DNA of 64,000 nt from Chloroflexota bacterium (GTDB lineage Bacteria > Chloroflexota > UBA11872): NCBI GenBank assembly GCA_022826485.1, contig JAJDUU010000025.1:62001-126000 (forward strand), given 5' to 3'. Below the pieces are notes generated by a model. The model searched no databases. It saw nothing but the letters and a program-made list of their open reading frames with translations, and was not told where the DNA came from. The translations under genes and the position numbers were made by a program. This document shows, piece by piece, positions 1 through 64,000 of the stretch; the first letter of the stretch is position 1; the number at the start of each line of letters is the position of its first letter.

Positions 1-2
1 CA

Positions 3-1163
3 GGTGCCTTTGCCGAAGGACGTCGCGTTCTGAACGCCGATGGCATCGGCTCAGTCGTCTTCGCCCACAAGACCACCGAAGGATGGGAAGCTCTGCTGTC
101 GGGGATGATCCGTGGCAACTGGACCATCACCGGATCCTGGCCGATCGCCACCGAGATGGGCTCGCGCCTGCGCGCCCGCGATTCCGCCGCCCTCGCCACC
201 AGCGTCCACCTCGTCTGCCGCCCGCGACCTGAGGATGCACATGTAGGTGACTGGGCCGACGTTCTCCGCGAGCTGCCGGAGCGGGTCGCTGACTGGATGC
301 AGCGGCTCCAAGGCGAAGGCGTCCGTGGGGCGGATCTAGTCTTCGCCTGCGTTGGGCCTGCGCTGGAGATATACAGCCGCTACCGCGCAGTGGAGACGGC
401 GGACGGCCGGGAGGTAGGCCTGCCGGAGTACCTCGAAAAGGTGTGGGAGGTCGTTGGGCGCGAGGCGCTTGAGCAGGTGCTGGGCACGGCCGAGGCCCAG
501 GCCCGCAATGGCGCGGCAGGCGCGCTGGAGGAAGACGCCCGCCTGACCGCGCTGTTCCTCTGGACTCTGCAGAGCACGTCGGAAGGCGCGTTCTCACAAG
601 ACGGTGCCGCCCCCAATGACGGAGAGGACGAAGCGCCGCGCAGGAAGTCGTCGGGCTACAGCCTGCCTTTCGACGTGGCGCGGCGGTTCGCCCAGCCGCT
701 GGGCATCCACCTCGACGACTGGGAGTCGCGCATCATCGAGACGAAGAGAGGCGTCGTGTACATGCTCCCTGTCACTGAGCGCGGGAAGCAGCTGTTCGGC
801 GAGTCGGGCGCCGCCGCCGTAGCCGACGAGATGGAGGCGGCAGCGAACGTTTCTCCGCAATTGAGCCTCTTTCCCGACGAGCCACCCGCCGTCCGGGGAC
901 GAGCGCGGAGGCGGAGCAGGTCATCGACGCCGACTAGCGGCAATGCAGAGCTTAGGCTGTCGGCGACCACGCTGGACCGGGTGCATGCTGCCATGCTGTT
1001 GCAGGCGTCGGGTCGCAGCCAAGCCCTGCGCAACCTGCTGCGCGCCGAGCAGGAGCGCGGATCCGACTTCCTGCGCCTCGCCAACGCGCTGACGGCGCTC
1101 TACCCACGGGGAAGCGAGGAGAAGCGGCTGCTGGATGCCATGCTATTGGCGGTACCTAGGTAA
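3..1163 (+). CDS. DUF1156 DNA methyltransferase, C-terminal part (HmaB-like)
   Basis: The frame is open from the window edge, so the 5' end and the catalytic motifs lie outside; 386 codons are visible. The first residues (AHKTTEGWEALL, then GSWPIATEMGSRLRA and ALATSVHLVCRPR) are the conserved block I associate with DUF1156 adenine-specific methyltransferases. The C-terminal half is less conserved, with a basic stretch (RGRARRRSRSS) near residue 300. In this family the enzyme methylates host DNA beside a DUF499 ATPase and usually a large helicase. The ATPase is here, 660 bp downstream, separated by a toxin-antitoxin pair. Family assignment is from remembered motifs; the HMA link is inference. 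Confidence 0.8.
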   Translation, partial: GAFAEGRRVLNADGIGSVVFAHKTTEGWEALLSGMIRGNWTITGSWPIATEMGSRLRARDSAALATSVHLVCRPRPEDAHVGDWADVLRELPERVADWMQRLQGEGVRGADLVFACVGPALEIYSRYRAVETADGREVGLPEYLEKVWEVVGREALEQVLGTAEAQARNGAAGALEEDARLTALFLWTLQSTSEGAFSQDGAAPNDGEDEAPRRKSSGYSLPFDVARRFAQPLGIHLDDWESRIIETKRGVVYMLPVTERGKQLFGESGAAAVADEMEAAANVSPQLSLFPDEPPAVRGRARRRSRSSTPTSGNAELRLSATTLDRVHAAMLLQASGRSQALRNLLRAEQERGSDFLRLANALTALYPRGSEEKRLLDAMLLAVPR

Positions 1164-1194
1164 TCGACGAATCCACGAACTACGGAGGGAAGCG

Positions 1195-1446
1195 ATGACG
1201 ACGAACCATGAACTCCTCAACCGCATCACCGCGCGGCCCGCCGTCTTTGGCGGAAAGCCGATCATCCGTGACATGCGGATATCGGTCGAGCTTGTGTTGA
1301 GCCTGCTGAGCCAGGGCGCCACCCAGGATGAGCTCCTGGATGACTACCCCGAACTGGAGCCAGAGGACATCCGCGCCTGCATCGCCTACGCCCACACCGT
1401 GATATCCGGCGACACGCTGGCGCCGGTTTCGGTTGCGGCACGGTGA
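1195..1446 (+). CDS. DUF433 antitoxin-like protein
   Basis: This 83-residue protein has the DUF433 pattern: ITARPAVFGGKPIIRDMRIS, followed by a helix-turn-helix-like stretch (LLSQGATQDELLDDYPELEPEDIRACIAYA). The ATG at 1195 has a strong ribosome site (GGAGGG) ten bases upstream; a longer in-frame start at 1135 lies inside the methyltransferase gene and is unlikely. Its stop overlaps the GTG of the next gene as GTGA. DUF433 proteins are typically paired with DUF5615 PIN-like proteins and are read as antitoxins. The pair sits between the methylase and ATPase genes, so it may be an insertion or an addiction module for the island. Confidence 0.85.
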   Translation: MTTNHELLNRITARPAVFGGKPIIRDMRISVELVLSLLSQGATQDELLDDYPELEPEDIRACIAYAHTVISGDTLAPVSVAAR

Positions 1447-1799
1447 GATTCCTCACCGACCGATGCGCCGGGCGACGGTTGGTGGAGTGGTTGCGTGACA
1501 ACGGACACGACGTTGTTGAAGCACAGACCCTCGGCCCGGATCCAGGCGACCGGGCTTTGCTGGAACGAGCGGGGGCGGAGAACCGGGTTCTCGTCACGCT
1601 CGACAAGGACTTCGGCGAGCTCATCTACCTGCAGCGGGTTTCGCATGCAGGACTGATACGCCTGCCCGATGTTCGGGTGTCCCAGCGAATCGAAACCGTT
1701 CGTGCGGTCATCGAGGATCACGGTAAGGCGCTGGAGGAGCGGGCTGTCATAACCGTACGCGGCGGACGAATCCGGATATCGCATCCGCCGACATCCTGA
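1443..1799 (+). CDS. DUF5615 PIN-like toxin
   Basis: The 118-residue protein matches DUF5615 (Mut7-C/PIN-like) nucleases: MRFLTDRCAGRRLVEWL at the start, then LVTLDKDFGEL around residues 50-60. Candidate metal-binding acids are Asp6, Glu15, Asp54 and Asp56. The start is GTG at 1443, overlapping the DUF433 stop by four bases, so translation is probably coupled. The family is expected to be a toxin with RNase activity neutralised by the DUF433 partner. The DUF499 gene begins 25 bases downstream, so all may be one transcript. Catalytic activity is inferred. Confidence 0.8.
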   Translation: MRFLTDRCAGRRLVEWLRDNGHDVVEAQTLGPDPGDRALLERAGAENRVLVTLDKDFGELIYLQRVSHAGLIRLPDVRVSQRIETVRAVIEDHGKALEERAVITVRGGRIRISHPPTS

Positions 1800-1824
1800 G
1801 CATCAGCAGTTTGGAGTCTTTCCG

Positions 1825-4605
1825 ATGCAACCCTGGTACAAGGTCGTAACGCTACGCGAGGAGGTCCGGGAGGGCCGGTCCTTCAGCCCAGACGAGTTCG
1901 CCATTGCCCTGGAGCAGGTCGTGGCGGGAACGGCGCCCCCGGACTACAGCGATCCGGCGCAGTTCTTCTCGCGCACCTGCTTCACCCGCGCGCTGACGGA
2001 GCACTCCGGCATGGTCCTGCGGCGGTTGTCCGGCCGAACGGAAAACACCGCGCCGGTCCTGACGCTCATCACGCAGTTCGGCGGCGGCAAGACGCACACG
2101 CTCGCGTCCCTGTACCACCTCGCCAACGCCGGTCGTGACGCCGACGCGTTGCCTGGCGTCGGAGACCTGCTCAACGCGGTGAACGTCCCCGAGGCTCCTG
2201 CCGCCCGTGTCGGCGTCTTCGTCGGCAACGCCTGGGACCCCGCGCCCGGACGAGAGACGCCCTGGATCGATCTGGCCCGGCAGCTGGCCGGAGACGCCGG
2301 CCTATCTGCGCTGGGTAGCGCCGCCGAGACGACGCCGCCCGGGACCGAGGCATTGGCAAGGGTGTTCGCCGCGGCAAACGCGCCGGTGTTGCTGCTGTTC
2401 GACGAGGTGTTGAACTTTGTCAACCGACACCGAGGCATGGCCGATCCCTTCCACGCCTTCCTCCAGAATCTGACCGTCGCCGTCACGGGCGCGACCCGTG
2501 CGGCGGCGGTGATCAGCCTGCCCCGCAGCCAGATCGAGATGACCGCGTGGGACCAGGAGTGGCAGGACCGCATCACCAAGGTCGTGCGCCGCGTCGCCCG
2601 CGACCTGATTGCGAACGACGAGTCCGAGATCAGCGAGGTGGTGCGCCGACGGCTGTTCGAGGATCTCGGCGGCGCGCGCGTGCGTCGACGGATCGCAAGA
2701 ATCCACGCGGACTGGTGCTTCGAGCGAAGCGCGCGTCTTCCCCAGGAGTGGACGGCCGTGGACAGTGCGATCACCGGCTCGAAGGCGCGAGACTTCCTGC
2801 GAGGCCGGTTCGAGGCATGCTATCCGTTCCACCCGGCGACGCTTTCCGTATTCCAGCGGAAGTGGCGGGCGCTGGCGCAGTTCCAGCAGACTCGCGGCGC
2901 GCTGGCGATGCTGGCCCAATGGATTTCCTGGGCGTCGCGCGAACAGTTCCAGCAAGCGCGGAATGAACCGCTGATCACCCTGGGCTCCGCCCCGTTGCAC
3001 GTGCCGGACTTCCGGGCCGTGGTCCTCGGCCAGTTGGGGGAGCAGCGGCTTGACGCCGCCGTCGAAGCGGACGTCGTTGGGGATACGTCCCACGCCAGAG
3101 CCCTGGACACAGACACCAAGGGGGCGCTGCGCCACATCCATCGCAGGGTCGGCGCGGCCATCCTGTTCGAGTCGTCCGGCGGGCAGGTGGACAAGGTGGC
3201 CCACCTGCCGGAGTTGCGCTTCGCCCTCGGCGAGCCGGAGGTGGAGACGACCACCATTGACAGCGCCGCCACGGCTTTGGAGAAGTCCGGCTTCTTCCTG
3301 CGGAGAGTCGGCGCGGACGGCTACCGCATCCACCATCAGGCGACGCTGCGAAAGGTCGTCAGCGATCGGCGCGCCTCCCTCGACGAGGACACGGAGATCA
3401 GGCCCGCGGTTCGCAGGATCGTGCAGGAAGAGTTTGCCCGGGGCGCACCGGTTCCGGTCGTCTACTTTCCGGAGAACGGCGATGCGGTGCAGGACTCGCC
3501 ACGATTGACGATGGTCGTCCTCGATCCCGCAGAAGAGTGGCGGAGGAGCGGCCAGCTTTCGGATCGCGTGGTCCGATGGACCAGGGAACGAGGGAATTCT
3601 CCACGGCTCTATCCCGGCGCCTTGGTCTGGTGCGTCAGGAAGCCGGGGCGCGAGTTGCGAGAGAGCGTGGAGCTGTGGCTCGCGTGGCGTCGGGTGGCCC
3701 AGGAGGTGTCGCAGGGCATCCTCGGGGCTGAGTTCGACCGGGCTGACCGGGCCGAGGTGCAAACCAGCGTCAGGGATGCGGAGGAGGCGGCGAGGGACGA
3801 GGTATGGGCCGGATACCGCTTTGCCGCGTTGGGGGACAGGCAAGCGCTGAAGGGATTGAAGGTGATCGACCTCGGCGCGGGCCACTCCAGCGGCAGCGAG
3901 ACGCTCGGCGGGCGCGTGATCGGCGCGTTGAAGTCAGGAGCGCTACTCAACGAGTCCGTGGGCGTGGGATACATCGACCGGCACTGGCCGCCCGCGTTCG
4001 CGGACACGGGAGCCTGGCCGCTGATCAGCCTGCGTCAGAGCTTCCTGAACGGCGCGCTGACCCGGCTGATCGACCCGGATGCAGTCCTCCAACGGAAGGT
4101 CGTCGAATTCGTAACCGCCGGAGACTTCGGATTGGCATCTGGCGAGAAGGACAACGGTCAGTACGAACGAGTGTGGTTCAAAGAGCCGGTAGGTCAGGAC
4201 GAAGTGGCCTTCGAGTCCGGGGTCTATCTGTTGACCAAGGCCAAGGCAGAGCGACTCTCCGCCACAGCCGATGACACGCAGCCGGTGGAGCCGGAAGACC
4301 AAACAAGCCCGAGCACTGATACCGATCCGGATTCGGTGCCGGATTCTGGCCAAACCCAGGTCGCGCTTCCCATAGCGACAGGCCAGAAGGCGACGCTGAG
4401 GCTCAGGGGAACCGTTCCACCGGAGGTATGGAACCGGCTCGGCACGCGAATCCTGCCGAAGCTGCGCTCTGCGGACAACCTGAGCGTCGGCGTCGAGTTC
4501 TCGGTAAGTGTCGATGCGGGCCTAGCCCAAGGCTTCCAGTTGGAGTTGCAGCAAGCGCTAACCGATCTCGGGTTACAAGAGCAGGTGTCAGTGGATACGT
4601 CCTGA
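1825..4605 (+). CDS. DUF499 AAA-like ATPase (HmaC-like)
   Basis: This 926-residue protein has a Walker A motif at residues 83-91 (TQFGGGKTH) and a Walker B at about 187-199 (PVLLLFDEVLNFV), with the N-terminal FFSRTCFTRAL block seen in DUF499 ATPases. A Ser/Asp/Pro-rich linker around residues 820-850 precedes a short C-terminal domain. The ATG at 1825 follows a GGAG site. DUF499 ATPases occur in defence islands with DUF1156 methyltransferases, and methylase plus ATPase plus helicase is the combination called HMA. No intact helicase gene is in this window. It probably powers DNA sensing or remodelling in that system; the mechanism is unknown to me. Confidence 0.85.
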   Translation: MQPWYKVVTLREEVREGRSFSPDEFAIALEQVVAGTAPPDYSDPAQFFSRTCFTRALTEHSGMVLRRLSGRTENTAPVLTLITQFGGGKTHTLASLYHLANAGRDADALPGVGDLLNAVNVPEAPAARVGVFVGNAWDPAPGRETPWIDLARQLAGDAGLSALGSAAETTPPGTEALARVFAAANAPVLLLFDEVLNFVNRHRGMADPFHAFLQNLTVAVTGATRAAAVISLPRSQIEMTAWDQEWQDRITKVVRRVARDLIANDESEISEVVRRRLFEDLGGARVRRRIARIHADWCFERSARLPQEWTAVDSAITGSKARDFLRGRFEACYPFHPATLSVFQRKWRALAQFQQTRGALAMLAQWISWASREQFQQARNEPLITLGSAPLHVPDFRAVVLGQLGEQRLDAAVEADVVGDTSHARALDTDTKGALRHIHRRVGAAILFESSGGQVDKVAHLPELRFALGEPEVETTTIDSAATALEKSGFFLRRVGADGYRIHHQATLRKVVSDRRASLDEDTEIRPAVRRIVQEEFARGAPVPVVYFPENGDAVQDSPRLTMVVLDPAEEWRRSGQLSDRVVRWTRERGNSPRLYPGALVWCVRKPGRELRESVELWLAWRRVAQEVSQGILGAEFDRADRAEVQTSVRDAEEAARDEVWAGYRFAALGDRQALKGLKVIDLGAGHSSGSETLGGRVIGALKSGALLNESVGVGYIDRHWPPAFADTGAWPLISLRQSFLNGALTRLIDPDAVLQRKVVEFVTAGDFGLASGEKDNGQYERVWFKEPVGQDEVAFESGVYLLTKAKAERLSATADDTQPVEPEDQTSPSTDTDPDSVPDSGQTQVALPIATGQKATLRLRGTVPPEVWNRLGTRILPKLRSADNLSVGVEFSVSVDAGLAQGFQLELQQALTDLGLQEQVSVDTS

Positions 4606-4637
4606 TGGCGCTCTTGAAATCAATGCCGACTAGTTTC

Positions 4638-6125
4638 TTAATTACGTCGCCAAGAACCTCGTGTTTCAAGTTCGGGCAATGTACTTGGATATTGCATCGA
4701 CTTATTGGCAACTTGCGCTAGCCAGATAAGCCATCTATCGACAAACGCGCTCGTATCAGCGCGGTCAATGGGAGTAAATGGATACGCACATTGCTGTGAA
4801 GACATTCCTACAAAGAACGATTCCCCGGCTTCTGATGGGTCGAGATCAAATGGCACCGTGCTCGGCTGACCGGAGAAGTTGTTCATAAACGCTACCTCAA
4901 ACCATCGATACTCTCCTTGTGCTTGGGCGTCACAGTACCAAAGTGAGTGTGATCGCCCTTCATAGCCTCGAACCGATGGTGTCTGCGTAACCATGATTGC
5001 CCCACACGCAATCACATCAAACGGTATCGGATATGTAGCTTTTTTAGAATCAGATGCTTCTTCATAAGCAGGTGTCGAAATGATAGTCAGTGTGCCTGCG
5101 TTAAGGCGCCAGGTGATTCTACCTCTAGTTTCACCTCTTGAAGCCTGTGATGCATATCGTCTGATGTTATCCTCTACTGACTCTACAATCGGTCTATATG
5201 ACTGCCGTCCTGCCTGAAGAAGCTCTTGACGTCGTTGTTCTTCAGACTGTGCAATCGACTCTTGCAGACTTTGTTCTGCTTGTCGCGTAACAGCAGCCGC
5301 ATTTGCTTGTTGTAAGAGATTAGCGCCAGCGGGCGGTGAAACGTCACGCGCCGTCTTTAGTTGTTCTAGTAACTGCGTAGGTGAAGGTCGTGCTTGCGGG
5401 GCTTTAATCAAGCATTGCCTAACGATATCAGACAAAGGTAGTGGCACATCTCTCAAACCCGCTGGGATTTCAGTTAGATGTTGTTTGTGGATTACACTGA
5501 TATCGCTTGATGCAAATGGTGGCTGACCTGTGAGCAGTTCATATGCGACTATACCAACTGCATATACGTCAGTTGCGCTAGTTGCTGTCTGATCTCTCCA
5601 TTGCTCAGGAGCCGCATACTTGGGTGTTCGAAAAAACTTACGTGTATCCTGGGCGGTAGTGGCTTCGGCATATTTTGATATACCGAAATCGGCAAGTTGC
5701 CATTGGTCATTCAACAAAAGTATATTGTCCGGCTTAATATCGCGATGAACAACCTTGCCTTCAATTGACACTAGTGCTTCAGCAATGTCGACGAGGATAT
5801 TGATTGCGTCATATGCGTCACACTTGCCGACTCTATTGATAAATGCACGTAGTGAGAGTTTGGCTTGCGGCATTACAAGAACATAGAAATCATCCCATTC
5901 GCCTCTGTCAATGATCGGGATGACATTTCTTGCGCTCGTGAGATCATCGCCAAAGAGGAGTTCGCGATCTGCGCCTGGGTCTTTCGGTATCAACTTCAAT
6001 GCATAAATCTCACCTTGCCTTGATGTTGCTGCATATACGGCACCTAGACCACCCGCTCCAATTAGCGATTGTATTGCCCACTCACGTGCGAGCTGAACGA
6101 TCTCACCTATTGGGTAAGCCACCAA
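4638..6125 (-). CDS. Ser/Thr protein kinase with unknown C-terminal domain
   Basis: The 495-residue protein has an intact Hanks-type kinase domain at residues 15-260: glycine loop GAGGLG (23-28), catalytic Lys44 in YALKL, HRDIKPDN (Asp129), DFG (146-148) and APE (172-174). Residues 265-320 are Gln/Ala/Glu-rich and may form a coiled coil. The last 170 residues match no family I recognise; no transmembrane helix is obvious. TTG at 6125 and GTG at 6122 are alternative starts. The gene is clearly more AT-rich than its neighbours, indicating separate acquisition. It converges on the DUF499 gene with a 32-base gap. Kinases occur in several phage-defence systems, so a signalling role there is plausible but unproven. 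Confidence 0.9.
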   Translation of the reverse strand: MVAYPIGEIVQLAREWAIQSLIGAGGLGAVYAATSRQGEIYALKLIPKDPGADRELLFGDDLTSARNVIPIIDRGEWDDFYVLVMPQAKLSLRAFINRVGKCDAYDAINILVDIAEALVSIEGKVVHRDIKPDNILLLNDQWQLADFGISKYAEATTAQDTRKFFRTPKYAAPEQWRDQTATSATDVYAVGIVAYELLTGQPPFASSDISVIHKQHLTEIPAGLRDVPLPLSDIVRQCLIKAPQARPSPTQLLEQLKTARDVSPPAGANLLQQANAAAVTRQAEQSLQESIAQSEEQRRQELLQAGRQSYRPIVESVEDNIRRYASQASRGETRGRITWRLNAGTLTIISTPAYEEASDSKKATYPIPFDVIACGAIMVTQTPSVRGYEGRSHSLWYCDAQAQGEYRWFEVAFMNNFSGQPSTVPFDLDPSEAGESFFVGMSSQQCAYPFTPIDRADTSAFVDRWLIWLAQVANKSMQYPSTLPELETRGSWRRN

Positions 6126-6294
6126 ACACCGACCTTCGACTCAATTGAATATAGGTATCAGCCCGGCAAGCTAAATGACCGGAACGCATCTGTCAAGTGA
6201 GGAGGGGGGCGTAGTTTCTGAAACAAAAAAGGCCGCATACATGAGCATACGGGGGAGGACGCCCGGACTTGGTGTTCTCCCCGTTGCTCCCGCG

Positions 6295-7415
6295 CTATCG
6301 TCCGGCGCCGACCGGTGCCCACTCCTGTTCCAACGCCCACTCGAACATGGACAGCGCCGGAGCTTGAGCCTTGCGGCGACGGCCCGTGGGCTTCGTCGGC
6401 GGATCGGCCATGAACTCCGCGCAGGAGAACAGGGACGGCTGCCCCTCTTCGGCCTCGTTGCCGTTGATCGGGACAGGCGCGTGGCCGTTCCCGTTGGCGT
6501 GGCCGGCGTGCGGGACCAGCTCGACGCTCGGCCCGATGCCGTCGGCGTCCTGGTGACCGTTGGTCCCGTTGCCGTTGACCGAGACGGCCTCCGGCTCGAC
6601 CTCGACCGCCTGCCAGCCATCGTCCACCAGCAACTCCTCAGCGCTGACTGCGGCGTCCCGCGCGTGCGCAAACACCGCCTCCACCGTTTCGGTGTCCGCC
6701 TCCTGCTGCCCATTCACGATCTGACGGGCCAGCGCCATCATCAGGTCGTCGCCATCGTCGCCGTAGGCGGCCAGGCCGTCCTCGGGCAGTTCCCCCTCGA
6801 CGGCCAGGGAGCTCTGCAGCTTCTGCGCCACCAGATTCAGGGCGTCGGCCTGTAGGGTGTTCCGGTAGGACATGAACACGACCTTGACGAGGGCGCGCGT
6901 GTTGCCGTCGGTGAGGACGTTGGAGCGAATCTTGCCGACGACTGTCTCCTCGAAGCGGCGGGTGTTGAACCTGGGAGTCTCGCAGGCGTCCTTGCCGTGC
7001 TTCATGATCGACTGGCAGACGTAATAGGCGAACTGACCGCTCTTGGCGTCTTAGCCGCTGAGCGCCCTGTTGCACGCCTTGCACTTGACCAGCCCGCTGA
7101 GCAGGTAGGTGCTCCCGACTCGGCGGGGGTGAACGACCTTGGGGGCTCGGGTCTGCATCAGCCTCCTGACGCGCCGGAACCTGGCCTTGGAGACGATGGC
7201 GGGGAACGCCTTCTCTACCCGGACGGGGTCGTCTTTGCCCTTGCCCGTGGAGCCCCATACAAGGTTGCCGGAATTCCAATCAGCACCAAACGCTGCGTTA
7301 CTCGTAGGAGGCGGCATTGCTTCCACGAGGGCGATAGGGGCATGAGCAGCGCCCATCGACGGGTGGCGAGGGGATCTCTGGAGCTTCTGTGCCACCCGCT
7401 TGATCGTCACCCATA
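6295..7415 (-). pseudogene. Serine recombinase remnant fused to helicase-like C-terminus
   Basis: Reading leftwards, about 7250-6880 encodes the recombinase and zinc-ribbon part of a large serine recombinase: LVWG, PVRVEKAFPAIVSK, HPRRVGSTYLLSGLVKCKAC, then YYVCQS and a second Cys before PRFNTRRFEE. A TAA at about 7053-7051 interrupts it just after the first Cys pair. The N-terminal resolvase catalytic domain is missing. From about 6876 (after ALVKVV) the frame continues for about 190 codons into unrelated sequence (SYRNTLQADALNLVAQKL, a Gly/Asn/His-rich linker, then a basic SMFEWALEQEW tail) that resembles the C-terminus of a large SF2 helicase rather than a recombinase. That second identity is from memory and uncertain. 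Confidence 0.75.
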
Positions 7416-7423
7416 ACATAGAC

Positions 7424-7462
7424 CGATAATGTGGTCTCGTGGCCAACGAGACCACATTATCG
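7424..7462. repeat. Perfect 17-bp inverted repeat
   Basis: Arms 7424-7440 (CGATAATGTGGTCTCGT) and 7446-7462 are perfect reverse complements around a 5-base spacer (GGCCA). It lies just upstream of the recombinase remnant on one side and 190 bases before the four-gene operon on the other. An AT-rich TATATAAA follows the right arm, so it could be an operator overlapping the operon promoter. No T-tract follows in either direction, which argues against a simple intrinsic terminator. Confidence 0.9.
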
Positions 7463-7652
7463 TATATAAATCTGCTTGAATCCTTACCATCGACTCGGAT
7501 ACGCTTCTCGTGCGCCGACTAGCGAGGAGGGCAGTCATGGGCAACGGACCATCCAACCATCCTCGTCAGCGTTGGCACAGCGGATGGCTCGGCGTCCATG
7601 CGGAGGCCTGTCGCTGTCGCCGACTCTGCCGAGGCACCGAGGGAGGACAGCA

Positions 7653-8915
7653 ATGACGACCGGCGGCAAAGGCATTCCGCGCTTGCAGGAACTGTCCTAC
7701 CTCGAGGTCGCAGCACGGGCCGTCGCCAGAGGGTCCTCATTTGAGGACATTCGGCGTGAGCTGGTGGACCACATGCTGAGAATCAGCCAAGCGTCGCCCG
7801 GGACCGGCAACACGGCGGCGTACCGAAACGCCAAGAAGAACTCGAAGCGATACGTCAACAATGTGAGCGAAGCGCTCAAGGAGCTCATGCGGCTCGGCCT
7901 CGTTCACAGGGCCACCCTTCCCGCGTCTGCATCCAGTGTCGACGCCTACAGGGGGGCCACGTTCGCGCTCACGGCGTCGGGGGAGACGTGGGTCGACCTG
8001 CTGATCGACGACCGGCCTCGGGGTTACGACGCGCTGTGCGAAACGTTGCTCCGGAACCATCCACAGTTCAAGAGCTTCCTCGTCACAATCGGAGCGTTCG
8101 GCGAATCAGAGCGACAGGGCTTCGAGGTCCCACTCATGCGATGGGGCGACCTTCCGAAGCCCCGAAGTCGGGTGCGGTATGTCCAAACCCTCGCGCTCCA
8201 CATCTCTCAGGAGCTATCGAAGAACCGTGCGGGTTGGGCCGCTGATGCGTCGGAGGTGCAGTCGGCGATCGCGAGCTACGTGCAGGCGATCGTAGACCGA
8301 GCTTGGTCCAGGGAGCGCCCCGATCCTCTTCCCCGCAGTCAGGACTTCGTGAACAAGTGCGAAGAAGCAGCTGTGAAGCTGGCGTTCACCAAGGCGGGGG
8401 CTCCGCTCGACTACATCTCGATGGAGATTCTCCGGCGGTGGACGCGCACGCTCGGGATCGCGAATTTCTCGTATCACGCCCCCGGCAGCTACGCGCTTCG
8501 ACTCTGGCCTACAGCGGAGTTGAGTCGATCGGAGGACGGCTTGGAGATTCGCCGCAGAGTCGGGGAGGTCTGGCGTGATCGAATTGTCACCGAACTGCAG
8601 CGGGCACATGAGCGTGTACGCAGAGCCGACAGCGGCGGTTCCCCATGGCTACCAATCTATCGTGTGAGGGCTGCTGTTTGTGCTGAGCTGCGGGTTCTGG
8701 ATAGCGAGTTCGACATGGCGTTGCTCGAGCTCCTCCGCAGCGAGCGGGGCGCTGAAGTGCCCTACAGGGTGAACCTCGATCAGTCCTCGTACGGGAACAT
8801 CCCGCCGTCCGAACGTCCGCTGATCGTGTCGACACCGTCCGCGACGCGCATATTCAAGTCCATGACGCTGGTCCCGCGCCACAGCGGGACGGCGAGCGAA
8901 GGAGGAATCCAATGA
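7653..8915 (+). CDS. Unrecognised winged-helix-like protein, first gene of four-gene operon
   Basis: I do not recognise this 420-residue protein. ATG 7653 is chosen for its strong GGGAGGACA ribosome site; upstream in-frame starts lack one. Residues 12-110 look like a winged helix: YLEVAARAVARGSSFEDIRREL, then KRYVNNVSEALKELMRLGLV and a wing ending TFALTASGETWVDLL. The rest is mixed helix and charged loops with no visible catalytic motif, transmembrane segment or signal peptide. The stop overlaps the next start as ATGA, so it should be made in step with the ATPase. Likely a DNA-binding or target-recognition subunit of a complex with the three downstream proteins; that role is inference from context. 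Confidence 0.8.
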   Translation: MTTGGKGIPRLQELSYLEVAARAVARGSSFEDIRRELVDHMLRISQASPGTGNTAAYRNAKKNSKRYVNNVSEALKELMRLGLVHRATLPASASSVDAYRGATFALTASGETWVDLLIDDRPRGYDALCETLLRNHPQFKSFLVTIGAFGESERQGFEVPLMRWGDLPKPRSRVRYVQTLALHISQELSKNRAGWAADASEVQSAIASYVQAIVDRAWSRERPDPLPRSQDFVNKCEEAAVKLAFTKAGAPLDYISMEILRRWTRTLGIANFSYHAPGSYALRLWPTAELSRSEDGLEIRRRVGEVWRDRIVTELQRAHERVRRADSGGSPWLPIYRVRAAVCAELRVLDSEFDMALLELLRSERGAEVPYRVNLDQSSYGNIPPSERPLIVSTPSATRIFKSMTLVPRHSGTASEGGIQ

Positions 8916-10240
8916 GTCCGGCAATCCCTGGAATCGTCCACATAAAGAAGAACTGGCATCTGGAGCAGAATCCCTTCCCGTCCGAGGCCATCGCAAGATT
9001 GGGTGGGGAGGATGAGCGGGAGAACGGCTTGCTGTTCGACCCGGACGTGCACCCCGACAAGTTCCGGGAGGCGGCCGAGAAATTCGGGCTTGGCGCCGCA
9101 TACAGCGGCCTCAAGTTCGGCTTCCTGTGGTCCCTCGGAACGGGCCTTCACGGGGACGCTCGCGGGTTCGGCAAGTCGAGCCTGATGCAGCACCTCGCAG
9201 AGACCATCAACGAGGACTTCGGAAGGCAGGTGTTCCTAGACGCCGGCCTCGACGCGAGCGACTCCGAAGAACACCCGATCTGCGCGGTCCTCGCTTCCTT
9301 CGACATGGCGAATGTGCGATCCCTGCACGCGGTGTTCTTCGCCGCGGTCGAGTACGCCTGTCGGTTCCGCCGACCGGAGTACCCGACGCTTCTCGAGCGT
9401 GGTTACCAAAGACTCACGGACCAGATTGGTAGCAGCGACCAGGCTCAGCTTGTCGCCGCAGTCAACAGCACGCAGCTCAACCTCCGTGGACGCACTCTGG
9501 GGCCGCCCGTTGCCGAATTCCTTGAACTTCTGTGTTCGGGCGATTTCCAAGCCGTGATCGAGCATCTCGGGAACGCTACGCCAGCGCGTCGCACCAGAAA
9601 TGGTGCTCTCTATCTGGCCACGCTCCTGATCTTCCTCAAGTCGGCCGGCATCGCGCACATCCTGCTCTGCTGCGATCAACTCGAGGACTTCGCGGCGACC
9701 ACAACCGCGAAGCAGAAGCGATCCATCGAGATCGAGCGCTTCCGGGACTACCTGCTTGAGATCCAGCCCATGGCCGACTTGCTGAGTGTTGTCGTGACGA
9801 TGCACCCGCGGGCCGTGCAGGCAATCGCTGAGATGTGGCAGCTGGCTGATCTTCCAAGCTACGACCACGACCGAGAGGAGAACCGACACCGGGTCGTGAT
9901 CCTCGAACGCATCGGCTCAGCGGCGAAGACATCGCGTCTGCTACGCCCCTACCTCGACCGATTCCGGGCTGATAGCGCGCCGACCGATCTCGATCCACTC
10001 GCTCCGTTCACTGCGGATGCCATCGAGGCTGTCTTTACTCGATCCGACGGGAAGCCGCGCGACATTCTGAGGAAGGCTCAGGTGCTTATCGAGAGAGGCG
10101 CCGAAAAGAACTGGTCGGTCATCGACGGTGCGCGGGCGGCGCAGCTCCTCGATACATGGGTACTGGACGAGTCCGACGAGAATCTCCTCAATCCGTCTGC
10201 AGCCCTCGTGCCCGGTGACGTCGATTGGGGTGGCAGATGA
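8912..10240 (+). CDS. Cdc6/Orc-like AAA ATPase, second gene of operon
   Basis: The 442-residue protein has a nucleotide-binding loop at 81-90 (GDARGFGKSS), a variant Walker A where the usual first Gly is Asp, as in Orc/Cdc6-like loops of form xxRGxGKS. Walker B is at 249-260 (HILLCCDQLEDF), a sensor-like strand is at 293-300 (VVVTMHPR), and a sensor-2-like SDGKPRDILRKA is at 379-389. This arrangement fits an AAA or STAND ATPase acting on DNA. The start overlaps the upstream stop by ATGA and its stop overlaps the next start the same way. It probably drives conformational or DNA-translocation steps for the nuclease downstream. No named family is assigned. Confidence 0.85.
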   Translation: MSPAIPGIVHIKKNWHLEQNPFPSEAIARLGGEDERENGLLFDPDVHPDKFREAAEKFGLGAAYSGLKFGFLWSLGTGLHGDARGFGKSSLMQHLAETINEDFGRQVFLDAGLDASDSEEHPICAVLASFDMANVRSLHAVFFAAVEYACRFRRPEYPTLLERGYQRLTDQIGSSDQAQLVAAVNSTQLNLRGRTLGPPVAEFLELLCSGDFQAVIEHLGNATPARRTRNGALYLATLLIFLKSAGIAHILLCCDQLEDFAATTTAKQKRSIEIERFRDYLLEIQPMADLLSVVVTMHPRAVQAIAEMWQLADLPSYDHDREENRHRVVILERIGSAAKTSRLLRPYLDRFRADSAPTDLDPLAPFTADAIEAVFTRSDGKPRDILRKAQVLIERGAEKNWSVIDGARAAQLLDTWVLDESDENLLNPSAALVPGDVDWGGR

Positions 10241-10971
10241 TTAGTTTTCCTGGGCTGTGCAGGGACCTGTTCCTCATGGCCCAGATACCGTTGAGCGCGG
10301 CGTCTCGCGGCCATCAGTGGGAGCGGTGGATTCAGCATCACCTCGCGAACCGAGGCGTGCGCAGCGACGTTCTCCCCGGGGGATACAAGCTCCTGGGAAC
10401 CTCGTCGCTAAGCGGCCTCTCGCACCAGTTGGATGCTACCCTCTCTTCCCGAGAGGCCATCGTCATCGGTGAGTGGAAGGCGTATCAGGGGTTCTTCCCG
10501 AAGAACGAGCTGATCCGCTTCAAGGCCGTCACCGACGACTACTACTTCGGTCTCCGCGGACAGCACCCGGCTCGCTCCATCATGCGTCTCTTTGGAGGGC
10601 CGGGCATTGCCACGCGTGAACTGCGCAGCTACGCCGCCAGCTGGGGCATAACGCTCGTCGACTCCGAGCGGTGGCCGGCCCCCGTACTTGCGAGCGAGCA
10701 CCTCTTGTGGCCGCCGGGCGACTTCGAAGCGCCGGCACAGGAGGATCGTCAGCATCTGGCATGGCTCTCGCGGCCACTTCAAGATGTGCTCCCCCTTCTT
10801 CCGGATGGCGACTACCGGGTGCGGCGCCCGCTCCCGTCGGCAGCCATCGCCGGCGCCTTGGACCGTCACGACTTCTGGTCTGAACGTCTTTGGTTCTCCA
10901 TCGATGCAGTCCCAGGCAAGTTCGAGGCGCTCATTGAGCATTACTCGACGAGGTGGGCTCAGGCGGCATGA
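10237..10971 (+). CDS. PD-(D/E)XK nuclease-like protein, third gene of operon
   Basis: This 244-residue protein carries a restriction-endonuclease-fold signature: helix 1 Glu29 in SRGHQWERWIQHHL, then Asp66 in HQLDATL and Glu79-x-Lys81 in IVIGEWKAY, with the hydrophobic strand expected before the ExK. This is the layout of Mrr-like and similar PD-(D/E)XK nucleases. The C-terminal half (from about 110) is unassigned. The start used is ATG 10237, in the ATGA overlap with the ATPase stop; a TTG at 10225 is less likely. It is the probable effector of the operon, cutting DNA under control of the ATPase. Activity is inferred from motif spacing only. Confidence 0.8.
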   Translation: MISFPGLCRDLFLMAQIPLSAASRGHQWERWIQHHLANRGVRSDVLPGGYKLLGTSSLSGLSHQLDATLSSREAIVIGEWKAYQGFFPKNELIRFKAVTDDYYFGLRGQHPARSIMRLFGGPGIATRELRSYAASWGITLVDSERWPAPVLASEHLLWPPGDFEAPAQEDRQHLAWLSRPLQDVLPLLPDGDYRVRRPLPSAAIAGALDRHDFWSERLWFSIDAVPGKFEALIEHYSTRWAQAA

Positions 10972-11738
10972 GTCTTCGGACATGCACTCTATGCGGTTGT
11001 GGTGACCTGGGACCGTGGGAGGCGTCCCCGTGTCCGTCGGTCTTGGCCGCTCGGGGGAAATCCCTCGGGAATGCCGACGCGGCGGTGTATGTCCTTGAGC
11101 GCGCCGACGGCCCATTGAGCATCTACGACATCCAACGCGGCATCACGAGGAATTTCGGGTGGGAGCCGTACAGACCCTCACTCACAGTAAGCGTTGCCAA
11201 TGACCTGCGCTGCTGCTGGGCAGGGAAGGGGCTCTACGCTCTATATCGCCACGGACTGATACCAGGACCCCGCAAACTCGTCGATGTCGCCAAGATCGTC
11301 CTCCAGGCTCAGGACACCGAGCTCACCGCCGACGAAATCTCCTTTGCTATGAGGCACCTTGGCTACCGCTTTCAGAAGCAGTCGCTCATCAACGCGCTGC
11401 TGAAAGAGAGGTCCATAGAACGCGTCGCTTGGAGGACTTGGGTGTTCGGCACAGACAGGCCGATTTCCAACATAAGGGTCGCACCAACAGTCACGAAGTT
11501 CGAGAGAGTCGTAGAGCGAGTCCGCCAGTCGGTGTCCTTGGCTCTAGTTGAACATAGGCGGCGACTATCTCGAACAGGATTGGGCCTCGCCGATACAGAC
11601 AGCATCTACACAGACGGTTCGCAGCCCCCTGCTGAGCCATGGCGCGACGCCTCGTTGTCAGAGGTAGTCGAACGGGGTATGGCTCCAGAACGAGCCAGAT
11701 CGCTGTGTGATGCGACCTGTGATTCCGATCGGGATTGA
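10968..11738 (+). CDS. Zinc-finger plus tandem winged-helix protein, fourth gene of operon
   Basis: The 256-residue protein begins with a compact cysteine cluster (CTLCGCGDLGPWEASPC, Cys at about 6, 9, 11 and 22), likely a zinc knuckle. Two winged-helix-like units follow. The first is at about 35-95 (ADAAVYVLERADGPLSIYDI, ending GKGLYALYRHG) and resembles HARE-HTH domains. The second is at about 105-165 (VDVAKIVLQAQDTELTADEI). The C-terminal 90 residues are polar and low in structure. ATG 10968 is fixed by the ATGA overlap with the nuclease stop. It is probably a nucleic-acid-binding specificity or regulatory subunit. No family name can be given with confidence. Confidence 0.75.
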   Translation: MSLRTCTLCGCGDLGPWEASPCPSVLAARGKSLGNADAAVYVLERADGPLSIYDIQRGITRNFGWEPYRPSLTVSVANDLRCCWAGKGLYALYRHGLIPGPRKLVDVAKIVLQAQDTELTADEISFAMRHLGYRFQKQSLINALLKERSIERVAWRTWVFGTDRPISNIRVAPTVTKFERVVERVRQSVSLALVEHRRRLSRTGLGLADTDSIYTDGSQPPAEPWRDASLSEVVERGMAPERARSLCDATCDSDRD

Positions 11739-11743
11739 TGCGC

Positions 11744-11749
11744 TATAGT
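11744..11749 (+). promoter_or_regulatory. Possible -10 element for Xre/RES pair (leaderless)
   Basis: TATAGT lies seven bases before the ATG at 11756. A start of transcription at the usual distance would fall on or next to the A of the start codon, giving a leaderless mRNA. No convincing -35 box is seen, so support is weak. Confidence 0.35.
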
Positions 11750-11755
11750 CTGCCA

Positions 11756-12148
11756 ATGACGACCACGCCGGTTGCCCGCTCTGATTACGACGCGCACGCG
11801 CGAGCGATTCGCTCCGCTTTCCCGGAGGTGGTCCGCGAGGTGCGCGACATCCTCGGTGCGCGGCTCTGCGCGTACCTGGGGTCGGTGAAGGAAACCCGCG
11901 CCGTGCACCAGTGGGCAGAGGGGTCGCGCGCCCCTAGCGCCGAGGTGCAGCGGCGGTTGCGCGTCGCCCTGCAGGCCGCGGCTCCGATCGCAGCCGCCGA
12001 CTCGGCTGCCGTTGCGCAGGCCTGGTTCCAGGGCCTGAACCCGCAGCTCGACGATTGCTCGCCCCTGCACCTGCTCCGCGTGGGCGATCTCGACGAGATC
12101 GGCCCCGCGGTGATCGGTGCCGCGCGCTCCTTCCTGGCCAGCGGTTGA
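11756..12148 (+). CDS. Xre/MbcA/ParS-type antitoxin (DUF2384-like)
   Basis: The 130-residue protein starts at ATG 11756 and overlaps the next frame at its stop. The N-terminal half has a helical DNA-binding region (LCAYLGSVKETRAVHQWAEG, then RRLRVALQAA). The C-terminal part (AWFQGLNPQLDDCSPLHLLR) matches the DUF2384 antitoxin-binding region, where a Trp-x-Gly-x-Asn stretch is followed by a Pro-Leu helix. It should bind and neutralise the RES toxin encoded immediately downstream and repress their shared promoter. It follows the four-gene operon by 17 bases and could be partly read through from it. Confidence 0.85.
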   Translation: MTTTPVARSDYDAHARAIRSAFPEVVREVRDILGARLCAYLGSVKETRAVHQWAEGSRAPSAEVQRRLRVALQAAAPIAAADSAAVAQAWFQGLNPQLDDCSPLHLLRVGDLDEIGPAVIGAARSFLASG

Positions 12149-12711
12149 GCGGCATCCTCGAGACGGTGGCCGCCTACGGTCCCGTCTTCCGCCTTGCTCG
12201 CGCCCCCGATCCCTGGGCATGGCCCGACTGGAGTCAGGCCGGCCTCGACGGAACCTTCGGGAATCGCTGGGACGACTCCGAGGGCGAGTACCGCGTCCTC
12301 TACGCGAGTTCGACCCGCTTCGGCGCCCTGCTTGAGACGCTGGCGCGCTTCCGACCTGACCTCGCGGTCGTCGCCGGCCTTCGCGAGATCGAGGGGGAGG
12401 ACGACGCCCTGGCCGCCGGCACCGTTCCCCGCGAGTGGTTCGAGCGGCGGCTCATGGGTGTGGCCGAGCTCTCCGGCGCGTACGCCGAGGTCGGGGCGGC
12501 CGCGTCGCTGGCGACGATCCGCTCGCAGCTGGCCGCGAGGGCGCTCCATCACGGCCTGACGGAGGTCGACACCGCCGCGATTCGCGCCTCCGTCCCGCGC
12601 GGCTTTACGCAGGAGGTGTCGAGGCTCGTGTACCGGAGCCGCACTGCCGAGGGCCAGCCGCTCGCCGGCATCCGCTACCGCTCGCGCCTCGACGACGACA
12701 CCGACAACTGA
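12145..12711 (+). CDS. RES-domain toxin
   Basis: The 188-residue protein has the RES fold pattern: VFRLARAP near the start (Arg), GNRWDDSEGEYRVLYASS (residues about 50-70), ALLETLARFRP (Glu), and a late Ser/Arg segment (GIRYRSRLD). RES toxins deplete or modify NAD-related substrates, by NAD phosphorolysis or ADP-ribosylation in studied members. TTG 12145 is chosen because TTGA overlaps the antitoxin stop; GTG 12166 is an alternative. Typical RES/Xre gene order is antitoxin first, as here. The pair probably stabilises the island or acts in stress or phage response. Confidence 0.85.
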   Translation: MSGILETVAAYGPVFRLARAPDPWAWPDWSQAGLDGTFGNRWDDSEGEYRVLYASSTRFGALLETLARFRPDLAVVAGLREIEGEDDALAAGTVPREWFERRLMGVAELSGAYAEVGAAASLATIRSQLAARALHHGLTEVDTAAIRASVPRGFTQEVSRLVYRSRTAEGQPLAGIRYRSRLDDDTDN

Positions 12712-12883
12712 GCCGTCTTCGAGCCGGCGCCGGTAGCGCCCGCTCCGTTACGCGTGCTCGACGCCGAACCGGTGCGGTCCGTCGATCCCGACGTGACTCG
12801 CGCGGTCAGCGTACTGGGGCTCCGGGTCCGGTAGGGCGGGACGGGCCTGTTGGGGCCGCAAGAGGACAGTCAGCCCGGCATAG

Positions 12884-12912
12884 CTATCCCCACCCGCGTG
12901 GGGGTGAACCGG
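12884..12912. repeat. Solitary type I-E-like CRISPR repeat
   Basis: These 29 bases begin CTATCCCCACCCGCGTGGG and end GGTGAACCGG, closely resembling type I-E repeats (GC-rich short hairpin, GTGAACCG end). No second copy is found about 61 bases either side, and no cas genes are in the window, so it is an orphan or a chance match. It lies directly before the regulator fragment. Confidence 0.45.
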
Positions 12913-12924
12913 ACCCGGGCGGGC

Positions 12925-13289
12925 TTTCGCTGGCGGGTGGCCGCCGAGCCGACAGACACGTACGTCAGGGGCGATCTGGCCGTCGACTTCGCCGAGCGCC
13001 AGATAACCTGGGGCGATCGGCGGGTCCCGCTCGCCGCGACGGAGTACCGGATGCTGTCTGAGATTGCGGCCAGGTCGGGACGAGTCTGACCTACAAGGAG
13101 CTCCTGGACCGGGTCTGGGGCAAATGTAAGCACGGCGACGTGCGGCCCATGCGCACCATCGTGAACGAGGTCCGCCGCAAACTGCGTGACTACGCGGACG
13201 GCCTCACCAACATCTTCATCGAGCCTCGCGTCGGCTACCGGGTGGCGATGGCCGAGACGGGTGGGGCCGGGCCGTCCAAAGGCCCCTGA
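12925..13289 (+). pseudogene. OmpR/PhoB-type DNA-binding domain fragment, frameshifted
   Basis: The frame to 13089 encodes VRGDLAVDFAERQITWGDRRVPLAATEYRML and SEIAARSGRV, then stops at TGA. A shift of one base at about 13086 restores LTYKELLDRVWG, VRPMRTIVNEVRRKLRD and IFIEPRVGYRV, the rest of a winged-helix output domain of a two-component response regulator. One missing base therefore broke the gene. The receiver domain expected upstream is absent, replaced by sequence containing the CRISPR-like repeat. It is a decayed chromosomal or transferred regulator; a DNA-binding product is unlikely. Confidence 0.8.
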
Positions 13290-13355
13290 AGCGGGGCTCT
13301 CCTACCTCAGAACAGGGGGCGAGGGCATCAGCTCCGCTGGTCGGAGACATGGCTT

Positions 13356-13391
13356 GCACGTCCAGCGACTAGTTGGAGAACCTGGACGTGC
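13356..13391. repeat. 10-bp perfect inverted repeat
   Basis: GCACGTCCAG (13356-13365) and CTGGACGTGC (13382-13391) are reverse complements with a 16-base spacer. It lies downstream of the broken regulator fragment. No T-tract follows, so its role (weak terminator, protein site, recombination site) is open. Confidence 0.8.
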
Positions 13392-13818
13392 CGGTTGCGG
13401 AGGGCGGAGTTAGCGACTCGCGGGCCAAGTTTGTGGGGTCGGCCGGATTTCCGGGGGCGAACCGGCGAGAGTTGTACCGGCGCGCTGGGACCTCGGTACC
13501 GCCCGGCTCTGAGTGGCTGTTGCCCTACGCGGCTGCGGATCCCGCCGGGATGCAGCACTGCTCACGGTGGCCGCGCTGCCATCCAGGGTCAACATGGTTG
13601 CCTTCGTGCCGCCAAGCGCCATGGATTGCTTGCCAAGATGGACTGATCAGCGCGCGGCGGGTGCTGGACAAAGTCGCGCAGACGCTCTCATCGACGCCCA
13701 CGGACGACCAGATGTGCCGCCGGAAGCTCTGCCGCGGGTCGGGCGCGTGCCAGACGCATCTGGCCAATCTGGAGAGGTTGCCTTGAACTTCCGGGAAGCA
13801 GCCTAATCCCTGGAAGAA

Positions 13819-13847
13819 ATGTTGGCCGATGTTGGCGAAATGTTGGC
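13819..13847. repeat. Three helically phased ATGTTGGC repeats
   Basis: ATGTTGGC occurs at 13819, 13829 and 13840, spaced 10 and 11 bases, so all face one side of the helix. They lie about 55-80 bases from the tRNA-Lys 3' end, as arm-type integrase sites often do. No integrase gene is seen, so the function is a guess. Confidence 0.55.
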
Positions 13848-13899
13848 AAACGGCCATTCACGGGGAGTCATGGGACCCCCAAAACAGGCCTCACAAACC

Positions 13900-13975
13900 T
13901 GGTACCCCCGGTAGGAATCGAACCTACAACCTTCGGATTAAGAGTCCGCTGCTCTGCCAATTGAGCTACGGAGGC
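13900..13975 (-). tRNA. tRNA-Lys (anticodon CTT)
   Basis: The reverse strand reads a complete 76-base cloverleaf: acceptor GCCTCCG/CGGGGGT, D arm GCTC...GAGC, anticodon stem GCGGA/TCCGA (GCGGA pairs imperfectly at one end) with loop CTCTTAA, T arm GTAGG TTCGATT CCTAC, discriminator A and encoded CCA. The CTT anticodon reads AAG. The 3' end points toward the accessory island at 1-13.9 kb, the usual arrangement for integration at a tRNA gene. Confidence 0.97.
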
Positions 13976-14054
13976 CGGTTGCCCAGTCTACTGGCGCGGT
14001 GCTGGCCGGCTCAATAACCGGGCGCCGACTGCAGCATGATTTAAGCTTGACGGC

Positions 14055-14681
14055 ATGAGCAGCGACGCTCCGCAAGAGTCCCCGCAGCCGACGCCGGAAG
14101 GGCGGCGCGTGCGGCTCCCGTCCCTGTCGCGAAGCGCCGCCGTGATCGCCCTGGCGCTGTCGGCGCTGGCCGTTGGTGGCGCCGCATTGGGACTGTCAAT
14201 CGCCAACCGTCTGGGGGACGACGATCGCGGATCGGTGGCATTCGTCAGCCGGGTTGACGCGGGACGCTGGAGCGAGCGATTCGGACCCGCACCAGGCTAC
14301 AAGCCCGGCTACGACCGGCCGCGAAGCCGATTTGGGCGAGGCTCGTTCGGCAAGGACGGCTGGGACCGCAGGAGTGGCGGCAAGCGCGACGTTCGCTCGC
14401 CGACCGGCAAGGATGCCGCTGTATCGGCGGGCATGGTGATTGCGATCGGCGAGATCACGGGGGTGTCGTACGCCACGATCAGCATGTTCACCATTCTCGG
14501 TAACGACGTTGATGTTGCCCTGCGGGATGCCGATCAGGCCGAGGGCGTTGCCCTTGGCGGATGGGCGGTCGTCATGGCCGAACGGACCGCCGACGGGCTG
14601 GTGGCGCGCTGGGTGCAGCCGATGCCGGCGCCGGACGCGCTCCCCGACCGCGCGCAACTGCGGCCCGCGGCCGCCAGCTAG
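14055..14681 (+). CDS. Single-pass membrane protein of unknown function
   Basis: This 208-residue protein has one transmembrane helix at about residues 28-50 (SAAVIALALSALAVGGAALGL) after a Pro/Glu-rich N-terminus, then an Arg/Gly/Asp-rich, probably disordered region (about 80-125). A compact C-terminal domain follows (SAGMVIAIGEITGVSYATI, GNDVDVALRDADQAEGVALGGWAVV). I recognise no family. The 12-base gap to the next membrane protein gene suggests co-transcription. It is the first gene on the chromosomal side of the tRNA-Lys junction. Confidence 0.7.
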   Translation: MSSDAPQESPQPTPEGRRVRLPSLSRSAAVIALALSALAVGGAALGLSIANRLGDDDRGSVAFVSRVDAGRWSERFGPAPGYKPGYDRPRSRFGRGSFGKDGWDRRSGGKRDVRSPTGKDAAVSAGMVIAIGEITGVSYATISMFTILGNDVDVALRDADQAEGVALGGWAVVMAERTADGLVARWVQPMPAPDALPDRAQLRPAAAS

Positions 14682-14693
14682 TCGCGGCTGCCA

Positions 14694-15326
14694 GTGACGA
14701 TGCTGCGGCACATGCGCGACGTTCCGCTCTATGCGGCGATTGGCGTCGGGCCGCTGGTGGCCGGTCGCACGGTGATCGATGGGTTCATTGGCGTCCAGGG
14801 CGAACCGTGGCTCGCGCGCACCTCGCTCACCATTGAGTGGCTGGCATTCGCGGTGCTCGGCTATTTCTTCACGCGAACGCTGATTGGGCTGTCGCTGGAC
14901 TACGAGACGTTCTGGCGAGTGCCGGGCCGGGTGAGCGAGTTTGCCGCGCTGCTGGCGGCGGAGAGCTCCGGCGGGCCGCTGCATGCGCACGTGGAGCGGG
15001 CGGGGGGCGACATTGCGGCGGCGCTGCACGTCAGGACACTAGGTCGGGCCGGCATCGGCGGCGGGTCGCTCGGTCGGCTGCAGGCGCTGTACACCGCCTT
15101 TCGAGCAGGCTGGCTCGGGGCCGTTGTCGCGCTCGTGTGCCTGGTCGTCGAGCTCGTGCGCCGCGCGGTGAGCGGGGACGATGGAATCCTGCTCATCGGA
15201 GTCTTGGCGGTCGTCGCGGCTTCGGTGATCCTGGTCGCGTCGGTTGGAAGCCTGATCGTTGGCCGCGGCGTCGCCGCGGCCGCGACTCAGCAAATCGTGC
15301 GGCAAGCCGCGGCCGCGTCCGCCTGA
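14694..15326 (+). CDS. Multi-pass membrane protein of unknown function
   Basis: The 210-residue protein has at least three hydrophobic helices: WLAFAVLGYFFTRTLIG (about 50-66), WLGAVVALVCLVVELV (about 135-150) and GILLIGVLAVVAASVILVAS (about 158-177). The middle contains a soluble segment with a Gly-rich turn (AGIGGGSLGRLQAL). The GTG at 14694 and an ATG two codons later are both possible. No catalytic motif or family is recognised. It converges with the Nif3 gene, 28 bases away, and probably works with the preceding membrane protein. Confidence 0.7.
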   Translation: MTMLRHMRDVPLYAAIGVGPLVAGRTVIDGFIGVQGEPWLARTSLTIEWLAFAVLGYFFTRTLIGLSLDYETFWRVPGRVSEFAALLAAESSGGPLHAHVERAGGDIAAALHVRTLGRAGIGGGSLGRLQALYTAFRAGWLGAVVALVCLVVELVRRAVSGDDGILLIGVLAVVAASVILVASVGSLIVGRGVAAAATQQIVRQAAAASA

Positions 15327-15354
15327 GCCGCCGGCGCCCCAGCCTCCCGACCGC

Positions 15355-16119
15355 TTAGGCGATCGTCGGCAAATCGAGAAACGTCGCCTCGCAGTCGCGC
15401 TCGCCGGCGATGAGGTCGGCCAGGGCGCGCACGCCGAAGACCTCGGTGGCGTAGTGTCCGGCGGCGATGAAGTGGATGCCAAGCTCATGTGCGAGCATCT
15501 CCGCCGGTTCGGCCATGTCGCCCGTGAGCATGGCGTCGGCTCCCAGGGCCTGCGCCTCCTGGATAAATGACGCCCCGCCGCCGCTGCACACGGCGACGCG
15601 TTCGATCGCGGACGGCCCGTGCATGAACGTCGCGTGCGGCCGGCCAATGGCGGCGTTGACGCGCTCGACCAGTGCCGTTGGCGTGAGTGGTTGCGGTGAG
15701 CGTCCGATCTTGCCGATGGACCGGCCGCCGCTGGCGGCGAACGGCGTGGGCTCCGGCTCGAGCCCAAGCGCGTCCACGATCCGCGCGTTGTTGCCCAGGC
15801 TGTCGTGCGCGTCCAGCGCCAGGTGGTAGGCCGCGAGGGTGATGTCGGCGTCGAAGAGCGCGCGCAATCGCTCGCGCATCACGCGATTGACCACGCGGCT
15901 GTCACGGTCCCAGAAGAGCCCGTGGTGCACGACGACCAGTTGCGCCCCGGCTCGCGCGGCTTGCCCGAACAGCGCCAGGCTGGAGCTGACGGCGGTGACC
16001 ACACGCTCGACGCGCTCGCTGCCGACCACCTGCAGGCCCATGGGGCCATAGTCTGGAAACGCGGCCACGTCGAGCGTGGCGTCCAGAAACGCGATCAGGT
16101 CGTCGCGGCGCTCCGACAC
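15355..16119 (-). CDS. Nif3-like dinuclear metal protein
   Basis: The 254-residue protein matches the Nif3/YbgI family: YGPMGLQVVG near the start, QLVVVHHGLFW (metal-binding His pair, residues about 55-65), LAAYHLALDAHDSLGNN (His and Asp), AVCSGGGASFIQEAQALGADAMLTGDM, and IAAGHYATEVFGVRAL near the end. These residues bind two metals in known structures. The family is variously annotated as a GTP cyclohydrolase 1 type 2 homologue; its true substrate is unsettled. GTG 16119 is chosen because it begins VSERRDDL just before the conserved helix and lies 7 bases after the DUF5069 stop. It is the last gene of a four-gene leftward cluster. Confidence 0.9.
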   Translation of the reverse strand: MSERRDDLIAFLDATLDVAAFPDYGPMGLQVVGSERVERVVTAVSSSLALFGQAARAGAQLVVVHHGLFWDRDSRVVNRVMRERLRALFDADITLAAYHLALDAHDSLGNNARIVDALGLEPEPTPFAASGGRSIGKIGRSPQPLTPTALVERVNAAIGRPHATFMHGPSAIERVAVCSGGGASFIQEAQALGADAMLTGDMAEPAEMLAHELGIHFIAAGHYATEVFGVRALADLIAGERDCEATFLDLPTIA

Positions 16120-16126
16120 CCGGCGG

Positions 16127-16381
16127 TTAGCTGACGGCCTTGCTTGCCTCGCGCACCCCGTCGACCAGCTCGGCGTCCGTGTCGCTGGCTGTGGCGATGC
16201 GCATGAACTCGTCGGCCGAGATTCCCAGCTCGCCCAGCACTCGCTTGTCGATCGGGCACGGGTAGATGTAGTCGTCGATAGTCCCGTCGGCCTTGGCCCG
16301 GGCCTTGTCGGACATGCGAGCAATCCAGGGAATGCCGCCGATGACCAGATCGCGCGATCGCGGCTGGAAGCTTTCGCTCAT
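16127..16381 (-). CDS. DUF5069 protein
   Basis: This 84-residue protein contains the DUF5069 hallmark: LVIGGIPWIARMSDKARAK followed by DDYIYPCPIDKRVL and a small helical end (GISADEFMRIA). ATG 16381 (MSESFQ) is preferred to an upstream start at 16408 because of the family N-terminus. No enzymatic role is established for the family. It lies between the APH-like and Nif3 genes in a tight leftward cluster and is presumably co-transcribed. Confidence 0.85.
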   Translation of the reverse strand: MSESFQPRSRDLVIGGIPWIARMSDKARAKADGTIDDYIYPCPIDKRVLGELGISADEFMRIATASDTDAELVDGVREASKAVS

Positions 16382-16411
16382 GTGTTGACCCCCCGTGTCG
16401 TGTATCAAAGT

Positions 16412-17317
16412 CTAGACCAGCGCGGCGGCAAGATGTCTAAGGTTTGGCGCTCGCGCGGTGAGCTCACGGACAAGCGTCTGACCCGCCGGGTGGGCAGGCT
16501 CGGAGCGCCAGAGCCCGGCGGCGTCGGCGAGGGCGAGCAGCAGGGCGCTGGCAACGATGCGCGCGTTTACGTTGGAGCGCGAATCATCGACCTCGCCGGC
16601 CACGAGGGACTGTCCGGCTTTACCGGACCGAGGGTCGTGCGGCAGCATCGTGGCTTTACATAACGACCACTCGGCAATGTCAAGTCCTAGAGCCTCCAGA
16701 TCAACGAAGACCACGCCGTCACGTCCGAGGACGAGATTGCCGGGATTCAGATCGAGCGGAACCGTCCGCACGCGGCCCGAGCTGATGATGTCGGCCAGTT
16801 GGCGAATCTCCCCGGCGGCCGCCTCCCAACTTGAGGATTCACTGCGGAGCAGGCCCGAGCCGATGACTGACTCCGCGACCGCCGAGACTTCCGACTGTCG
16901 GAGGCGCTGCGCGCGATCCACGCGGGCGGGGTCGAGCGCCTCGGTCCACGCGTCGAGCGCGCGAAGCAACGCGTCCCACGCGGATGCGACGAAACTCCAC
17001 GCCGGTCGGTCCGCCTCTCGCCGCATCGCCTGCGCCAGGGTCGGGCCGTCAACCCACTCGCGGACGATGGCCGCATTCGCTTCGTCAACCGCCACCAGGC
17101 GCGGCACGGGCGCGTCCCGCGCGGCGAGCGCACCGTAGGCGGCGCCTTCCGTGCGTGCGCGGTCGCCGGCCCGAGGCCCGTCGAACAGCTTGCAGGCCAG
17201 CATTCGGGAGCCGTCGCGCACCCGGTAGGTCCCACGCGCGATGTGCTCGATCCGTGCCGGGTCCACGGAGGAGACGCCGGCCGCATGCAGCGCGGCGCGG
17301 ACGCGCGGGGCATTCAC
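16412..17317 (-). CDS. Aminoglycoside-phosphotransferase-fold kinase
   Basis: The 301-residue protein has the APH/choline-kinase signature: AAIVREWVDGPTLAQ as the hinge region, VPLDLNPGNLVLG (catalytic Asp and Asn, about residue 190) and VVFVDLEALGLD (metal-binding Asp). The substrate is unknown; such proteins phosphorylate small molecules as well as antibiotics, and chromosomal context argues against resistance. Start GTG 17317 overlaps the DUF2344 stop as GTGA, so translation is coupled. The Lys-bearing strand appears as MLACKLF. Confidence 0.85.
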   Translation of the reverse strand: MNAPRVRAALHAAGVSSVDPARIEHIARGTYRVRDGSRMLACKLFDGPRAGDRARTEGAAYGALAARDAPVPRLVAVDEANAAIVREWVDGPTLAQAMRREADRPAWSFVASAWDALLRALDAWTEALDPARVDRAQRLRQSEVSAVAESVIGSGLLRSESSSWEAAAGEIRQLADIISSGRVRTVPLDLNPGNLVLGRDGVVFVDLEALGLDIAEWSLCKATMLPHDPRSGKAGQSLVAGEVDDSRSNVNARIVASALLLALADAAGLWRSEPAHPAGQTLVRELTARAPNLRHLAAALV

Positions 17318-17955
17318 TCGGGCAGCTCGGTCTCGATCTCGGTTCGGACGACACGGCTGAATTCGACGTCCAGGGCCGACGCGAGGTCGCGCGGCGTGAC
17401 GATGGACCCGTCGCGGAGGCTCAGGCGGGCGTGCAACCGATTGTGCGAGCCGATGGTTAGCTCCGTCACCCCGGGTCGAATGTCCCGCCGCCGCGTGGGC
17501 TTACCCTTGCGGTCGTCGCGCTGGACGATCACGCTGTCAGCCGCCAGCAGGCGCTCCACCCGCTCGGTGAGGTCGTCCGGCGGGTCGTCCAGCTCCAGGT
17601 CGTAGGTCGCCCAGGCCGTGCCAAACTTCCGGCGCGCAACTCGGCGCACGTCGCCCACGGCCATTCCATCGGCCGTCGCGGACGCCAGGCGCTCCCGAAC
17701 CGCATCCGGCGGCACGTCCTCCCGCAGCGACAGCACCACGCACTCCCGCAGTCCCTCGGTGCCCACGGCCAGCGGCGGACCGAACGTCAGCCGCGGCTTG
17801 GGGCGAAATCCCCGGCTATAGGCCAGCGGCAAGCCGGCGCGGCGCGTGGCGCGCTCCAAGGCCCGGCGCACGTCGTGCAGCGAGAGGTAGCGCGCGTCGC
17901 CCGTCTTGGCGTAGCGGAGGAGGTAGTGGTGCTCGGCGGGTGGTTCGTGGTCCAT
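17314..17955 (-). CDS. DUF2344 / TIGR03936 radical-SAM-associated protein
   Basis: The 213-residue protein matches the DUF2344 domain: YLLRYAKTGDARYLSLHDVRR, then RRAGLPLAYSRGFRPKPRLTFGPPLAVG, and GLRECVVL. In many bacteria this domain sits beside or fused to a B12-binding radical SAM protein and near ribosomal or tRNA maturation genes; here the radical SAM partner is not adjacent. A role in RNA modification is suspected for the family but not shown. It is the first gene of the leftward cluster and is divergent from the HNH gene, 86 bases away. Confidence 0.88.
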   Translation of the reverse strand: MDHEPPAEHHYLLRYAKTGDARYLSLHDVRRALERATRRAGLPLAYSRGFRPKPRLTFGPPLAVGTEGLRECVVLSLREDVPPDAVRERLASATADGMAVGDVRRVARRKFGTAWATYDLELDDPPDDLTERVERLLAADSVIVQRDDRKGKPTRRRDIRPGVTELTIGSHNRLHARLSLRDGSIVTPRDLASALDVEFSRVVRTEIETELPE

Positions 17956-18041
17956 GCGGCGAATTCGGGTCGCGGTCGGCCGCCTGCGCGTGCCGTGCCT
18001 TGTAGCATAGGCGCGCCGAGTGACGCCGAGCGTGCGGACCA

Positions 18042-18566
18042 GTGAACGAACCGGTTCTGCTTCTCAACCAAAACTACGAGCCGCTCAACGTCTGCCGCAC
18101 GCGTCGGGCCATCGTGCTGCTCAGCAAGGGCAAGGCCGAGCTGCTGGAGAACGGGCGCGCGCCGATATACAGCGTGCGTCAGCTCTACCCGCGGCCGTCG
18201 GTGATCCGCATGCTGTACCACGTCCGCCGCCCGCGGCCGACGGTGCGGCTCAGCCGGCGCGAGGTGTTCGTACGCGACCGCTATCGCTGTCAATACTGCG
18301 CCGAGACGATCGTGGAGCCGACCGTGGACCACGTGGTGCCGCGGCGACTGGGCGGCCGGCGGCGCTGGGAAAACCTGGTGACTGCGTGCCGACACTGCAA
18401 TCTGCGCAAGGCCGGACGCACGCCGCGCGACGCGGGCATGCGCCTGCTGCGCCAGCCGCGACGCCCGAAATCGGCCATTGCCCACCTGGTCTGGCACGTC
18501 GCGGGCGGCAGCGTCGATCCCGCCTGGCAGCCGTACCTGCCGCAGCTGGAGTCAGCCGGCGGCTGA
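18042..18566 (+). CDS. HNH endonuclease family protein
   Basis: The 174-residue protein contains a clear HNH core: CQYC (about residues 86-89), TVDHVVPRRLGG (catalytic His), RWENLVTACRHCNLRKAG (Asn and second zinc Cys pair). The N-terminus (VLLLNQNYEPLNVC and RRAIVLLSKGKAEL) is typical of the widespread stand-alone HNH proteins found beside core genes in Chloroflexota, Actinobacteria and Cyanobacteria. It cuts DNA in principle; the biological role is unknown. The start is GTG 18042. Chromosomal context suggests a housekeeping rather than mobile nuclease. Confidence 0.92.
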   Translation: MNEPVLLLNQNYEPLNVCRTRRAIVLLSKGKAELLENGRAPIYSVRQLYPRPSVIRMLYHVRRPRPTVRLSRREVFVRDRYRCQYCAETIVEPTVDHVVPRRLGGRRRWENLVTACRHCNLRKAGRTPRDAGMRLLRQPRRPKSAIAHLVWHVAGGSVDPAWQPYLPQLESAGG

Positions 18567-18883
18567 ACCCGGCGCTCTTTGCCGGCCACTCCTGCGGAAC
18601 GGCCGTCGTCATTTCGACGAAGCGCCTGCCCTCGTCCGTCATTCCGGCGGAGGCCGGAATCCAGGTCCGCCTTGGGAATGCCTCATTCCGAGGAATCGAG
18701 GTCGAGCGTCTGAGATTTCTCGCTTCGCTCGAAATGACATCGGGCGCTCGAAATGACTTAGGGAGGTTCGAATTGACAACGGGGTCAATTGGCACCGTCG
18801 GCTGAGTTCTCACGCTGCGCGCAGCGTGGGCCACCGGACGGTCAGCCGGCTGCGGAGCAAGCGTGCCTGCTTGTGTGGGGGTG
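18567..18883. other. Intergenic region with palindromic repeats
   Basis: No gene is seen. It holds an ATTCCGGC/GCCGGAAT hairpin (18641-18660) and a second element containing TTTCTCGCTTCGCTCGAAAT near 18715-18735 followed by partial repeats of CGAAATGAC. Both belong to dispersed repeat types. Confidence 0.7.
18635..18668. repeat. REP-like palindrome, copy 1
   Basis: CCGTCATTCCGGC, loop GGAG, GCCGGAATCCA: a perfect 8-bp stem. Related copies lie at 34868, 37033, 38522 and 55521. Confidence 0.85.
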
Positions 18884-21175
18884 CTACCCAGCCGCGTGCT
18901 GTCGCAACAGATTCAGCGCCGATCCGGCCCAGAACCACTCGATCTGATCGGCGGTCAGCGTGTGATCGAGTTGGATGTGGTCCTGCGAACCGTCCGCATG
19001 GTCGATGCGTGCCGCAATGGGCCGTCCGGGGGCCAGGCGATCGATGTCGGCCAGGCTCACGCGGTCGTCGGCCTGCATGCGGTCATAGTCGGCCGGGTCC
19101 GCGAAGGTCAGCGGCAGGATCCCCTGCTTCTTGAGATTCGATTCGTGGATGCGCGCGAAGCCGCGCACCACGATGGCGCCCGCGCCCAGGAGACGCGGCG
19201 ACATGGCGGCGTGCTCGCGGCTGCTGCCTTCACCGTAGTTCGAGTCGCCCACGGCCACCCAGGTCAGCCCCGCGTCGGCATAGCTCTTGGCGATCTGCGC
19301 CAGCGGCTCCTCGGACGCGCCGGTGAGCACATTGCGGCCGGCGCCCGGCGCGTCGGCAAAGGCATTGTTGGCCCCGGTGAACATGTTGTCGCTGATGCGC
19401 GCGAGATGCCCGCGGTAGCGCAGCCACGGTCCCGCCGGCGAGATGGCGTCGGTCGTGCACTGTCCCACGGCCCTGAGCAGCACCGGCATCGACTGGAACT
19501 GCTCCGCCGATCGCGGTGCGAATGGCGTCAGCCGTTCCAACCGCTCGCTGTCCGCCGCGATCGACACCGCGACCTCGGCGGCGTCCGCCGGGGGCGGCAC
19601 ATAGCCGAAGCGTCGGCCCGTGAATCCATCTGCCGGAACGTCCGGCGCCGGCTGTGGAGGGTCGAGCCGCAGCCCGTTGCCGTTGATCGAGTCGGTGAGC
19701 GGATTGAACGAGAGGCGACCGCTCAGCGCGAACGCCACGGTCAGCTCGGGACTGGCGATGAACGCCTGGGTGTTGGGACTGCCGTCGTTGCGCCGCGGGA
19801 AGTTGCGATTGAAGGACGTGACGATGGAGTTCGTGGCCAGGGCCTTGCCGCCGGCGGCGTCGGGCTCGATGTCGTCGCGGCGCCACTGGCCGATGCAGGG
19901 ACCGCACGCGTTGGCCAGCACGCTGCCGCCAATGGCTTCCAGGTCGGCCAGCTGGCCGTCGCGTTCGATGGTCGCCCGCACCATCTCGGATCCCGGCGTC
20001 ACCAGGAACGGCACCGAGGCCTGGAGACCGGCGGCGGCCGCCTGCCGCGCGACATCCGCCGCGCGGGTGATGTCTTCGTAGGAAGAATTGGTGCAGCTGC
20101 CCAGGAGGGCGGCGGAGATCTGCTCGGCGAAGCCCTCGGACTCCACCTCGGCCTCGAGCTCGGATACCGGTCGGGCCCGGTCGGGGCGGTGCGGCCCCAC
20201 GACGTGCGGCTCGAGCTCCGCCAGGTCGATCTCAACCACCTGCTCGTAGAACGTCTCGGGGTCGCGTTCGACCTCGGCGTCGGCGCGCAACAGGTCCTGG
20301 TTGGCGTCGGCTAGAGCGGCAAGCTCGGCGCGCTCCGTCGCGCGAAGGTAGGTGGCCATGCGCTCGTCGTAGGCGAACACGGAGGTAGTGGCGCCCAGCT
20401 CGGCGCCCATGTTGGTGATGGTGGCCTTGCCGGTGCACGCCAGCGCGCGGGTGCCGGGACCGAAGTACTCAATGATCCGGTTCGTGCCGCCGCTGGTGGT
20501 GAGGATGCCCGCGAGCTTGAGGATGACGTCCTTGGGCGCGGTCCAGCCGTTGAGCTCGCCGGTGAGCCGCACGCCGATGATGCGCGGTTGCAGCGTCTCC
20601 CAGGGCAGATTGACCATCACGTCCACCGCGTCCGCGCCCCCCACGCCGATCGCCAGCATCCCCAGGCCCCCGGCGTTGGGCGTGTGCGAGTCGGTGCCGA
20701 TGATCAGTCCGCCCGGAAATGCATAGTTCTCCAGGATGACCTGGTGAATGATTCCCGAGCCCGGCGTCCAGAAGCCGATGCCGTATCGTGCACTTACCGA
20801 TTTGAGGAAGGCGTAGACCTCGTTGTTCTCGAGCAAGGCCGTTTGAAGATCAGCGTTGGCACCCACGTGCGCCCGAATCAGGTGGTCGCAGTGCACCGTG
20901 GTCGGCACCGCCACCGAGTCCCGTCCCGCGAGCATGAACTGCAGCAGGGCCATCTGCGCGGTCGCGTCCTGCATGGCGACGCGATCGGGCCGGATTTGCA
21001 GGTAGCTTTCCAGTGGCGTCAGGTCTTGGGTGGACGGGTCGTCCAGGTGACCGAAGAGCAGCTTTTCGGCCAGCGTGAGCGGGCGATCGAGTCGTTCACG
21101 GACGGTAGCCAGGCGGGCGCGGGCACGCGCGTACGAATCTGCGACCAGCGCGGAGGTCGACTCGATCACCGTCAC
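18884..21175 (-). CDS. acn: Aconitate hydratase (mitochondrial type)
   Basis: The 763-residue protein is a full-length aconitase, converting citrate to isocitrate in the TCA cycle. It has GIIHQVILENYAFPGG and GTDSHTPNAGGLG in domain 1, the iron-sulfur ligands GSCTNSS and ANACGPCIGQW, and the catalytic SNYGEGSSREHAA with GFARIHESNLKKQG in the swivel domain. The domain order and length fit the mitochondrial-type enzyme rather than AcnA or AcnB. The start is GTG 21175, with AGGAGAG upstream. It is divergent from the UbiA gene, 113 bases away. The assembled 4Fe-4S cluster makes it oxygen-sensitive; nothing unusual is seen. Confidence 0.95.
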   Translation of the reverse strand: MTVIESTSALVADSYARARARLATVRERLDRPLTLAEKLLFGHLDDPSTQDLTPLESYLQIRPDRVAMQDATAQMALLQFMLAGRDSVAVPTTVHCDHLIRAHVGANADLQTALLENNEVYAFLKSVSARYGIGFWTPGSGIIHQVILENYAFPGGLIIGTDSHTPNAGGLGMLAIGVGGADAVDVMVNLPWETLQPRIIGVRLTGELNGWTAPKDVILKLAGILTTSGGTNRIIEYFGPGTRALACTGKATITNMGAELGATTSVFAYDERMATYLRATERAELAALADANQDLLRADAEVERDPETFYEQVVEIDLAELEPHVVGPHRPDRARPVSELEAEVESEGFAEQISAALLGSCTNSSYEDITRAADVARQAAAAGLQASVPFLVTPGSEMVRATIERDGQLADLEAIGGSVLANACGPCIGQWRRDDIEPDAAGGKALATNSIVTSFNRNFPRRNDGSPNTQAFIASPELTVAFALSGRLSFNPLTDSINGNGLRLDPPQPAPDVPADGFTGRRFGYVPPPADAAEVAVSIAADSERLERLTPFAPRSAEQFQSMPVLLRAVGQCTTDAISPAGPWLRYRGHLARISDNMFTGANNAFADAPGAGRNVLTGASEEPLAQIAKSYADAGLTWVAVGDSNYGEGSSREHAAMSPRLLGAGAIVVRGFARIHESNLKKQGILPLTFADPADYDRMQADDRVSLADIDRLAPGRPIAARIDHADGSQDHIQLDHTLTADQIEWFWAGSALNLLRQHAAG

Positions 21176-21288
21176 AAGGCTCTCCTCTCGTCACCGGCCC
21201 GGCCAGTGGGGGCAGGTGCCCAGACCCTATCCTTACCCAACTATCGCGCATTTGGGCGCGGTCGCGGGAACAAGGCCCACATGGCTCC

Positions 21289-22197
21289 ATGACCCAGCTA
21301 CTTGCCGCGCTGGTGACGACCGCGCGGCCGGCCCAGTGGCTGAAGAACGTGGTGGTGCTGGCGCCGCTCGTCTTCGCGCAACGGCTCAGCGACGGCGGCG
21401 ACGTGTTGCGGGCCGTGGCCATGTTCGCCATTTTCTGTGCCTTGGCTTCGGGCGTGTATTTCGTCAACGACGCGGTCGATGTCGAGCGCGACCGGCGCAA
21501 CCCCCACAAGAGGGGCCGTCCGGTGGCCGCGGGACGGCTGAGCCGCGCCGCGGCCGTCGCAACCGGTGTCGCATTGGGCGCGCTGGCCGTCGGGCTTTCC
21601 GCGCTGCTCGGCGTCGGGGTGGTGATCGTCCTCGGCGGCTATTTCGCGCTGAACGTGGTCTACAGTCTGTGGCTGTCGCGAGTGGCCTTCCTGGACGGCA
21701 TGGCGGTCGCCGCGGGGTTCGTCCTGCGCGCCATCGCTGGAGCGGTCGCCATTGCGGTTCCGTTCTCCGGCTGGCTCATCCTGTGCACGTTTCTCCTGAC
21801 CCTCCTGATATCGCTTGGCAAGCGCCGGGCGGAGTTGACGCAGCCGGACGCGCGGTCACGGGGCCTGCGGCGAACCTGGAACGACGTGCCGCCGGAAGTT
21901 GTTGACGCCGTGATCGTGCTGGTCGGCGCGACCGTGGTCGTCTGCTACGCGATCTACAGCCTGGCGCCGGAAACGGCGGCGCAGTTCGGCGGGCGCGGCT
22001 TGGTCTTCACGGTGCCGTTCGTGCTGTACGGCATCACGCGGTTCATGCTGCGTGCGTTCAGCGGCGATGGCGTCTGGGACCCGACGACCGTCTTGCTGCG
22101 CGACCGCGGTGTGCAGGCTGCGGTTGTCGGCTGGCTGGCCGCCGCCCTGCTCATCATCTATTGGGCCGGACCGTGGCTCAGTGAGTTGGTGTCGTGA
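21289..22197 (+). CDS. UbiA-family decaprenyl-phosphate phosphoribosyltransferase
   Basis: The 302-residue membrane protein has about eight hydrophobic helices and the first UbiA aspartate motif FVNDAVDVERDRRNPHKRGRP. RPAQWLKNVVVLAPLVF at the N-terminus is characteristic of the decaprenyl-phosphate phosphoribosyltransferase branch, which moves phosphoribose onto a polyprenyl phosphate for arabinan or related cell-envelope sugars. In Chloroflexota the product's use is unknown. The second motif region includes LGKRRAEL. It is first in a rightward set with the 2TM and DUF72 genes. Confidence 0.88.
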   Translation: MTQLLAALVTTARPAQWLKNVVVLAPLVFAQRLSDGGDVLRAVAMFAIFCALASGVYFVNDAVDVERDRRNPHKRGRPVAAGRLSRAAAVATGVALGALAVGLSALLGVGVVIVLGGYFALNVVYSLWLSRVAFLDGMAVAAGFVLRAIAGAVAIAVPFSGWLILCTFLLTLLISLGKRRAELTQPDARSRGLRRTWNDVPPEVVDAVIVLVGATVVVCYAIYSLAPETAAQFGGRGLVFTVPFVLYGITRFMLRAFSGDGVWDPTTVLLRDRGVQAAVVGWLAAALLIIYWAGPWLSELVS

Positions 22198-22354
22198 ACT
22201 GCGAAGGTTGGCCCTCACGCTGATGACGCAGAGGCGGTGCGCCGTATCTCCGGTCAAGTCGGTTAGCTGCTGGATGAGGCGACGCCACGGGCGGCTCTGG
22301 CGTGAGTTCGACGAGTCCATGGGTAGAATGCCGCCCGCTACCGGCTCCTACTAG

Positions 22355-22672
22355 ATGTCCGACCCGTCATCAAGCGACCGTGCCGAGGCCTACCGCCGCG
22401 CAACCGAGCGCGTGCGGGCGCGCTTGGGCTTCGCGGGACACGCGGCGGTGTGGGCGGCGGTCGCCATCCTGCTGCTGATCGTCAACCTCATCGCGAGCCC
22501 GGACTTCATCTGGTTCTTCTGGCCGGCGGTGTTCTGGCTGGTGGCCCTGGCCTTGCACGGCTGGACCGTGTTCGGTCCCGGCCTGCCCGTGATCGAGCGC
22601 TGGCGGCAGCGGGAAGCCGCCCGCGAGCTTGACCGTATGCGGGGCCAGGACAACGACACGGGTGAAGCATGA
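22355..22672 (+). CDS. 2TM-domain membrane protein
   Basis: This 105-residue protein fits the 2TM family: RRATERVRARLGFAGHAAVW, then two hydrophobic hairpin helices (WAAVAILLLIVNLIA and WFFWPAVFWLVALALHGWTV) and a charged tail. Function is unknown; the domain is often found alone or on regulators. Its stop overlaps the DUF72 start as ATGA, so the two are translationally coupled. Confidence 0.88.
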   Translation: MSDPSSSDRAEAYRRATERVRARLGFAGHAAVWAAVAILLLIVNLIASPDFIWFFWPAVFWLVALALHGWTVFGPGLPVIERWRQREAARELDRMRGQDNDTGEA

Positions 22673-23553
22673 GCGCCACCCGCAGGTTCGGCGTTCGCGG
22701 CTGGCAACGGCTGGAGGACTTCTACCCGCCGCGCGTCAAGCCGGCGGAAATGCTGGGCCACTACGCGGCTGTAGCCGACGTGGTGGAAACGCCCAACACC
22801 TTCAACGGCATTCCCAAGCCGGAGCGGTTGGCCGAGTGGGCGGAGCAGGCGCCGGAGGGCTTCCTATTCGACGTCATCGCCTTTGGCGGCCTCACGCTGC
22901 ATCAGCGGCGTCCGGGTGACACGGGTCCCATCGGGCGGCGATCGTGGCAGAAGGTTTCGGTCATTCCGCCCGACGTGCTCTTCGACGACTTTGGCCAGGC
23001 GCTCGCGCCGCTGGCGGAGGCGGGCAAGCTCGGCTGCGTGGTGCTGCAATTCCCGTCGTGGTTCGGCGCCGGCGACGAGGCTCGTGAATACCTGGGGCAT
23101 GTCAGCGGACTGCTTCCCAATCTGCCCTTGGCCGCGGAGTTTCGGCATCCGAGCTGGGACGTGCCGAGCCAGCAGGACGCGACCTTGGAGTGCCTGATCG
23201 ACTTGGAAATGGCCCTGGTCGTGGCGGACTTTCCGCCCGATCGGCCCGAGGCCGGACCGCCCACCGTTGCCGTCACCACCGATCGCTTGAGCGTCGTGCG
23301 GCTCCATGGCCGCGACGGCGACGCGTGGCCGCGCACCGAGGCCAATCCGGTCGAGCCGATCGCGCACACCTACTCCGATCAGGAGTTGGCGCCATGGGTG
23401 CCGCGCGTGCGGGAACTTTCCGAAGAGGCGGCCGAAGTGCACGTGCTCGTGGGATCCACGCCCTACGCCGGGGCGCTCGATGCCGCCAACCGCCTCAAGG
23501 CGGCCATTGCCGAAGCCGAGGAGGCCGAGGCGCGCTGGGGCTACGTGCCCTAG
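22669..23553 (+). CDS. DUF72 (YecE-like) TIM-barrel protein
   Basis: The 294-residue protein matches DUF72: RFGVRGWQRLEDFYPP, a conserved ETPNTFNGIPKPERLAEWAE, FDVIAFGGLTLHQ, then LGCVVLQFPSWF, LAAEFRHPSWD and VVRLHGRDGDAW with a late YSDQEL. The family adopts a TIM barrel and has no settled biochemical role. The start codon overlaps the 2TM stop. The gene converges on secF with overlapping ends (23550-23553), so transcription may interfere. Confidence 0.92.
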   Translation: MSATRRFGVRGWQRLEDFYPPRVKPAEMLGHYAAVADVVETPNTFNGIPKPERLAEWAEQAPEGFLFDVIAFGGLTLHQRRPGDTGPIGRRSWQKVSVIPPDVLFDDFGQALAPLAEAGKLGCVVLQFPSWFGAGDEAREYLGHVSGLLPNLPLAAEFRHPSWDVPSQQDATLECLIDLEMALVVADFPPDRPEAGPPTVAVTTDRLSVVRLHGRDGDAWPRTEANPVEPIAHTYSDQELAPWVPRVRELSEEAAEVHVLVGSTPYAGALDAANRLKAAIAEAEEAEARWGYVP

Positions 23554-24491
23554 TTCGCCGCCGCGCGGCGCCAGGGAATCAACCGGCGCCAAAGGCGCGG
23601 AATGTCGCGCTGCTCCCACGAAGCGACCAGGCACGCTGCGTTGAAGATCGACGAGTACGTCCCGATGGCGAAGCCCAGGGACAGGGCCAGCACGAAGTCG
23701 CGAATCGTCGGTCCGCCCAGGAGCAGCAGGGCGAGCAACACCAGGAGCGCCGTGAAAGAGGTGTTGAGCGATCGCGTAAGGCTCTGGTTGGCGCTGTGAT
23801 TGATGATGTCGGCAAGGCCGGGGCGCTCGTGCTCGTCCAGATGGACGTAGTCGCGGTTCGTTTCGCGAATGCGGTCGAAGACGACGATGGAGTCGTTGAC
23901 GGAGAATCCGATCACCGTGAGCAGGGCGGTCACGAACAGGGCGTCAATCTGCACGTTGAGCGCGTGGCCCAGGAGCGCGAACACGCCAATGACGAACAGC
24001 GCGTCATGCAGCAGCGCCACGATCGCCGCCACGCCGTAACGGAATGAGTGCTGCATGCCGCGAAAGGCCCAGGTCACGTAGAGCAGAATCAGCCCCGAGG
24101 CCACGGCGACTGCGATGACGGCGGCGCGCGTGAGCTCTTCGCCAACCACCGGCCCGATGGCCGAGAAGCCAAGCTCCTCCACCGGCCCCATGGCCGAGCC
24201 GAGGCCCGTGAGCAGATCGTCCTTTTCGTCGACGTCGATCGCGCGCACGCGGAGCAGGGCGTCGCTCTCGCCGGCCATCTGCACCACGGCTTCAGGGAAT
24301 CCGGCCCCTTGCGCCGCCGACGTGACGTCCTCTTGCGTGGTCTCCGCCGCGACGCGCACCTGAAGCAGCGTGCCGCCCGTGAAGTCGATGCCGGGCTTCA
24401 GGCCGCCGGTCAGCAGGGCCACGACGCCGGGTACGAGCAGCACGGTGGACAGCAAGTACCACCAGCCGCGGCGACCCACGATGTCGAACAT
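23550..24491 (-). CDS. secF: Protein translocase subunit SecF
   Basis: The 313-residue protein has the SecF hallmarks: WWYLLSTVLLVPGVVALL (first helix), PGIDFTGGTLLQVR, a periplasmic loop, then five helices with GFSVNDSIVVFDRIRE and the SLNTSFTALLVLLALLLLGG segment. With SecD it uses the proton-motive force to finish export through SecYEG. ATG 24491 overlaps the secD stop, so the two are coupled. Length is usual. An in-frame start further upstream at 24728 lies inside secD and is rejected. Confidence 0.95.
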   Translation of the reverse strand: MFDIVGRRGWWYLLSTVLLVPGVVALLTGGLKPGIDFTGGTLLQVRVAAETTQEDVTSAAQGAGFPEAVVQMAGESDALLRVRAIDVDEKDDLLTGLGSAMGPVEELGFSAIGPVVGEELTRAAVIAVAVASGLILLYVTWAFRGMQHSFRYGVAAIVALLHDALFVIGVFALLGHALNVQIDALFVTALLTVIGFSVNDSIVVFDRIRETNRDYVHLDEHERPGLADIINHSANQSLTRSLNTSFTALLVLLALLLLGGPTIRDFVLALSLGFAIGTYSSIFNAACLVASWEQRDIPRLWRRLIPWRRAAAN

Positions 24492-25846
24492 CAGGCCGCG
24501 CTCTCTTCGGGGATCGGACGCGCACCGAACCAGCGCGGCTGATCGACCCCCGGCACCAGCACGGCTAGGCGCAGCAGTGTGCGGCTGATCGTGATGGCCG
24601 AAAACATGCTCACGGCCACGCCGATGGCCAGCGTGAGCGCGAACCCTCGCACGCCGCCGCTGCCGAAGCCGAAGAGCACCGCGCAGATGAGCAGCGTGGA
24701 GACGTTCGAGTCGCGGATGGACGGCCACGCGCGGTTAAATCCGGCTTCGATGGCCCGTCGCACCGCGCGACCACGGCGGACCTCCTCGCGGGTGCGTTCG
24801 AAGATCAGGATGTTCGCATCCACGGCTACGCCCAGCGACAGGATTACGCCGGCCACCCCCGCCAGGGTGAGCGTTACCGGGACGAGCTTGAAGATGGCGA
24901 AGACGATCATCACGTAGGCCACCAGCGCCAGCGCCGCCACGACCCCCGCCGCGCGGTAGTAGGCCACCATGAACGCCAGCACGAGCACCGCGCCCACGAT
25001 GCCGGCGCGCACCGACAGCGCCAGGGACTCTTCGCCCAGCGTCGGCCGCACGGTCAGGTTCTGCACCACCTTGAGCGGCACCGGCAGGGCGCCGTATTGC
25101 AGCTGGATGGCCACCCGGCGCGCCTCGTCCGGCGTGAACGTGCCGCGGATGACGCCTTCGTCGCGAATCGGCGCTTCGATCACCGCCGAGTTGATCACGA
25201 TGTCGTCGACCGTGATGGTGAGCCACTGGCCCAGGTGGGTGCTCGTGTGCCGTTCGAAGTGCTCGCCCGAGGACGGCTTGAGCTCGAAGGCGATCATCGA
25301 CGCGCCGAGCTGATCGAACTCGACGCGCGCCGATTGCAGGTCCGCCCCACGCAGCACCACGTCATCCGGATCGGCCACGAAGACCTCGTCATCCGGGTAG
25401 GGACGGGAACCCGTGTCGACGATCAGAAGCTGTCCGGTTTCGCGGAAGAGCGCGATCGCGTCGTCCAGCGGGTCGTCGCATTCCTCCGCCGCCGGGTCGC
25501 AGTCCGGGTCCGGACCGCCAAGGCCGGGAAGCTCCACGATCAGCCGGGTGTCGCCCTCGATCTGGATCACAGGCTCGGCGACGCCCAGCGCGTTCACGCG
25601 GTTCTCGATGATCTGCCGCACGGCCTCCATGGCATCCGCGTCCACCGATTGATCGGGCGCGGGGTCCGCCTCGAAGCGCACGTGCAATCCGCCCTGGAGA
25701 TCCAATCCCTGCCGAAACTCGAGGTCCGAGAAGTCGCGGGTGCCGACCTGCACCGGAAATCCCGGCGAGTTCGGAATCACGATGTAGAGCGCCAGCCCAA
25801 AGACGACCGCAATGAGCGCCAGCACTGCTTGGTGACGACGGCGCAC
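24491..25846 (-). CDS. secD: Protein translocase subunit SecD
   Basis: The 451-residue protein shows SecD features: one N-terminal helix (VLALIAVVFGLALYIVI), GLDLQGGLHVRFEA, IIENRVNALGVAEPVIQ, the periplasmic P1 domain with DAIALFRETGQL, and a C-terminal block of helices with GVAGVILSLGVAVDANILIFERTREE. It acts with SecF in protein export. Between IVELPGLGG and the next helix is a short acidic insert with two Cys, which may be lineage-specific. It lies upstream of secF on the same strand with overlapping ends. Confidence 0.95.
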   Translation of the reverse strand: MRRRHQAVLALIAVVFGLALYIVIPNSPGFPVQVGTRDFSDLEFRQGLDLQGGLHVRFEADPAPDQSVDADAMEAVRQIIENRVNALGVAEPVIQIEGDTRLIVELPGLGGPDPDCDPAAEECDDPLDDAIALFRETGQLLIVDTGSRPYPDDEVFVADPDDVVLRGADLQSARVEFDQLGASMIAFELKPSSGEHFERHTSTHLGQWLTITVDDIVINSAVIEAPIRDEGVIRGTFTPDEARRVAIQLQYGALPVPLKVVQNLTVRPTLGEESLALSVRAGIVGAVLVLAFMVAYYRAAGVVAALALVAYVMIVFAIFKLVPVTLTLAGVAGVILSLGVAVDANILIFERTREEVRRGRAVRRAIEAGFNRAWPSIRDSNVSTLLICAVLFGFGSGGVRGFALTLAIGVAVSMFSAITISRTLLRLAVLVPGVDQPRWFGARPIPEESAA

Positions 25847-25897
25847 GTCAGGGCCTCGGAGCGTGGGTTCGCGACATGGCGTCGATGATACGCGGCG

Positions 25898-26266
25898 TCA
25901 GCCGAACGTTCCGTCGTGTCGCTGGTGCAGCCAGACCGGATTGCCGTCCGGGTCGGCGATCATGGCGTTCAGGCAGGCTGGGGTATCGCGCGTCTCGTGC
26001 AGCACCTCGATGCCGTGGGCCCGCACCTCTTCCAGCGCCTCGTCAACGTCATCGACCGCGAGCGCCACGAGCACTCTGGGCGGCTGAAGGCCCACATGCG
26101 CGGGCGTAACCGCCAGCGTCACGGAGCCCGCCTGAAACTCGCGCCAGTCATCGTCCTGAATCCCGGTCTCCGGCAGCCCAATCACGTCGCGGTAGAACCG
26201 CGCGGTCCGGTCGACGTCGTCGGCAACGATCCAGACGAAATCGACGCCTTTGATCTGCAGTCCCAC
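25898..26266 (-). CDS. VOC-family (glyoxalase-like) protein
   Basis: The 122-residue protein has one vicinal-oxygen-chelate domain: VDFVWIVADDVDRTARFYRDVIGLPE, SVTLAVTPAHVG, VLVALAVDDVDEALEEVRAHG, MIADPDGNPVWLHQ. The last Asp-Pro-Asp-Gly turn before His is typical. Such proteins bind a metal and act as dioxygenases, isomerases or drug-binding proteins; the substrate cannot be told. The start is GTG 26266. It ends 52 bases from secD and could be in the same transcript. Confidence 0.85.
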   Translation of the reverse strand: MGLQIKGVDFVWIVADDVDRTARFYRDVIGLPETGIQDDDWREFQAGSVTLAVTPAHVGLQPPRVLVALAVDDVDEALEEVRAHGIEVLHETRDTPACLNAMIADPDGNPVWLHQRHDGTFG

Positions 26267-26399
26267 GCTTTCCCACCACTGTCCGCGGCCGTTTCACCTG
26301 CCCATAATGCAGCCGCGCCGGGGATGCCGTCGATGCGGCCCGTAGGAAGCTTGCGGCGCGCTGCTCGGCCTCTACGAGTTCATGCGGGCCACGACCGAT

Positions 26400-26453
26400 C
26401 CGTTCGCCCTGAGCTTGTCGAAGGGCGTGGTTCGACAGGCTCACCACGAACGG
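26400..26453. repeat. Long inverted repeat, dispersed type
   Basis: Left arm 26400-26422 (CCGTTCG...GAGCTTGTCGAA) pairs with 26431-26453 (TTCGACAGGCTC...CGAACGG), 19 of 23 bases, around an 8-base spacer. Near-identical elements are common between genes in many bacteria. Confidence 0.85.
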
Positions 26454-26471
26454 ATTGAGATTCTCGCGAAG

Positions 26472-26491
26472 GAGCACTTGCCAAAGTGCTC
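26472..26491. terminator. Stem-loop, possible terminator
   Basis: GAGCACTT, loop GCCA, AAGTGCTC is a perfect 8-bp stem before the histidine-phosphatase gene. No T-tract follows, so termination is uncertain. Confidence 0.35.
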
Positions 26492-26578
26492 GCGGGCGTT
26501 GCGTCTGGAAGGCGATGGGAGATTCCCAGCTTCTTATCCTGGGCTCCAATCCTCGTCGATAGTCCGGTGGGAGAAACC

Positions 26579-27172
26579 GTGCGAGAACTTGTGCTGGTGC
26601 GTCACTCGCAGCCGGAGATCGAGCCCGACCGACCGGCGGCGACGTGGAGACTCAGCGAGCTCGGACGGCGTCGCGCCGAGTCGCTGGCCGCCCGCCTTGG
26701 CCACTACCGAGCAAATGTGATCTGGTGCAGCCGGGAGCCCAAGGCTAAAGAGACCGGGGAGATCATCGGGCACGCGCTCGGTCTCCCGCTGCGCGTCAGG
26801 GATGGGCTCGAAGAGCATCACCGACGCAACGTGCCTTTCATTCAAAGCGCCCAAGAGTTCGAGCAAGCGGTCGAGGAGTTCTTATCGCGGCCTGCCCGGC
26901 TGGTCCTGGGCTCCGAGACCGCCAACCAGGCCCGCGACCGATTCACCGCTGCGATTGAAGCCGTACTGCAAGCGGATTTCGAGGATGTCATCGTGGTCAC
27001 TCACGGCACGGTGATGGCGCTATACCTCGCGCGCATTGCCAACGTCGAGCCCATGAGCTTCTGGCGAGAGTTGAAGACGCCGTGCTTCGTCGGGGTTGAG
27101 ATTCCCCGCATGCGCGTCGGCCCCATCGTGGGTTCCGGTGAAGCGTCGAGATCGGTTGGTCGGACGAGCTAA
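26579..27172 (+). CDS. Histidine phosphatase family protein
   Basis: The 197-residue protein fits the branch-1 histidine phosphatase (phosphoglycerate-mutase-like) family: ELVLVRHSQPEI holds the phosphohistidine motif as RHS rather than the usual RHG, then LSELGRRRAESLAARL, SREPKAKETGEII, and VIVVTHGTVMALYLA with the second catalytic His. GTG 26579 is chosen for its GGGAG site and because it begins just before the catalytic strand. The substrate is unknown. It converges with the dprA gene, overlapping by four bases. Confidence 0.85.
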   Translation: MRELVLVRHSQPEIEPDRPAATWRLSELGRRRAESLAARLGHYRANVIWCSREPKAKETGEIIGHALGLPLRVRDGLEEHHRRNVPFIQSAQEFEQAVEEFLSRPARLVLGSETANQARDRFTAAIEAVLQADFEDVIVVTHGTVMALYLARIANVEPMSFWRELKTPCFVGVEIPRMRVGPIVGSGEASRSVGRTS

Positions 27173-28353
27173 CCGCCGCTTCCGCCCGCCGGCTCCGGCC
27201 GTGGATGAACGTAACGTCCGCCGCCCACGTGTCGGGCCAGGCCTTTGAGCTCCAGCATGGTGAGGATGGCCGAGACGCGGTGGGCGGGCAGTTTGGCGGT
27301 CTCGGCCATGGCGTCGATGTGCTTGGGTGAGGCGTTGAGCTGATTGGCGATGGGGCGTTCGTCGGCGTCCGGCTCCACGACCGGTTGCAGCGCCAGTTGG
27401 ACCGGATCGACCGAGACGCCCAGCGTTTCCAGCACCTCGGCGGCCGAGGTCACGGCGCGCGCCTCGCCGCGGAAGATCAGCGCATTCGTGCCCTGGCTGC
27501 CGGCTTTGAAGATGTCGCCGGGCACGGCCATGATCTCGCGGTTGTGCTCAATGGCGTAGCGCGCGGTGATCAGCGCCCCGCTGGGAAGCGGCGCCTCGAC
27601 CACGATGGTTCCCAGCACCAGCCCGCTGATGATGCGGTTGCGCTGCGGGAAGTTCTCCGCCGAGCCGCGCATCCACACGGGGTATTCCGTGGCGATGGCG
27701 CCCTGCTCCGCAATCTGTCGCGCCAATGTCCGGTTTGCAGTCGGGTAGACCGTGCCTAGCCCCGTACCCCATACGGCGATGGTCGGTCCGCCGGCGTCGA
27801 GCGCCGCGCGGTGCGCCACACTGTCCACGCCAGATGCCATGCCGCTCACAATGGTGATACCGCTGCCGGCGAGGTCGCCGGCGAGCCGTTCCGTGACGAG
27901 CCGGGCATAGGTGCTCATGCGCCGCGTGCCGACGATAGCGACGGCCCGATCGTGGGACAGAACGTCGACGTCCCCGCGGACGTGCAGCAGCGCCGGCGGG
28001 TCGGCGATTTCCCGCAGCCTGGCGGGGTACGCCGGATCGTCCCAGGCGATCGCGCGGCCGTCCGCCTTCTCCAGGGCGGCCAGCGCGGCCTCGGGCTCGA
28101 TGTCGCGGCGCGCGTCGAGCAGCTGATCGATGACCTTGGCCTCGAGCCCGGCCCGACGCAGCTCACCCGCGGAAGCGGCCCAGGCTTGCTCCATGCTGGC
28201 GAACGACCGCCGCAAGGCCCACACGGCGCCCGAGCTGACCCCGCGCACGGCGTTGAGCGCCACCCAATACGCCAGATCGTCCGGCGTGCGGCCGGTGGGC
28301 TCCGGGAAGTCGTGCGCGCCCGCCGGCTCGGTCGCGGGCCGTATGTCACTCAC
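27169..28353 (-). CDS. dprA: DNA processing protein DprA
   Basis: The 394-residue protein is a DprA: an N-terminal helix-hairpin-helix-like segment (residues 30-90), a Rossmann core with VAIVGTRRMSTYAR, SGITIVSGMASGVDSVAHRAAL, GTGLGTVYPTANRTL, PQRNRIISGL and AVPGDIFKAGSQGTNALI, then a C-terminal winged helix (about 320-394). DprA loads RecA on incoming single-stranded DNA during natural transformation, though it is widespread in non-competent bacteria. GTG 28353 gives a usual-length protein; an ATG 411 bases upstream is rejected. It is divergent from the Gfo/Idh/MocA gene. Confidence 0.93.
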   Translation of the reverse strand: MSDIRPATEPAGAHDFPEPTGRTPDDLAYWVALNAVRGVSSGAVWALRRSFASMEQAWAASAGELRRAGLEAKVIDQLLDARRDIEPEAALAALEKADGRAIAWDDPAYPARLREIADPPALLHVRGDVDVLSHDRAVAIVGTRRMSTYARLVTERLAGDLAGSGITIVSGMASGVDSVAHRAALDAGGPTIAVWGTGLGTVYPTANRTLARQIAEQGAIATEYPVWMRGSAENFPQRNRIISGLVLGTIVVEAPLPSGALITARYAIEHNREIMAVPGDIFKAGSQGTNALIFRGEARAVTSAAEVLETLGVSVDPVQLALQPVVEPDADERPIANQLNASPKHIDAMAETAKLPAHRVSAILTMLELKGLARHVGGGRYVHPRPEPAGGSGG

Positions 28354-28467
28354 TCCCGTAGCGTAGCCACGGCATCCGGTGCGCGCGACATTCGGCCGGT
28401 GAGGCGCTCGGCCTGCCATGATGACGGCAAACGGCGTTGGGCCAAGTCGAAGAAGGAGCGCAGCGGA

Positions 28468-29472
28468 ATGGCAGACCAGAGCGGCAAGCTGCGGGCGGCG
28501 CTGATCGGCATCGGGCATGACCATGCGTGGGGCAAGGTGCAGGCCATCTGCCGCTCCAAAGACATGGAACTCGTCGGCGCGTTCGAGCCGGACGCGTCGG
28601 AGTGGGGACGGCAGCAAGCCGAGGACCGGTTCACGGACGTGGCGGCCATGTCCGAGGTCGACGTGCTGCACGACGAGACGATTCCGGTCGTGTTCGTCGA
28701 GACGCTCCCGCGCCACAACTTGCGCTGGGCGCGCCGCGCGTTGGAGCACGGCAAGCACCTCCACATCGACAAGGCGCCGTCACCGTCGCTGGCCGACCTG
28801 CGGGCGGTGCTCGACATGGCCGCGGCGCGCAACCTGCACGTCCAGATGGGCTATCAGTTCCGCTACAACCCGGCGATCGAGCTGGCGCTGCGCGCCATGC
28901 GCGAGGGCTGGCTCGGAAACGTCACCCGCATCAACGTCGACATTCCGACCAACATCGCCAGCTACGCGAAAATCCGAGCCAAGGACGGCGCGCACGACGG
29001 CGCGCTGTTCTACCTGCTGGGATGCCATGTGCTCGACGCGGCCATGCTGTTTCTCGGCAAGCCCTCCAGCGTGTGGGCCAGCCATCGGCGAGACGCGCGC
29101 GGACACGGCGAGGCGTTCGAGGACAACTGCACGGCGGTGTTGGAGTATCCCGGCGCGGTGACGCTCTTGCAGACCTGGGTGACCGGCAACGACCCCATGC
29201 ACCACCGGCGCTTCCAGGTGATCGGCGAGCGCGGCTCGGTGCTGATCGAGCCGATCGAGCCGCCGGGCGTGCGCCTGTTCCTCAGCGAAGCGCATGAGGA
29301 CTTTCCCGCGGGATGGAGCGAGCCCACGATCCCCATGCGCCCCAGGTACGACGGCGACATCGAGGACCTGGCCGCCTGGATCCGGGGCGACCGTGCGCCG
29401 GCATACAGCGCGGCACACGACTTGGCCGTGCACGAGACGCTGTTGCGCATCTGCGGAGTGATTGGCGGCTAA
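28468..29472 (+). CDS. Gfo/Idh/MocA family oxidoreductase
   Basis: The 334-residue protein starts at ATG 28468 after GAAGGAG. It has the Rossmann start LRAALIGIGHDHAWGK (GxGxxH rather than GxGxxG), FVETLPRHNLRWARRALEHGKHLHIDKAPS with the family Lys in the EKP-like position (DKA), and a beta-sheet C-terminal domain containing YQFRYNPAIE and GCHVLDAAMLFLG. It probably oxidises or reduces a sugar or cyclitol with NAD(P). The DKA in place of EKP is a family variation. Substrate unknown. Confidence 0.88.
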   Translation: MADQSGKLRAALIGIGHDHAWGKVQAICRSKDMELVGAFEPDASEWGRQQAEDRFTDVAAMSEVDVLHDETIPVVFVETLPRHNLRWARRALEHGKHLHIDKAPSPSLADLRAVLDMAAARNLHVQMGYQFRYNPAIELALRAMREGWLGNVTRINVDIPTNIASYAKIRAKDGAHDGALFYLLGCHVLDAAMLFLGKPSSVWASHRRDARGHGEAFEDNCTAVLEYPGAVTLLQTWVTGNDPMHHRRFQVIGERGSVLIEPIEPPGVRLFLSEAHEDFPAGWSEPTIPMRPRYDGDIEDLAAWIRGDRAPAYSAAHDLAVHETLLRICGVIGG

Positions 29473-29486
29473 GCGCGTCCGGCGGG

Positions 29487-30272
29487 CTAGGGCGTAGCGT
29501 CCCGCGAGATGCTGCGGATCTCAGCACCGACGCCGGGCTCAATGCGGCACTCGGCGGCGACGCCCTCATTCACCTCGATGGCGTAGCGGGCGGGCGCCGC
29601 CGACCGGGTGATCGGCAGGTCCGGCGCGGTCTCGCGCTCCGGGCGCATGGTCTGCACGTCCACGACAACCGAAGCGCCGTTGATGAAGATGATGTCGAGC
29701 GGGATGAGCGTGCCCTTCATCCAGAAGCTGAGGACCTGGTCATTGGCGTAGACGAACAGCATGCCGCGATCTCGCCCCAGGGACTCGCGGCCCATGAGGC
29801 CCACGGCGCGCTCTTCCGGATCGTCCGCCACTTCCAGATAGAGCTCGCAGGCGCCGATGGACGCCGCCGCCTGGATCTCCGGGCCAAGCGCAGGGGGCGG
29901 TGTTGGCGTGGCTGTGGCGGTGGGCACGGGTGACGCTGACGGGGTCGCGTTTGGGATTGGCGACGACCGTCGAGTGGGGACGGCTGTCGCGGTCGGCGTG
30001 GGTGTCGGCGACGGTGTGGGAGTAGGGACAGTCGTCGCCGTGGGTGCCGGTGCCGGCGCCGGCGACGGGGAAGGCGTCGGCGTCGGGTCTCGCCTCGGCG
30101 CGGTCGTTGCCGTCGGCGTAGACGTCTGAGCCGGGGCGCGGGTCGGAGACTCAGTTGCGGTTGGCGGTTGGGCCGCCAGGGGAGCTTCGGCGGGCGCCGC
30201 GCCGCATGCGACCAGCAGCGCCGCGGCGGAAACGGCGGTTGCAAAGCCCATCGCCGCTCGCACCGCCCTCAT
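29487..30272 (-). CDS. DUF192 lipoprotein with Pro/Thr-rich stalk
   Basis: The 261-residue protein has a signal with lipobox (ALLVACG, Cys about 23), a roughly 100-residue Pro/Thr/Ser-rich linker of TPTPSPTP type, then a DUF192 domain: ACELYLEVADDPEERAVGLMGRESLGRDRGMLFVY, FWMKGTLIPLDIIFING, AIEVNEGVAAECRIEPG. DUF192 function is unknown. The linker likely extends the domain from the membrane. It is last in a leftward cluster (VOC, transaldolase, cupin) and its reverse strand gives long spurious frames because of the repeats. Confidence 0.9.
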   Translation of the reverse strand: MRAVRAAMGFATAVSAAALLVACGAAPAEAPLAAQPPTATESPTRAPAQTSTPTATTAPRRDPTPTPSPSPAPAPAPTATTVPTPTPSPTPTPTATAVPTRRSSPIPNATPSASPVPTATATPTPPPALGPEIQAAASIGACELYLEVADDPEERAVGLMGRESLGRDRGMLFVYANDQVLSFWMKGTLIPLDIIFINGASVVVDVQTMRPERETAPDLPITRSAAPARYAIEVNEGVAAECRIEPGVGAEIRSISRDATP

Positions 30273-30311
30273 GCGGCGACCACGGTCACCAGCCTCGCCC
30301 GTCTGGCGCCG

Positions 30312-30755
30312 TCAGCCTTCGTCCGCGAGCGCCTGGTGCTCACGCAGCGCGATGGTGTCCGAGTGGTCGGCGGGATACGGCGGCGACGTCACGAACAGCA
30401 CCCGCGCCGCCGTCTCCCCGACGCAGGCAAACTCGATGGTCTCGTGCGGCAGGGAGACGACGCACTCTCCGGCTTCCAGCTCGACGCTCCGTGGTTGGCG
30501 CTTGGCTTCATCGAACGAGGTGACGCGAACGCGCCCGGCCAGCACGTAGGTGACCTGTTCGAGGGTGCGGTGCGCGTGCGGCCGGTAGGCCGCGCCGGGC
30601 TCCAGCAGACCCTCTGCAAGCGTCATGTGGCGCGCGGGCGCCAGATCGAACGGCCACACGGGCACGTCGTCCGGCGCCACGACGCGCGGGCCGGGACGCC
30701 GCACCCGCAGCGTCGCATTGCCCACCTGGTGCGTCCTAGGCGTGGGCGCCCTCAC
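30312..30755 (-). CDS. Cupin-domain protein
   Basis: The 147-residue protein has one cupin barrel: motif 1 HMTLAEGLLEPGAAYRPHAHRTLEQVTYVLAGRVRV supplies two His and a Glu for metal binding, and motif 2 ends with LPHETIEFACVGETAARVLFV. Substrate unknown. The start may be GTG 30755, which overlaps the transaldolase stop region, or GTG 30725. It follows the transaldolase and precedes the DUF192 gene. Confidence 0.85.
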   Translation of the reverse strand: MRAPTPRTHQVGNATLRVRRPGPRVVAPDDVPVWPFDLAPARHMTLAEGLLEPGAAYRPHAHRTLEQVTYVLAGRVRVTSFDEAKRQPRSVELEAGECVVSLPHETIEFACVGETAARVLFVTSPPYPADHSDTIALREHQALADEG

Positions 30756-31518
30756 CGAGCGAGACCGGCACGCCTTCCAGGTAGCCCGCCTCGTGCATTT
30801 GCACCCACTCGTCCATGAACGTGTCGTTCCACTGGTCGGTGAGCGGATGCTCCATCAGCTCGGCAAAGACGTTCCAGAAGATGATGATGCCGTCGGCGCC
30901 GTCGCGCAGCGCCGCGATGGCGGTGTCGACCGAGCGCACCAGCGCCGCCGTCACGTAGGGCCGCTGCTCCCAGCCGCGGAACATCGCCACGCAATCGCGC
31001 ACCAGCTTGGTCGGATCGCCGCCCATCTGCTTGACCGGCTCGCAGAAGGGCAGGATGTGCGTCGCGCCGGCCTGGGCGACCGCCGCCGCCTGGCCAAGTG
31101 AGAAGCACGTCGTGCAAAAGGTCTCCACGCCCTCGGCCTTGAGCACGCTGAACGCTTCGAGACCGTGCACGGCGCAGGGAATCTTGATGACGATCCGGTC
31201 CGACATGCGCGTGAACACATGCGAGACGTCCAGCAGCTCCTGGGTCGTGTGCCCGTCAACCTCCACCACCACCTGCTTGTCGGTGACGTCCAGGTAGCGC
31301 TTGATCAGCTCGGTGAGCGGTCCGTACTTCTGAACCATCTCGTTGAGCACGACCGTGTTGGTCACGATGCCGTATCCGCCGCGCGGCAGCCAGACCTTGA
31401 GGTCCTCGGGATCGCCGGCCAGCCAGATCGCCGGCCCGGTCCCCCGCTGCTTGGCTGCCGGCACCGGCCCGGCTGCCGGCGCGCCGTTGGCGTGTGCCAT
31501 TGCGTTACTCACTGTCAT
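30736..31518 (-). CDS. Transaldolase-family protein
   Basis: The 260-residue protein resembles transaldolase/fructose-6-phosphate aldolases: GYGIVTNTVVLNEMV in place of the TTNPS loop, VVVEVDGHTTQELLDVS, IVIKIPCAVHGLEAFSVLKAEGVETFCTTCFSLGQAAAVAQAGATHILPF with the Schiff-base Lys in KIP. It may act on sugar phosphates or related aldol substrates. Start ATG 31518 overlaps the VOC stop by 14 bases; ATG 31500 is possible. It is coupled to the cupin gene downstream. Confidence 0.85.
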   Translation of the reverse strand: MTVSNAMAHANGAPAAGPVPAAKQRGTGPAIWLAGDPEDLKVWLPRGGYGIVTNTVVLNEMVQKYGPLTELIKRYLDVTDKQVVVEVDGHTTQELLDVSHVFTRMSDRIVIKIPCAVHGLEAFSVLKAEGVETFCTTCFSLGQAAAVAQAGATHILPFCEPVKQMGGDPTKLVRDCVAMFRGWEQRPYVTAALVRSVDTAIAALRDGADGIIIFWNVFAELMEHPLTDQWNDTFMDEWVQMHEAGYLEGVPVSLGEGAHA

Positions 31519-31924
31519 GCCTCCCGTCGACCAGCTGCAATCCCATGTCCTGTGTGGCGTCGGTGTCGAGGAAGCTGATTCGCCAGCCCGACGAGCTCAC
31601 GATCGGCGCCGTGCCGCCGATGCCGTGGGCGCCGTCCAGGGTCGCGAGCGTGGCGTCCATGGCGTCGTCGCGAAAGGCCACGTGGTGCACGCTGGCGCCG
31701 TGCTCGTCGAGGTGCGCGGCGAACTTGCTGCGTGAAGGGTCGGTGGGGCAGATCAGCTCCAGGAACGCGCCCGATTCCCCGACTCTCAGCGCGGCGTAAC
31801 GGTTGCCCTCTTCTTCGGATGCCCAGATTTGCTCGGCTTCCATGCCCAGCGTGTCGCGGAAGAGCTCCAACGCCCGGTCGAGGTCCGGGACGACGTAGGC
31901 CACGTGGTGAATTGCGTCGAACAT
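31505..31924 (-). CDS. VOC protein, methylmalonyl-CoA-epimerase-like
   Basis: The 139-residue protein has two half-motifs of the vicinal-oxygen-chelate fold: FDAIHHVAYVVPDLDRALELFRDTLG, LRVGESGAFLELICPT and VHHVAFRDDAMDATLATLDG, with the metal ligands His7, Glu (LELI) and His (VHHVAF) in the positions seen in methylmalonyl-CoA epimerases. The exact substrate is not certain; there is no mutase gene nearby. It is first in a leftward cluster of four. Confidence 0.82.
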   Translation of the reverse strand: MFDAIHHVAYVVPDLDRALELFRDTLGMEAEQIWASEEEGNRYAALRVGESGAFLELICPTDPSRSKFAAHLDEHGASVHHVAFRDDAMDATLATLDGAHGIGGTAPIVSSSGWRISFLDTDATQDMGLQLVDGRHDSE

Positions 31925-32025
31925 GCCAACTCTCGCTTTGACGTGCGGCTATGGCCCAGAGTTTACGTGGCGCGGCGGTCGCTGGCTGCCGCGCGGTGAA
32001 TCCCAGCGGCTGCTCCGGTCGGACT

Positions 32026-32781
32026 TTATGCCCTCGACGCTCTCGTTCCCGAATAGGGCGAACGCGCCGGGCGGTTCGGCGTGGTGGCGCTGGGGCAGAT
32101 GTCGTTGAGCGTGCACGTGTCGCATTGCGGCTGGCGCGCCTCGCACACGCGCCGCCCGTGAAAGATCACGCCGATGCCCGTGAAGATCCAGTCGTCGCGG
32201 TCGATCAGATCCATCAGGTCGCGCTCGATCCGCACCGGCTCGTCGTGCTTGGTGAACCCCAGCCGCTGCGACAGCCGGGCGACGTGCGTGTCCACCACCA
32301 CTCCGCTCGGGATGCCGAACGCCTCGCCCAGCACCACGTTGGCGGTCTTGCGGGCCACGCCGCGCAGCTTGAGCAGCGACTCCATGGTCGTCGGCACCTG
32401 GCCGTCAAACTCCTCGACAAGGTGAGCGGCGGTCGCCCGGATCGACCTGGCTTTCTGACGGTAGAAGCCGGTGGGGTGCACGATGTCTTCCACGTCTTCC
32501 TGCGGCGCCGACGCCAGCGCCTCGGCCGTGGGATAGCGAGCGAACAGCGTTGGCGTCACCTTGTTGACCGCCACGTCGGTGGTCTGGGCCGAGAGGATCA
32601 CGGCGATCAAGAGCTGGAACGGGTCGGTGTAGGTCAGCTCGGCCGCGGCCTCGGGATAGAGTCCACGCAGGCGGTGGATGATCTCGGCCGTCCGCGCGCG
32701 GCGCGCGGCCTTTGACTCGCGCCAGCTGCGCACCGGCGGGCCCGACCGCCGCCTGGAGTCCCTGCCGCGCCGCGCTGCCAT
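32026..32781 (-). CDS. nth: Endonuclease III
   Basis: The 251-residue protein is a base-excision DNA glycosylase/AP lyase for oxidised pyrimidines. It shows DPFQLLIAVILSAQTTD, the helix-hairpin-helix LLKLRGVARKTANVVLG with the catalytic Lys, VVVDTHVARLSQRLG with the catalytic Asp, and the iron-sulfur cluster ligands C-x6-C-x2-C-x5-C (CEARQPQCDTCTLNDIC). The basic N-terminal tail is unusual in length; ATG 32781 is preferred but GTG 32856 is also open. It is divergent from the VanW gene. Confidence 0.93.
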   Translation of the reverse strand: MAARRGRDSRRRSGPPVRSWRESKAARRARTAEIIHRLRGLYPEAAAELTYTDPFQLLIAVILSAQTTDVAVNKVTPTLFARYPTAEALASAPQEDVEDIVHPTGFYRQKARSIRATAAHLVEEFDGQVPTTMESLLKLRGVARKTANVVLGEAFGIPSGVVVDTHVARLSQRLGFTKHDEPVRIERDLMDLIDRDDWIFTGIGVIFHGRRVCEARQPQCDTCTLNDICPSATTPNRPARSPYSGTRASRA

Positions 32782-32940
32782 TCGCGGAGCATATCGCGCA
32801 GGCCGTCGCCGGGACCCGCGATGCGCTTTCACTGAAGCGTGCGTGGGGTCCCTCACAGATGGCCGTTGATATCATCGGGCAACCTTGATACTCGGTATGG
32901 CTGCAATTAACGGACGCGCGTCGATCCGAGGCGAGAGACC

Positions 32941-34839
32941 ATGACGGCTGAACAGTCGGGCCAATCGCCGAAGCGGCGCGCCCTTCTCCTGGCCGGCCTG
33001 GGAGTCGTCGGATTCGCGGCGGCCGCTCCGGTCGCCCTGGTCGCGGCGCTGTTGCGCGGTGACGATGGATTGTTGCCGGCAGGCATGCAGATCGACGGCG
33101 TGGCCTTGGCCGGGCTCTCGCCGGAGGAGGCCCTGGCGCGGCTTGACGCGCACTGGGCGTCCTATCTCGCGAACCCGGTGAGCTTCGAGCTTGGCGGCCG
33201 CATGTGGCATCCGTCGGCTGCCGATGTCGGCCTCACCGTGGACTACCGCGCGTCCTTACGGAGTGCAATTGCCGCTCAGGGCGGCGGCGGGATTACGCGT
33301 CGGATCTCCGAGCCGCCGGCGTCCATTGATCGAGCGCTGGTCGCCGCGAGGTTCGACGCGGACGTGCTGCGCGCCTACGTGGCCGGCATTGCCCTCGGAT
33401 TCGATCAGCCCGCCGTGGACGCCGGCCTCGCCATGGCTGGAGCCGAGGTGGTGTCCGTGCGACCCGGGCAGACCGGTCGCGTGGTGGATGTCGAGGCGGC
33501 GGTGCGGGCCGTCGGCGATCTCACGCAACCGGTATCGCTGCGGCGGGTGATCACGCTGACCTTTCGCGAGGACTTTCCGGCCTATACCACGGACCACGTG
33601 CGCGCCGCGCTCGACGAGATCACGCGCTTGACCAGCGCACCGCTGTGGCTGACGCACAAGGGCCGGGGTTGGACCGTCACCCCCGAGGAGTTGCGGGCCG
33701 CCATCGATCTCCAGGGCGACGGCAACCAACTGACCCCAACCCTGGACTTCACGCGCTTCAACGACCTGTTCACGCTCATCGACGACACCCTTGCCGCCGA
33801 GCCGCACCCAACCGTGTTCGACTACGACGAGGCGCGCAATCGCGTGCTGGCCTTCGAGGTGGGCAATCCCGGGCAGATCGTCGATCGCGCCGCGCTCGAG
33901 GAGGCAATGGCGCGGGCGGTGGCCTCCCCTGAGGACCGCGTGGTGGAAATCCCCCTCATCCTGCTCAACACGGGCGCCGATTTCGCTCAGAATCCGTTGG
34001 GTATTCGGGATCTGCTGGCCATCGGCGACTCGATCTACAAGGGGTCTCCCGACTACCGCCTGCACAACATCGCCGTGGGCGCCAGGAAGCTTGACGGCCT
34101 GGTCGTGCCGGCGGGCGAGACGTTCTCCTTCCTGCAGAGCATCGGGCCGTTCGAGCTGCGCCACGGCTGGGTCGAGGGCAGCGTCATCCTCGAGGACAAG
34201 ACCGAACAGGGCATTGGCGGCGGTATCTGCCAGGTCTCGACCACGCTCTTTCGCGCCGTGCTGAACGCCGGACTGCGAATCGAAGAGCGGTGGCCGCACC
34301 TCTATCGGGTGCGCTATTACGAGATGGGTCCGGCGCCGATTGGGATCGACGCGACGATCTTCAGCCCCGGGCTCGACTTCAAGTTTCGCAACGACACCGA
34401 GCACCCGATCATGCTGCGCGCGCACGCGGACGAAGACATCGGCGCCCTGACGTTCGAGGTCTGGGGCGTCAACGATGGTCGACGGGTCGAAATCGTGGAC
34501 CACGAGCTGCAGAACTGGGAAGACCCGCCGCCGGATGAAGGCATCCTCGAGCCGACGGAGGATCCCGAGTTCGAGGAGCAGGTCGAGTGGGCTAAGCGCG
34601 GCGTGCTGGCGGCCTTCTCACGCGTGATCGCATGGCCCGACGGCAGCGAGACCAGATCGACCTTTCGCTCCAGCTTCGTTCCGTGGCCCAACCGCTATGT
34701 CGTCGGTATCGACGTGGCGAAGGCCAAGTTCCCGACGCAGTACAACGAGTGGTTCGACGAGAACCCTGAAGATGCCGCGCGCTGGGGCGTGAATCGGGCG
34801 CCCGACCCGCCCCCCGATCCGGACGCGCCGGCCGGTTAG
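32941..34839 (+). CDS. VanW-family protein with peptidoglycan-binding-4 domain
   Basis: The 632-residue protein has an N-terminal membrane helix (LLLAGLGVVGFAAAAPVALVAALL), two repeats of the PG_binding_4 type (residues about 50-290), and a VanW domain around 360-500: NIAVGARKLDGLVVPAGETFSF, GWVEGSVILEDKTEQGIGGGICQVSTTLFRAVLNAGL, IGIDATIFSPGLDFKFRNDTEHPI. It is expected to sit at the cell surface bound to peptidoglycan or an envelope polymer; the enzymatic role is not established. The C-terminal tail is acidic and Pro-rich. No vancomycin-resistance genes are nearby. Confidence 0.9.
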   Translation: MTAEQSGQSPKRRALLLAGLGVVGFAAAAPVALVAALLRGDDGLLPAGMQIDGVALAGLSPEEALARLDAHWASYLANPVSFELGGRMWHPSAADVGLTVDYRASLRSAIAAQGGGGITRRISEPPASIDRALVAARFDADVLRAYVAGIALGFDQPAVDAGLAMAGAEVVSVRPGQTGRVVDVEAAVRAVGDLTQPVSLRRVITLTFREDFPAYTTDHVRAALDEITRLTSAPLWLTHKGRGWTVTPEELRAAIDLQGDGNQLTPTLDFTRFNDLFTLIDDTLAAEPHPTVFDYDEARNRVLAFEVGNPGQIVDRAALEEAMARAVASPEDRVVEIPLILLNTGADFAQNPLGIRDLLAIGDSIYKGSPDYRLHNIAVGARKLDGLVVPAGETFSFLQSIGPFELRHGWVEGSVILEDKTEQGIGGGICQVSTTLFRAVLNAGLRIEERWPHLYRVRYYEMGPAPIGIDATIFSPGLDFKFRNDTEHPIMLRAHADEDIGALTFEVWGVNDGRRVEIVDHELQNWEDPPPDEGILEPTEDPEFEEQVEWAKRGVLAAFSRVIAWPDGSETRSTFRSSFVPWPNRYVVGIDVAKAKFPTQYNEWFDENPEDAARWGVNRAPDPPPDPDAPAG

Positions 34840-34867
34840 CCGCTTTCGACGGCGAGTCACGTTTTGT

Positions 34868-34895
34868 CCGTCATTCCCGCGGAGGCGGGAATCCA
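34868..34895. repeat. REP-like palindrome, copy 2 (variant)
   Basis: ATTCCCG (34873-34879) pairs with CGGGAAT (34886-34892). It has CCGTCATTCC and GGAATCCA ends like the other copies, with compensating CCGC/GCGG changes. Confidence 0.85.
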
Positions 34896-35052
34896 CGCCC
34901 CGATCTTTACCAGACGATCTGAGCGTGCGGGAAGCTATCGCGGTGGCGACCTCTCATCTTGCAGGCCCCGATGTCGCAGTAGCGCTCCACCCCGCCGCCC
35001 GGCCGCTAGCCAAGCGGCCGCGCGCCCTTCTAGGATGGGAAGGACGAGATCG

Positions 35053-35129
35053 CGGGGCGTGGCGCAGTCTGGCAGCGCGCATCGTTTGGGACGATGAGGT
35101 CGCGAGTTCAAATCTCGCCGCCCCGACCA
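35053..35129 (+). tRNA. tRNA-Pro (anticodon TGG)
   Basis: A 77-base cloverleaf: acceptor CGGGGCG/CGCCCCG, D arm GCGC..., anticodon stem CATCG/CGATG with loop TTTGGGA, T arm GCGAG TTCAAAT CTCGC, discriminator A and encoded CCA. It reads proline codons. The C1-G72 start of the acceptor is typical for bacterial tRNA-Pro. Confidence 0.97.
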
Positions 35130-35293
35130 GCGAACGTTCGCGAAGCATAGGGCGCACGCTTGGCGCCGACCGCCGGAGGCAGCCGCCGGCGCTCGAGTTG
35201 CCGGATGATTGACGTGGTGACGAGAACGACAACTCGGATTGCTGGAGCTGCCGGCGGCGGGCATTCCGCCTCGCCGGCCGTCGTCCTCCTCGC

Positions 35294-36343
35294 GTGGTGA
35301 GCGCGACCGTCCGACGCCGAGCCGGCGTTGCGTTTCTCCTCACGCTCGTCGCGATTCTTGGCTCGGCCTGCCTGCTGCCGGCGGGCGGCATCCCCTTGCG
35401 ACTCGCCTGGCCGGCCGCCGGTAGTGCGGCGGAGCCCACCGCCGCCGTCGCCTCACAGGACTCGCACGTCAGCCCAACGCCGCAGGCCGGATTCAGCGCC
35501 GAGCCTCAGCTGGCGACTCCGAATGCCGCGGAAGCCGAGGCGCCGGACGCCGTCGGGGTCACGGTGACGTTGGGACGGTCGGTCGAAGGACGGCCGCTCA
35601 ACGTCGTCGAGATCGGCGCCGGACCGCGCTGGATTGCCGTGATCGGCGGCATTCATCAGGGCAACGAGGCGAACACCACCGTTCTCGCCCATCTGTTGCT
35701 CGAACACTTCCGCGCCAATCCCGACCAGATTCCCGATGGCGTGGGGCTGGCGCTGATTCCCGACCTCAACCCCGACGGCGCCGTGGCGGGCACGCGCGAA
35801 AACGCGAACGGGGTCGATCTCAACCGCAACTGGGACGCCGGCTGGCAGCCCGACAGCTACGGCCCCTCCGGTCTGGTTGTCGGCGGGGGCGGCACGGCGC
35901 CGTTCTCGGAGCCGGAAACGCGCCTGCTCGCGCGCTATCTGGTGGCCAGGCCGTTTCTCGCGGCGATCTTCTATCACAGTAAGGGTGCCCTGGTCGTGGC
36001 GGGTCATGGCGACGACGGCGGCTCGGCCGAGCTCGCGCGCGTGATCGCCATTGCCGCGCAATACCTCCATCTCACGGAATGGACGGCATATCCGCTCAGC
36101 GGCCAAGCGACCGACTACCTCGCCAATCGAGGCATATACGCGGTGGACATTGAGTTGAGCAACTACACCGATCCGGACTTCACACGCAATCTGCGTGGTC
36201 TGAACGCGGCCCTGGCGTGGGCGCAGACGCTGGACGTCCCCCCAGGCGCCGAGCGAGATATCCCGGCCCAGATTTCCGATCGCTGCGGGTGCCGGTTGGG
36301 CGTGGACTGCGCGGGTTTCGATCTGGCGCTGTGCCTGTGGTGA
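35294..36343 (+). CDS. M14-type zinc carboxypeptidase-like lipoprotein
   Basis: The 349-residue protein has a hydrophobic leader with a lipobox-like LGSAC, a low-complexity stretch (35-85), then an M14 peptidase domain: SVEGRPLNVVEIG, IGGIHQGNEANTTVLAHLL (zinc His and Glu), LIPDLNPDGAVAGTRENANGVDLNRNWDAGW, FYHSKGALVV (zinc His) and DIELSNYTDPDF (catalytic Glu). It probably trims peptides or peptidoglycan outside the membrane. The start is GTG 35294. It lies between tRNA-Pro and ferritin. Confidence 0.87.
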   Translation: MVSATVRRRAGVAFLLTLVAILGSACLLPAGGIPLRLAWPAAGSAAEPTAAVASQDSHVSPTPQAGFSAEPQLATPNAAEAEAPDAVGVTVTLGRSVEGRPLNVVEIGAGPRWIAVIGGIHQGNEANTTVLAHLLLEHFRANPDQIPDGVGLALIPDLNPDGAVAGTRENANGVDLNRNWDAGWQPDSYGPSGLVVGGGGTAPFSEPETRLLARYLVARPFLAAIFYHSKGALVVAGHGDDGGSAELARVIAIAAQYLHLTEWTAYPLSGQATDYLANRGIYAVDIELSNYTDPDFTRNLRGLNAALAWAQTLDVPPGAERDIPAQISDRCGCRLGVDCAGFDLALCLW

Positions 36344-36440
36344 TGATCGCCGGGCTGGACGGTGGCCGAGCCTTCGTTGAGGGGCGGCCCCGTTGCCTAG
36401 AATCGGGTAGAACCGCTTGGACCCGAGGAGCCCCCAGCAC

Positions 36441-36977
36441 ATGCCGATGAACGACGACTTGGCCGACGCGCTGAATGCGCAGATTACCCATGAGTTCAAC
36501 GCCTCCTACATCTACCTGGGGATGGCGGCCTACTTCGAGTCCCTGGACCTCGACGGCTTCGCCGGCTGGATGCGGGCGCAGAGCGCGGAGGAGTGGGACC
36601 ACGGGATGCGCATTTTCAACCACCTGGCCGCTCGGGATGTGCCCATCACGTTGGCCGCGCTCCTCAAGCCCAAATCGAGCTATGACGGCCCGCCGGCCGC
36701 CATAGCGGCCGCGCTGGCCTACGAGCAAGGCAACACGCGCGCCGTCAATGCGCTCTATGCGAGGTCGATTGAGTGCGGCGACTACCAGGCCAAGTCGCTG
36801 ATGGACTGGTTCGTCAACGAGCAGATCGAGGAGGAGGACACGCTGCGCACCCTGCTCAGCCAGCTCAAGATTGCCGGCAACGACGGCGCCGGGCTGCTGA
36901 TCCTCGATCGTGAGCTTGGCGCCCGGCAGCCGGCGGAGCCGGGCGGCGAGGACATGGGGGGCGAAACCGCGGGATAA
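36441..36977 (+). CDS. Ferritin
   Basis: The 178-residue protein has a four-helix ferritin domain: ALNAQITHEFNASYIYLGMAAYFES (first helix with Glu), EEWDHGMRIFNHLAARD (Glu-x-x-His ferroxidase ligands), and WFVNEQIEEEDTLRTLLSQL (late Glu cluster), ending with a Gly/Glu-rich tail. It oxidises and stores iron in a 24-mer. ATG 36441 has GAGGAG 10 bases upstream. Nothing suggests a heme-binding bacterioferritin. Confidence 0.92.
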   Translation: MPMNDDLADALNAQITHEFNASYIYLGMAAYFESLDLDGFAGWMRAQSAEEWDHGMRIFNHLAARDVPITLAALLKPKSSYDGPPAAIAAALAYEQGNTRAVNALYARSIECGDYQAKSLMDWFVNEQIEEEDTLRTLLSQLKIAGNDGAGLLILDRELGARQPAEPGGEDMGGETAG

Positions 36978-37329
36978 GCGGGGCTCCTCGGGATCCGTCG
37001 TTCCCGCGGAGTGAGACCCTTGCGTCACCCCTCCGTCATTCCGGCGGAGGCCGGAATCCAGTTCGGCCCAATCTGGCGGCGTTCGGGATGCTTGGCGTCG
37101 GGTGGGTCTCAGACCCGCCCCTACCGGACTCTGCAAAGGTCTCAGGAGGCGGGAATCTAGCCCCCGTCCCGCAGGAGTCGAATCTAGGGTCGTCGAGGGC
37201 ATTCGCGGGCAGCGTGCGTTATTTGCGCCTGTGGACGGCAATCCAAGCGAATACCCGCCAACGGCTGCCGGCCGTTGCGTCATAATCCTGCATTAGCCAG
37301 GGTCGAATCGCGATCAAGGTAGGGATCCC
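36978..37329. other. Intergenic region with composite repeats
   Basis: No gene is seen. It carries a REP-like palindrome at 37033 and, about 50 bases on, a GGGTGGGTCTCAGACCCGCC inverted element (about 37097-37125). The same pair, in the same order, recurs near 38522-38650. Confidence 0.7.
37033..37066. repeat. REP-like palindrome, copy 3
   Basis: ATTCCGGC (37038-37045), loop GGAG, GCCGGAAT (37050-37057). Nearly identical to copy 1 over about 28 bases. Confidence 0.85.
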
Positions 37330-38463
37330 ATGGTGTCGATTACCCCAAGCGTGCCGCTGGTGGAGCCGCTCCCCGAACGGCAAGTCACGGCCGCCCCGAC
37401 GGTGCCGCAGGTGCCGCCGCTGACCGAGAGCCAAATCGCCCAGTTCAAGCGCGACGGCTTTCTCGTGCTGCCCGACGCCCTCGATGCCGAGTTGTGCCGC
37501 CGCGCGCGGGACGATATGTGGGAGGCGATCGGCACCTACCTCCCCCGCATGAAGCGCGGCGACCCCTCGACGTGGACCCCGATCACCGACGAGGAAACGA
37601 CCAACTTCCCGGTCGCCTATCACGGCGGCCAGCCCTATTTCGGCGGCGGCGGAACGCGTTACTACGTGCGCAACGGCTCCAAGGACTACATGCTCGACCT
37701 GGGCCCACGGGCGCTCTGGACCGTGGCCGAGCAACTCCTCGGCAAGGGCACTGTCGTGTGGCCGGCCGGTCGAGACGAGTCCGGGTCCACCACTGGTCCC
37801 TGCCTGATGAGCGACGAGGCGATGGAAGTGTTGTACGGCCAAGACTTGGACTCCTGGCCGTCGCTGCCGACGTTCCAGACGCAGACCCTGCGCCTGCCTC
37901 AGCAAGGTCTCGAGTTGCTAACCGGGCAGGGCACGCGCGGCCTCTACTGCACGCTGCCGAATAGCCCGGACCCGGGCCCTAACTGGCGCGGCGCGCATTC
38001 AGACGGCTCGTCCTATGGCCGGTTCCGGCTCAACTTCGCAGCCTATATCGACGACCTGCCGCCCGCGTCCGGCGGTTTCACCGTGTGGCCGGGCAGCCAC
38101 ACGCGGATCTGGGAGCACCACTGGAAGACGTTCCACGCCGGTGAAACACACGTTGGCCGGCGCCACAACGCGCGCAAGCTGGGTGGCCACCAGCGCTTGG
38201 CCGATCCCATCGTTGAAGCCGTGAAGGCCGACACCGCGGCAGTCGACACCTACGGCCCGACCGGCTCGGTGGTGCTGTGGCACCACAAGATCCTGCACGT
38301 CCCCGGCCAGAACACCTCGAACGACGTGATCCGCCAGGCCACGATCTACGGGTTCATGAAGTCGCCCGAGAGCCTCTCCGACGAGATGGCCATGACCGAC
38401 GCCGGCGGCGACATCTGGCGCGATTGGTCGGACGAAGTGCGCGACATCGACGAGGGGGCGTAG
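37330..38463 (+). CDS. Phytanoyl-CoA dioxygenase family protein
   Basis: The 377-residue protein is an Fe(II)/2-oxoglutarate oxygenase: LTESQIAQFKRDGFLVLPDAL at the N-terminus, GAHSDGSSYGRFRL with the iron ligands His and Asp, FTVWPGSH, and LWHHKILHVPGQNTSNDVIRQATIYGF with the third His and the 2-oxoglutarate-binding Arg. Members hydroxylate lipids or small metabolites; the substrate here is unknown. The family is expanded in marine heterotrophs. The gene stands alone between two repeat-rich gaps. Confidence 0.88.
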   Translation: MVSITPSVPLVEPLPERQVTAAPTVPQVPPLTESQIAQFKRDGFLVLPDALDAELCRRARDDMWEAIGTYLPRMKRGDPSTWTPITDEETTNFPVAYHGGQPYFGGGGTRYYVRNGSKDYMLDLGPRALWTVAEQLLGKGTVVWPAGRDESGSTTGPCLMSDEAMEVLYGQDLDSWPSLPTFQTQTLRLPQQGLELLTGQGTRGLYCTLPNSPDPGPNWRGAHSDGSSYGRFRLNFAAYIDDLPPASGGFTVWPGSHTRIWEHHWKTFHAGETHVGRRHNARKLGGHQRLADPIVEAVKADTAAVDTYGPTGSVVLWHHKILHVPGQNTSNDVIRQATIYGFMKSPESLSDEMAMTDAGGDIWRDWSDEVRDIDEGA

Positions 38464-38791
38464 GAACCCTGCTCGTTGAATCCCTTCTCCCTGGAAGGGG
38501 CAAGGTGAGGATGGGGCCCCTCCGTCATACCGGCGAATAGCCTGCCCCGTACTTGATACGGGGCCGGAATCCAGTCCGGTCAGACGCGGCGGCGCGCTGG
38601 AGCCTTGGCGTAGGGTCGGGTTTCAAACCCGCTCATTCGGGGTTGCGCAAACGACTCCTGCAAGGGCGCAGGCGAAGGCCTGTCCCAAACTCGATACGGG
38701 GCGACCGGATCGGTGCCAGCCTCGGGGATGCTCGGACTTGAGGCTCGCGCTCGTCAACTAGGCTTGTGCAATCCGCACTCAGCCTCAACGT
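38464..38791. other. Repeat-rich intergenic region
   Basis: No gene is seen. It has a CCCTTCTCCCTGG...GGGGC element (about 38479-38520), a long-form REP-like palindrome (38522-38587), a GGGTCGGGTTTCAAACCCGC element (about 38612-38635) and a partial ACTCGATACGGGG piece near 38690. Confidence 0.7.
38522..38587. repeat. REP-like palindrome, copy 4 (long form)
   Basis: The short palindrome's loop is replaced by an insert holding CCCCGTACTTGATACGGGG, itself a hairpin. The flanks CCGTCATACCGGC and GCCGGAATCCAGTCC match the other copies. Confidence 0.85.
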
Positions 38792-39154
38792 ATGACGAAG
38801 CGCCTCCGTCAACGGGCCACGGCGGTCGTGTTCCGCGACGACCGGGTGCTGCTGGTCCTCCTCGTCAGCGACGCGGCCGGGATCTTCATGCTGCCCGGCG
38901 GCGGCGGCGAGCCCGGCGAGCGGCCCGAGGCGGCGGTCGTCCGCGAGCTGCGCGAGGAGACGGGCCTCACCGCGACCCGAACGGAATACCAGTTCTCATG
39001 GGACAGCGCCGTCAACCGGCACCTGGTCTATCTGGTCGAGGCGGAAGGCGACGTAGAAATCGGCCCCGAGATCAGCGACCACCGCTGGTGGGACCGGCGA
39101 GAGCCGCTGCCAATCTACCCGCACGTCGCCGAGGCGCTCGAGCGTCTGAGCTAG
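38792..39154 (+). CDS. Nudix hydrolase
   Basis: The 120-residue protein contains a full Nudix box: GGGGEPGERPEAAVVRELRE followed by ETGL. RATAVVFRDDRVLLVLL starts the fold. Nudix enzymes hydrolyse nucleoside diphosphates linked to another group; the substrate is not predictable. HRWWDRREPLPIYP near the end is common in small housekeeping members. It starts at ATG 38792 and is isolated from neighbours by repeat sequence. Confidence 0.9.
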   Translation: MTKRLRQRATAVVFRDDRVLLVLLVSDAAGIFMLPGGGGEPGERPEAAVVRELREETGLTATRTEYQFSWDSAVNRHLVYLVEAEGDVEIGPEISDHRWWDRREPLPIYPHVAEALERLS

Positions 39155-39242
39155 CGCCGTATCCGCTGCCGATGTCGGCAGCCCTTGGCGCGGGCGCCGT
39201 CCGGTCCCGGATCAATGCCGGCTGAGGCCAGAGGCTCGATCG

Positions 39243-40139
39243 CTAGGTGCTTTGCAAGAGCTGGCCGATCAGAAAGTCCGCGTAGGCCAGCGAGTCGGCG
39301 TCGATGGTGACGGTGGGGTTGCGTAGGGTGGGGTGCTCTAGGAGGCCGCGGGCGGCGAGCAGGCGCTTTTCGAGGGCGTTGAAGAACTCCATGTCGGAGA
39401 GGCCGAAGGCCAGCCACGGCACGAGCGGCTCGAACGCCGCCAGCGCGTCCGCCGCCTGGCCGGCCACGGCCAGGCGCCACGCGGGCGCCAGCCGGTCGGT
39501 TAGCGCCAGGCCGGGCATGATGCCGACGATCCCGGTGGGCACCAGCTCCAGCATGTAGAGCCCGCCCCAGCCTTCGAACACCTCCACGCGGCCGCCGGTG
39601 GCCTGGATGATGGCGCGCACCTTGGGGCCCATGCGCGGCTCTTCCAGCTTGATGTAGCGAAAGTTTGGGCAAACGTCGGCGAGCCTGGCGCAGAACTCGG
39701 CGCCGACGGAGCCGCCGCTCGGGTTCCAGTCCTGGATCAGCACCGGCGCGGTGACCGCGTCGCAGACCGTGCGCGCGAAGTCGAACTGATCGTCGTCGGT
39801 CAGCGGGAACTGGCGCGGCAGCGCGAAGGAAATGACCTCGGCTCCGATGTCGGCGTTTTGGCGGGCGAGCTCGGCGGCGCCCTTGGCCGAGCCGTGGTTG
39901 CACTGCGCCATCAGCGGCAGGCGGCCGGCGGCCTGGTCCACGGCGACCTCGACGACTTCGAGACGCTCCGGCTCCGTGAGCTTGTAGAACTCGCTGCCGT
40001 AGGCCGGTAGGCAGATGGCGGCGGCTTCGGCGTCTACGGCGAAGTCGACCAGACGGCGCAGGGCGGCCGCGTCGACGGCTTCGCTTCCCGGGACGAACGG
40101 CGTCGGGACGATTGGAACGACGCCCGAGATCGACTTCAC
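39243..40139 (-). CDS. DapA/NAL-family aldolase or dehydratase
   Basis: The 298-residue protein has the dihydrodipicolinate-synthase fold: GVVPIVPTPFVPGSEAVD, YGSEFYKLTEPERLEVVEVA, PVLIQDWNPSGGSV and FRYIKLEEPRMGPKV (Schiff-base Lys in the KLE position). Residues around YGSE replace the usual GTTGE. It likely cleaves or condenses a 2-oxo acid in catabolism. GTG 40139 is used, with GAGGGG upstream; an ATG 30 bases earlier is weaker. It is last in the leftward cluster after the Hyu genes. Confidence 0.87.
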   Translation of the reverse strand: MKSISGVVPIVPTPFVPGSEAVDAAALRRLVDFAVDAEAAAICLPAYGSEFYKLTEPERLEVVEVAVDQAAGRLPLMAQCNHGSAKGAAELARQNADIGAEVISFALPRQFPLTDDDQFDFARTVCDAVTAPVLIQDWNPSGGSVGAEFCARLADVCPNFRYIKLEEPRMGPKVRAIIQATGGRVEVFEGWGGLYMLELVPTGIVGIMPGLALTDRLAPAWRLAVAGQAADALAAFEPLVPWLAFGLSDMEFFNALEKRLLAARGLLEHPTLRNPTVTIDADSLAYADFLIGQLLQST

Positions 40140-40144
40140 GAATT

Positions 40145-40190
40145 TCCCCTCACCCCAGCCCTCTCCCACGTTGGGGAGAGGGGGCTTGTC
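40145..40190. repeat. CCCTCTCCC/GGGAGAGGG hairpin before the aldolase gene
   Basis: CCCTCTCCC (40159-40167) pairs with GGGAGAGGG (40174-40182). It lies in the 5' leader of the DapA-like gene and may affect its translation. The same element type is common in related genomes. Confidence 0.7.
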
Positions 40191-40226
40191 GGAACGAGCG
40201 CTCGCGCGGCGACGCGACGACCTGCC

Positions 40227-40409
40227 TCAGCTATCTCCGCCTGCCGGTTGCCCGTAGCGCGGATACCAGTAGGTCTGGTAGATGCGGAAGCACTTGTCGC
40301 TGCACACGATGACCGGCTTCCCCTTGTGCTCTTTCACCATCTCCTGCACTGGGATCAAGATGCCGCAGCTTTGGCAGCGCGGCATTTCGTCCACTTCACG
40401 TTGCGGCAT
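40227..40409 (-). CDS. Small zinc-ribbon protein, HyuB-associated
   Basis: This 60-residue protein has Cys pairs CQSC and CSDKC separated by about 21 residues, a zinc-ribbon or TRASH-like knuckle, and a C-terminal YQTYWYPRYGQP. Its ATG at 40409 lies within the last codons of hyuB (14-base overlap), so it is translationally coupled. It might be a third subunit, comparable to the small zinc-binding gamma subunit of acetone carboxylase; that comparison is an inference. Confidence 0.75.
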   Translation of the reverse strand: MPQREVDEMPRCQSCGILIPVQEMVKEHKGKPVIVCSDKCFRIYQTYWYPRYGQPAGGDS

Positions 40410-42198
40410 GCGACATCTCCTCTCGCTTGAGGCGCGTGGCGTCGGCATCGATCACGCCCGCTCCGTCCAGCACCACGCCATAGGTCTGCTCGGCTGCCTG
40501 CGCGTCGATCAGCTCGTCGGCGACGTCCTGGCGCACCAGCTCGGGTTGCCGCTCGTGGGGAGCGCCGTAGCCGCCGCCCCCGGGCGTGCAGAGCATGATC
40601 AGGTCGCCCTCGTCGAGCTCGACGTTCGAGAACTTGCCCGCCGAGATGCGGTCGTACAGGTCCTTGGCCGAGAGCCAGCGGTCGGACCCCGCCGTCTTGA
40701 ACAGCAGCGCCGCGTTGCCCGCGGGTTCTCCGCCCTTGAGGCCCCAGGGCCTGAACCAGGTGCGGTTCACGTGGGCGCTGATGGTGATCGGCGCCAGGCA
40801 GCGCCAGATGCGCCGCACGCCGAATCCGCCGCGGTGCGCGCCCGGCCCGGTGCTCTCGGGGATGACGCTGTATTCCTCGATGCGCACCGGATAGCGAACC
40901 TCGATAACCTCGCAGGGCGAGTTCAGGCAGTTGCCGTTCTTCGTCACCATCGCGTCGTTGCCGTCGGCGTCGATGCGTCCCCCGCAGCCCATGCCCTCGA
41001 TGTGCAGCAGCACGAACGGCTCGCCGGTATCGATGTTGGTGCCGTAGATGCCCAGCAAGCCGCTGGTTCCGCCGTCGCAGGCTTGGCTGCGGTCGCTCAT
41101 CTGCGAGAAGGCGGCGAAGAGCACGTCCATGGTGTTCGGGTAGGTGTCCGAGTTGCCGCCCACGCACGATCCGGGGTAGTTGACGTTCACCACCGTGCCC
41201 GGCGGGGCGACGATGGCGATGGGCCGGTAGGCGCCGTGGTTCCAGGGGATGTCGTCGGGAATCATGTGGAAGATCGTGGCGTAGGTCGCGGATGCGGTCG
41301 TGCCGAACGACTGGTTGATCGCGCCGGCGGATTGCGGGTCGGACCCGGTGTAGTCCACCACGATCTCGTCTCCGCGCACGTTGACTTCTGCCGCGAACCG
41401 ATAGGACGTGTCGGGCAGCACGCCGTCGTCTTCGATGATCCCTTCGGCGGCATAGGCGCCGTCGGGCATGCGCGCGATCGCCTGCCGCATCATCACCTCG
41501 GACACGTCTTTGATCTGCTCCGACAGCAGGTCGAATCGGTCGATCCCCAGGCGGTCGATGAGGTCGACGATGCGTCGCTCGGCCAGGTAGGTCGAGCCCA
41601 CCATCGCCATCAGGTCGCCGCGCGAGACCTTGGGCGTGCGCACGTTGGACGTGATGATCGCGAAGATGTCCTCCACCGGCTCGTCGTTCTTGTAAATCTT
41701 GATCGGCGGCAGCCGCAGGCCCTCCTGAAAGATGTTGCGCGTGTCGCCAAAAGCCGCCGGCACCATGCCGCCGATGTCGGTCATGTGCGCGATGTTGGCT
41801 GCGTAAGCCACCACCTCGTCCTTGTAGAAGCAGGGCTTGAGCGTCATGAACTCCGGCATGTGGCAGCCGCCGCGATAGGGATCGTTGTGGAGGATCACGT
41901 CGCCGGGATGCATGTTCTCGGGGCCGACTTCCTTGATGGCCCACTCGACGGTGTGCACGATCGCGCCGATGTGCGCCGGGCAAAAGTCGCCCTGGGCGAT
42001 CATCTGGCCGGCGGCGTCGAACACCACGCAGGAGAAGTCCCGCGCCTCGTTGAACATCGTCGAGTAGGAGGTGCGCAGCATGGCCGCGCCCATCTCTTCG
42101 CAGGTGCCGATCAGGTAGTTGCGCGTGACCTCGAGCTGGACCGGGTCGTCGATGTTGAGGTCGGCGACGCTGCGTTTGGCGGATGTGTCCTGCACCAT
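40396..42198 (-). CDS. Hydantoinase B / acetone-carboxylase-like alpha subunit
   Basis: The 600-residue protein belongs to the HyuB family: LEVTRNYLIGTCEEMGAAMLRTSYSTMFNEARDFSCVVFDA, MIAQGDFCPAHIGAI, GDVILHNDPYRGGCHMPEFM, VDYTGSDPQSAGAINQ and late FGVRRIW. With HyuA it forms an ATP-dependent hydantoinase, 5-oxoprolinase or ketone carboxylase; the substrate is not certain. It starts 1 base after the hyuA stop and overlaps the zinc-ribbon start. Confidence 0.92.
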   Translation of the reverse strand: MVQDTSAKRSVADLNIDDPVQLEVTRNYLIGTCEEMGAAMLRTSYSTMFNEARDFSCVVFDAAGQMIAQGDFCPAHIGAIVHTVEWAIKEVGPENMHPGDVILHNDPYRGGCHMPEFMTLKPCFYKDEVVAYAANIAHMTDIGGMVPAAFGDTRNIFQEGLRLPPIKIYKNDEPVEDIFAIITSNVRTPKVSRGDLMAMVGSTYLAERRIVDLIDRLGIDRFDLLSEQIKDVSEVMMRQAIARMPDGAYAAEGIIEDDGVLPDTSYRFAAEVNVRGDEIVVDYTGSDPQSAGAINQSFGTTASATYATIFHMIPDDIPWNHGAYRPIAIVAPPGTVVNVNYPGSCVGGNSDTYPNTMDVLFAAFSQMSDRSQACDGGTSGLLGIYGTNIDTGEPFVLLHIEGMGCGGRIDADGNDAMVTKNGNCLNSPCEVIEVRYPVRIEEYSVIPESTGPGAHRGGFGVRRIWRCLAPITISAHVNRTWFRPWGLKGGEPAGNAALLFKTAGSDRWLSAKDLYDRISAGKFSNVELDEGDLIMLCTPGGGGYGAPHERQPELVRQDVADELIDAQAAEQTYGVVLDGAGVIDADATRLKREEMSHAAT

Positions 42199-42199
42199 C

Positions 42200-44224
42200 T
42201 CACTCCACCTCCAGAATCACGCTGCCCTGCGGCTCGACCCGCGCCGACCAGTTGGGCGGAACGATCGCCGTGGCGTCGTCCTCCACGATCATCGCCGGAC
42301 CCTTGAAGGTATTGCCCGCCCGCAAGTCGTCGCGGTGATAGAACGGCGTCGGCAGCAGACCGTCGGCTTCGGTGAAGTAGACCTCGCCCACCTTGACCGG
42401 CGCCGGCATGGGGCCGGTTGGCGTATCGGGCATGGCGACCTCGCGACGCCGGGCGATGGCCGTCAGGCGCATGTTGACGATTTCGAACGCCGATTCCGGG
42501 AAGCTCCAGCCGAACTGCCGGTCGTGCTCGGCGTCGAAGGCCTCGCGGGCGGCCGCGATGTCCTCGGCGGTGATGGCGCCGCCGGCGACCGGGACCTCGA
42601 GCTCCCAATTCTGCCCGTAGTAGCGCAGGTCCAGGCTGCGCTGCATGGCCGGCGCATCGCCGAAGCCCTCGCGCGCGAAGTCGTCGCGCGCGCGCTGCTC
42701 CAGATCGTCGAAGTCGCGCTGCACGGTCTCGACGTCGATGTTGTCGGAATAGGTGATGCGCGTCTGCATGTAGTCGAACCTGGTGTCGGCCATCAGCGCG
42801 CCCAGGGCGCTGAACGCGCCGGGGAACGGCGGCACGACGACGCGTTGCATGCCCAGGTGATCGGCCAGGTAGGCGCCGTGCAGCGGCCCGGCGCCGCCGA
42901 AGGCGACGAGGGCGAATTCGCGCGGGTCGATGCCCTGGTCGATGGTGAGCAAGCGCATGGTCTCGGCCATGTTGCTGTTCATGATCTCGAGAATGCCCGC
43001 CGCCGCGCGCTCCGCCGAGAACCCCAGCTGCGAGCCGATGCGTTCCACCGCCGTTCGAGCCGCCTCGGGCACCAGCTGCACGTCGCCGCCAAGCTTGAAC
43101 GCCGGGTCGAGTCGTCCCAGCACCACGTTGGCGTCGGTTGAGGTCGGCTCGGTTCCGCCGCGTCCGTAGCTCGCCGGACCCGGGTCGGCGCCCGCGCTCT
43201 GGGGACCGACCTTGAGCAGCCCGGCGGCATCGAGCCAGGCGATGCTGCCCCCGCCGGCGCCGATGGAGCGGATGTCGAGCATGGGCGTGGCGATGGGGAT
43301 GCCGAACTCCAGCTCGGTGGTCGTGGTTTGCGCGGCGCGCCCGCCGGCTACGAGGCACGCGTCAAAGCTGGTGCCTCCGATGTCGGCGGTCATCAGCGGG
43401 TCGAGCCTCAGGTCTTGGCCCAGTTGCAGGCTGCCGATCACGCCGCCCGCCGGACCGCTCTGAATCATGGTGACAGGCTCGGCCTTGGCGGTTGCGGTGG
43501 CCATGACGCCGCCGTTGCTCCGCATGATCAGCAGACCGCGCGCGCCGCGGCGGTCCAGCTCCTCTTCGAGCGAGGTCAGGTATTCGTCGATGCGCGGCTT
43601 GAGGTAGGCGTCGATCACCGTCGTGCTCGTGCGCTCGAACTCGCGCCACTGTGGGAATACGTCCGAGCTGATGGAGACATAGGCCTCGGGGTAAAGCTCG
43701 TGCACGATCTCGCGAGTGCGGCGTTCGTGCTCCGGGTTCAGGAAGGAGAAGAGATAGCTGACGGCGATGGCCTTGACTTCCTCGGCGCGCAAGCGCTCCA
43801 CCGCGGCCACCACGTCTGCTTCCGCCAGCGCCTGCACGACCTCGCCGTGCGCGCCGATTCGCTCGCGAACCTCCAGGCTGAGCGCGCGATCCACCAGGTG
43901 CCGCGGCTTGCGCCAGTGCAGGTCGAACGACTCCGGGCGCACGATGCGCTGGATGCGCAGCACGTCCCGAAAGCCCTGCGTGGTGATGAGCCCGATGCGC
44001 GGCCCGCGGCGCTCGATGAGCATGTTGGTGCCGACGGTGGTGCCGTGCACGAAGTACTCGATGGCCGCCGGGTCGATTTCGGCTTTCGCCAGCGCGTCGA
44101 AGATTCCTTGCGATGGCGAGGCCGGCGTCGTGAGCGACTTTGCGACCTGCAGTCCGGTGTCGCCATCAGTGGCGATCAGGTCCGTGAACGTGCCGCCCAT
44201 GTCGACCGCGACGTTATGTGGCAC
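42200..44224 (-). CDS. Hydantoinase A / ATP-binding subunit
   Basis: The 674-residue protein is a HyuA: VAVDMGGTFTDLIATD at the N-terminus (phosphate loop), FVHGTTVGTNMLIERRGPRIGLITTQGFRDVL, the second ATPase region DIGGTSFDACLVAGG, and VAFGGAGPLHGAYLADHLGMQRVVVPPFPGAFSALGAL. It activates the substrate with ATP for HyuB. The GTG at 44224 is the start. It follows dppB by 89 bases that hold a small inverted repeat (44248-44270). Confidence 0.93.
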   Translation of the reverse strand: MPHNVAVDMGGTFTDLIATDGDTGLQVAKSLTTPASPSQGIFDALAKAEIDPAAIEYFVHGTTVGTNMLIERRGPRIGLITTQGFRDVLRIQRIVRPESFDLHWRKPRHLVDRALSLEVRERIGAHGEVVQALAEADVVAAVERLRAEEVKAIAVSYLFSFLNPEHERRTREIVHELYPEAYVSISSDVFPQWREFERTSTTVIDAYLKPRIDEYLTSLEEELDRRGARGLLIMRSNGGVMATATAKAEPVTMIQSGPAGGVIGSLQLGQDLRLDPLMTADIGGTSFDACLVAGGRAAQTTTTELEFGIPIATPMLDIRSIGAGGGSIAWLDAAGLLKVGPQSAGADPGPASYGRGGTEPTSTDANVVLGRLDPAFKLGGDVQLVPEAARTAVERIGSQLGFSAERAAAGILEIMNSNMAETMRLLTIDQGIDPREFALVAFGGAGPLHGAYLADHLGMQRVVVPPFPGAFSALGALMADTRFDYMQTRITYSDNIDVETVQRDFDDLEQRARDDFAREGFGDAPAMQRSLDLRYYGQNWELEVPVAGGAITAEDIAAAREAFDAEHDRQFGWSFPESAFEIVNMRLTAIARRREVAMPDTPTGPMPAPVKVGEVYFTEADGLLPTPFYHRDDLRAGNTFKGPAMIVEDDATAIVPPNWSARVEPQGSVILEVE

Positions 44225-44247
44225 TCATGCGCTCCAATTCAGATCAG

Positions 44248-44270
44248 GTCAGGGACAGACGAACCCTGAC
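44248..44270 (-). terminator. Stem-loop between dppB and hyuA
   Basis: GTCAGGG (44248-44254) pairs with CCCTGAC (44264-44270), loop of 9. It lies between two leftward genes. The 7-bp stem is followed by a mixed AT run rather than a clear T-tract, so it may be a weak terminator or processing site. Confidence 0.3.
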
Positions 44271-44313
44271 GGGCGTTTCGGCGGCGCCGGCAAATTATGC
44301 GGCAGGCGCCCGC

Positions 44314-45264
44314 TCACGCGAGCCGGACGCGCGGGTCGATGTAGGTGTAGAGGACGTCGACCAGGAGATTCGCAACCACGTAGATGGTGGCCGCCAACAT
44401 CACCAGCGCTTGCACCACGGTGTAGTCACGCGTGAGAATGGCCTTGACCAGCGTGAAGCCGATGCCCTTGCGGCTGAACACCACCTCGATGACCACCGCG
44501 CCGATCAGCAGGCTGCCGAACTGCAAGCCCACGATGGTCACCACCGGGATCAGGGCGTTCTTGAGCGCATGGCCCCAGACCACGGTGCTCTCGCGCACGC
44601 CCTTGGACCGCGCGGTGCGGATGTAGTCGCGGCTCATCACGTCCAGCATGGATGAGCGCGTGAGCCGGGCCACAATCGCGGCGCCCCCAATCCCCAGCGC
44701 GAGCGCGGGCATGATGAGCTCCTTGCCGTTGCCGTTGGCAATGGCCGGCAGGAGGTTATTCATATTGATGCTGAAGATGTAGATGAGTATCAGCCCGATG
44801 AGGAAATTGGGTATGGAAACGCCGAGCACCGCGACGAACTGGCTGCCGTAATCAATCCAGGTGTGATGGCGCATGGCGGACACCACGCCGGCCACGAGCC
44901 CGATGAAGAGCGTCACCGCCATGCCGGCCAGCGTGAGCACCAGCGTCGAGGGGAATTGCTCCGCAATCACGTCCGTGATGGGCTGCTTGGTGCGGAACGA
45001 GCGCCCAAGGTCGAGCCGCAGCACGTCCCAGAGGTAGAAGGCGAACTGCTCGGGAATGGACTTGTCGAGCCGCAGTTTCGCCCGCGCTTGCTCGAGAGCG
45101 TCGATGGAGACCGAGGTGTTGGACGTTCCGCCGGCGTCGCTGCTGTAGTAGAAGACCTCGACGGGATCCCCAGGAATCAGGCGCAGCAGGACGAACACCA
45201 GCAGGAGCACGCCCAGGATCACAGGGATCGCGGCCAGCAACCGCCGGACGATGTATCGCCCCAT
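44314..45264 (-). CDS. Oligopeptide/dipeptide ABC transporter permease (DppB-like)
   Basis: The 316-residue protein has the DppB pattern: MGRYIVRRLLAAIPVILGVLLLVFVLLRLIPGDP, six helices, the EAA-type loop with RLTRSSMLDVMSRDYIRTARSKGVRE and ALKNALIPVVTIVGLQFGSLLIGAVVIE. It forms the membrane channel with DppC. DppC lies 6.7 kb away on the same strand, beyond the binding proteins and a rightward catabolic pair. No ABC ATPase genes are in the window. Confidence 0.93.
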   Translation of the reverse strand: MGRYIVRRLLAAIPVILGVLLLVFVLLRLIPGDPVEVFYYSSDAGGTSNTSVSIDALEQARAKLRLDKSIPEQFAFYLWDVLRLDLGRSFRTKQPITDVIAEQFPSTLVLTLAGMAVTLFIGLVAGVVSAMRHHTWIDYGSQFVAVLGVSIPNFLIGLILIYIFSINMNNLLPAIANGNGKELIMPALALGIGGAAIVARLTRSSMLDVMSRDYIRTARSKGVRESTVVWGHALKNALIPVVTIVGLQFGSLLIGAVVIEVVFSRKGIGFTLVKAILTRDYTVVQALVMLAATIYVVANLLVDVLYTYIDPRVRLA

Positions 45265-45502
45265 CCTGTGCCTGCTCCTAGCTCACCGTGCGAACGGTCC
45301 TCCGAGGCTCCTCGGGGAGCGATGGGCCTGTGCAACCGTCGAGTCGCCTCGGCGGCGGCAGTGTAGCCGACGACTCATTCGGTCTGAGTATTGCGGGCGA
45401 TGCGCAGGACGTCGCGAAGCACTGCCGGGTCCCGAGTTCGATGATTAGCCGTTTCGCACTCGTGGGACACTGCAATCAACCTGGCAGCGGTGTTCTCGCA
45501 CG

Positions 45503-46663
45503 TTGAAGATCACAAGCGTCGAGACGAAAACGCTTGAGTTGTCCGGTCGCGATCCCGATGCAGGTCGGCGACGCCCCGGCTGGCTCGAGCGGAGCCACAT
45601 GGCGAATCCGATGTCGCCCTATATCGCCGCCGCGTCCAACATGCTGCGTTGGGTGCCGGAGTGGCCGGACTTCCTCGTCGTGGTAACGGCGGAGGACGGC
45701 ACGCAAGGGGTTGGCCCCGGCCGATATGGGCGTCCCGTGGCCGCCGTCATCCAGGATTACCTGGGGCCGCGCATCATCGGTGAGCCTGCGCTTGCGACCG
45801 AGCGGCTCTACGACATGCTGGTGCGGCTGTGCGCGCCCTTCGGCGCCGCCGGCCTCGCGTCGTACGCCATCAGCGGCATCGACCTGGCGCTATGGGACCT
45901 GAAGGGCAAGGCGCTGGGGAGGCCCGTCTATCAGCTGCTCGGCGGTCCGGCCCGAGACTTCGTGCCGTGCTACGCCACCTGCGGCGACGTGGACTGGGTC
46001 AAGGAGCTTGGATTCACCGCCGTGAAGGTGCCCTGTCCCTACGGTCCCGTGCATGGCCGAGGTGGCCTGGCGCGAAACGTCGAGCGCGTGGCCGAGGCTC
46101 GCGAGTACATGGGTGATGATGCGCAGCTCATGCTCGACTGCTGGATGTCGCTCGACGTGGAGTACGGCGTGCAGTTGGCGGAATCGTTGCGCCCATACGA
46201 CCTCGCATGGATCGAAGAGATGCTCCGCCCGGAGGACTTCGACGGCTACGCGCAGTTGCGGACCCGCCTACCGTGGCAGACGCTCGCTACGGGTGAGCAT
46301 TGGTACACCCCATTTCCCTTCCAGCACGCGGCGTCGCGCCGCCTGGTGGACATCTTGCAGCCGGATATCGCGTGGGTGGGCGGGTTGACGCCCCTGCTCA
46401 AGATTTGCGCCATCGCGGACGCGGCGGGGCTGACCGTCATTCCGCACGGCGGGGCTGGGAGTCCGTACGGACAACACGCCCTCTTCGCCCTCCCGGCGAT
46501 CCCGCTTGGCGAGTGGTACATCGCCACGGCGCCGGGTGTTCCGCTGGAGAACGGTCCCTTGTTGCCGGGTACGGCCGTGCCCACAAACGGCAGGCTGCGA
46601 CCATCCGACGCGCCCGGATTTGGCGTGGAGATCGATGCCGACAAGCTGTCGGCGTTCCGGTAG
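45503..46663 (+). CDS. Enolase-superfamily dehydratase (mandelate racemase type)
   Basis: The 386-residue protein has a capping domain, then a barrel with AISGIDLALWDLKGKALGRPVYQLLGG, FTAVKVPCPYGPVHGRGG (Lys base), MLDCWMSLDV (first metal Asp), WIEEML (second, Glu) and ATGEHWYTPF (third, Glu), then IPHGGAGSPYGQ with a His. The KxP and metal ligands fit an acid-sugar dehydratase, perhaps L-rhamnonate-dehydratase-like. The start is TTG 45503. It is followed by an aldo/keto reductase 9 bases on. Confidence 0.87.
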   Translation: MKITSVETKTLELSGRDPDAGRRRPGWLERSHMANPMSPYIAAASNMLRWVPEWPDFLVVVTAEDGTQGVGPGRYGRPVAAVIQDYLGPRIIGEPALATERLYDMLVRLCAPFGAAGLASYAISGIDLALWDLKGKALGRPVYQLLGGPARDFVPCYATCGDVDWVKELGFTAVKVPCPYGPVHGRGGLARNVERVAEAREYMGDDAQLMLDCWMSLDVEYGVQLAESLRPYDLAWIEEMLRPEDFDGYAQLRTRLPWQTLATGEHWYTPFPFQHAASRRLVDILQPDIAWVGGLTPLLKICAIADAAGLTVIPHGGAGSPYGQHALFALPAIPLGEWYIATAPGVPLENGPLLPGTAVPTNGRLRPSDAPGFGVEIDADKLSAFR

Positions 46664-46672
46664 GGCCGGCTG

Positions 46673-47611
46673 ATGGAGTATCGGCGCCTGGGCCGGACGG
46701 GCCTCGAAGTGTCGCTGGTGGGACTAGGTACCGGCGGGCCAAGCCAGTTGGGGCAGACGCGCGGCGCCACGCGCGACGTGATTCGCGCATTCGTGCGGCG
46801 CGCGCTCGACCTGGGAATCAACTATTTCGACACCGCGCCGGTGTATCACGACAGCGAGGCGCTGCTCGCCCATGCGCTGGACGGCGTGCCTCGAGACGAG
46901 GCCGTGATCGCGACCAAATATCCGAGCGTGGTCGACGTGCACGCGGACGCGCCGCCCCTGGCGCCGCCGAGCGTCATTCGCCCATCGGTCGAGGCGAGCC
47001 TGCGGCGGCTCCGGCGGGACGCGCTGGATATCGTGCTGATTCACGCGCTGCGGCCGGAGCTGTATGACGACTGCCGCGAGCGTCAGGTGCCCGAGTTGCT
47101 GCGCCTCAAGGACGACGGCCTGGCGCGGTTCGTCGGGATTTCCGGATGGCCGGTGATGGTGGGCCGGGCCGTCGCCGACGGATGGCCAGATGTGGTGATG
47201 CCGAATTACAACCTGCTGACGCACGCCGCCGAGCGGCATGTGTTCCCGTTGGCCCGCGTGCACGACGTGGGCGTGGTCGCGATGACGCCGGTGCGTCGAG
47301 CCATGGCCGATCCCGCGCACCTGCGCGAGGTGGTGAGGCAGATGAAAGCCGCCGGCGTGGCGCCGACCGCGTCAGTGCCGGATGCGGAGCCGCTCGACTG
47401 GCTCATTCACGGCGACGTGGGGTCGGTGATCGAGGCGGCCTACCGGTTTGCCGCCGCGCCCCGGGAGGTCGCCTGCGTGCTGACGGGCACGGCCGATCCG
47501 GCCCATCTCGAATCAAACGTCGAAGCGGTGCGGCGAGGACCCTTGCCCGCCGCCGACGTCGAGCGGCTGCGGACAGCCTTCGGCGGTCACGACGAGTACT
47601 TCGGCGACTAG
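46673..47611 (+). CDS. Aldo/keto reductase
   Basis: The 312-residue protein has the AKR start MEYRRLGRTGLEVSLVGLGTGG, catalytic Asp and Tyr region NYFDTAPVYHDSEALL, VIATKYPS (Lys), LDIVLIH (His), and a C-terminal CVLTGTADPAHLESNVEA cofactor segment. It reduces or oxidises a sugar or aldehyde with NADP(H). It is 9 bases downstream of the dehydratase gene and likely serves the same sugar-acid pathway. Confidence 0.9.
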   Translation: MEYRRLGRTGLEVSLVGLGTGGPSQLGQTRGATRDVIRAFVRRALDLGINYFDTAPVYHDSEALLAHALDGVPRDEAVIATKYPSVVDVHADAPPLAPPSVIRPSVEASLRRLRRDALDIVLIHALRPELYDDCRERQVPELLRLKDDGLARFVGISGWPVMVGRAVADGWPDVVMPNYNLLTHAAERHVFPLARVHDVGVVAMTPVRRAMADPAHLREVVRQMKAAGVAPTASVPDAEPLDWLIHGDVGSVIEAAYRFAAAPREVACVLTGTADPAHLESNVEAVRRGPLPAADVERLRTAFGGHDEYFGD

Positions 47612-47789
47612 TGCCGAAGCCCGCGCGTGCGATGCACCGCCAGGCGGGGCAGAAAGAGCGCACCGCCGCCGGTCCTGGGTTTACCTGCTCCGCGATGAGC
47701 ACGAGGCTCGTTCGCAGGAAGGTCCTGGCCGAGGTTCCCGCCCAACCTCGGCCACCCAGACCCGGCGGCGGTGCTGATCTCCCTAGACG

Positions 47790-49709
47790 CTAGCCGCCCT
47801 TCTTGTCGTAGAAGTCCATCGCGAACGCCTGGTCGAGCAGCGTGGAGTGCGCCACGCCACCGATCTGGTCGCTGTTGTAGAACCACTGCGCCATGGCGTC
47901 GGCCAGCGGGATGTTGACGGCGGCCTCCTGGATCAGGCGGTTCGCCTCCATCCACATCTCGGCGCGCTTGGACTCGTCGAACTCGGCGCGGGCCCCGTCG
48001 AGCAATGCGTCGATGGGGTCGCCCTCGGTCGCCACGCCCGGCTCACCGTTGTAGTTGAGGAATGCGAACGCCCGGCCCGGCAGCCCGTAGTTCGACGTGT
48101 GGTACTTGGCGTACAGCACGTCGGCGTCGGGGCCACGCCCGCCGGTCCACTGGTGGGTGTACTTCCCTTGCGCCATGTCGTTGATGTAGGTCGCGAACTC
48201 GACGTTCGGGATGTCCACGAAGATGCCAATGCTGGACTCGATGTCCAGCTTGTACAGCTCGCTCAGCGGGTTGGGCGTGTTGGGAAACTCAACCTGCATG
48301 CGCTCGCCGTCGCGGTAGCGGAAGCCGTCGTCGCCGCGAGCGTAGCCGGCGTCATCCAGCAGCTGGTTGGCAAGGCCAACGTCCCACGGGTAGAGGTCTT
48401 CCATCGCCTCGTTGTAGCCGATGGTGCCCGGCGTGAGGATGTTGCCCGCGATGCGCGGGATGCCGCCGTTGCCGCGCTGCACCACGAGCTTCTTGTTGAC
48501 CGCGTGGTTCAGCGCCTTGCGGACGACGATGTCGTCGGTGGGCCAGCGCGTCGAGTTGATGTGCAGGAACCACGGCATGCCCGAAGACATTCGCCCGAGG
48601 ATGGCGCGGTTGTCCTGCTTCGCGAAGCGCTCCATGTCGATGAACTGGAAGTGTTGGATCCAGTCCACCTCGCCGGCCTCGAAGGCCGCCGCGCGCGCCA
48701 CTGCGTCCTGCGCCAGAATCTGGATGACGAACTCGTCGGGGTAAGGAGCCCCCTGGTTCGTCGCCCACTCGGGCGCCCAGGCGTAGTCTTCGTTCCGCTC
48801 GTAGGTGACGGAGACCTGCTCCTGCCACTCCTTGAACTTGTACGGACCCGTGCCGACCGGGTTACGCGCGATGTCCTCGCGATACTCGATGTACGCCGCC
48901 GGCGAGGCAAACGTGATCTGACGGTCCGCCAGCACCTGCATGAACAGCGCCTGCGGGGTCTTCGTCTTCAGGTCGACGGTGAACTCGTCCACCACCGTGA
49001 GGCTCTCCACGTCGCCGACTGTGCCCGCGATCTCGCCCCGCTCCAGGCTCTCGTCCAAGAAGAGCATGAAGTTGAACGCCACCGCCTCCGCGTTGAACGG
49101 CGTGCCGTCGTGGAACTTCACGTCCTGCCGCAACGGGATGCGGCGAGTCAGGCGGTCATCCGACAGCTCGGGCATGTCGGCGGCCAGCCGCGGGACGATG
49201 CGGTTGTTGGGCGCCCAGGTGTACAAGGTCTCGTACATCGGGAAGCCGCTGCGGTAGGACCACTGGTCCATGCGCACGGGGTTGAAGGACGTGATGGGAC
49301 CCGGCGTACCCCAGGTGATGCGGCCACCGCGGGTCGGATTCCACTCGCCGAGCGGAACGGCTTCGTCTGAGCGGAAGAGGTTGATGCCCTTCAGCGCGCC
49401 GCGCGCCGCCGTCTCGGCCTCGATCTCGACGATCACTTCCTTCTCGACGACGACTTCCTTTTCGACGACGACTTCCTTCTCGACGACGACGGCCTTCTCG
49501 ACTTCCTTGATGACTTCCTGCGTCACCACCTTCTCGACCTCGACCTGTTGGATCTCGGTGACGGTGACGATCTTCTCGACCTCGACTTCCCTGATCTGAA
49601 CCTCGCCCTCGCCACACGCGGCGAGCGCGGCAACGCCGACGCCTCCCGCGAGGGCCAATGCCCCGCCACGGAGGACGTTTCGACGACTCAGAGACTTACC
49701 ACGATCCAT
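47790..49709 (-). CDS. Peptide-binding lipoprotein, copy 1 (SBP_bac_5)
   Basis: The 639-residue protein has a twin-arginine-like leader (SRRNVLRGG), a lipobox (ALAACG), then a 60-residue stalk of Val-Glu-Lys repeats (EVEK, VVVEKEV) and a family-5 extracellular solute-binding domain (DQWSYRSGFPMYETLYTWAP, HDGTPFNAEAVAFNF, NPVGTGPYKFKEW). It captures peptides for the DppB/DppC permease. ATG 49709 follows a GGAGGG site. It is a near-identical, same-length duplicate of the next gene. Confidence 0.93.
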   Translation of the reverse strand: MDRGKSLSRRNVLRGGALALAGGVGVAALAACGEGEVQIREVEVEKIVTVTEIQQVEVEKVVTQEVIKEVEKAVVVEKEVVVEKEVVVEKEVIVEIEAETAARGALKGINLFRSDEAVPLGEWNPTRGGRITWGTPGPITSFNPVRMDQWSYRSGFPMYETLYTWAPNNRIVPRLAADMPELSDDRLTRRIPLRQDVKFHDGTPFNAEAVAFNFMLFLDESLERGEIAGTVGDVESLTVVDEFTVDLKTKTPQALFMQVLADRQITFASPAAYIEYREDIARNPVGTGPYKFKEWQEQVSVTYERNEDYAWAPEWATNQGAPYPDEFVIQILAQDAVARAAAFEAGEVDWIQHFQFIDMERFAKQDNRAILGRMSSGMPWFLHINSTRWPTDDIVVRKALNHAVNKKLVVQRGNGGIPRIAGNILTPGTIGYNEAMEDLYPWDVGLANQLLDDAGYARGDDGFRYRDGERMQVEFPNTPNPLSELYKLDIESSIGIFVDIPNVEFATYINDMAQGKYTHQWTGGRGPDADVLYAKYHTSNYGLPGRAFAFLNYNGEPGVATEGDPIDALLDGARAEFDESKRAEMWMEANRLIQEAAVNIPLADAMAQWFYNSDQIGGVAHSTLLDQAFAMDFYDKKGG

Positions 49710-49752
49710 AGACCATCCCTCCAATTGCAGGCTTTCCGAGCCTGTGCGCGAG

Positions 49753-49761
49753 AGGATACCA
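49753..49761 (-). promoter_or_regulatory. Extended -10 promoter for copy 1
   Basis: On the reverse strand TGGTATCCT fits an extended -10 (TGnTATnnT) and would give a leader of about 37 bases. The same element precedes copy 2, with conserved surroundings. Confidence 0.45.
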
Positions 49762-49843
49762 GCCCGCGCGGGCGATTTGCACCGCGCAGAACCGGTGGTC
49801 GCGGGTCGCTTTGGTCGTCTACGCCCGCCCACGCGGGAGTCCC

Positions 49844-49902
49844 GGCACCGTCCGCCGGCGGATGATCCGAGCGGTCCCGAGACCCTCCCGGCGGACGGTG
49901 CC
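49844..49902. repeat. 15-bp perfect inverted repeat between binding-protein genes
   Basis: GGCACCGTCCGCCGG (49844-49858) and CCGGCGGACGGTGCC (49888-49902) pair with a 29-base spacer. It lies 15 bases past the stop of copy 2, where a terminator or mRNA-stabilising hairpin would be expected. No T-tract follows. Confidence 0.8.
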
Positions 49903-49916
49903 GATCTCCCTAGGCG

Positions 49917-51836
49917 CTAGCCGCCCTTCTTGTCGTAGAAGTCGAGCACGGTGGCTGGTTCGTGGATTGTGGAGAGCGCCACGCCGCCGATCTGGTCCCT
50001 GTTGTAGAACCACTGCCCCATGGCATCCGACAGCGGCAGGTTGACGGCGGCCTCCTGGATCAGGCGGTTCGCCTCCATCCACATCTCGGCGCGCTTGGAC
50101 TCGTCGAACTCGGAGCGCGCCCCGTCGAGCAGTGCGTCGATGGGGTCGCCCTCGGTCGGCACGCCCGGCTCACCGTTGTAGTTGAGAAACGCGAACGCCC
50201 GGCCCGGCAGCCCGTAGTTCGATGTGTGGTACTTGGGATACAGCACGTCGCCGTCAGGGCCGCCCCCGCCAGTCCACTGGTGGGTGTACTTCCCTTGCGC
50301 CATGTCGTTGATGTAGGTCGCGAACTCGACGTTCGGGATGTCCACGAAGATGCCGATGCCGGACTCGATGTCCAGCTTGTACAGCTCGCTCAACGGGTTG
50401 GGCGTGTTGGGGAACTCGACCTGCATGCGCTGGCCGTCGCGGTAGCGGAAGCCGTCCTCACCGCGCGTGTAGCCGGCGTCGTCCAGCAACTGGTTGGCCT
50501 TGCCGACGTCCCACGGGTAGAGGTCTTCCATGTCCGCGTTGTAGCCGATGGTGCCCGGCGTGAGGATGTTGCCCGCGATGCGCGGGATGCCGCCGTTGCC
50601 GCGCTGCACCACCAACTTCTTGTTGATGGCGTGATTCAGCGCCTTGCGCACGACGATGTCGTCGGTGGGCCAGCGCATGGAGTTGATGTGCAGGAACCAC
50701 GGCATGCCCGGGGCCAGACGTCCGAGGATGATGCGGTTGTCCTGCTTCGCGAAGCGCTCCAGGTCGATGAACTGGAAGTGCTGGATCCAGTCCACCTCGC
50801 CGGCCTCGAAGGCCGCCGCGCGCGCCACCGCGTCCTGCGCCAGAATCTGAACCACGAACTCGTCCGGATACGGCGCCCCCTTGTTCGTTGCCCACTCCGG
50901 CGCCCACGCGTAGTCATCAAACCGCTCATAGGTGACGGAGACCTGCTCCTGCCACTCCTTGAACTTGTAGGCGCCGGTGCCGACCGGATTGCGCGCGATG
51001 TCTTCGCGGTAGGTGATATAGGCCTGCGGCGAGGCGAACGTGATCTGAAAATCGGCAAGCACCTGCATGAACAGCGCCTGCGGGGTCTTCGTCTTCAAAT
51101 CGATGGTGAAGTCGTCCACCTTCGTGACGCTCTCGATGTCTCCCACCTTGCCCGCGATCTCGCCCCGCTCCAGGCTCTCGTCCAGGAACAGCATGAAGTT
51201 GAAGGTCACCGCGTCCGCGTTGAACGGCGTGCCGTCGTGGAACTTCACGTCGCGACGCAACGGAATGCGGCGCGTCAGGCGGTCAGCGGACAGCTCGGGC
51301 AGGTCAGAGGCCAGCCACGGAATGATCCGGTTGCCCGGCGCCCACGTGTACAGGTTCTCGTAAATCGGGAAGCCGTTGCGATAGGACCACTGGTCCATAC
51401 GCACGGGGTTGAGCGACGTGATCGGGCCCGGCGTTCCCCAGGTGATCCGGCCACCCCGGGTCGGGTTCCACTCGCCGAGCGGAACGGATTCGTCGGAGCG
51501 GAAGAGGTTGACGCCCTTTTGAAGTCCGCGAGCGGCCGTCTCGGCCTCGATCTCGACGATGACTTCCTTCTCGACGACGACTTCCCTTTCGACGACGACT
51601 TCCTTCTCGACGACGACGGCCTTCTCGACTTCCTTGATGACTTCCTGCGTCACCACCTTCTCGACCTCGACCTGTTGGATCTCGGTGACGGTGACGACCT
51701 TCTCGACCTCGACTTCCCTGATCTCGACCTCGCCCTCGCCGCAGGCTGCAAGCGCGGCGACGCCGACGCCACCCGCGAGGGCCAAGGCCCCGCCACGGAG
51801 GACGTTCCGGCGACTCAAAGATTTGCCACGATTCAT
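49917..51836 (-). CDS. Peptide-binding lipoprotein, copy 2 (SBP_bac_5)
   Basis: The 639-residue protein is collinear with copy 1 and differs at scattered residues only (for example EVEIREVEVEKVVTVT versus EVQIREVEVEKIVTVT, and GLQKGVNLF versus GALKGINLF). It shares the leader, lipobox, Val-Glu-Lys stalk and family-5 domain. ATG 51836 follows GGGAGGG. It lies between copy 1 and dppC, on the same strand. Differences cluster in no obvious binding-site block, so specificity may be similar. Confidence 0.93.
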   Translation of the reverse strand: MNRGKSLSRRNVLRGGALALAGGVGVAALAACGEGEVEIREVEVEKVVTVTEIQQVEVEKVVTQEVIKEVEKAVVVEKEVVVEREVVVEKEVIVEIEAETAARGLQKGVNLFRSDESVPLGEWNPTRGGRITWGTPGPITSLNPVRMDQWSYRNGFPIYENLYTWAPGNRIIPWLASDLPELSADRLTRRIPLRRDVKFHDGTPFNADAVTFNFMLFLDESLERGEIAGKVGDIESVTKVDDFTIDLKTKTPQALFMQVLADFQITFASPQAYITYREDIARNPVGTGAYKFKEWQEQVSVTYERFDDYAWAPEWATNKGAPYPDEFVVQILAQDAVARAAAFEAGEVDWIQHFQFIDLERFAKQDNRIILGRLAPGMPWFLHINSMRWPTDDIVVRKALNHAINKKLVVQRGNGGIPRIAGNILTPGTIGYNADMEDLYPWDVGKANQLLDDAGYTRGEDGFRYRDGQRMQVEFPNTPNPLSELYKLDIESGIGIFVDIPNVEFATYINDMAQGKYTHQWTGGGGPDGDVLYPKYHTSNYGLPGRAFAFLNYNGEPGVPTEGDPIDALLDGARSEFDESKRAEMWMEANRLIQEAAVNLPLSDAMGQWFYNRDQIGGVALSTIHEPATVLDFYDKKGG

Positions 51837-51877
51837 AATTCCCTCCCCGAATATCTGGCCTTACGAACCTGTGCATG

Positions 51878-51886
51878 AGAATACCA
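51878..51886 (-). promoter_or_regulatory. Extended -10 promoter for copy 2
   Basis: Reverse-strand TGGTATTCT fits an extended -10, about 42 bases from the ATG. Conserved between both copies, along with GCACAGG a few bases downstream. Confidence 0.45.
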
Positions 51887-51936
51887 GTCGGCACGTATTT
51901 CGCTGGGCCCGGAACCGGTCGCGGCGACCGACGGAG

Positions 51937-52905
51937 CTACTGCGCCCAGGCGCTCGCTTGGGGGTCCAGGGCCTCGCGCAGGCCGTCGCCCAGCATGTTG
52001 AACGACAGCACCGTCAGGGCCAGCGCCAGCCCGTTGAAGATGCAGATCCACGGCGCCAGGGCGAGCACGGCGCGATACTGGGCAATCTCCAGGCCCCACT
52101 CCGGCGTCGGCGGTGAGGCGCCCAAGCCCAGGAAGCTGAGTCCGGCCGCCGAGATGATGGTCGAACCGAGACCCAGCGTGGACATGATCAGAATCGGGCT
52201 GAGGATGTTGGGCAGGATGTGGCGCACGATGATGCGGGTGTCGCGCATCCCGATCGCGCGCGCCGCTCGCACGTAGCCGAACTCCTTGGCCGAGAGCGTC
52301 GAACCACGCACGACACGCGCATAGAAGGGAACGCCGGCGACGCCCAAAGCGATCATGGCGTTGGTGAGGCTGGGCCCGAGCGACGCGACGATCACGATGG
52401 CGAGCAGCAGCCCCGGAAACGCCAGCAGCACGTCGAGCAGGCGGCTGATGACCATGTCGATCCGTCCGCCGAAATAGCCGGCGGCCATGCCGAGAATCGT
52501 GCCGCCGGCCCCGGCCAGCAAGACCGCGACGAAGCCCACCCGCAGCGAAATGCGCGACCCGTGCACCACGCGGCTGAAGACGTCGCGGCCGATGTCGTCC
52601 GTGCCAAAGGGAAAGAACGCCGGCTCCACCTCGCCGCTTTCTCCCACGCGAGTGCCGCTCGACCATGGCGGGCGCAGGCGGTTCTCGAGCACCGACTCGA
52701 GCGTCGGCTTGGTGTTGATGCCTTCCGGCGCGATGAGGTCGGCGAAGATGGCGCAGAGTGCAAAGAGAATCAGCACCACGCCGCCGGCCATGGCCGCGAG
52801 GTTGCGGCGCAGCCGCCGCCACGCCATGGACCACTCGCTGCGCACGGCGGACGAAGCCACTGCGTCGATGGACGCCGCGTCGGATAGGGGTTCGGCTTGT
52901 GCCAT
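51937..52905 (-). CDS. Oligopeptide/dipeptide ABC transporter permease (DppC-like)
   Basis: The 322-residue protein has the DppC pattern: an N-terminal SEWSMAWRRLRRNLAAMAGGVVLILFALCAIFADLIAP, periplasmic segment, helices, the EAA loop VVRGSTLSAKEFGYVRAARAIGMRDTRIIVRHILPN and a final LALTVLSFNMLGDGLREALDPQ. It pairs with DppB to form the channel. It is the first gene of the leftward transporter unit. Confidence 0.94.
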   Translation of the reverse strand: MAQAEPLSDAASIDAVASSAVRSEWSMAWRRLRRNLAAMAGGVVLILFALCAIFADLIAPEGINTKPTLESVLENRLRPPWSSGTRVGESGEVEPAFFPFGTDDIGRDVFSRVVHGSRISLRVGFVAVLLAGAGGTILGMAAGYFGGRIDMVISRLLDVLLAFPGLLLAIVIVASLGPSLTNAMIALGVAGVPFYARVVRGSTLSAKEFGYVRAARAIGMRDTRIIVRHILPNILSPILIMSTLGLGSTIISAAGLSFLGLGASPPTPEWGLEIAQYRAVLALAPWICIFNGLALALTVLSFNMLGDGLREALDPQASAWAQ

Positions 52906-52980
52906 TGCCGCCGGTAGGAAAGGGGCTGCGATTCGCGACGATACTACAAAGGGCGATTGACGGCGCGTGCCGACGGCCGC

Positions 52981-53850
52981 CTACGCCAGCGCCACCAGCG
53001 CCGCGCCGGCGGCGATGGCGCCGGCGCCGATGAAGCGCGGGGCGTGCCGCGGCTCACGGAGCAGCGTCATCCCGAGGGCCGCGCCGATCATGATGCTCAC
53101 CTCGCGCGCGGCGGAGACGTAGGGCGCGGGCGCCATGGTGAGCGCAATGAGTACCAGCAGGTAAGCGGTTACTGCCAGAAGGCCGACCAACGTCGCGTCG
53201 CGCCGGGACACCGGCGCTCGGCGCCAGGGCCGCCGCCCATAGCGCGCCAGGACCAGCGGGGTCAGCAGGGCGGCAGCGATGAGCCACATCAAGTAGGCGT
53301 ACGGAAGCGGATTGACGACGGCCACGCCCTGCTTGTCGACCAGCGTGTACGTCGCGATGAGTACGCCGGTGAACGCCGCGTAGCGACCTCCCGGTCGCAG
53401 CAGCATGCGCGGCGCGTCGAGTAGCGACTTCGGATCGAGGCTCTGGAGATTGATCAGATAGATTCCGGCGACCACGGCGAGCACGCCGGCCACGCCCAAC
53501 GGCGAAACGGATTCGCCCACGATCCAGACGCTCGCCACCAGGACCAGGGCGGGTCCGATGCCCCGGGCCAGGGGATAGGTGACCGAGAGATCGGCTCGGG
53601 CGTAGGCATTGCCGAGCGACCAAAAGTACGCCGCGTGCAGGACCCCCGTGGCTATGATCCAGCCCCAGCCAGCCGGCGGAATCGGCTCCAGGACGACGCC
53701 GACGATGAACACCGGCAGGTAGATCGCCAACGTGACGACCAGGGCCAGCCAGAAGAAGACCGGGTGTCCCTCGCCGCGCTTGGCGAGCAAGTTCCATACC
53801 GCGTGCATCGCGGCCGCGATAAACACCAGCGCCAGCGCAGCCGGAGGCAC
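52981..53850 (-). CDS. EamA/DMT-family transporter
   Basis: The 289-residue protein has about ten hydrophobic helices in two repeats, with AMHAVWNLLAKRG in the first helix and LSVTYPLARGIGPALVLVASVWIVGE closing the first EamA repeat, and VSAAREVSIMIGAALGMTLLREPR in the second. Such transporters export or import amino acids or other small metabolites; the substrate is unknown. GTG 53850 is the start. Confidence 0.88.
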   Translation of the reverse strand: MPPAALALVFIAAAMHAVWNLLAKRGEGHPVFFWLALVVTLAIYLPVFIVGVVLEPIPPAGWGWIIATGVLHAAYFWSLGNAYARADLSVTYPLARGIGPALVLVASVWIVGESVSPLGVAGVLAVVAGIYLINLQSLDPKSLLDAPRMLLRPGGRYAAFTGVLIATYTLVDKQGVAVVNPLPYAYLMWLIAAALLTPLVLARYGRRPWRRAPVSRRDATLVGLLAVTAYLLVLIALTMAPAPYVSAAREVSIMIGAALGMTLLREPRHAPRFIGAGAIAAGAALVALA

Positions 53851-53937
53851 AGTGAATCCCTGTCGAGGGTCGTGGGGTGCGGCAAGCTACCACGGAGTCA
53901 GGCCGGTCCCCGCGGCCCGAAAGCGCCGCAGACGGCC

Positions 53938-54426
53938 TTAGGTCATCCTGATCTGGATCGTGGCCGTGCCGTCGTAACGCAGGCGCTCGCAGCGGGCGGC
54001 GAAGGCCTGCCAAACGTCCGCTGGACCCTCGAACGACCCGAAGACGTTCGCCGCTTCGAGCGTGATGAACTTTCCGGGAATGGTGGGGCGCGCGTAGCGG
54101 TCGTAGGGCCAATAGACCTCGCTCAAGGCGCCCGGGTGGCCGTGCCGCGTGCCGGCTTCATAGTGCGTGAAGATCAGGTCGCCGGGCGCCACGCAGGTGG
54201 TGGCGTTCTCGATGGGCGCCACAACGGTCGGGTCGAAATAGAACGCCGCGATGGTCCCCGAGTAGATCGCATGCAGGCACTCGGCTTCCGCGGGCAATCC
54301 CGCCGTCACCGCCGCGCAAGTCTGCGGCGCGGCGTCCCACAGCAGCTTGAAGCGAGCCGACGGGGCGCCCGGCAGCTCGAGCTCGATAGTGGAAACCCTG
54401 GGCTCCTCTGATTCCGGTGTGGCCAT
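53938..54426 (-). CDS. DUF3830 (cyclophilin-like) protein
   Basis: The 162-residue protein resembles DUF3830: KLLWDAAPQTCAAVTAGLP, CLHAIYSGTIAAFYFDP, TCVAPGDLIFTHYEAG, and a late LEAANVFGSFEGPADVWQAFAARC. The family has a cyclophilin-like fold and occurs near catabolic genes for amino acids or amides; its activity is not settled. It is a separate transcription unit or follows the aldo/keto reductase in a leftward cluster. Confidence 0.75.
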   Translation of the reverse strand: MATPESEEPRVSTIELELPGAPSARFKLLWDAAPQTCAAVTAGLPAEAECLHAIYSGTIAAFYFDPTVVAPIENATTCVAPGDLIFTHYEAGTRHGHPGALSEVYWPYDRYARPTIPGKFITLEAANVFGSFEGPADVWQAFAARCERLRYDGTATIQIRMT

Positions 54427-54503
54427 GCGTGTCGCCTCCTGCGATCAATCCCAATGCGCGACTGTAGGTCTCAAACCGTCCATTCGCGAGACGTGAGCCG
54501 GAT

Positions 54504-55418
54504 CTATGCGCCGGCCGCAATGGCCGCGAGCTCGGCCCGCTCGCTTTCGGTCATGCGCCATTCGATGGCGCGGACGTTCTCCTCGATCTCCTCCGGGCGC
54601 TTCGTGCCGGCCAGCGTCACAGTCACGATCGGGTTGGCGATCACCCACGCCAGCGCCAGCTGTGCCATGGTGAAGCCGCGGTCGCGGGCCGCCTCCTTGA
54701 GCCGGTCCACCCGCTGCAGGTAGCTCAGAAAGTGCTCGCGCTCGAACAGCGGCAGCTCGAACACCGTGCCGCGACTGCGGAAGTCGTCCTCGCCGAAGGT
54801 CGTCTCCGGCGTCATGGTGCCCGTCAAGAGCCCGTGCGCCATGGGGCCATACGCCATCAAGCCGAGCCCGCGCTCCTGGCAGAAGGGGAAGATCTCCTCC
54901 TCCGGTCGGCGGTCGAACAGGTGATAGCCAATCTGCTCGGTGACTAGGGGAAACGTTTCCAGGCACTCGCCGAGCTGTGCGGCGCTGAAGTTGCTCACGC
55001 CGCCGTAGCGGATCTTGCCCTGCTGCTGAAACTTGGCCATGGCCTCCATCGAGTCGGCAATGGGCACGCTCGCGTCCGGCCAGTGGATCAGATAGAGGTC
55101 GAGATAGTCGGTCTGGAGTCGCTCCAGGCTGCCTTCCAGGTCAGCCGCCATTTTGTCCGGTGCGGTGCTGCCTTTGCTGACGAGGACCACGTCGTGCCGC
55201 CGTCCCTTGAGCGCCCGTCCGACGAGCTTCTCGCCCTCGCCGAACCCATATCTGGCGGCCGTGTCGACCAGCGTGACGCCGAGGTCGATGGCTCGGTGGA
55301 TGCTGCGAATGGCCTCGTCGTCGTCGAACGGACCGTACTGCCCGCGTCCGATGGGAAACCCACCGAATCCAATGACCGACGTCACCAGATCGGACTGGCC
55401 CAGCTTGCGGTATTCCAT
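54504..55418 (-). CDS. Aldo/keto reductase
   Basis: The 304-residue protein has MEYRKLGQSDLVTSVIGFGGFPIGRG, TLVDTAARYGFGEGEKLVGRAL (Asp and Tyr), VVLVSKGS (Lys), YLDLYLIHWPD (His), and NPIVTVTLAGTKRPEEIEENV as the cofactor segment. It is unlike the AKR at 46673 in sequence and probably has another substrate. ATG 55418 is chosen because it begins the family N-terminus. Confidence 0.9.
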   Translation of the reverse strand: MEYRKLGQSDLVTSVIGFGGFPIGRGQYGPFDDDEAIRSIHRAIDLGVTLVDTAARYGFGEGEKLVGRALKGRRHDVVLVSKGSTAPDKMAADLEGSLERLQTDYLDLYLIHWPDASVPIADSMEAMAKFQQQGKIRYGGVSNFSAAQLGECLETFPLVTEQIGYHLFDRRPEEEIFPFCQERGLGLMAYGPMAHGLLTGTMTPETTFGEDDFRSRGTVFELPLFEREHFLSYLQRVDRLKEAARDRGFTMAQLALAWVIANPIVTVTLAGTKRPEEIEENVRAIEWRMTESERAELAAIAAGA

Positions 55419-55520
55419 GTTGGCGTCCCTCCGCGTGTGTGGGTGGTCCCCCTCACCCCTTATCAATTATGGGGCAGCCTCTAACCCGCTCCCTCGGTGG
55501 GGAGCGGACACCCGGCCCTT

Positions 55521-55578
55521 CCGTCATTCCGGCGAAGAGCCTGCCCCGTACTCGATACGGGGCCGGAATCCAGTCCGA
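55521..55578. repeat. REP-like palindrome, copy 5 (long form)
   Basis: CCGTCATTCCGGC, then an insert with CCCCGTACTCGATACGGGG, then GCCGGAATCCAGTCC. It matches copy 4 nearly base for base. Confidence 0.85.
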
Positions 55579-55659
55579 GAGAACCTGGAGATGCGCTCCC
55601 AAACGAGAGGTCGCTCTACCTAGTGCCCAGAATCGAGAGCGTCCTCGGAGGACCTCACG

Positions 55660-56886
55660 TTAGTCCTCACTTCGGGCGGACGACGGCTGCGGACGTGGGC
55701 CGGACGGTCGGGCAACCACGGCGCCCACCAGGATGGCCACGACGAATACCGGGGCCAGCAAGAGCGCCAGCGCGACGATGCCGGCGGCGTCCATCAGCGC
55801 GCCGGCCGCTAGCGGCAGCAGCAGCGCCGATGTTCCCGAGGCCGCTTGCAGCGCGGCCACGCCCCGTCCGGCATGTCGCGCCGGCACGCGGTCGGCCAGC
55901 AAGATCACGGGGGAGGTGGCGCCAAACCCACCCATGGAGTAGCAGAAGGCCGTGAGCCCCAGAAACGCCACGTGCGCCGGCAGCAGCAGCACCAGGGTGC
56001 CGAGCAGGTTCATGCAAACGGTTGCGCTCACCACCAGCAGCCGGCCATGGCGGTCCATCAACTGGCCACCGGCAAACGTGGCCACGGCGCGGAGTCCGGT
56101 GAGCAACGAGAGCACCAGTCCCACGGTTGCCGGATCGAGCTCGAGCGTCACTCCGCCGTAGAGGGGAAGGGCGACCGCGCGCAGCGTGGACGCGCCGCCC
56201 CAGAGCAGGGCGCCGAAGGCCAGCACGCCCGTGATCGCGCGCCACGACACCGGGCGTCCCGGCTCGGAATTGGTGTCGTCGACGGCCCTGGCCGCCGGCT
56301 CGGCGTCGCGGATCAGGGCAATGGCAATTAGCGCGCCAACCACCGCCACGGCGGCCGCCATCACCAGCGCCGAGCGCCATCCCAACGCGACCGCCAGACC
56401 TCCGGCCGCAACCGGGCTCGCCAGCATGCCGATCTGAAATCCCGTGAGCCCGCGCGAAATCGTGCGTCCCCGGGCCGCCGGCGGCGCCAGCCGCACCAGG
56501 TGGGCGACGGCAGCGCTCTCGATGAAGGCCGCGGCCATGCCCGACCCGAACACCGCGCCGACCAGGGCCCAGTAGCCCGGCGCGGCGGCGGCGGCCAGTC
56601 CTCCCAGCGCGAACGCGAGCGACGCAATTGCCAGCAGTCGCCGCGGCCCCACGCGGTCGGTCAGGTAGCCGGCCGCCGGTGTGACGAGCACCCGGCTGAG
56701 CGAGGGCACGGCCACGAGCATGCTGAGCGTCGCGAAGTTCACGTCGAATTCCGCCTGGATCGGCACGAGCAACGGTCCGTAGACCGACGCGCCGAAGGCC
56801 GTGGCCGCGATGATTCCGAACGTGGCGGCGACCTGAGATACCTCAGGCGGACGGGTAAGGGTCACGTGACGGCGCCGCGGTCGCAT
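55660..56886 (-). CDS. MFS transporter
   Basis: The 408-residue protein has twelve hydrophobic helices, the inter-helix motif GYLTDRVGPRRLL between helices 2 and 3 (the MFS GxLaDrxGrkxxl signature), and a related QLMDRHGRLLVV between 8 and 9. It is probably an exporter or organic-acid transporter; substrate unknown. ATG 56886 gives MRPRRRHVT; GTG 56865 is an alternative. It lies beside a divergent beta-propeller gene. Confidence 0.9.
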   Translation of the reverse strand: MRPRRRHVTLTRPPEVSQVAATFGIIAATAFGASVYGPLLVPIQAEFDVNFATLSMLVAVPSLSRVLVTPAAGYLTDRVGPRRLLAIASLAFALGGLAAAAAPGYWALVGAVFGSGMAAAFIESAAVAHLVRLAPPAARGRTISRGLTGFQIGMLASPVAAGGLAVALGWRSALVMAAAVAVVGALIAIALIRDAEPAARAVDDTNSEPGRPVSWRAITGVLAFGALLWGGASTLRAVALPLYGGVTLELDPATVGLVLSLLTGLRAVATFAGGQLMDRHGRLLVVSATVCMNLLGTLVLLLPAHVAFLGLTAFCYSMGGFGATSPVILLADRVPARHAGRGVAALQAASGTSALLLPLAAGALMDAAGIVALALLLAPVFVVAILVGAVVARPSGPRPQPSSARSED

Positions 56887-57023
56887 TGAAGCCAGAGCAC
56901 AACGGTGGTGACGGTCGTGCAGATCGACCGGCGGCGTCAACTTGGCGCCCGAGCCCACATCCGTCAGACGCCGGCTGCTACGCTCCCGCCGTCCGCCCCA
57001 CGCGTGACCATAGAGGGCCGATC

Positions 57024-57923
57024 ATGCGCACCGGCAGCGGTCGAATCACGTACGAGCTGGTTCCGGGCTGGGCCAAGATCCCGCCCCACATATCCACCGG
57101 GTGGATTGGCGGCGTGGTCACCGACCGCCGCGGACGCGTCTACTGCTTCGGACGCGGCACCCATCCCATGCTGGTCTTCGACCGCGAGGGCGCGCTGGTG
57201 GACCACTGGGGCGACACGTTCGTCAGCCATGCGCACGGGGCGTTCATCGACGACGAGGAGCAGCTCTGGCTCACGGATCGCTTCGCGCAGGTCGTGTGGG
57301 TCTGCGACACGTCGGGCCGGGTGCTCCGCAAGATCGGCCTGCTGCACATCCGCTCCACCGACGACGACTACCACATGAAGGGCGATCCGCCGGCGGGCGA
57401 GCCGCCGCGGTTCGACGGCTTCAACCACCCGACCAACACGCACCTGGCCGCCGACGGCACGGTCTTTGTCTCCGACGGCTATCGAGCCGCCAAGTGCCAC
57501 CGGTTCTCGGTGGCGGGCGTCATCGAAGAGTCATGGGGCAGCCAAGGCAGCGGACCTGGTCAATTCGACCTGCCGCACGGCATCTGGGTCACGCGGGACG
57601 ACCGAGTCCTCGTCGCCGACCGCGAGAACAGCCGCGTGCAGGTCTTCAATCGCGACGGCGAATTCCAGGAGGAGTGGACCGGCCTCCACCGCCCGACGGA
57701 CTTGTTCGTCGATGAGAACGCTGACGCCATCTACGTCGCCCAGCTCGACGGGCGAGTCTCGGTGCTCGATCTCGACGGCACGCGCATCACCCAACTGGGC
57801 GAACCGGGAACCGGACCAGGCCAGTTCGCCGCCCCCCACGACGTCTGGATCGACGACCAGGGCGCGCTCTACGTCTGCGAAGTCCAACGCGCCAACCGCC
57901 TGCACAAGTTCGTGCCGGTTTAG
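57024..57923 (+). CDS. NHL-repeat beta-propeller protein
   Basis: The 299-residue protein has repeats typical of NHL/peptidylglycine-amidating-lyase-like six-bladed propellers: GVVTDRRGRVYCFGRG, NTHLAADGTVFVSDGY, QFDLPHGIWVTRDDRVLVADRENSRVQVFNRDG, QFAAPHDVWIDDQGALYVCE. No signal peptide is evident. It could bind ligands or act as a lactonase or lyase; not decided. ATG 57024 follows AGAGGG and starts near the first blade. Confidence 0.85.
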   Translation: MRTGSGRITYELVPGWAKIPPHISTGWIGGVVTDRRGRVYCFGRGTHPMLVFDREGALVDHWGDTFVSHAHGAFIDDEEQLWLTDRFAQVVWVCDTSGRVLRKIGLLHIRSTDDDYHMKGDPPAGEPPRFDGFNHPTNTHLAADGTVFVSDGYRAAKCHRFSVAGVIEESWGSQGSGPGQFDLPHGIWVTRDDRVLVADRENSRVQVFNRDGEFQEEWTGLHRPTDLFVDENADAIYVAQLDGRVSVLDLDGTRITQLGEPGTGPGQFAAPHDVWIDDQGALYVCEVQRANRLHKFVPV

Positions 57924-58039
57924 GCGTGCGCCCAGACCGGACAAAATTGAGAACCTTCACGAATAGTCTCACCCCATCGCCTTAGGACCGACCCGGCGGC
58001 AGTTCTGTAACTTGCAACTGCCCTTCCTACAAATGAGCT

Positions 58040-58693
58040 TTGAATAGTCCAATATGGGAGGAAGCTAGCGAAGTGCCTGGATGGTTTGGATATCGTGGAT
58101 TGCGGGGTAAGGCGCCGCCACCGGACGAAGCATACAGCCGCGTGACCAACCCTGAGCGATTTCGCCCTCTGCATCCCGTCGTGCTGGAGATTCTGGACAA
58201 GCTGGAGAGCCAATTCGAAGTCGAGCGCACCGAAGCAAATGGACTCGACAAGAATCTGGAGCGGGGCATGGACCTGGCCCGCCCAGCTGTCAGGCTCACC
58301 CCGGGAGATCCCGAGGCCGCGCCAATCGCGGTGTCGTTCTCGACCTTTCCCGGGCTTCATGTCCGGTTTGGACGATGGTATATGGAGCCTTTTCCAGTCT
58401 GTGGCTGCGATGCCTGCGATGAGTCGGCAGAGGGCGAGATCGAAAGACTCAACGATTTGGTCGACGCCGTAACTGCTGGACGGTTTCGTGAGGCGATTCG
58501 ACGTCCCTTGATTTCCGTTAGAGGATCAGGCTGGGTGGAAACGAGTTTCTGGTCCGCCGACGACACGAGGTCTTGGATCAGGTCTCAAAGCGGGTCTCGT
58601 GTTGACGGCCGGCGTGCCCGTGAGATGGCTGGCGGTCGTCGCCGTCTGGACTTGAACTGGCGACCGTGGCGGCGTAGGCGGACCGTGAGCTAG
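58040..58693 (+). CDS. Hypothetical protein, possibly DUF6226
   Basis: The 217-residue protein starts at TTG 58040 (GTG 58073 is an alternative). YSRVTNPERFRPLHPVVLEIL and FPVCGCDACDESAEGEIERLNDLVDAVTAG recall DUF6226, a small family of unknown function; this is from memory. The CGCDACD cluster might bind a metal. The C-terminus is Arg-rich (about ten Arg in 30 residues). It precedes the large helicase gene by 94 bases. Confidence 0.55.
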   Translation: MNSPIWEEASEVPGWFGYRGLRGKAPPPDEAYSRVTNPERFRPLHPVVLEILDKLESQFEVERTEANGLDKNLERGMDLARPAVRLTPGDPEAAPIAVSFSTFPGLHVRFGRWYMEPFPVCGCDACDESAEGEIERLNDLVDAVTAGRFREAIRRPLISVRGSGWVETSFWSADDTRSWIRSQSGSRVDGRRAREMAGGRRRLDLNWRPWRRRRTVS

Positions 58694-58787
58694 CGACTGG
58701 TCGGCGGTGTCCGGGCCTCAGTGAGTGTCTTCATCGCTGGGCGAGCAAGCTCCTCCGGGTCCTTCGTCGTGAGAGAATCGGTGATAG

Positions 58788-61700
58788 ATGCGTGTCGAAT
58801 ATGGGACCGAGACAAGGGAAGCCATTCCTTGGGCTGACGACAGCAGCCGTCCGCTGTCCCGTTGCCTCTCACTGGACCTTGAAGTCGATGTCAAGAGCGG
58901 TCGCATCCGCGCGCTCGCTGGAGTACGTCCCGACACCGAGCAATCCCTGACGCTTGCCATAGCGCGAAACAGCCTCGCTGGTGCATTGGCCAAGCTGGAT
59001 GACCTTGCCGCAGGCGCGCAGATTCTGCTCGGCCACAACCTCATTGAATTCGACTTGCCCCATCTACGGGCTGCGAGTCCCAATCTGCGACTGTTGCGGC
59101 TGCCGGCGGTGGACACGCTCAGGCTCAATCCCCTGGCTTTCCCGCGCAATCCCTACCATCACCTCGTCAAGCACTATCAGGACGGCCAACTCAAGCGCGG
59201 GCGCCGAAACGACCCGGAGTTGGACGCCGGATTGACGCTTGAGGTCTTCGCCAACCAGCAGAAGGAGCTGCGCGGCGCGCCGGCTGACCTGTTGACGGCC
59301 TGGCACTGGCTCGCCACGCAGGAAGACGGCGCCGGGTTCGACAGGGTGTTCGCCTCGTTGCGTCGTGCGCCAAGACCATCCGACGTAGAGGCGCGTGACG
59401 CGATTCGGGTGCGTCTGGCCGGCACCGCCTGTCAGACGCAAGCCCGCGAGGTCATGGCGAATGCAACCCGGCACGGTTGGGCGCTGGCCTATGCGCTGGC
59501 ATGGATGTCAGTGTCTGGGGGCGCCTCGGTCATGCCTCCCTGGGTGCGGCATCAGTTTCCCGAAGCCGGTTTGCTGGTGCGCCGGTTACGTGACACCGCC
59601 TGCGCCGATGCCGCTTGTCGCTGGTGCCGCGAGCGGCACGACGCTCGCAAGGAGCTGACTCGCTGGTTCGGATATCGCGACTTCCGGTCTGAGCCGGCGG
59701 ACGAGCATGGGCGGCCCATGCAACGGTCCATCGTCGAGGCGGCGATGGCGCGGGAGCATGTGCTGGGGATTCTGCCCACCGGGGCCGGCAAGTCGCTCTG
59801 CTACCAGATCCCGGCGCTGTCCCGCTACGACAAGACCGGCGCTCTGACGGTGGTGATTTCGCCGCTGGTCGCCCTCATGGCGGATCAGGTGAAAGGACTC
59901 GAAAAGCGAGGCATTGGCTCCTGCGTCACCATCAATGGGCTTCTGTCCATGCCGGAGCGATCCGACGCTCTGGACCGGGTGCGGCTGGGAGACGCCAGCA
60001 TCCTCATCATCGCGCCGGAGCAGCTTCGCAGCACCTCCGTGCGCCGCGTCCTCGACCAACGCGAGATCGGCTCCTGGGTGCTTGACGAGGCCCACTGCCT
60101 CTCCAAGTGGGGCCACGACTTCCGGCCCGACTACCGCTACGTGGGGCGCTTCATACGTGAGCGAGCGGGGCAAGGGCCGGTGCCGCCGCTCCTCTGCCTG
60201 ACCGCGACGGCCAAGCCCGACGTGAAGGCCGAGATCGTGGACTACTTCCAGGCAGAGCTCGGCATAAACCTGAAGGTCTTCGACGGCGGCGCGCAGCGCA
60301 CCAACCTGGAGTTCGTGGTGGTGCAGACGAGTAGCGAGGCGCAGTTCTCCGACATTCATCAGGTCATAGAGGCCGATCTGCCGATCGAGCATCCGGGCGG
60401 CGCCATCGTCTACTGCGCGACGCGACGGCAGGCCGAAGAGGTGGCGGACTTTTTGCAGGCAAAAGGGATGGACGCGAACCACTTCCATGCCGGACTGCCG
60501 CCGGAGACCAAGAAGAACGTCCAGGAGAGTTTCATCCGCGGCGATCTGCGAGCCATCGTCGCCACGAATGCCTTTGGCATGGGCATCGACAAGCCGGACG
60601 TGCGGGTCGTGGTCCACGCCGACATCCCAGGTTCCTTGGAGAACTACCTCCAGGAGGCGGGGCGCGCCGGACGCGACCAGCAGAGGGCGCGCTGCGTGCT
60701 GCTCTACTCAGCGGATGACGTGGAGAAGCAGTTCGGCATGTCGGCCCGATCCCGGCTTACGCGACGCGAGATTCACGGCGTGCTGCGGGCGCTGCGGAAT
60801 CTCGATCGGCGGAAGCGCTTTGGCGGCGAGGTGGTGGCCACGGCAGGCGAGATCCTGGGCGAGGATGACGAGCAGGTTTTCGAGCGAGACGACGCCACCG
60901 AGGACTCCCGGGTGCGCACCTCAGTGGCCTGGCTGGAGGAGGCCGTGCTGCTGACCCGGGAGGCGAATCGGGTTCAGGTATTTCCGTCCTCCCTGCGGGT
61001 GAACTCGGTGAGTGAGGCGAGAGCCAAGCTCCAAAAGGCGCGTATCACGGATGGCTACCGCCGCCAGCTGCTCACCATTGCCGAGGCGCTCATCGAGGCT
61101 GATGCGGACGAAGGCATTTCCACCGACGAGTTGATGACCACATCTGGCATGACGCCTGAGGCGGTGCGGGCCGCGCTCCACGATATGGAGCGATGGGGCA
61201 TCGCCAGCAACGACACGGTGTTGACGGCCTTCGTCCATGCAGGGGTGGAGCGTTCTTCCCGGCGACGCTTCGAGCAGGCGGCGGAACTCGAGCGGGGCCT
61301 TATCGACCTCCTCCGGGAGACGGCGCCGGACATGCAAAAGGGCGAGGCGTTCCCACTGCATCTCCGCATCGCGACCCAGCGGCTGAAGGACGACGGCCAT
61401 GCCTACGCGCTGCCGGAACTCCTGCGGCGCATCGTCCGCAGCATTGCCGCCGACGGGCGGGGCGAGGGCGGCGGTGGGGGAAGCCTGGGCGTGCGTGGGC
61501 GCGATGCCGAGACCATTCAGGTGACGTTGCAACGCGAGTGGAACGCGTTGGAGAAGACTGCCGAACTGCGGCGTGCGGCCGCGGGTCGACTGTTGGACCA
61601 CCTGATCGCCTGCCTGCCGTCTGGAAGGCGAGGCACGGACTTGCTGGCCGAGACGACCCTGGGAAAGCTGCGGCAAGCGATCGAGTCCGACTTGGTCCTC

Positions 61701-63959
61701 AAGAGCGAGGTCAGGGACCCCACCAAGCTGATGGACCGTGCGCTCCTGTGGCTGCACGAGCAGGAAGTCATTCGGCTGAACAAGGGGCTGACCGTATTCC
61801 GTCCAGCCATGACCATCCGCCTGCAGCCGGGAACACGACGTTTTGCCCAGTCGGACTTCACATCCCTCCAGCTCCACTACGACGAGCAGGTGCTGCAGAT
61901 CCACGTCATGGCCGAGTATGCCGAGCAGGGTCTTGGCTCCATGGCCAACGCTCTCGGTTTGGCAATGGACTATTTCAGGTATGGCAAGGAGGACTTTCTG
62001 CGCCGATGGCTGCCCGGCAGAGAGCGGGAACACTCGCGCCAGACCACGCCCGAATCCTGGCGAGCAATCGTCGAGAGCTTGAACAACCCCATCCAGCGCC
62101 GGATCGTTGCAGACGACCGGGAGCAGACAAACGTGCTGGTGCTGGCGGGACCGGGCTCCGGCAAGACGCGGGTGCTGGTGCACCGGATCGCCTACCTGAT
62201 TCGCGCCAAGCGCGAGAACCCTCGCGGCATCCTGGCCCTTGCCTACAACCGGCACGCCGCGGTCGAAATACGCCGACGCCTCGCCGACCTCATAGGCGAC
62301 GATGCCAAGGGCGTGATGGTGCTCACCTGCCACGCCATGGCCATGCGGCTGGTCGGCGCAAGCTTCTCGGGGCGGGCAAATCGACTCGACGGCGGCGAAT
62401 TCCAGGAGATTCTCGAGCAGGCGGTGGCCCTGCTGCGCGGAGAGGGACTGCCGCCCGACGAAGCCGATGAGCATCGATCCCGATTGTTGGCCGGCTTCCG
62501 CTGGATTCTGGTGGATGAGTACCAGGACATCGGTCCAGACCAGTACGAGCTGATCTCCGCTCTGGCAGGCAGAACGCTCGCCGAGGAAGACGACAGGATC
62601 AGCCTCTTCGCAGTTGGCGACGACGACCAGAACATCTACGCCTTCGGCGGTGCGTCGGTGGAGTTCATCCGACGTTTCGAGGCGGACTATCAAGTCAAGC
62701 CCGCTTATCTCACCGACAACTACCGCTCCACCGGCCACATCGTCACGGCCGCCAACACCGTGATCGAGCCCGCCCGGCAGAGGATGAAGACCGGCCATCC
62801 AATCCATGTCAATCGTGCCCGGGAGAAGGACTCGCCAGGTGGTGTTTGGGCCGAGCTCGATCCGGTCGCCGGCGGTCGCGTGCAGATTCTGCCGGCGGGC
62901 GACGATCCCATCGCACAGGCCCAGGTGGCGGTGGCCGAGTTGAAGCGGCTGTCGGACCTCACGCCGAGCTGGGATTGGTCCACCTGCGCGGTGGTGGCGC
63001 GTGAGTGGCGCTACCTCGACCCGGTGCGCAGCCTCTGCGAGCTCGAGGGGATTCCCGTGCAGATGGCGAACGAGGAATTCACCGGCGTCTGGCATCTGCG
63101 GGAGACCCGGGCGCTAGTGAACTGGGTGCGCGGTCAAGACTCAACATTGGTAACAAGCGCGGATTTGAACGACTGGCTGGCCGGGCAACCCTCAGGCCCA
63201 TGGATCGAGCTGCTGAGTGAAGCCATGGACGAGTACGAGTTGGAAACCGGCGGCGCGGAAACGTCGGCTAGTCACTTCATCGAATGGCTGGCCGAGTGGG
63301 CACGGGAGGTGCGTCGCCGCCAGCGTGGTCTGATGTTGTTGACCGCGCATCGCGCTAAGGGCTTGGAGTTCGACCACGTGGTCGTGCTGGACGGAGGCTG
63401 GGACCGCGTGGGACGTGACGAGGACGCCGACGCCCCGCGCCGTCTGTACTACGTGGCCATGACCCGCGCGCGGGAGACGCTTGGCCTGGCGCGATTCTCG
63501 GGGCCGCACCCGCTCCAAGACGGCTTACGGGGCAGTCCCTCGGTGCTGCTCCGCCCAGCGCCCACCGATCTCCCGTCCGCGGCCCCGGAGCTGGCGCGAC
63601 GATATCGGCGGCTCAGCCTGCGCAACGTCTTTCTCAGCTTCGCGGGGTACAGACACCAGGATCATCCCGTGCATCGCGCCATTGCCTCTCTCTCGCCCGG
63701 CGACCGGCTGGAGGTGCGACAAGGCGCGAATCGCTGGGAGCTTCTTGACCGCAAGGGGAGGGTCGTGGGGCAACTCGCTCGTGGATTCGAGTTCCCCGAC
63801 GGTGTGCGCTGCACGTTTGCCACGGTCCTGGCCGTCGCCACCTGGGACCGGGAGCGCTCTGAACCGGAATATCTGGCCCGTATCAATTGCGACGCCTGGG
63901 AAGTGGTGGTGCCGGAGCTGGTGTTCGAGCCGGACTCGCCGCGAGTGCGTACCGAATAG
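58788..63959 (+). CDS. DEDD exonuclease - RecQ - UvrD fusion helicase
   Basis: The 1723-residue protein combines three parts. Residues 25-150 resemble a DEDD exonuclease: SLDLEVD (Asp30, Glu32), LGHNLIEFDLPHL (Asp89), and NDPELDAG (Asp142/146). Residues 295-700 are a RecQ helicase with GILPTGAGKSLCYQ, WVLDEAHCLSKWGHDFRP and NAFGMGIDKPDVRVV. Residues 1100-1560 are an SF1 UvrD-like helicase: LAGPGSGKTRVL, LVDEYQDIG, GDDDQNIYAFGGA, LTAHRAKGLEFDHVVVLDGG, YVAMTRARE. The middle (710-1090) has a winged-helix-like region. Exonuclease plus RecQ recalls WRN. It is complete in the window, with an ATG at 58788. Role is probably DNA repair or defence. Confidence 0.88.
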   Translation: MRVEYGTETREAIPWADDSSRPLSRCLSLDLEVDVKSGRIRALAGVRPDTEQSLTLAIARNSLAGALAKLDDLAAGAQILLGHNLIEFDLPHLRAASPNLRLLRLPAVDTLRLNPLAFPRNPYHHLVKHYQDGQLKRGRRNDPELDAGLTLEVFANQQKELRGAPADLLTAWHWLATQEDGAGFDRVFASLRRAPRPSDVEARDAIRVRLAGTACQTQAREVMANATRHGWALAYALAWMSVSGGASVMPPWVRHQFPEAGLLVRRLRDTACADAACRWCRERHDARKELTRWFGYRDFRSEPADEHGRPMQRSIVEAAMAREHVLGILPTGAGKSLCYQIPALSRYDKTGALTVVISPLVALMADQVKGLEKRGIGSCVTINGLLSMPERSDALDRVRLGDASILIIAPEQLRSTSVRRVLDQREIGSWVLDEAHCLSKWGHDFRPDYRYVGRFIRERAGQGPVPPLLCLTATAKPDVKAEIVDYFQAELGINLKVFDGGAQRTNLEFVVVQTSSEAQFSDIHQVIEADLPIEHPGGAIVYCATRRQAEEVADFLQAKGMDANHFHAGLPPETKKNVQESFIRGDLRAIVATNAFGMGIDKPDVRVVVHADIPGSLENYLQEAGRAGRDQQRARCVLLYSADDVEKQFGMSARSRLTRREIHGVLRALRNLDRRKRFGGEVVATAGEILGEDDEQVFERDDATEDSRVRTSVAWLEEAVLLTREANRVQVFPSSLRVNSVSEARAKLQKARITDGYRRQLLTIAEALIEADADEGISTDELMTTSGMTPEAVRAALHDMERWGIASNDTVLTAFVHAGVERSSRRRFEQAAELERGLIDLLRETAPDMQKGEAFPLHLRIATQRLKDDGHAYALPELLRRIVRSIAADGRGEGGGGGSLGVRGRDAETIQVTLQREWNALEKTAELRRAAAGRLLDHLIACLPSGRRGTDLLAETTLGKLRQAIESDLVLKSEVRDPTKLMDRALLWLHEQEVIRLNKGLTVFRPAMTIRLQPGTRRFAQSDFTSLQLHYDEQVLQIHVMAEYAEQGLGSMANALGLAMDYFRYGKEDFLRRWLPGREREHSRQTTPESWRAIVESLNNPIQRRIVADDREQTNVLVLAGPGSGKTRVLVHRIAYLIRAKRENPRGILALAYNRHAAVEIRRRLADLIGDDAKGVMVLTCHAMAMRLVGASFSGRANRLDGGEFQEILEQAVALLRGEGLPPDEADEHRSRLLAGFRWILVDEYQDIGPDQYELISALAGRTLAEEDDRISLFAVGDDDQNIYAFGGASVEFIRRFEADYQVKPAYLTDNYRSTGHIVTAANTVIEPARQRMKTGHPIHVNRAREKDSPGGVWAELDPVAGGRVQILPAGDDPIAQAQVAVAELKRLSDLTPSWDWSTCAVVAREWRYLDPVRSLCELEGIPVQMANEEFTGVWHLRETRALVNWVRGQDSTLVTSADLNDWLAGQPSGPWIELLSEAMDEYELETGGAETSASHFIEWLAEWAREVRRRQRGLMLLTAHRAKGLEFDHVVVLDGGWDRVGRDEDADAPRRLYYVAMTRARETLGLARFSGPHPLQDGLRGSPSVLLRPAPTDLPSAAPELARRYRRLSLRNVFLSFAGYRHQDHPVHRAIASLSPGDRLEVRQGANRWELLDRKGRVVGQLARGFEFPDGVRCTFATVLAVATWDRERSEPEYLARINCDAWEVVVPELVFEPDSPRVRTE

Positions 63960-64000
63960 TCTGACGAGCCGTTGTCGCGTATAGACGAAGGGAGCAGCGT

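Follow-up and report, generated by a model that had tools for sequence, protein, structure and literature searches.

A perfect 17-bp inverted repeat as candidate operator of a winged-helix/ATPase/nuclease-like operon on a genomic island of a Chloroflexota bacterium

Genes and features around the palindrome

Positions 1-13947 of the window, i.e. of the whole stretch of 64,000 nucleotides analysed, belong to an integrative defence island of 43.4 kb in tRNA-Lys(CTT) (C48:32537-75947), of which they are the right-hand part. This island, which is missing from all five congeners, encodes a tyrosine integrase, a Replic_Relax protein, a patatin, an E1-E2/JAB protein, HmaA/HmaB/HmaC and a protein kinase. 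The patatin and E1-E2/JAB genes (C48:48399-52999; window -13601 to -9001) are CBASS-like, and the Ser/Thr kinase encoded beside the Hma genes (window 4638-6125, minus strand) resembles the mad6/PD-T4-6 kinases of PADLOC.

Internal to the island, a palindrome of 39 bases (7424-7462) sits between remnant genes that point leftward and an operon that points rightward (Table 1). A dead recombinase had been proposed to the left of the palindrome, and this gene is real: the serine recombinase remnant carries an in-frame stop codon and lacks its N-terminal part. It is considered to be 5'-truncated because the homology to intact relatives ends at about position 7272, the alignments starting, with few exceptions, at residues 58-62 of the remnant. 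Neither the approximately 150 bp between this break and the palindrome nor the palindrome itself contains recognisable recombinase sequence; since the homology stops at about 7272, the palindrome is assigned to the operon side.

The first start codon to the right of the palindrome (7538) follows the end of the right arm by 76 bp and belongs to a short upstream ORF which, judged from its ribosome binding site and its overlap with gene 1, may represent a leader peptide or a translational-coupling ORF. The low-confidence structural model of the gene 1 product contains winged-helix-like segments at both ends. All DNA-binding candidates encoded in the operon match their families below the curated cut-offs (HVO_A0114 wHTH, E 0.038; HARE-HTH, E 0.0035; Xre, E 0.03). 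The Xre-like and RES genes close behind gene 4 are probably read through from the same operon.

No match above the cut-off in Pfam and none in PADLOC, PHROGs or NCBIfam was obtained for the proteins encoded by genes 1-3. Profile searches against the PDB returned nothing meaningful, and the AlphaFold models were too poor for a fold search (mean pLDDT of 34 for the ATPase and of 45 for the gene 1 product). The three genes together (wHTH-like, ATPase, PD-(D/E)XK-like; window 7653-10971) represent a candidate for an undescribed defence system, a role that we infer from the island setting and the nuclease signature.

Table 1. Features of the palindrome locus and of the related loci (window positions unless a contig or locus is named)
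Feature	Position	Strand	Details
Remnant serine recombinase	6295..7272	-	in-frame TAA at 7051-7053; 5'-truncated, N-terminal part missing
Left arm, perfect inverted repeat	7424..7440	.	CGATAATGTGGTCTCGT
Spacer, 5 nt	7441..7445	.	GGCCA
Right arm, perfect inverted repeat	7446..7462	.	ACGAGACCACATTATCG
AT-rich TATATAAA	7463..7470	+	possible -10 region, predicted from the sequence; directly after right arm
38-aa upstream ORF	7538..7654	+	strong Shine-Dalgarno GAGGAGG; stop overlaps gene 1 ATG (ATGA)
Gene 1, 420 aa, winged-helix-like	7653..8915	+	weak HVO_A0114 match, residues 29-86, below cut-off
Gene 2, 442 aa, P-loop ATPase	8912..10240	+	conserved Walker A (RGFGKS)
Gene 3, 248 aa	10225..10971	+	invariant D70, E83, K85 (D...E-x-K, PD-(D/E)XK-type nuclease signature)
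Gene 4, 261 aa, HARE-HTH-like	10953..11738	+	below cut-off
Xre antitoxin-like and RES toxin genes	11735..12711	+	Xre below cut-off; RES E 6.6e-8
Island attachment repeats, 51-bp direct repeats	13897-13947 (in tRNA-Lys(CTT)) and C48:32537-32587
Shared inverted repeat TATGGCGAGAA...TTCTCGCCATA	L008:7645-7725, L040:520-625		5' of Azospirillum-type operon

Sequence, folding and copy number of the palindrome

The two 17-bp arms of the palindrome are 100% complementary, and the second-longest perfect inverted repeat in the 64 kb scanned has arms of 11 bp and is thus 6 bp shorter per arm. By analytic expectation, a window would contain 0.0005 repeats with arms of at least 17 bp and spacers of 0-20, and a genome 0.02. 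In dinucleotide shuffles of the region upstream of the operon that contains the palindrome, an arm length of 17 bp was reached in none of 200 cases (maximum 10). The expectation per window and the shuffles bear out the proposal of the sequence-only reading that a perfect palindrome of 39 bases is far beyond chance, with the qualification that the genome has other long perfect hairpins. As in an operator, an inverted repeat beyond chance is thus positioned just 5' of the operon.

Folded as RNA the palindrome reaches -29.4 kcal/mol (z = -7.9), and this very stable stem may indicate a transcribed hairpin, either a terminator-like or insulating stem without U-tract which would stop transcripts from running on into the operon, or a stable hairpin in the 5' leader of its mRNA. 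The terminator-like hairpin is the main rival explanation because the genome contains other long perfect hairpins without U-tracts: four intergenic perfect hairpins with arms of 14-16 bp or near that, all without a U-run, were detected in 398 kb. Three of them are located 42-47 bp past the ends of ORFs and the fourth farther away, and they look like terminators. In addition, a scan gave a loose terminator-like match on the minus strand at the palindrome with the tail GTCTATGTTA (5 T in 8), and the palindrome shares the strong stem-loop and the 5-nt loop with intrinsic terminators. However, its arms have a GC content of only 47% (8/17), compared to 75-93% in the stems of the four other hairpins and 66.6% across the window, and a U-run is present in neither of the tails (plus strand, TATATAAATC; minus strand, GTCTATGTTA). 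Furthermore, the palindrome does not follow the stop codon of a gene: neither strand has an intact gene ending beside it, the closest ORF end on the plus strand (7416) belonging to an ORF that runs antisense to the dead recombinase, and it precedes the operon, next to AT-rich sequence. Due to these differences from the four other hairpins a terminator appears less likely, and we regard the hairpin explanation as unlikely overall, though it is still the main rival.

Two nearly identical hairpins with 16-bp arms (CGAAGRGCCGGCGGTC) were found at L019:2001-2036 (C48) and L032:19382-19417 (C39), each 47 bp past the end of an ORF. They perhaps constitute a U-tract-free terminator family of this lineage.

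The palindrome is single-copy in the genome. A 15-mer of the arm, with up to two mismatches allowed, occurs at this site only, apart from one two-mismatch half-site on another contig. The whole palindrome with up to three mismatches was not found in 400 genomes of the phylum, all five congeners included, the exact palindrome had no match in the IMG/VR viral contigs, the upstream DNA had none in phages or plasmids, and Rfam gave no match at this position. Recurrence as a simple repeat at unrelated loci, which had been raised as a possible objection, was likewise searched for and not detected. Taking the single copy and the absence from the 400 genomes together, the palindrome is not a dispersed repeat or a transposon end, and the assignment to a transposon end, a MITE or a dispersed repeat was rejected.

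Occurrence as a single copy in this species only would also fit an incidental scar without function for the operon, such as a template-switch (fold-back) duplication that arose close to the junction of a rearrangement, or a short piece of DNA of unknown origin. One event of template switching can create perfect arms, and the break of the recombinase homology is separated from the palindrome by approximately 150 bp. On the other hand, an AT-rich, promoter-like region adjoins the palindrome 5' of the operon, and two related operons carry inverted repeats at the same place (see below), so that a scar seems quite improbable.

Palindromes next to AT-rich DNA are a common layout of origins, and the island encodes a Replic_Relax protein and a tyrosine integrase. 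The palindrome could therefore be thought of as a site at which the island is replicated, transferred or recombined (origin, oriT, resolution or attachment site), perhaps used by the ATPase or the old recombinase. However, a distance of more than 20 kb separates the palindrome from the replication and integration genes, the N-terminal part is missing from the recombinase remnant, whose homology stops short of the palindrome, and there is no second copy of the arms. An attachment site of the island was rejected, since the palindrome is single-copy and the ends of the island are the 51-bp tRNA-Lys repeats. Of the three options offered by the sequence-only reading, operator, recombination site and sequence protected or cut by the system, the second is hence disfavoured, and any role as an island site is considered very unlikely; the first is the best supported one.

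Homologous loci and their upstream regions

Genes 1-3 were also found together, in varying order, on plasmid p1 of Azospirillum brasilense (L008), in a genome of the same phylum (L009) and on a virus contig with a major head protein (L039). A fifth locus on a viral contig (L040) comprises a truncated ATPase only, which is 75% identical to the ATPase of L008. The homologues are few and distant, sharing 18-31% identity with the proteins of the window. A search with the ATPase in the same genus and phylum revealed one real homologue (G193); a second match (G194) was rejected as an ABC-F ATPase and a third (G303) is short and weak. Scans of GTDB contigs with the ATPase and with a three-sequence profile detected no homologues, and further searches of viral contigs and of the order to which G193 belongs added no new relatives. 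Gene 4 was not seen in the loci homologous to the operon. Thus, the four genes of the originally proposed operon are present in the window, but the module that recurs elsewhere is limited to the first three.

The palindrome of the window was not found upstream of any of these loci (L008, L009, L039, L040). The Azospirillum plasmid and L040 share a different inverted repeat, TATGGCGAGAA...TTCTCGCCATA, about 70-160 bp before the start of the ATPase, with arms of 12 and 15 bp that are 52 and 74 bp apart and with the right arm approximately 70-80 bp before the ATPase start. These arm lengths were reached by shuffles in 1/200 and 0/200 cases, respectively. Across the 1.85-Mb Azospirillum replicon, an 11-mer of the repeat in L008 has only four occurrences, of which two are within the repeat itself. 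The inverted repeat of L008 also contains further TTCTCGCC copies.

In the upstream regions of L009 and L039 no repeat longer than expected by chance was detected in the shuffle comparison, and the similarity between the half-sites of the window and those of L008 and L040 is not significant. As L008 and L040 are close relatives, they count as one case. The expectation that the palindrome precedes homologous operons is therefore borne out in part: the exact sequence is absent from all loci found, and an analogous inverted repeat occurs in two of the four. As far as the compared sequences indicate, it is the position of an inverted repeat, not its sequence, that is common to part of the operon family only.

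The same comparison bears on the suggestion that the palindrome is a recognition site which is protected or cut by the PD-(D/E)XK-ATPase module. Although gene 3 has the D...E-x-K nuclease signature, the sequence is kept by no homologue, has no other copy in the genome and shows no further link to cleavage, and such a role is highly improbable.

A putative operator of the downstream operon

The AT-rich TATATAAA next to the right arm may contribute to a promoter of the operon. A weak candidate for the -35 element is TGGCCA (7440-7445), which precedes TATATA by 17 bp; 8/12 consensus positions are matched in all, and a promoter scan detected no sigma-70 consensus promoter at threshold near the palindrome.

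Operators are usually imperfect, and perfect pairing over 17 bp is found more typically in an element that forms a hairpin, which counts against an operator, as do the absence of the exact palindrome from every homologous operon and the lack of a long inverted repeat upstream of L009 and L039. Nevertheless, an operator is the best supported explanation because the palindrome is the one target in the genome, which fits a local autoregulator, is flanked by AT-rich, promoter-like DNA, is positioned 5' of the first start codon in the divergent gap and has a counterpart of different sequence at the same position in two related operons. Weighing both sides, we give about an even chance to the palindrome being a locus-specific operator of the downstream operon, probably an autoregulatory one.

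In such a scheme, a dimer or two monomers of a winged-helix/HTH protein would bind both 17-bp half-sites beside the AT-rich promoter region, with the promoter placed near TATATAAA. The simplest binder would be a protein encoded by the operon itself, i.e. the product of gene 1, of gene 4 or the Xre antitoxin at the 3' end. The bound regulator would hold the transcription of the wHTH/ATPase/nuclease module down until needed. The position of the promoter, the identity of the binder and the sign of the regulation are those we infer from this arrangement.

Precedents exist for local control of this kind over defence or toxin-antitoxin genes. AbiEi, an autorepressor of a defence/toxin-antitoxin system, binds a pair of 23-bp inverted repeats separated by 3 bp in its own promoter (PMC7319586). 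Like the palindrome, its operator combines long half-sites with a short spacer 5' of a defence-type operon, and a candidate winged-helix binder is encoded in the operon; however, the sequences are unrelated, no AbiE genes are present at this locus, the repeats are perfect here and the binder is a candidate only. RptR represses the promoter of a defence island, in this case a restriction-modification island, via short palindromes (PMC12255303). This resembles the local palindromic control proposed here for a defence-island promoter, but the RptR sites are 6-bp palindromes in direct repeats and no RptR-like gene was identified at this locus. The target of Xre-RES, finally, is an imperfect inverted repeat within its own promoter (PMC12204516). 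At the present locus, Xre-like and RES genes come after the operon, and the Xre-RES target is likewise an inverted repeat; however, that site is imperfect and directly upstream of xre, whereas the palindrome lies 4.3 kb upstream, before the first gene.

A more far-reaching idea, which we consider very improbable, is that the wHTH-like protein, the ATPase and the PD-(D/E)XK-like protein make up an undescribed mobile defence system with its own lineage-specific inverted-repeat site. Bound by the wHTH protein or the ATPase of the system, this site would serve both the control of expression and the assembly or licensing of a nuclease complex, and site and protein would co-evolve while the position is kept.

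The module recurs in a phylum-mate, an alphaproteobacterial replicon and a viral contig. If the palindrome is an operator, it would itself be an ordinary type of element attached to a little-known gene module, and it would mark where control is exerted on an operon with three core proteins that match no model above the cut-off. Its 39 bp would then provide a short, testable handle on when this module switches on.
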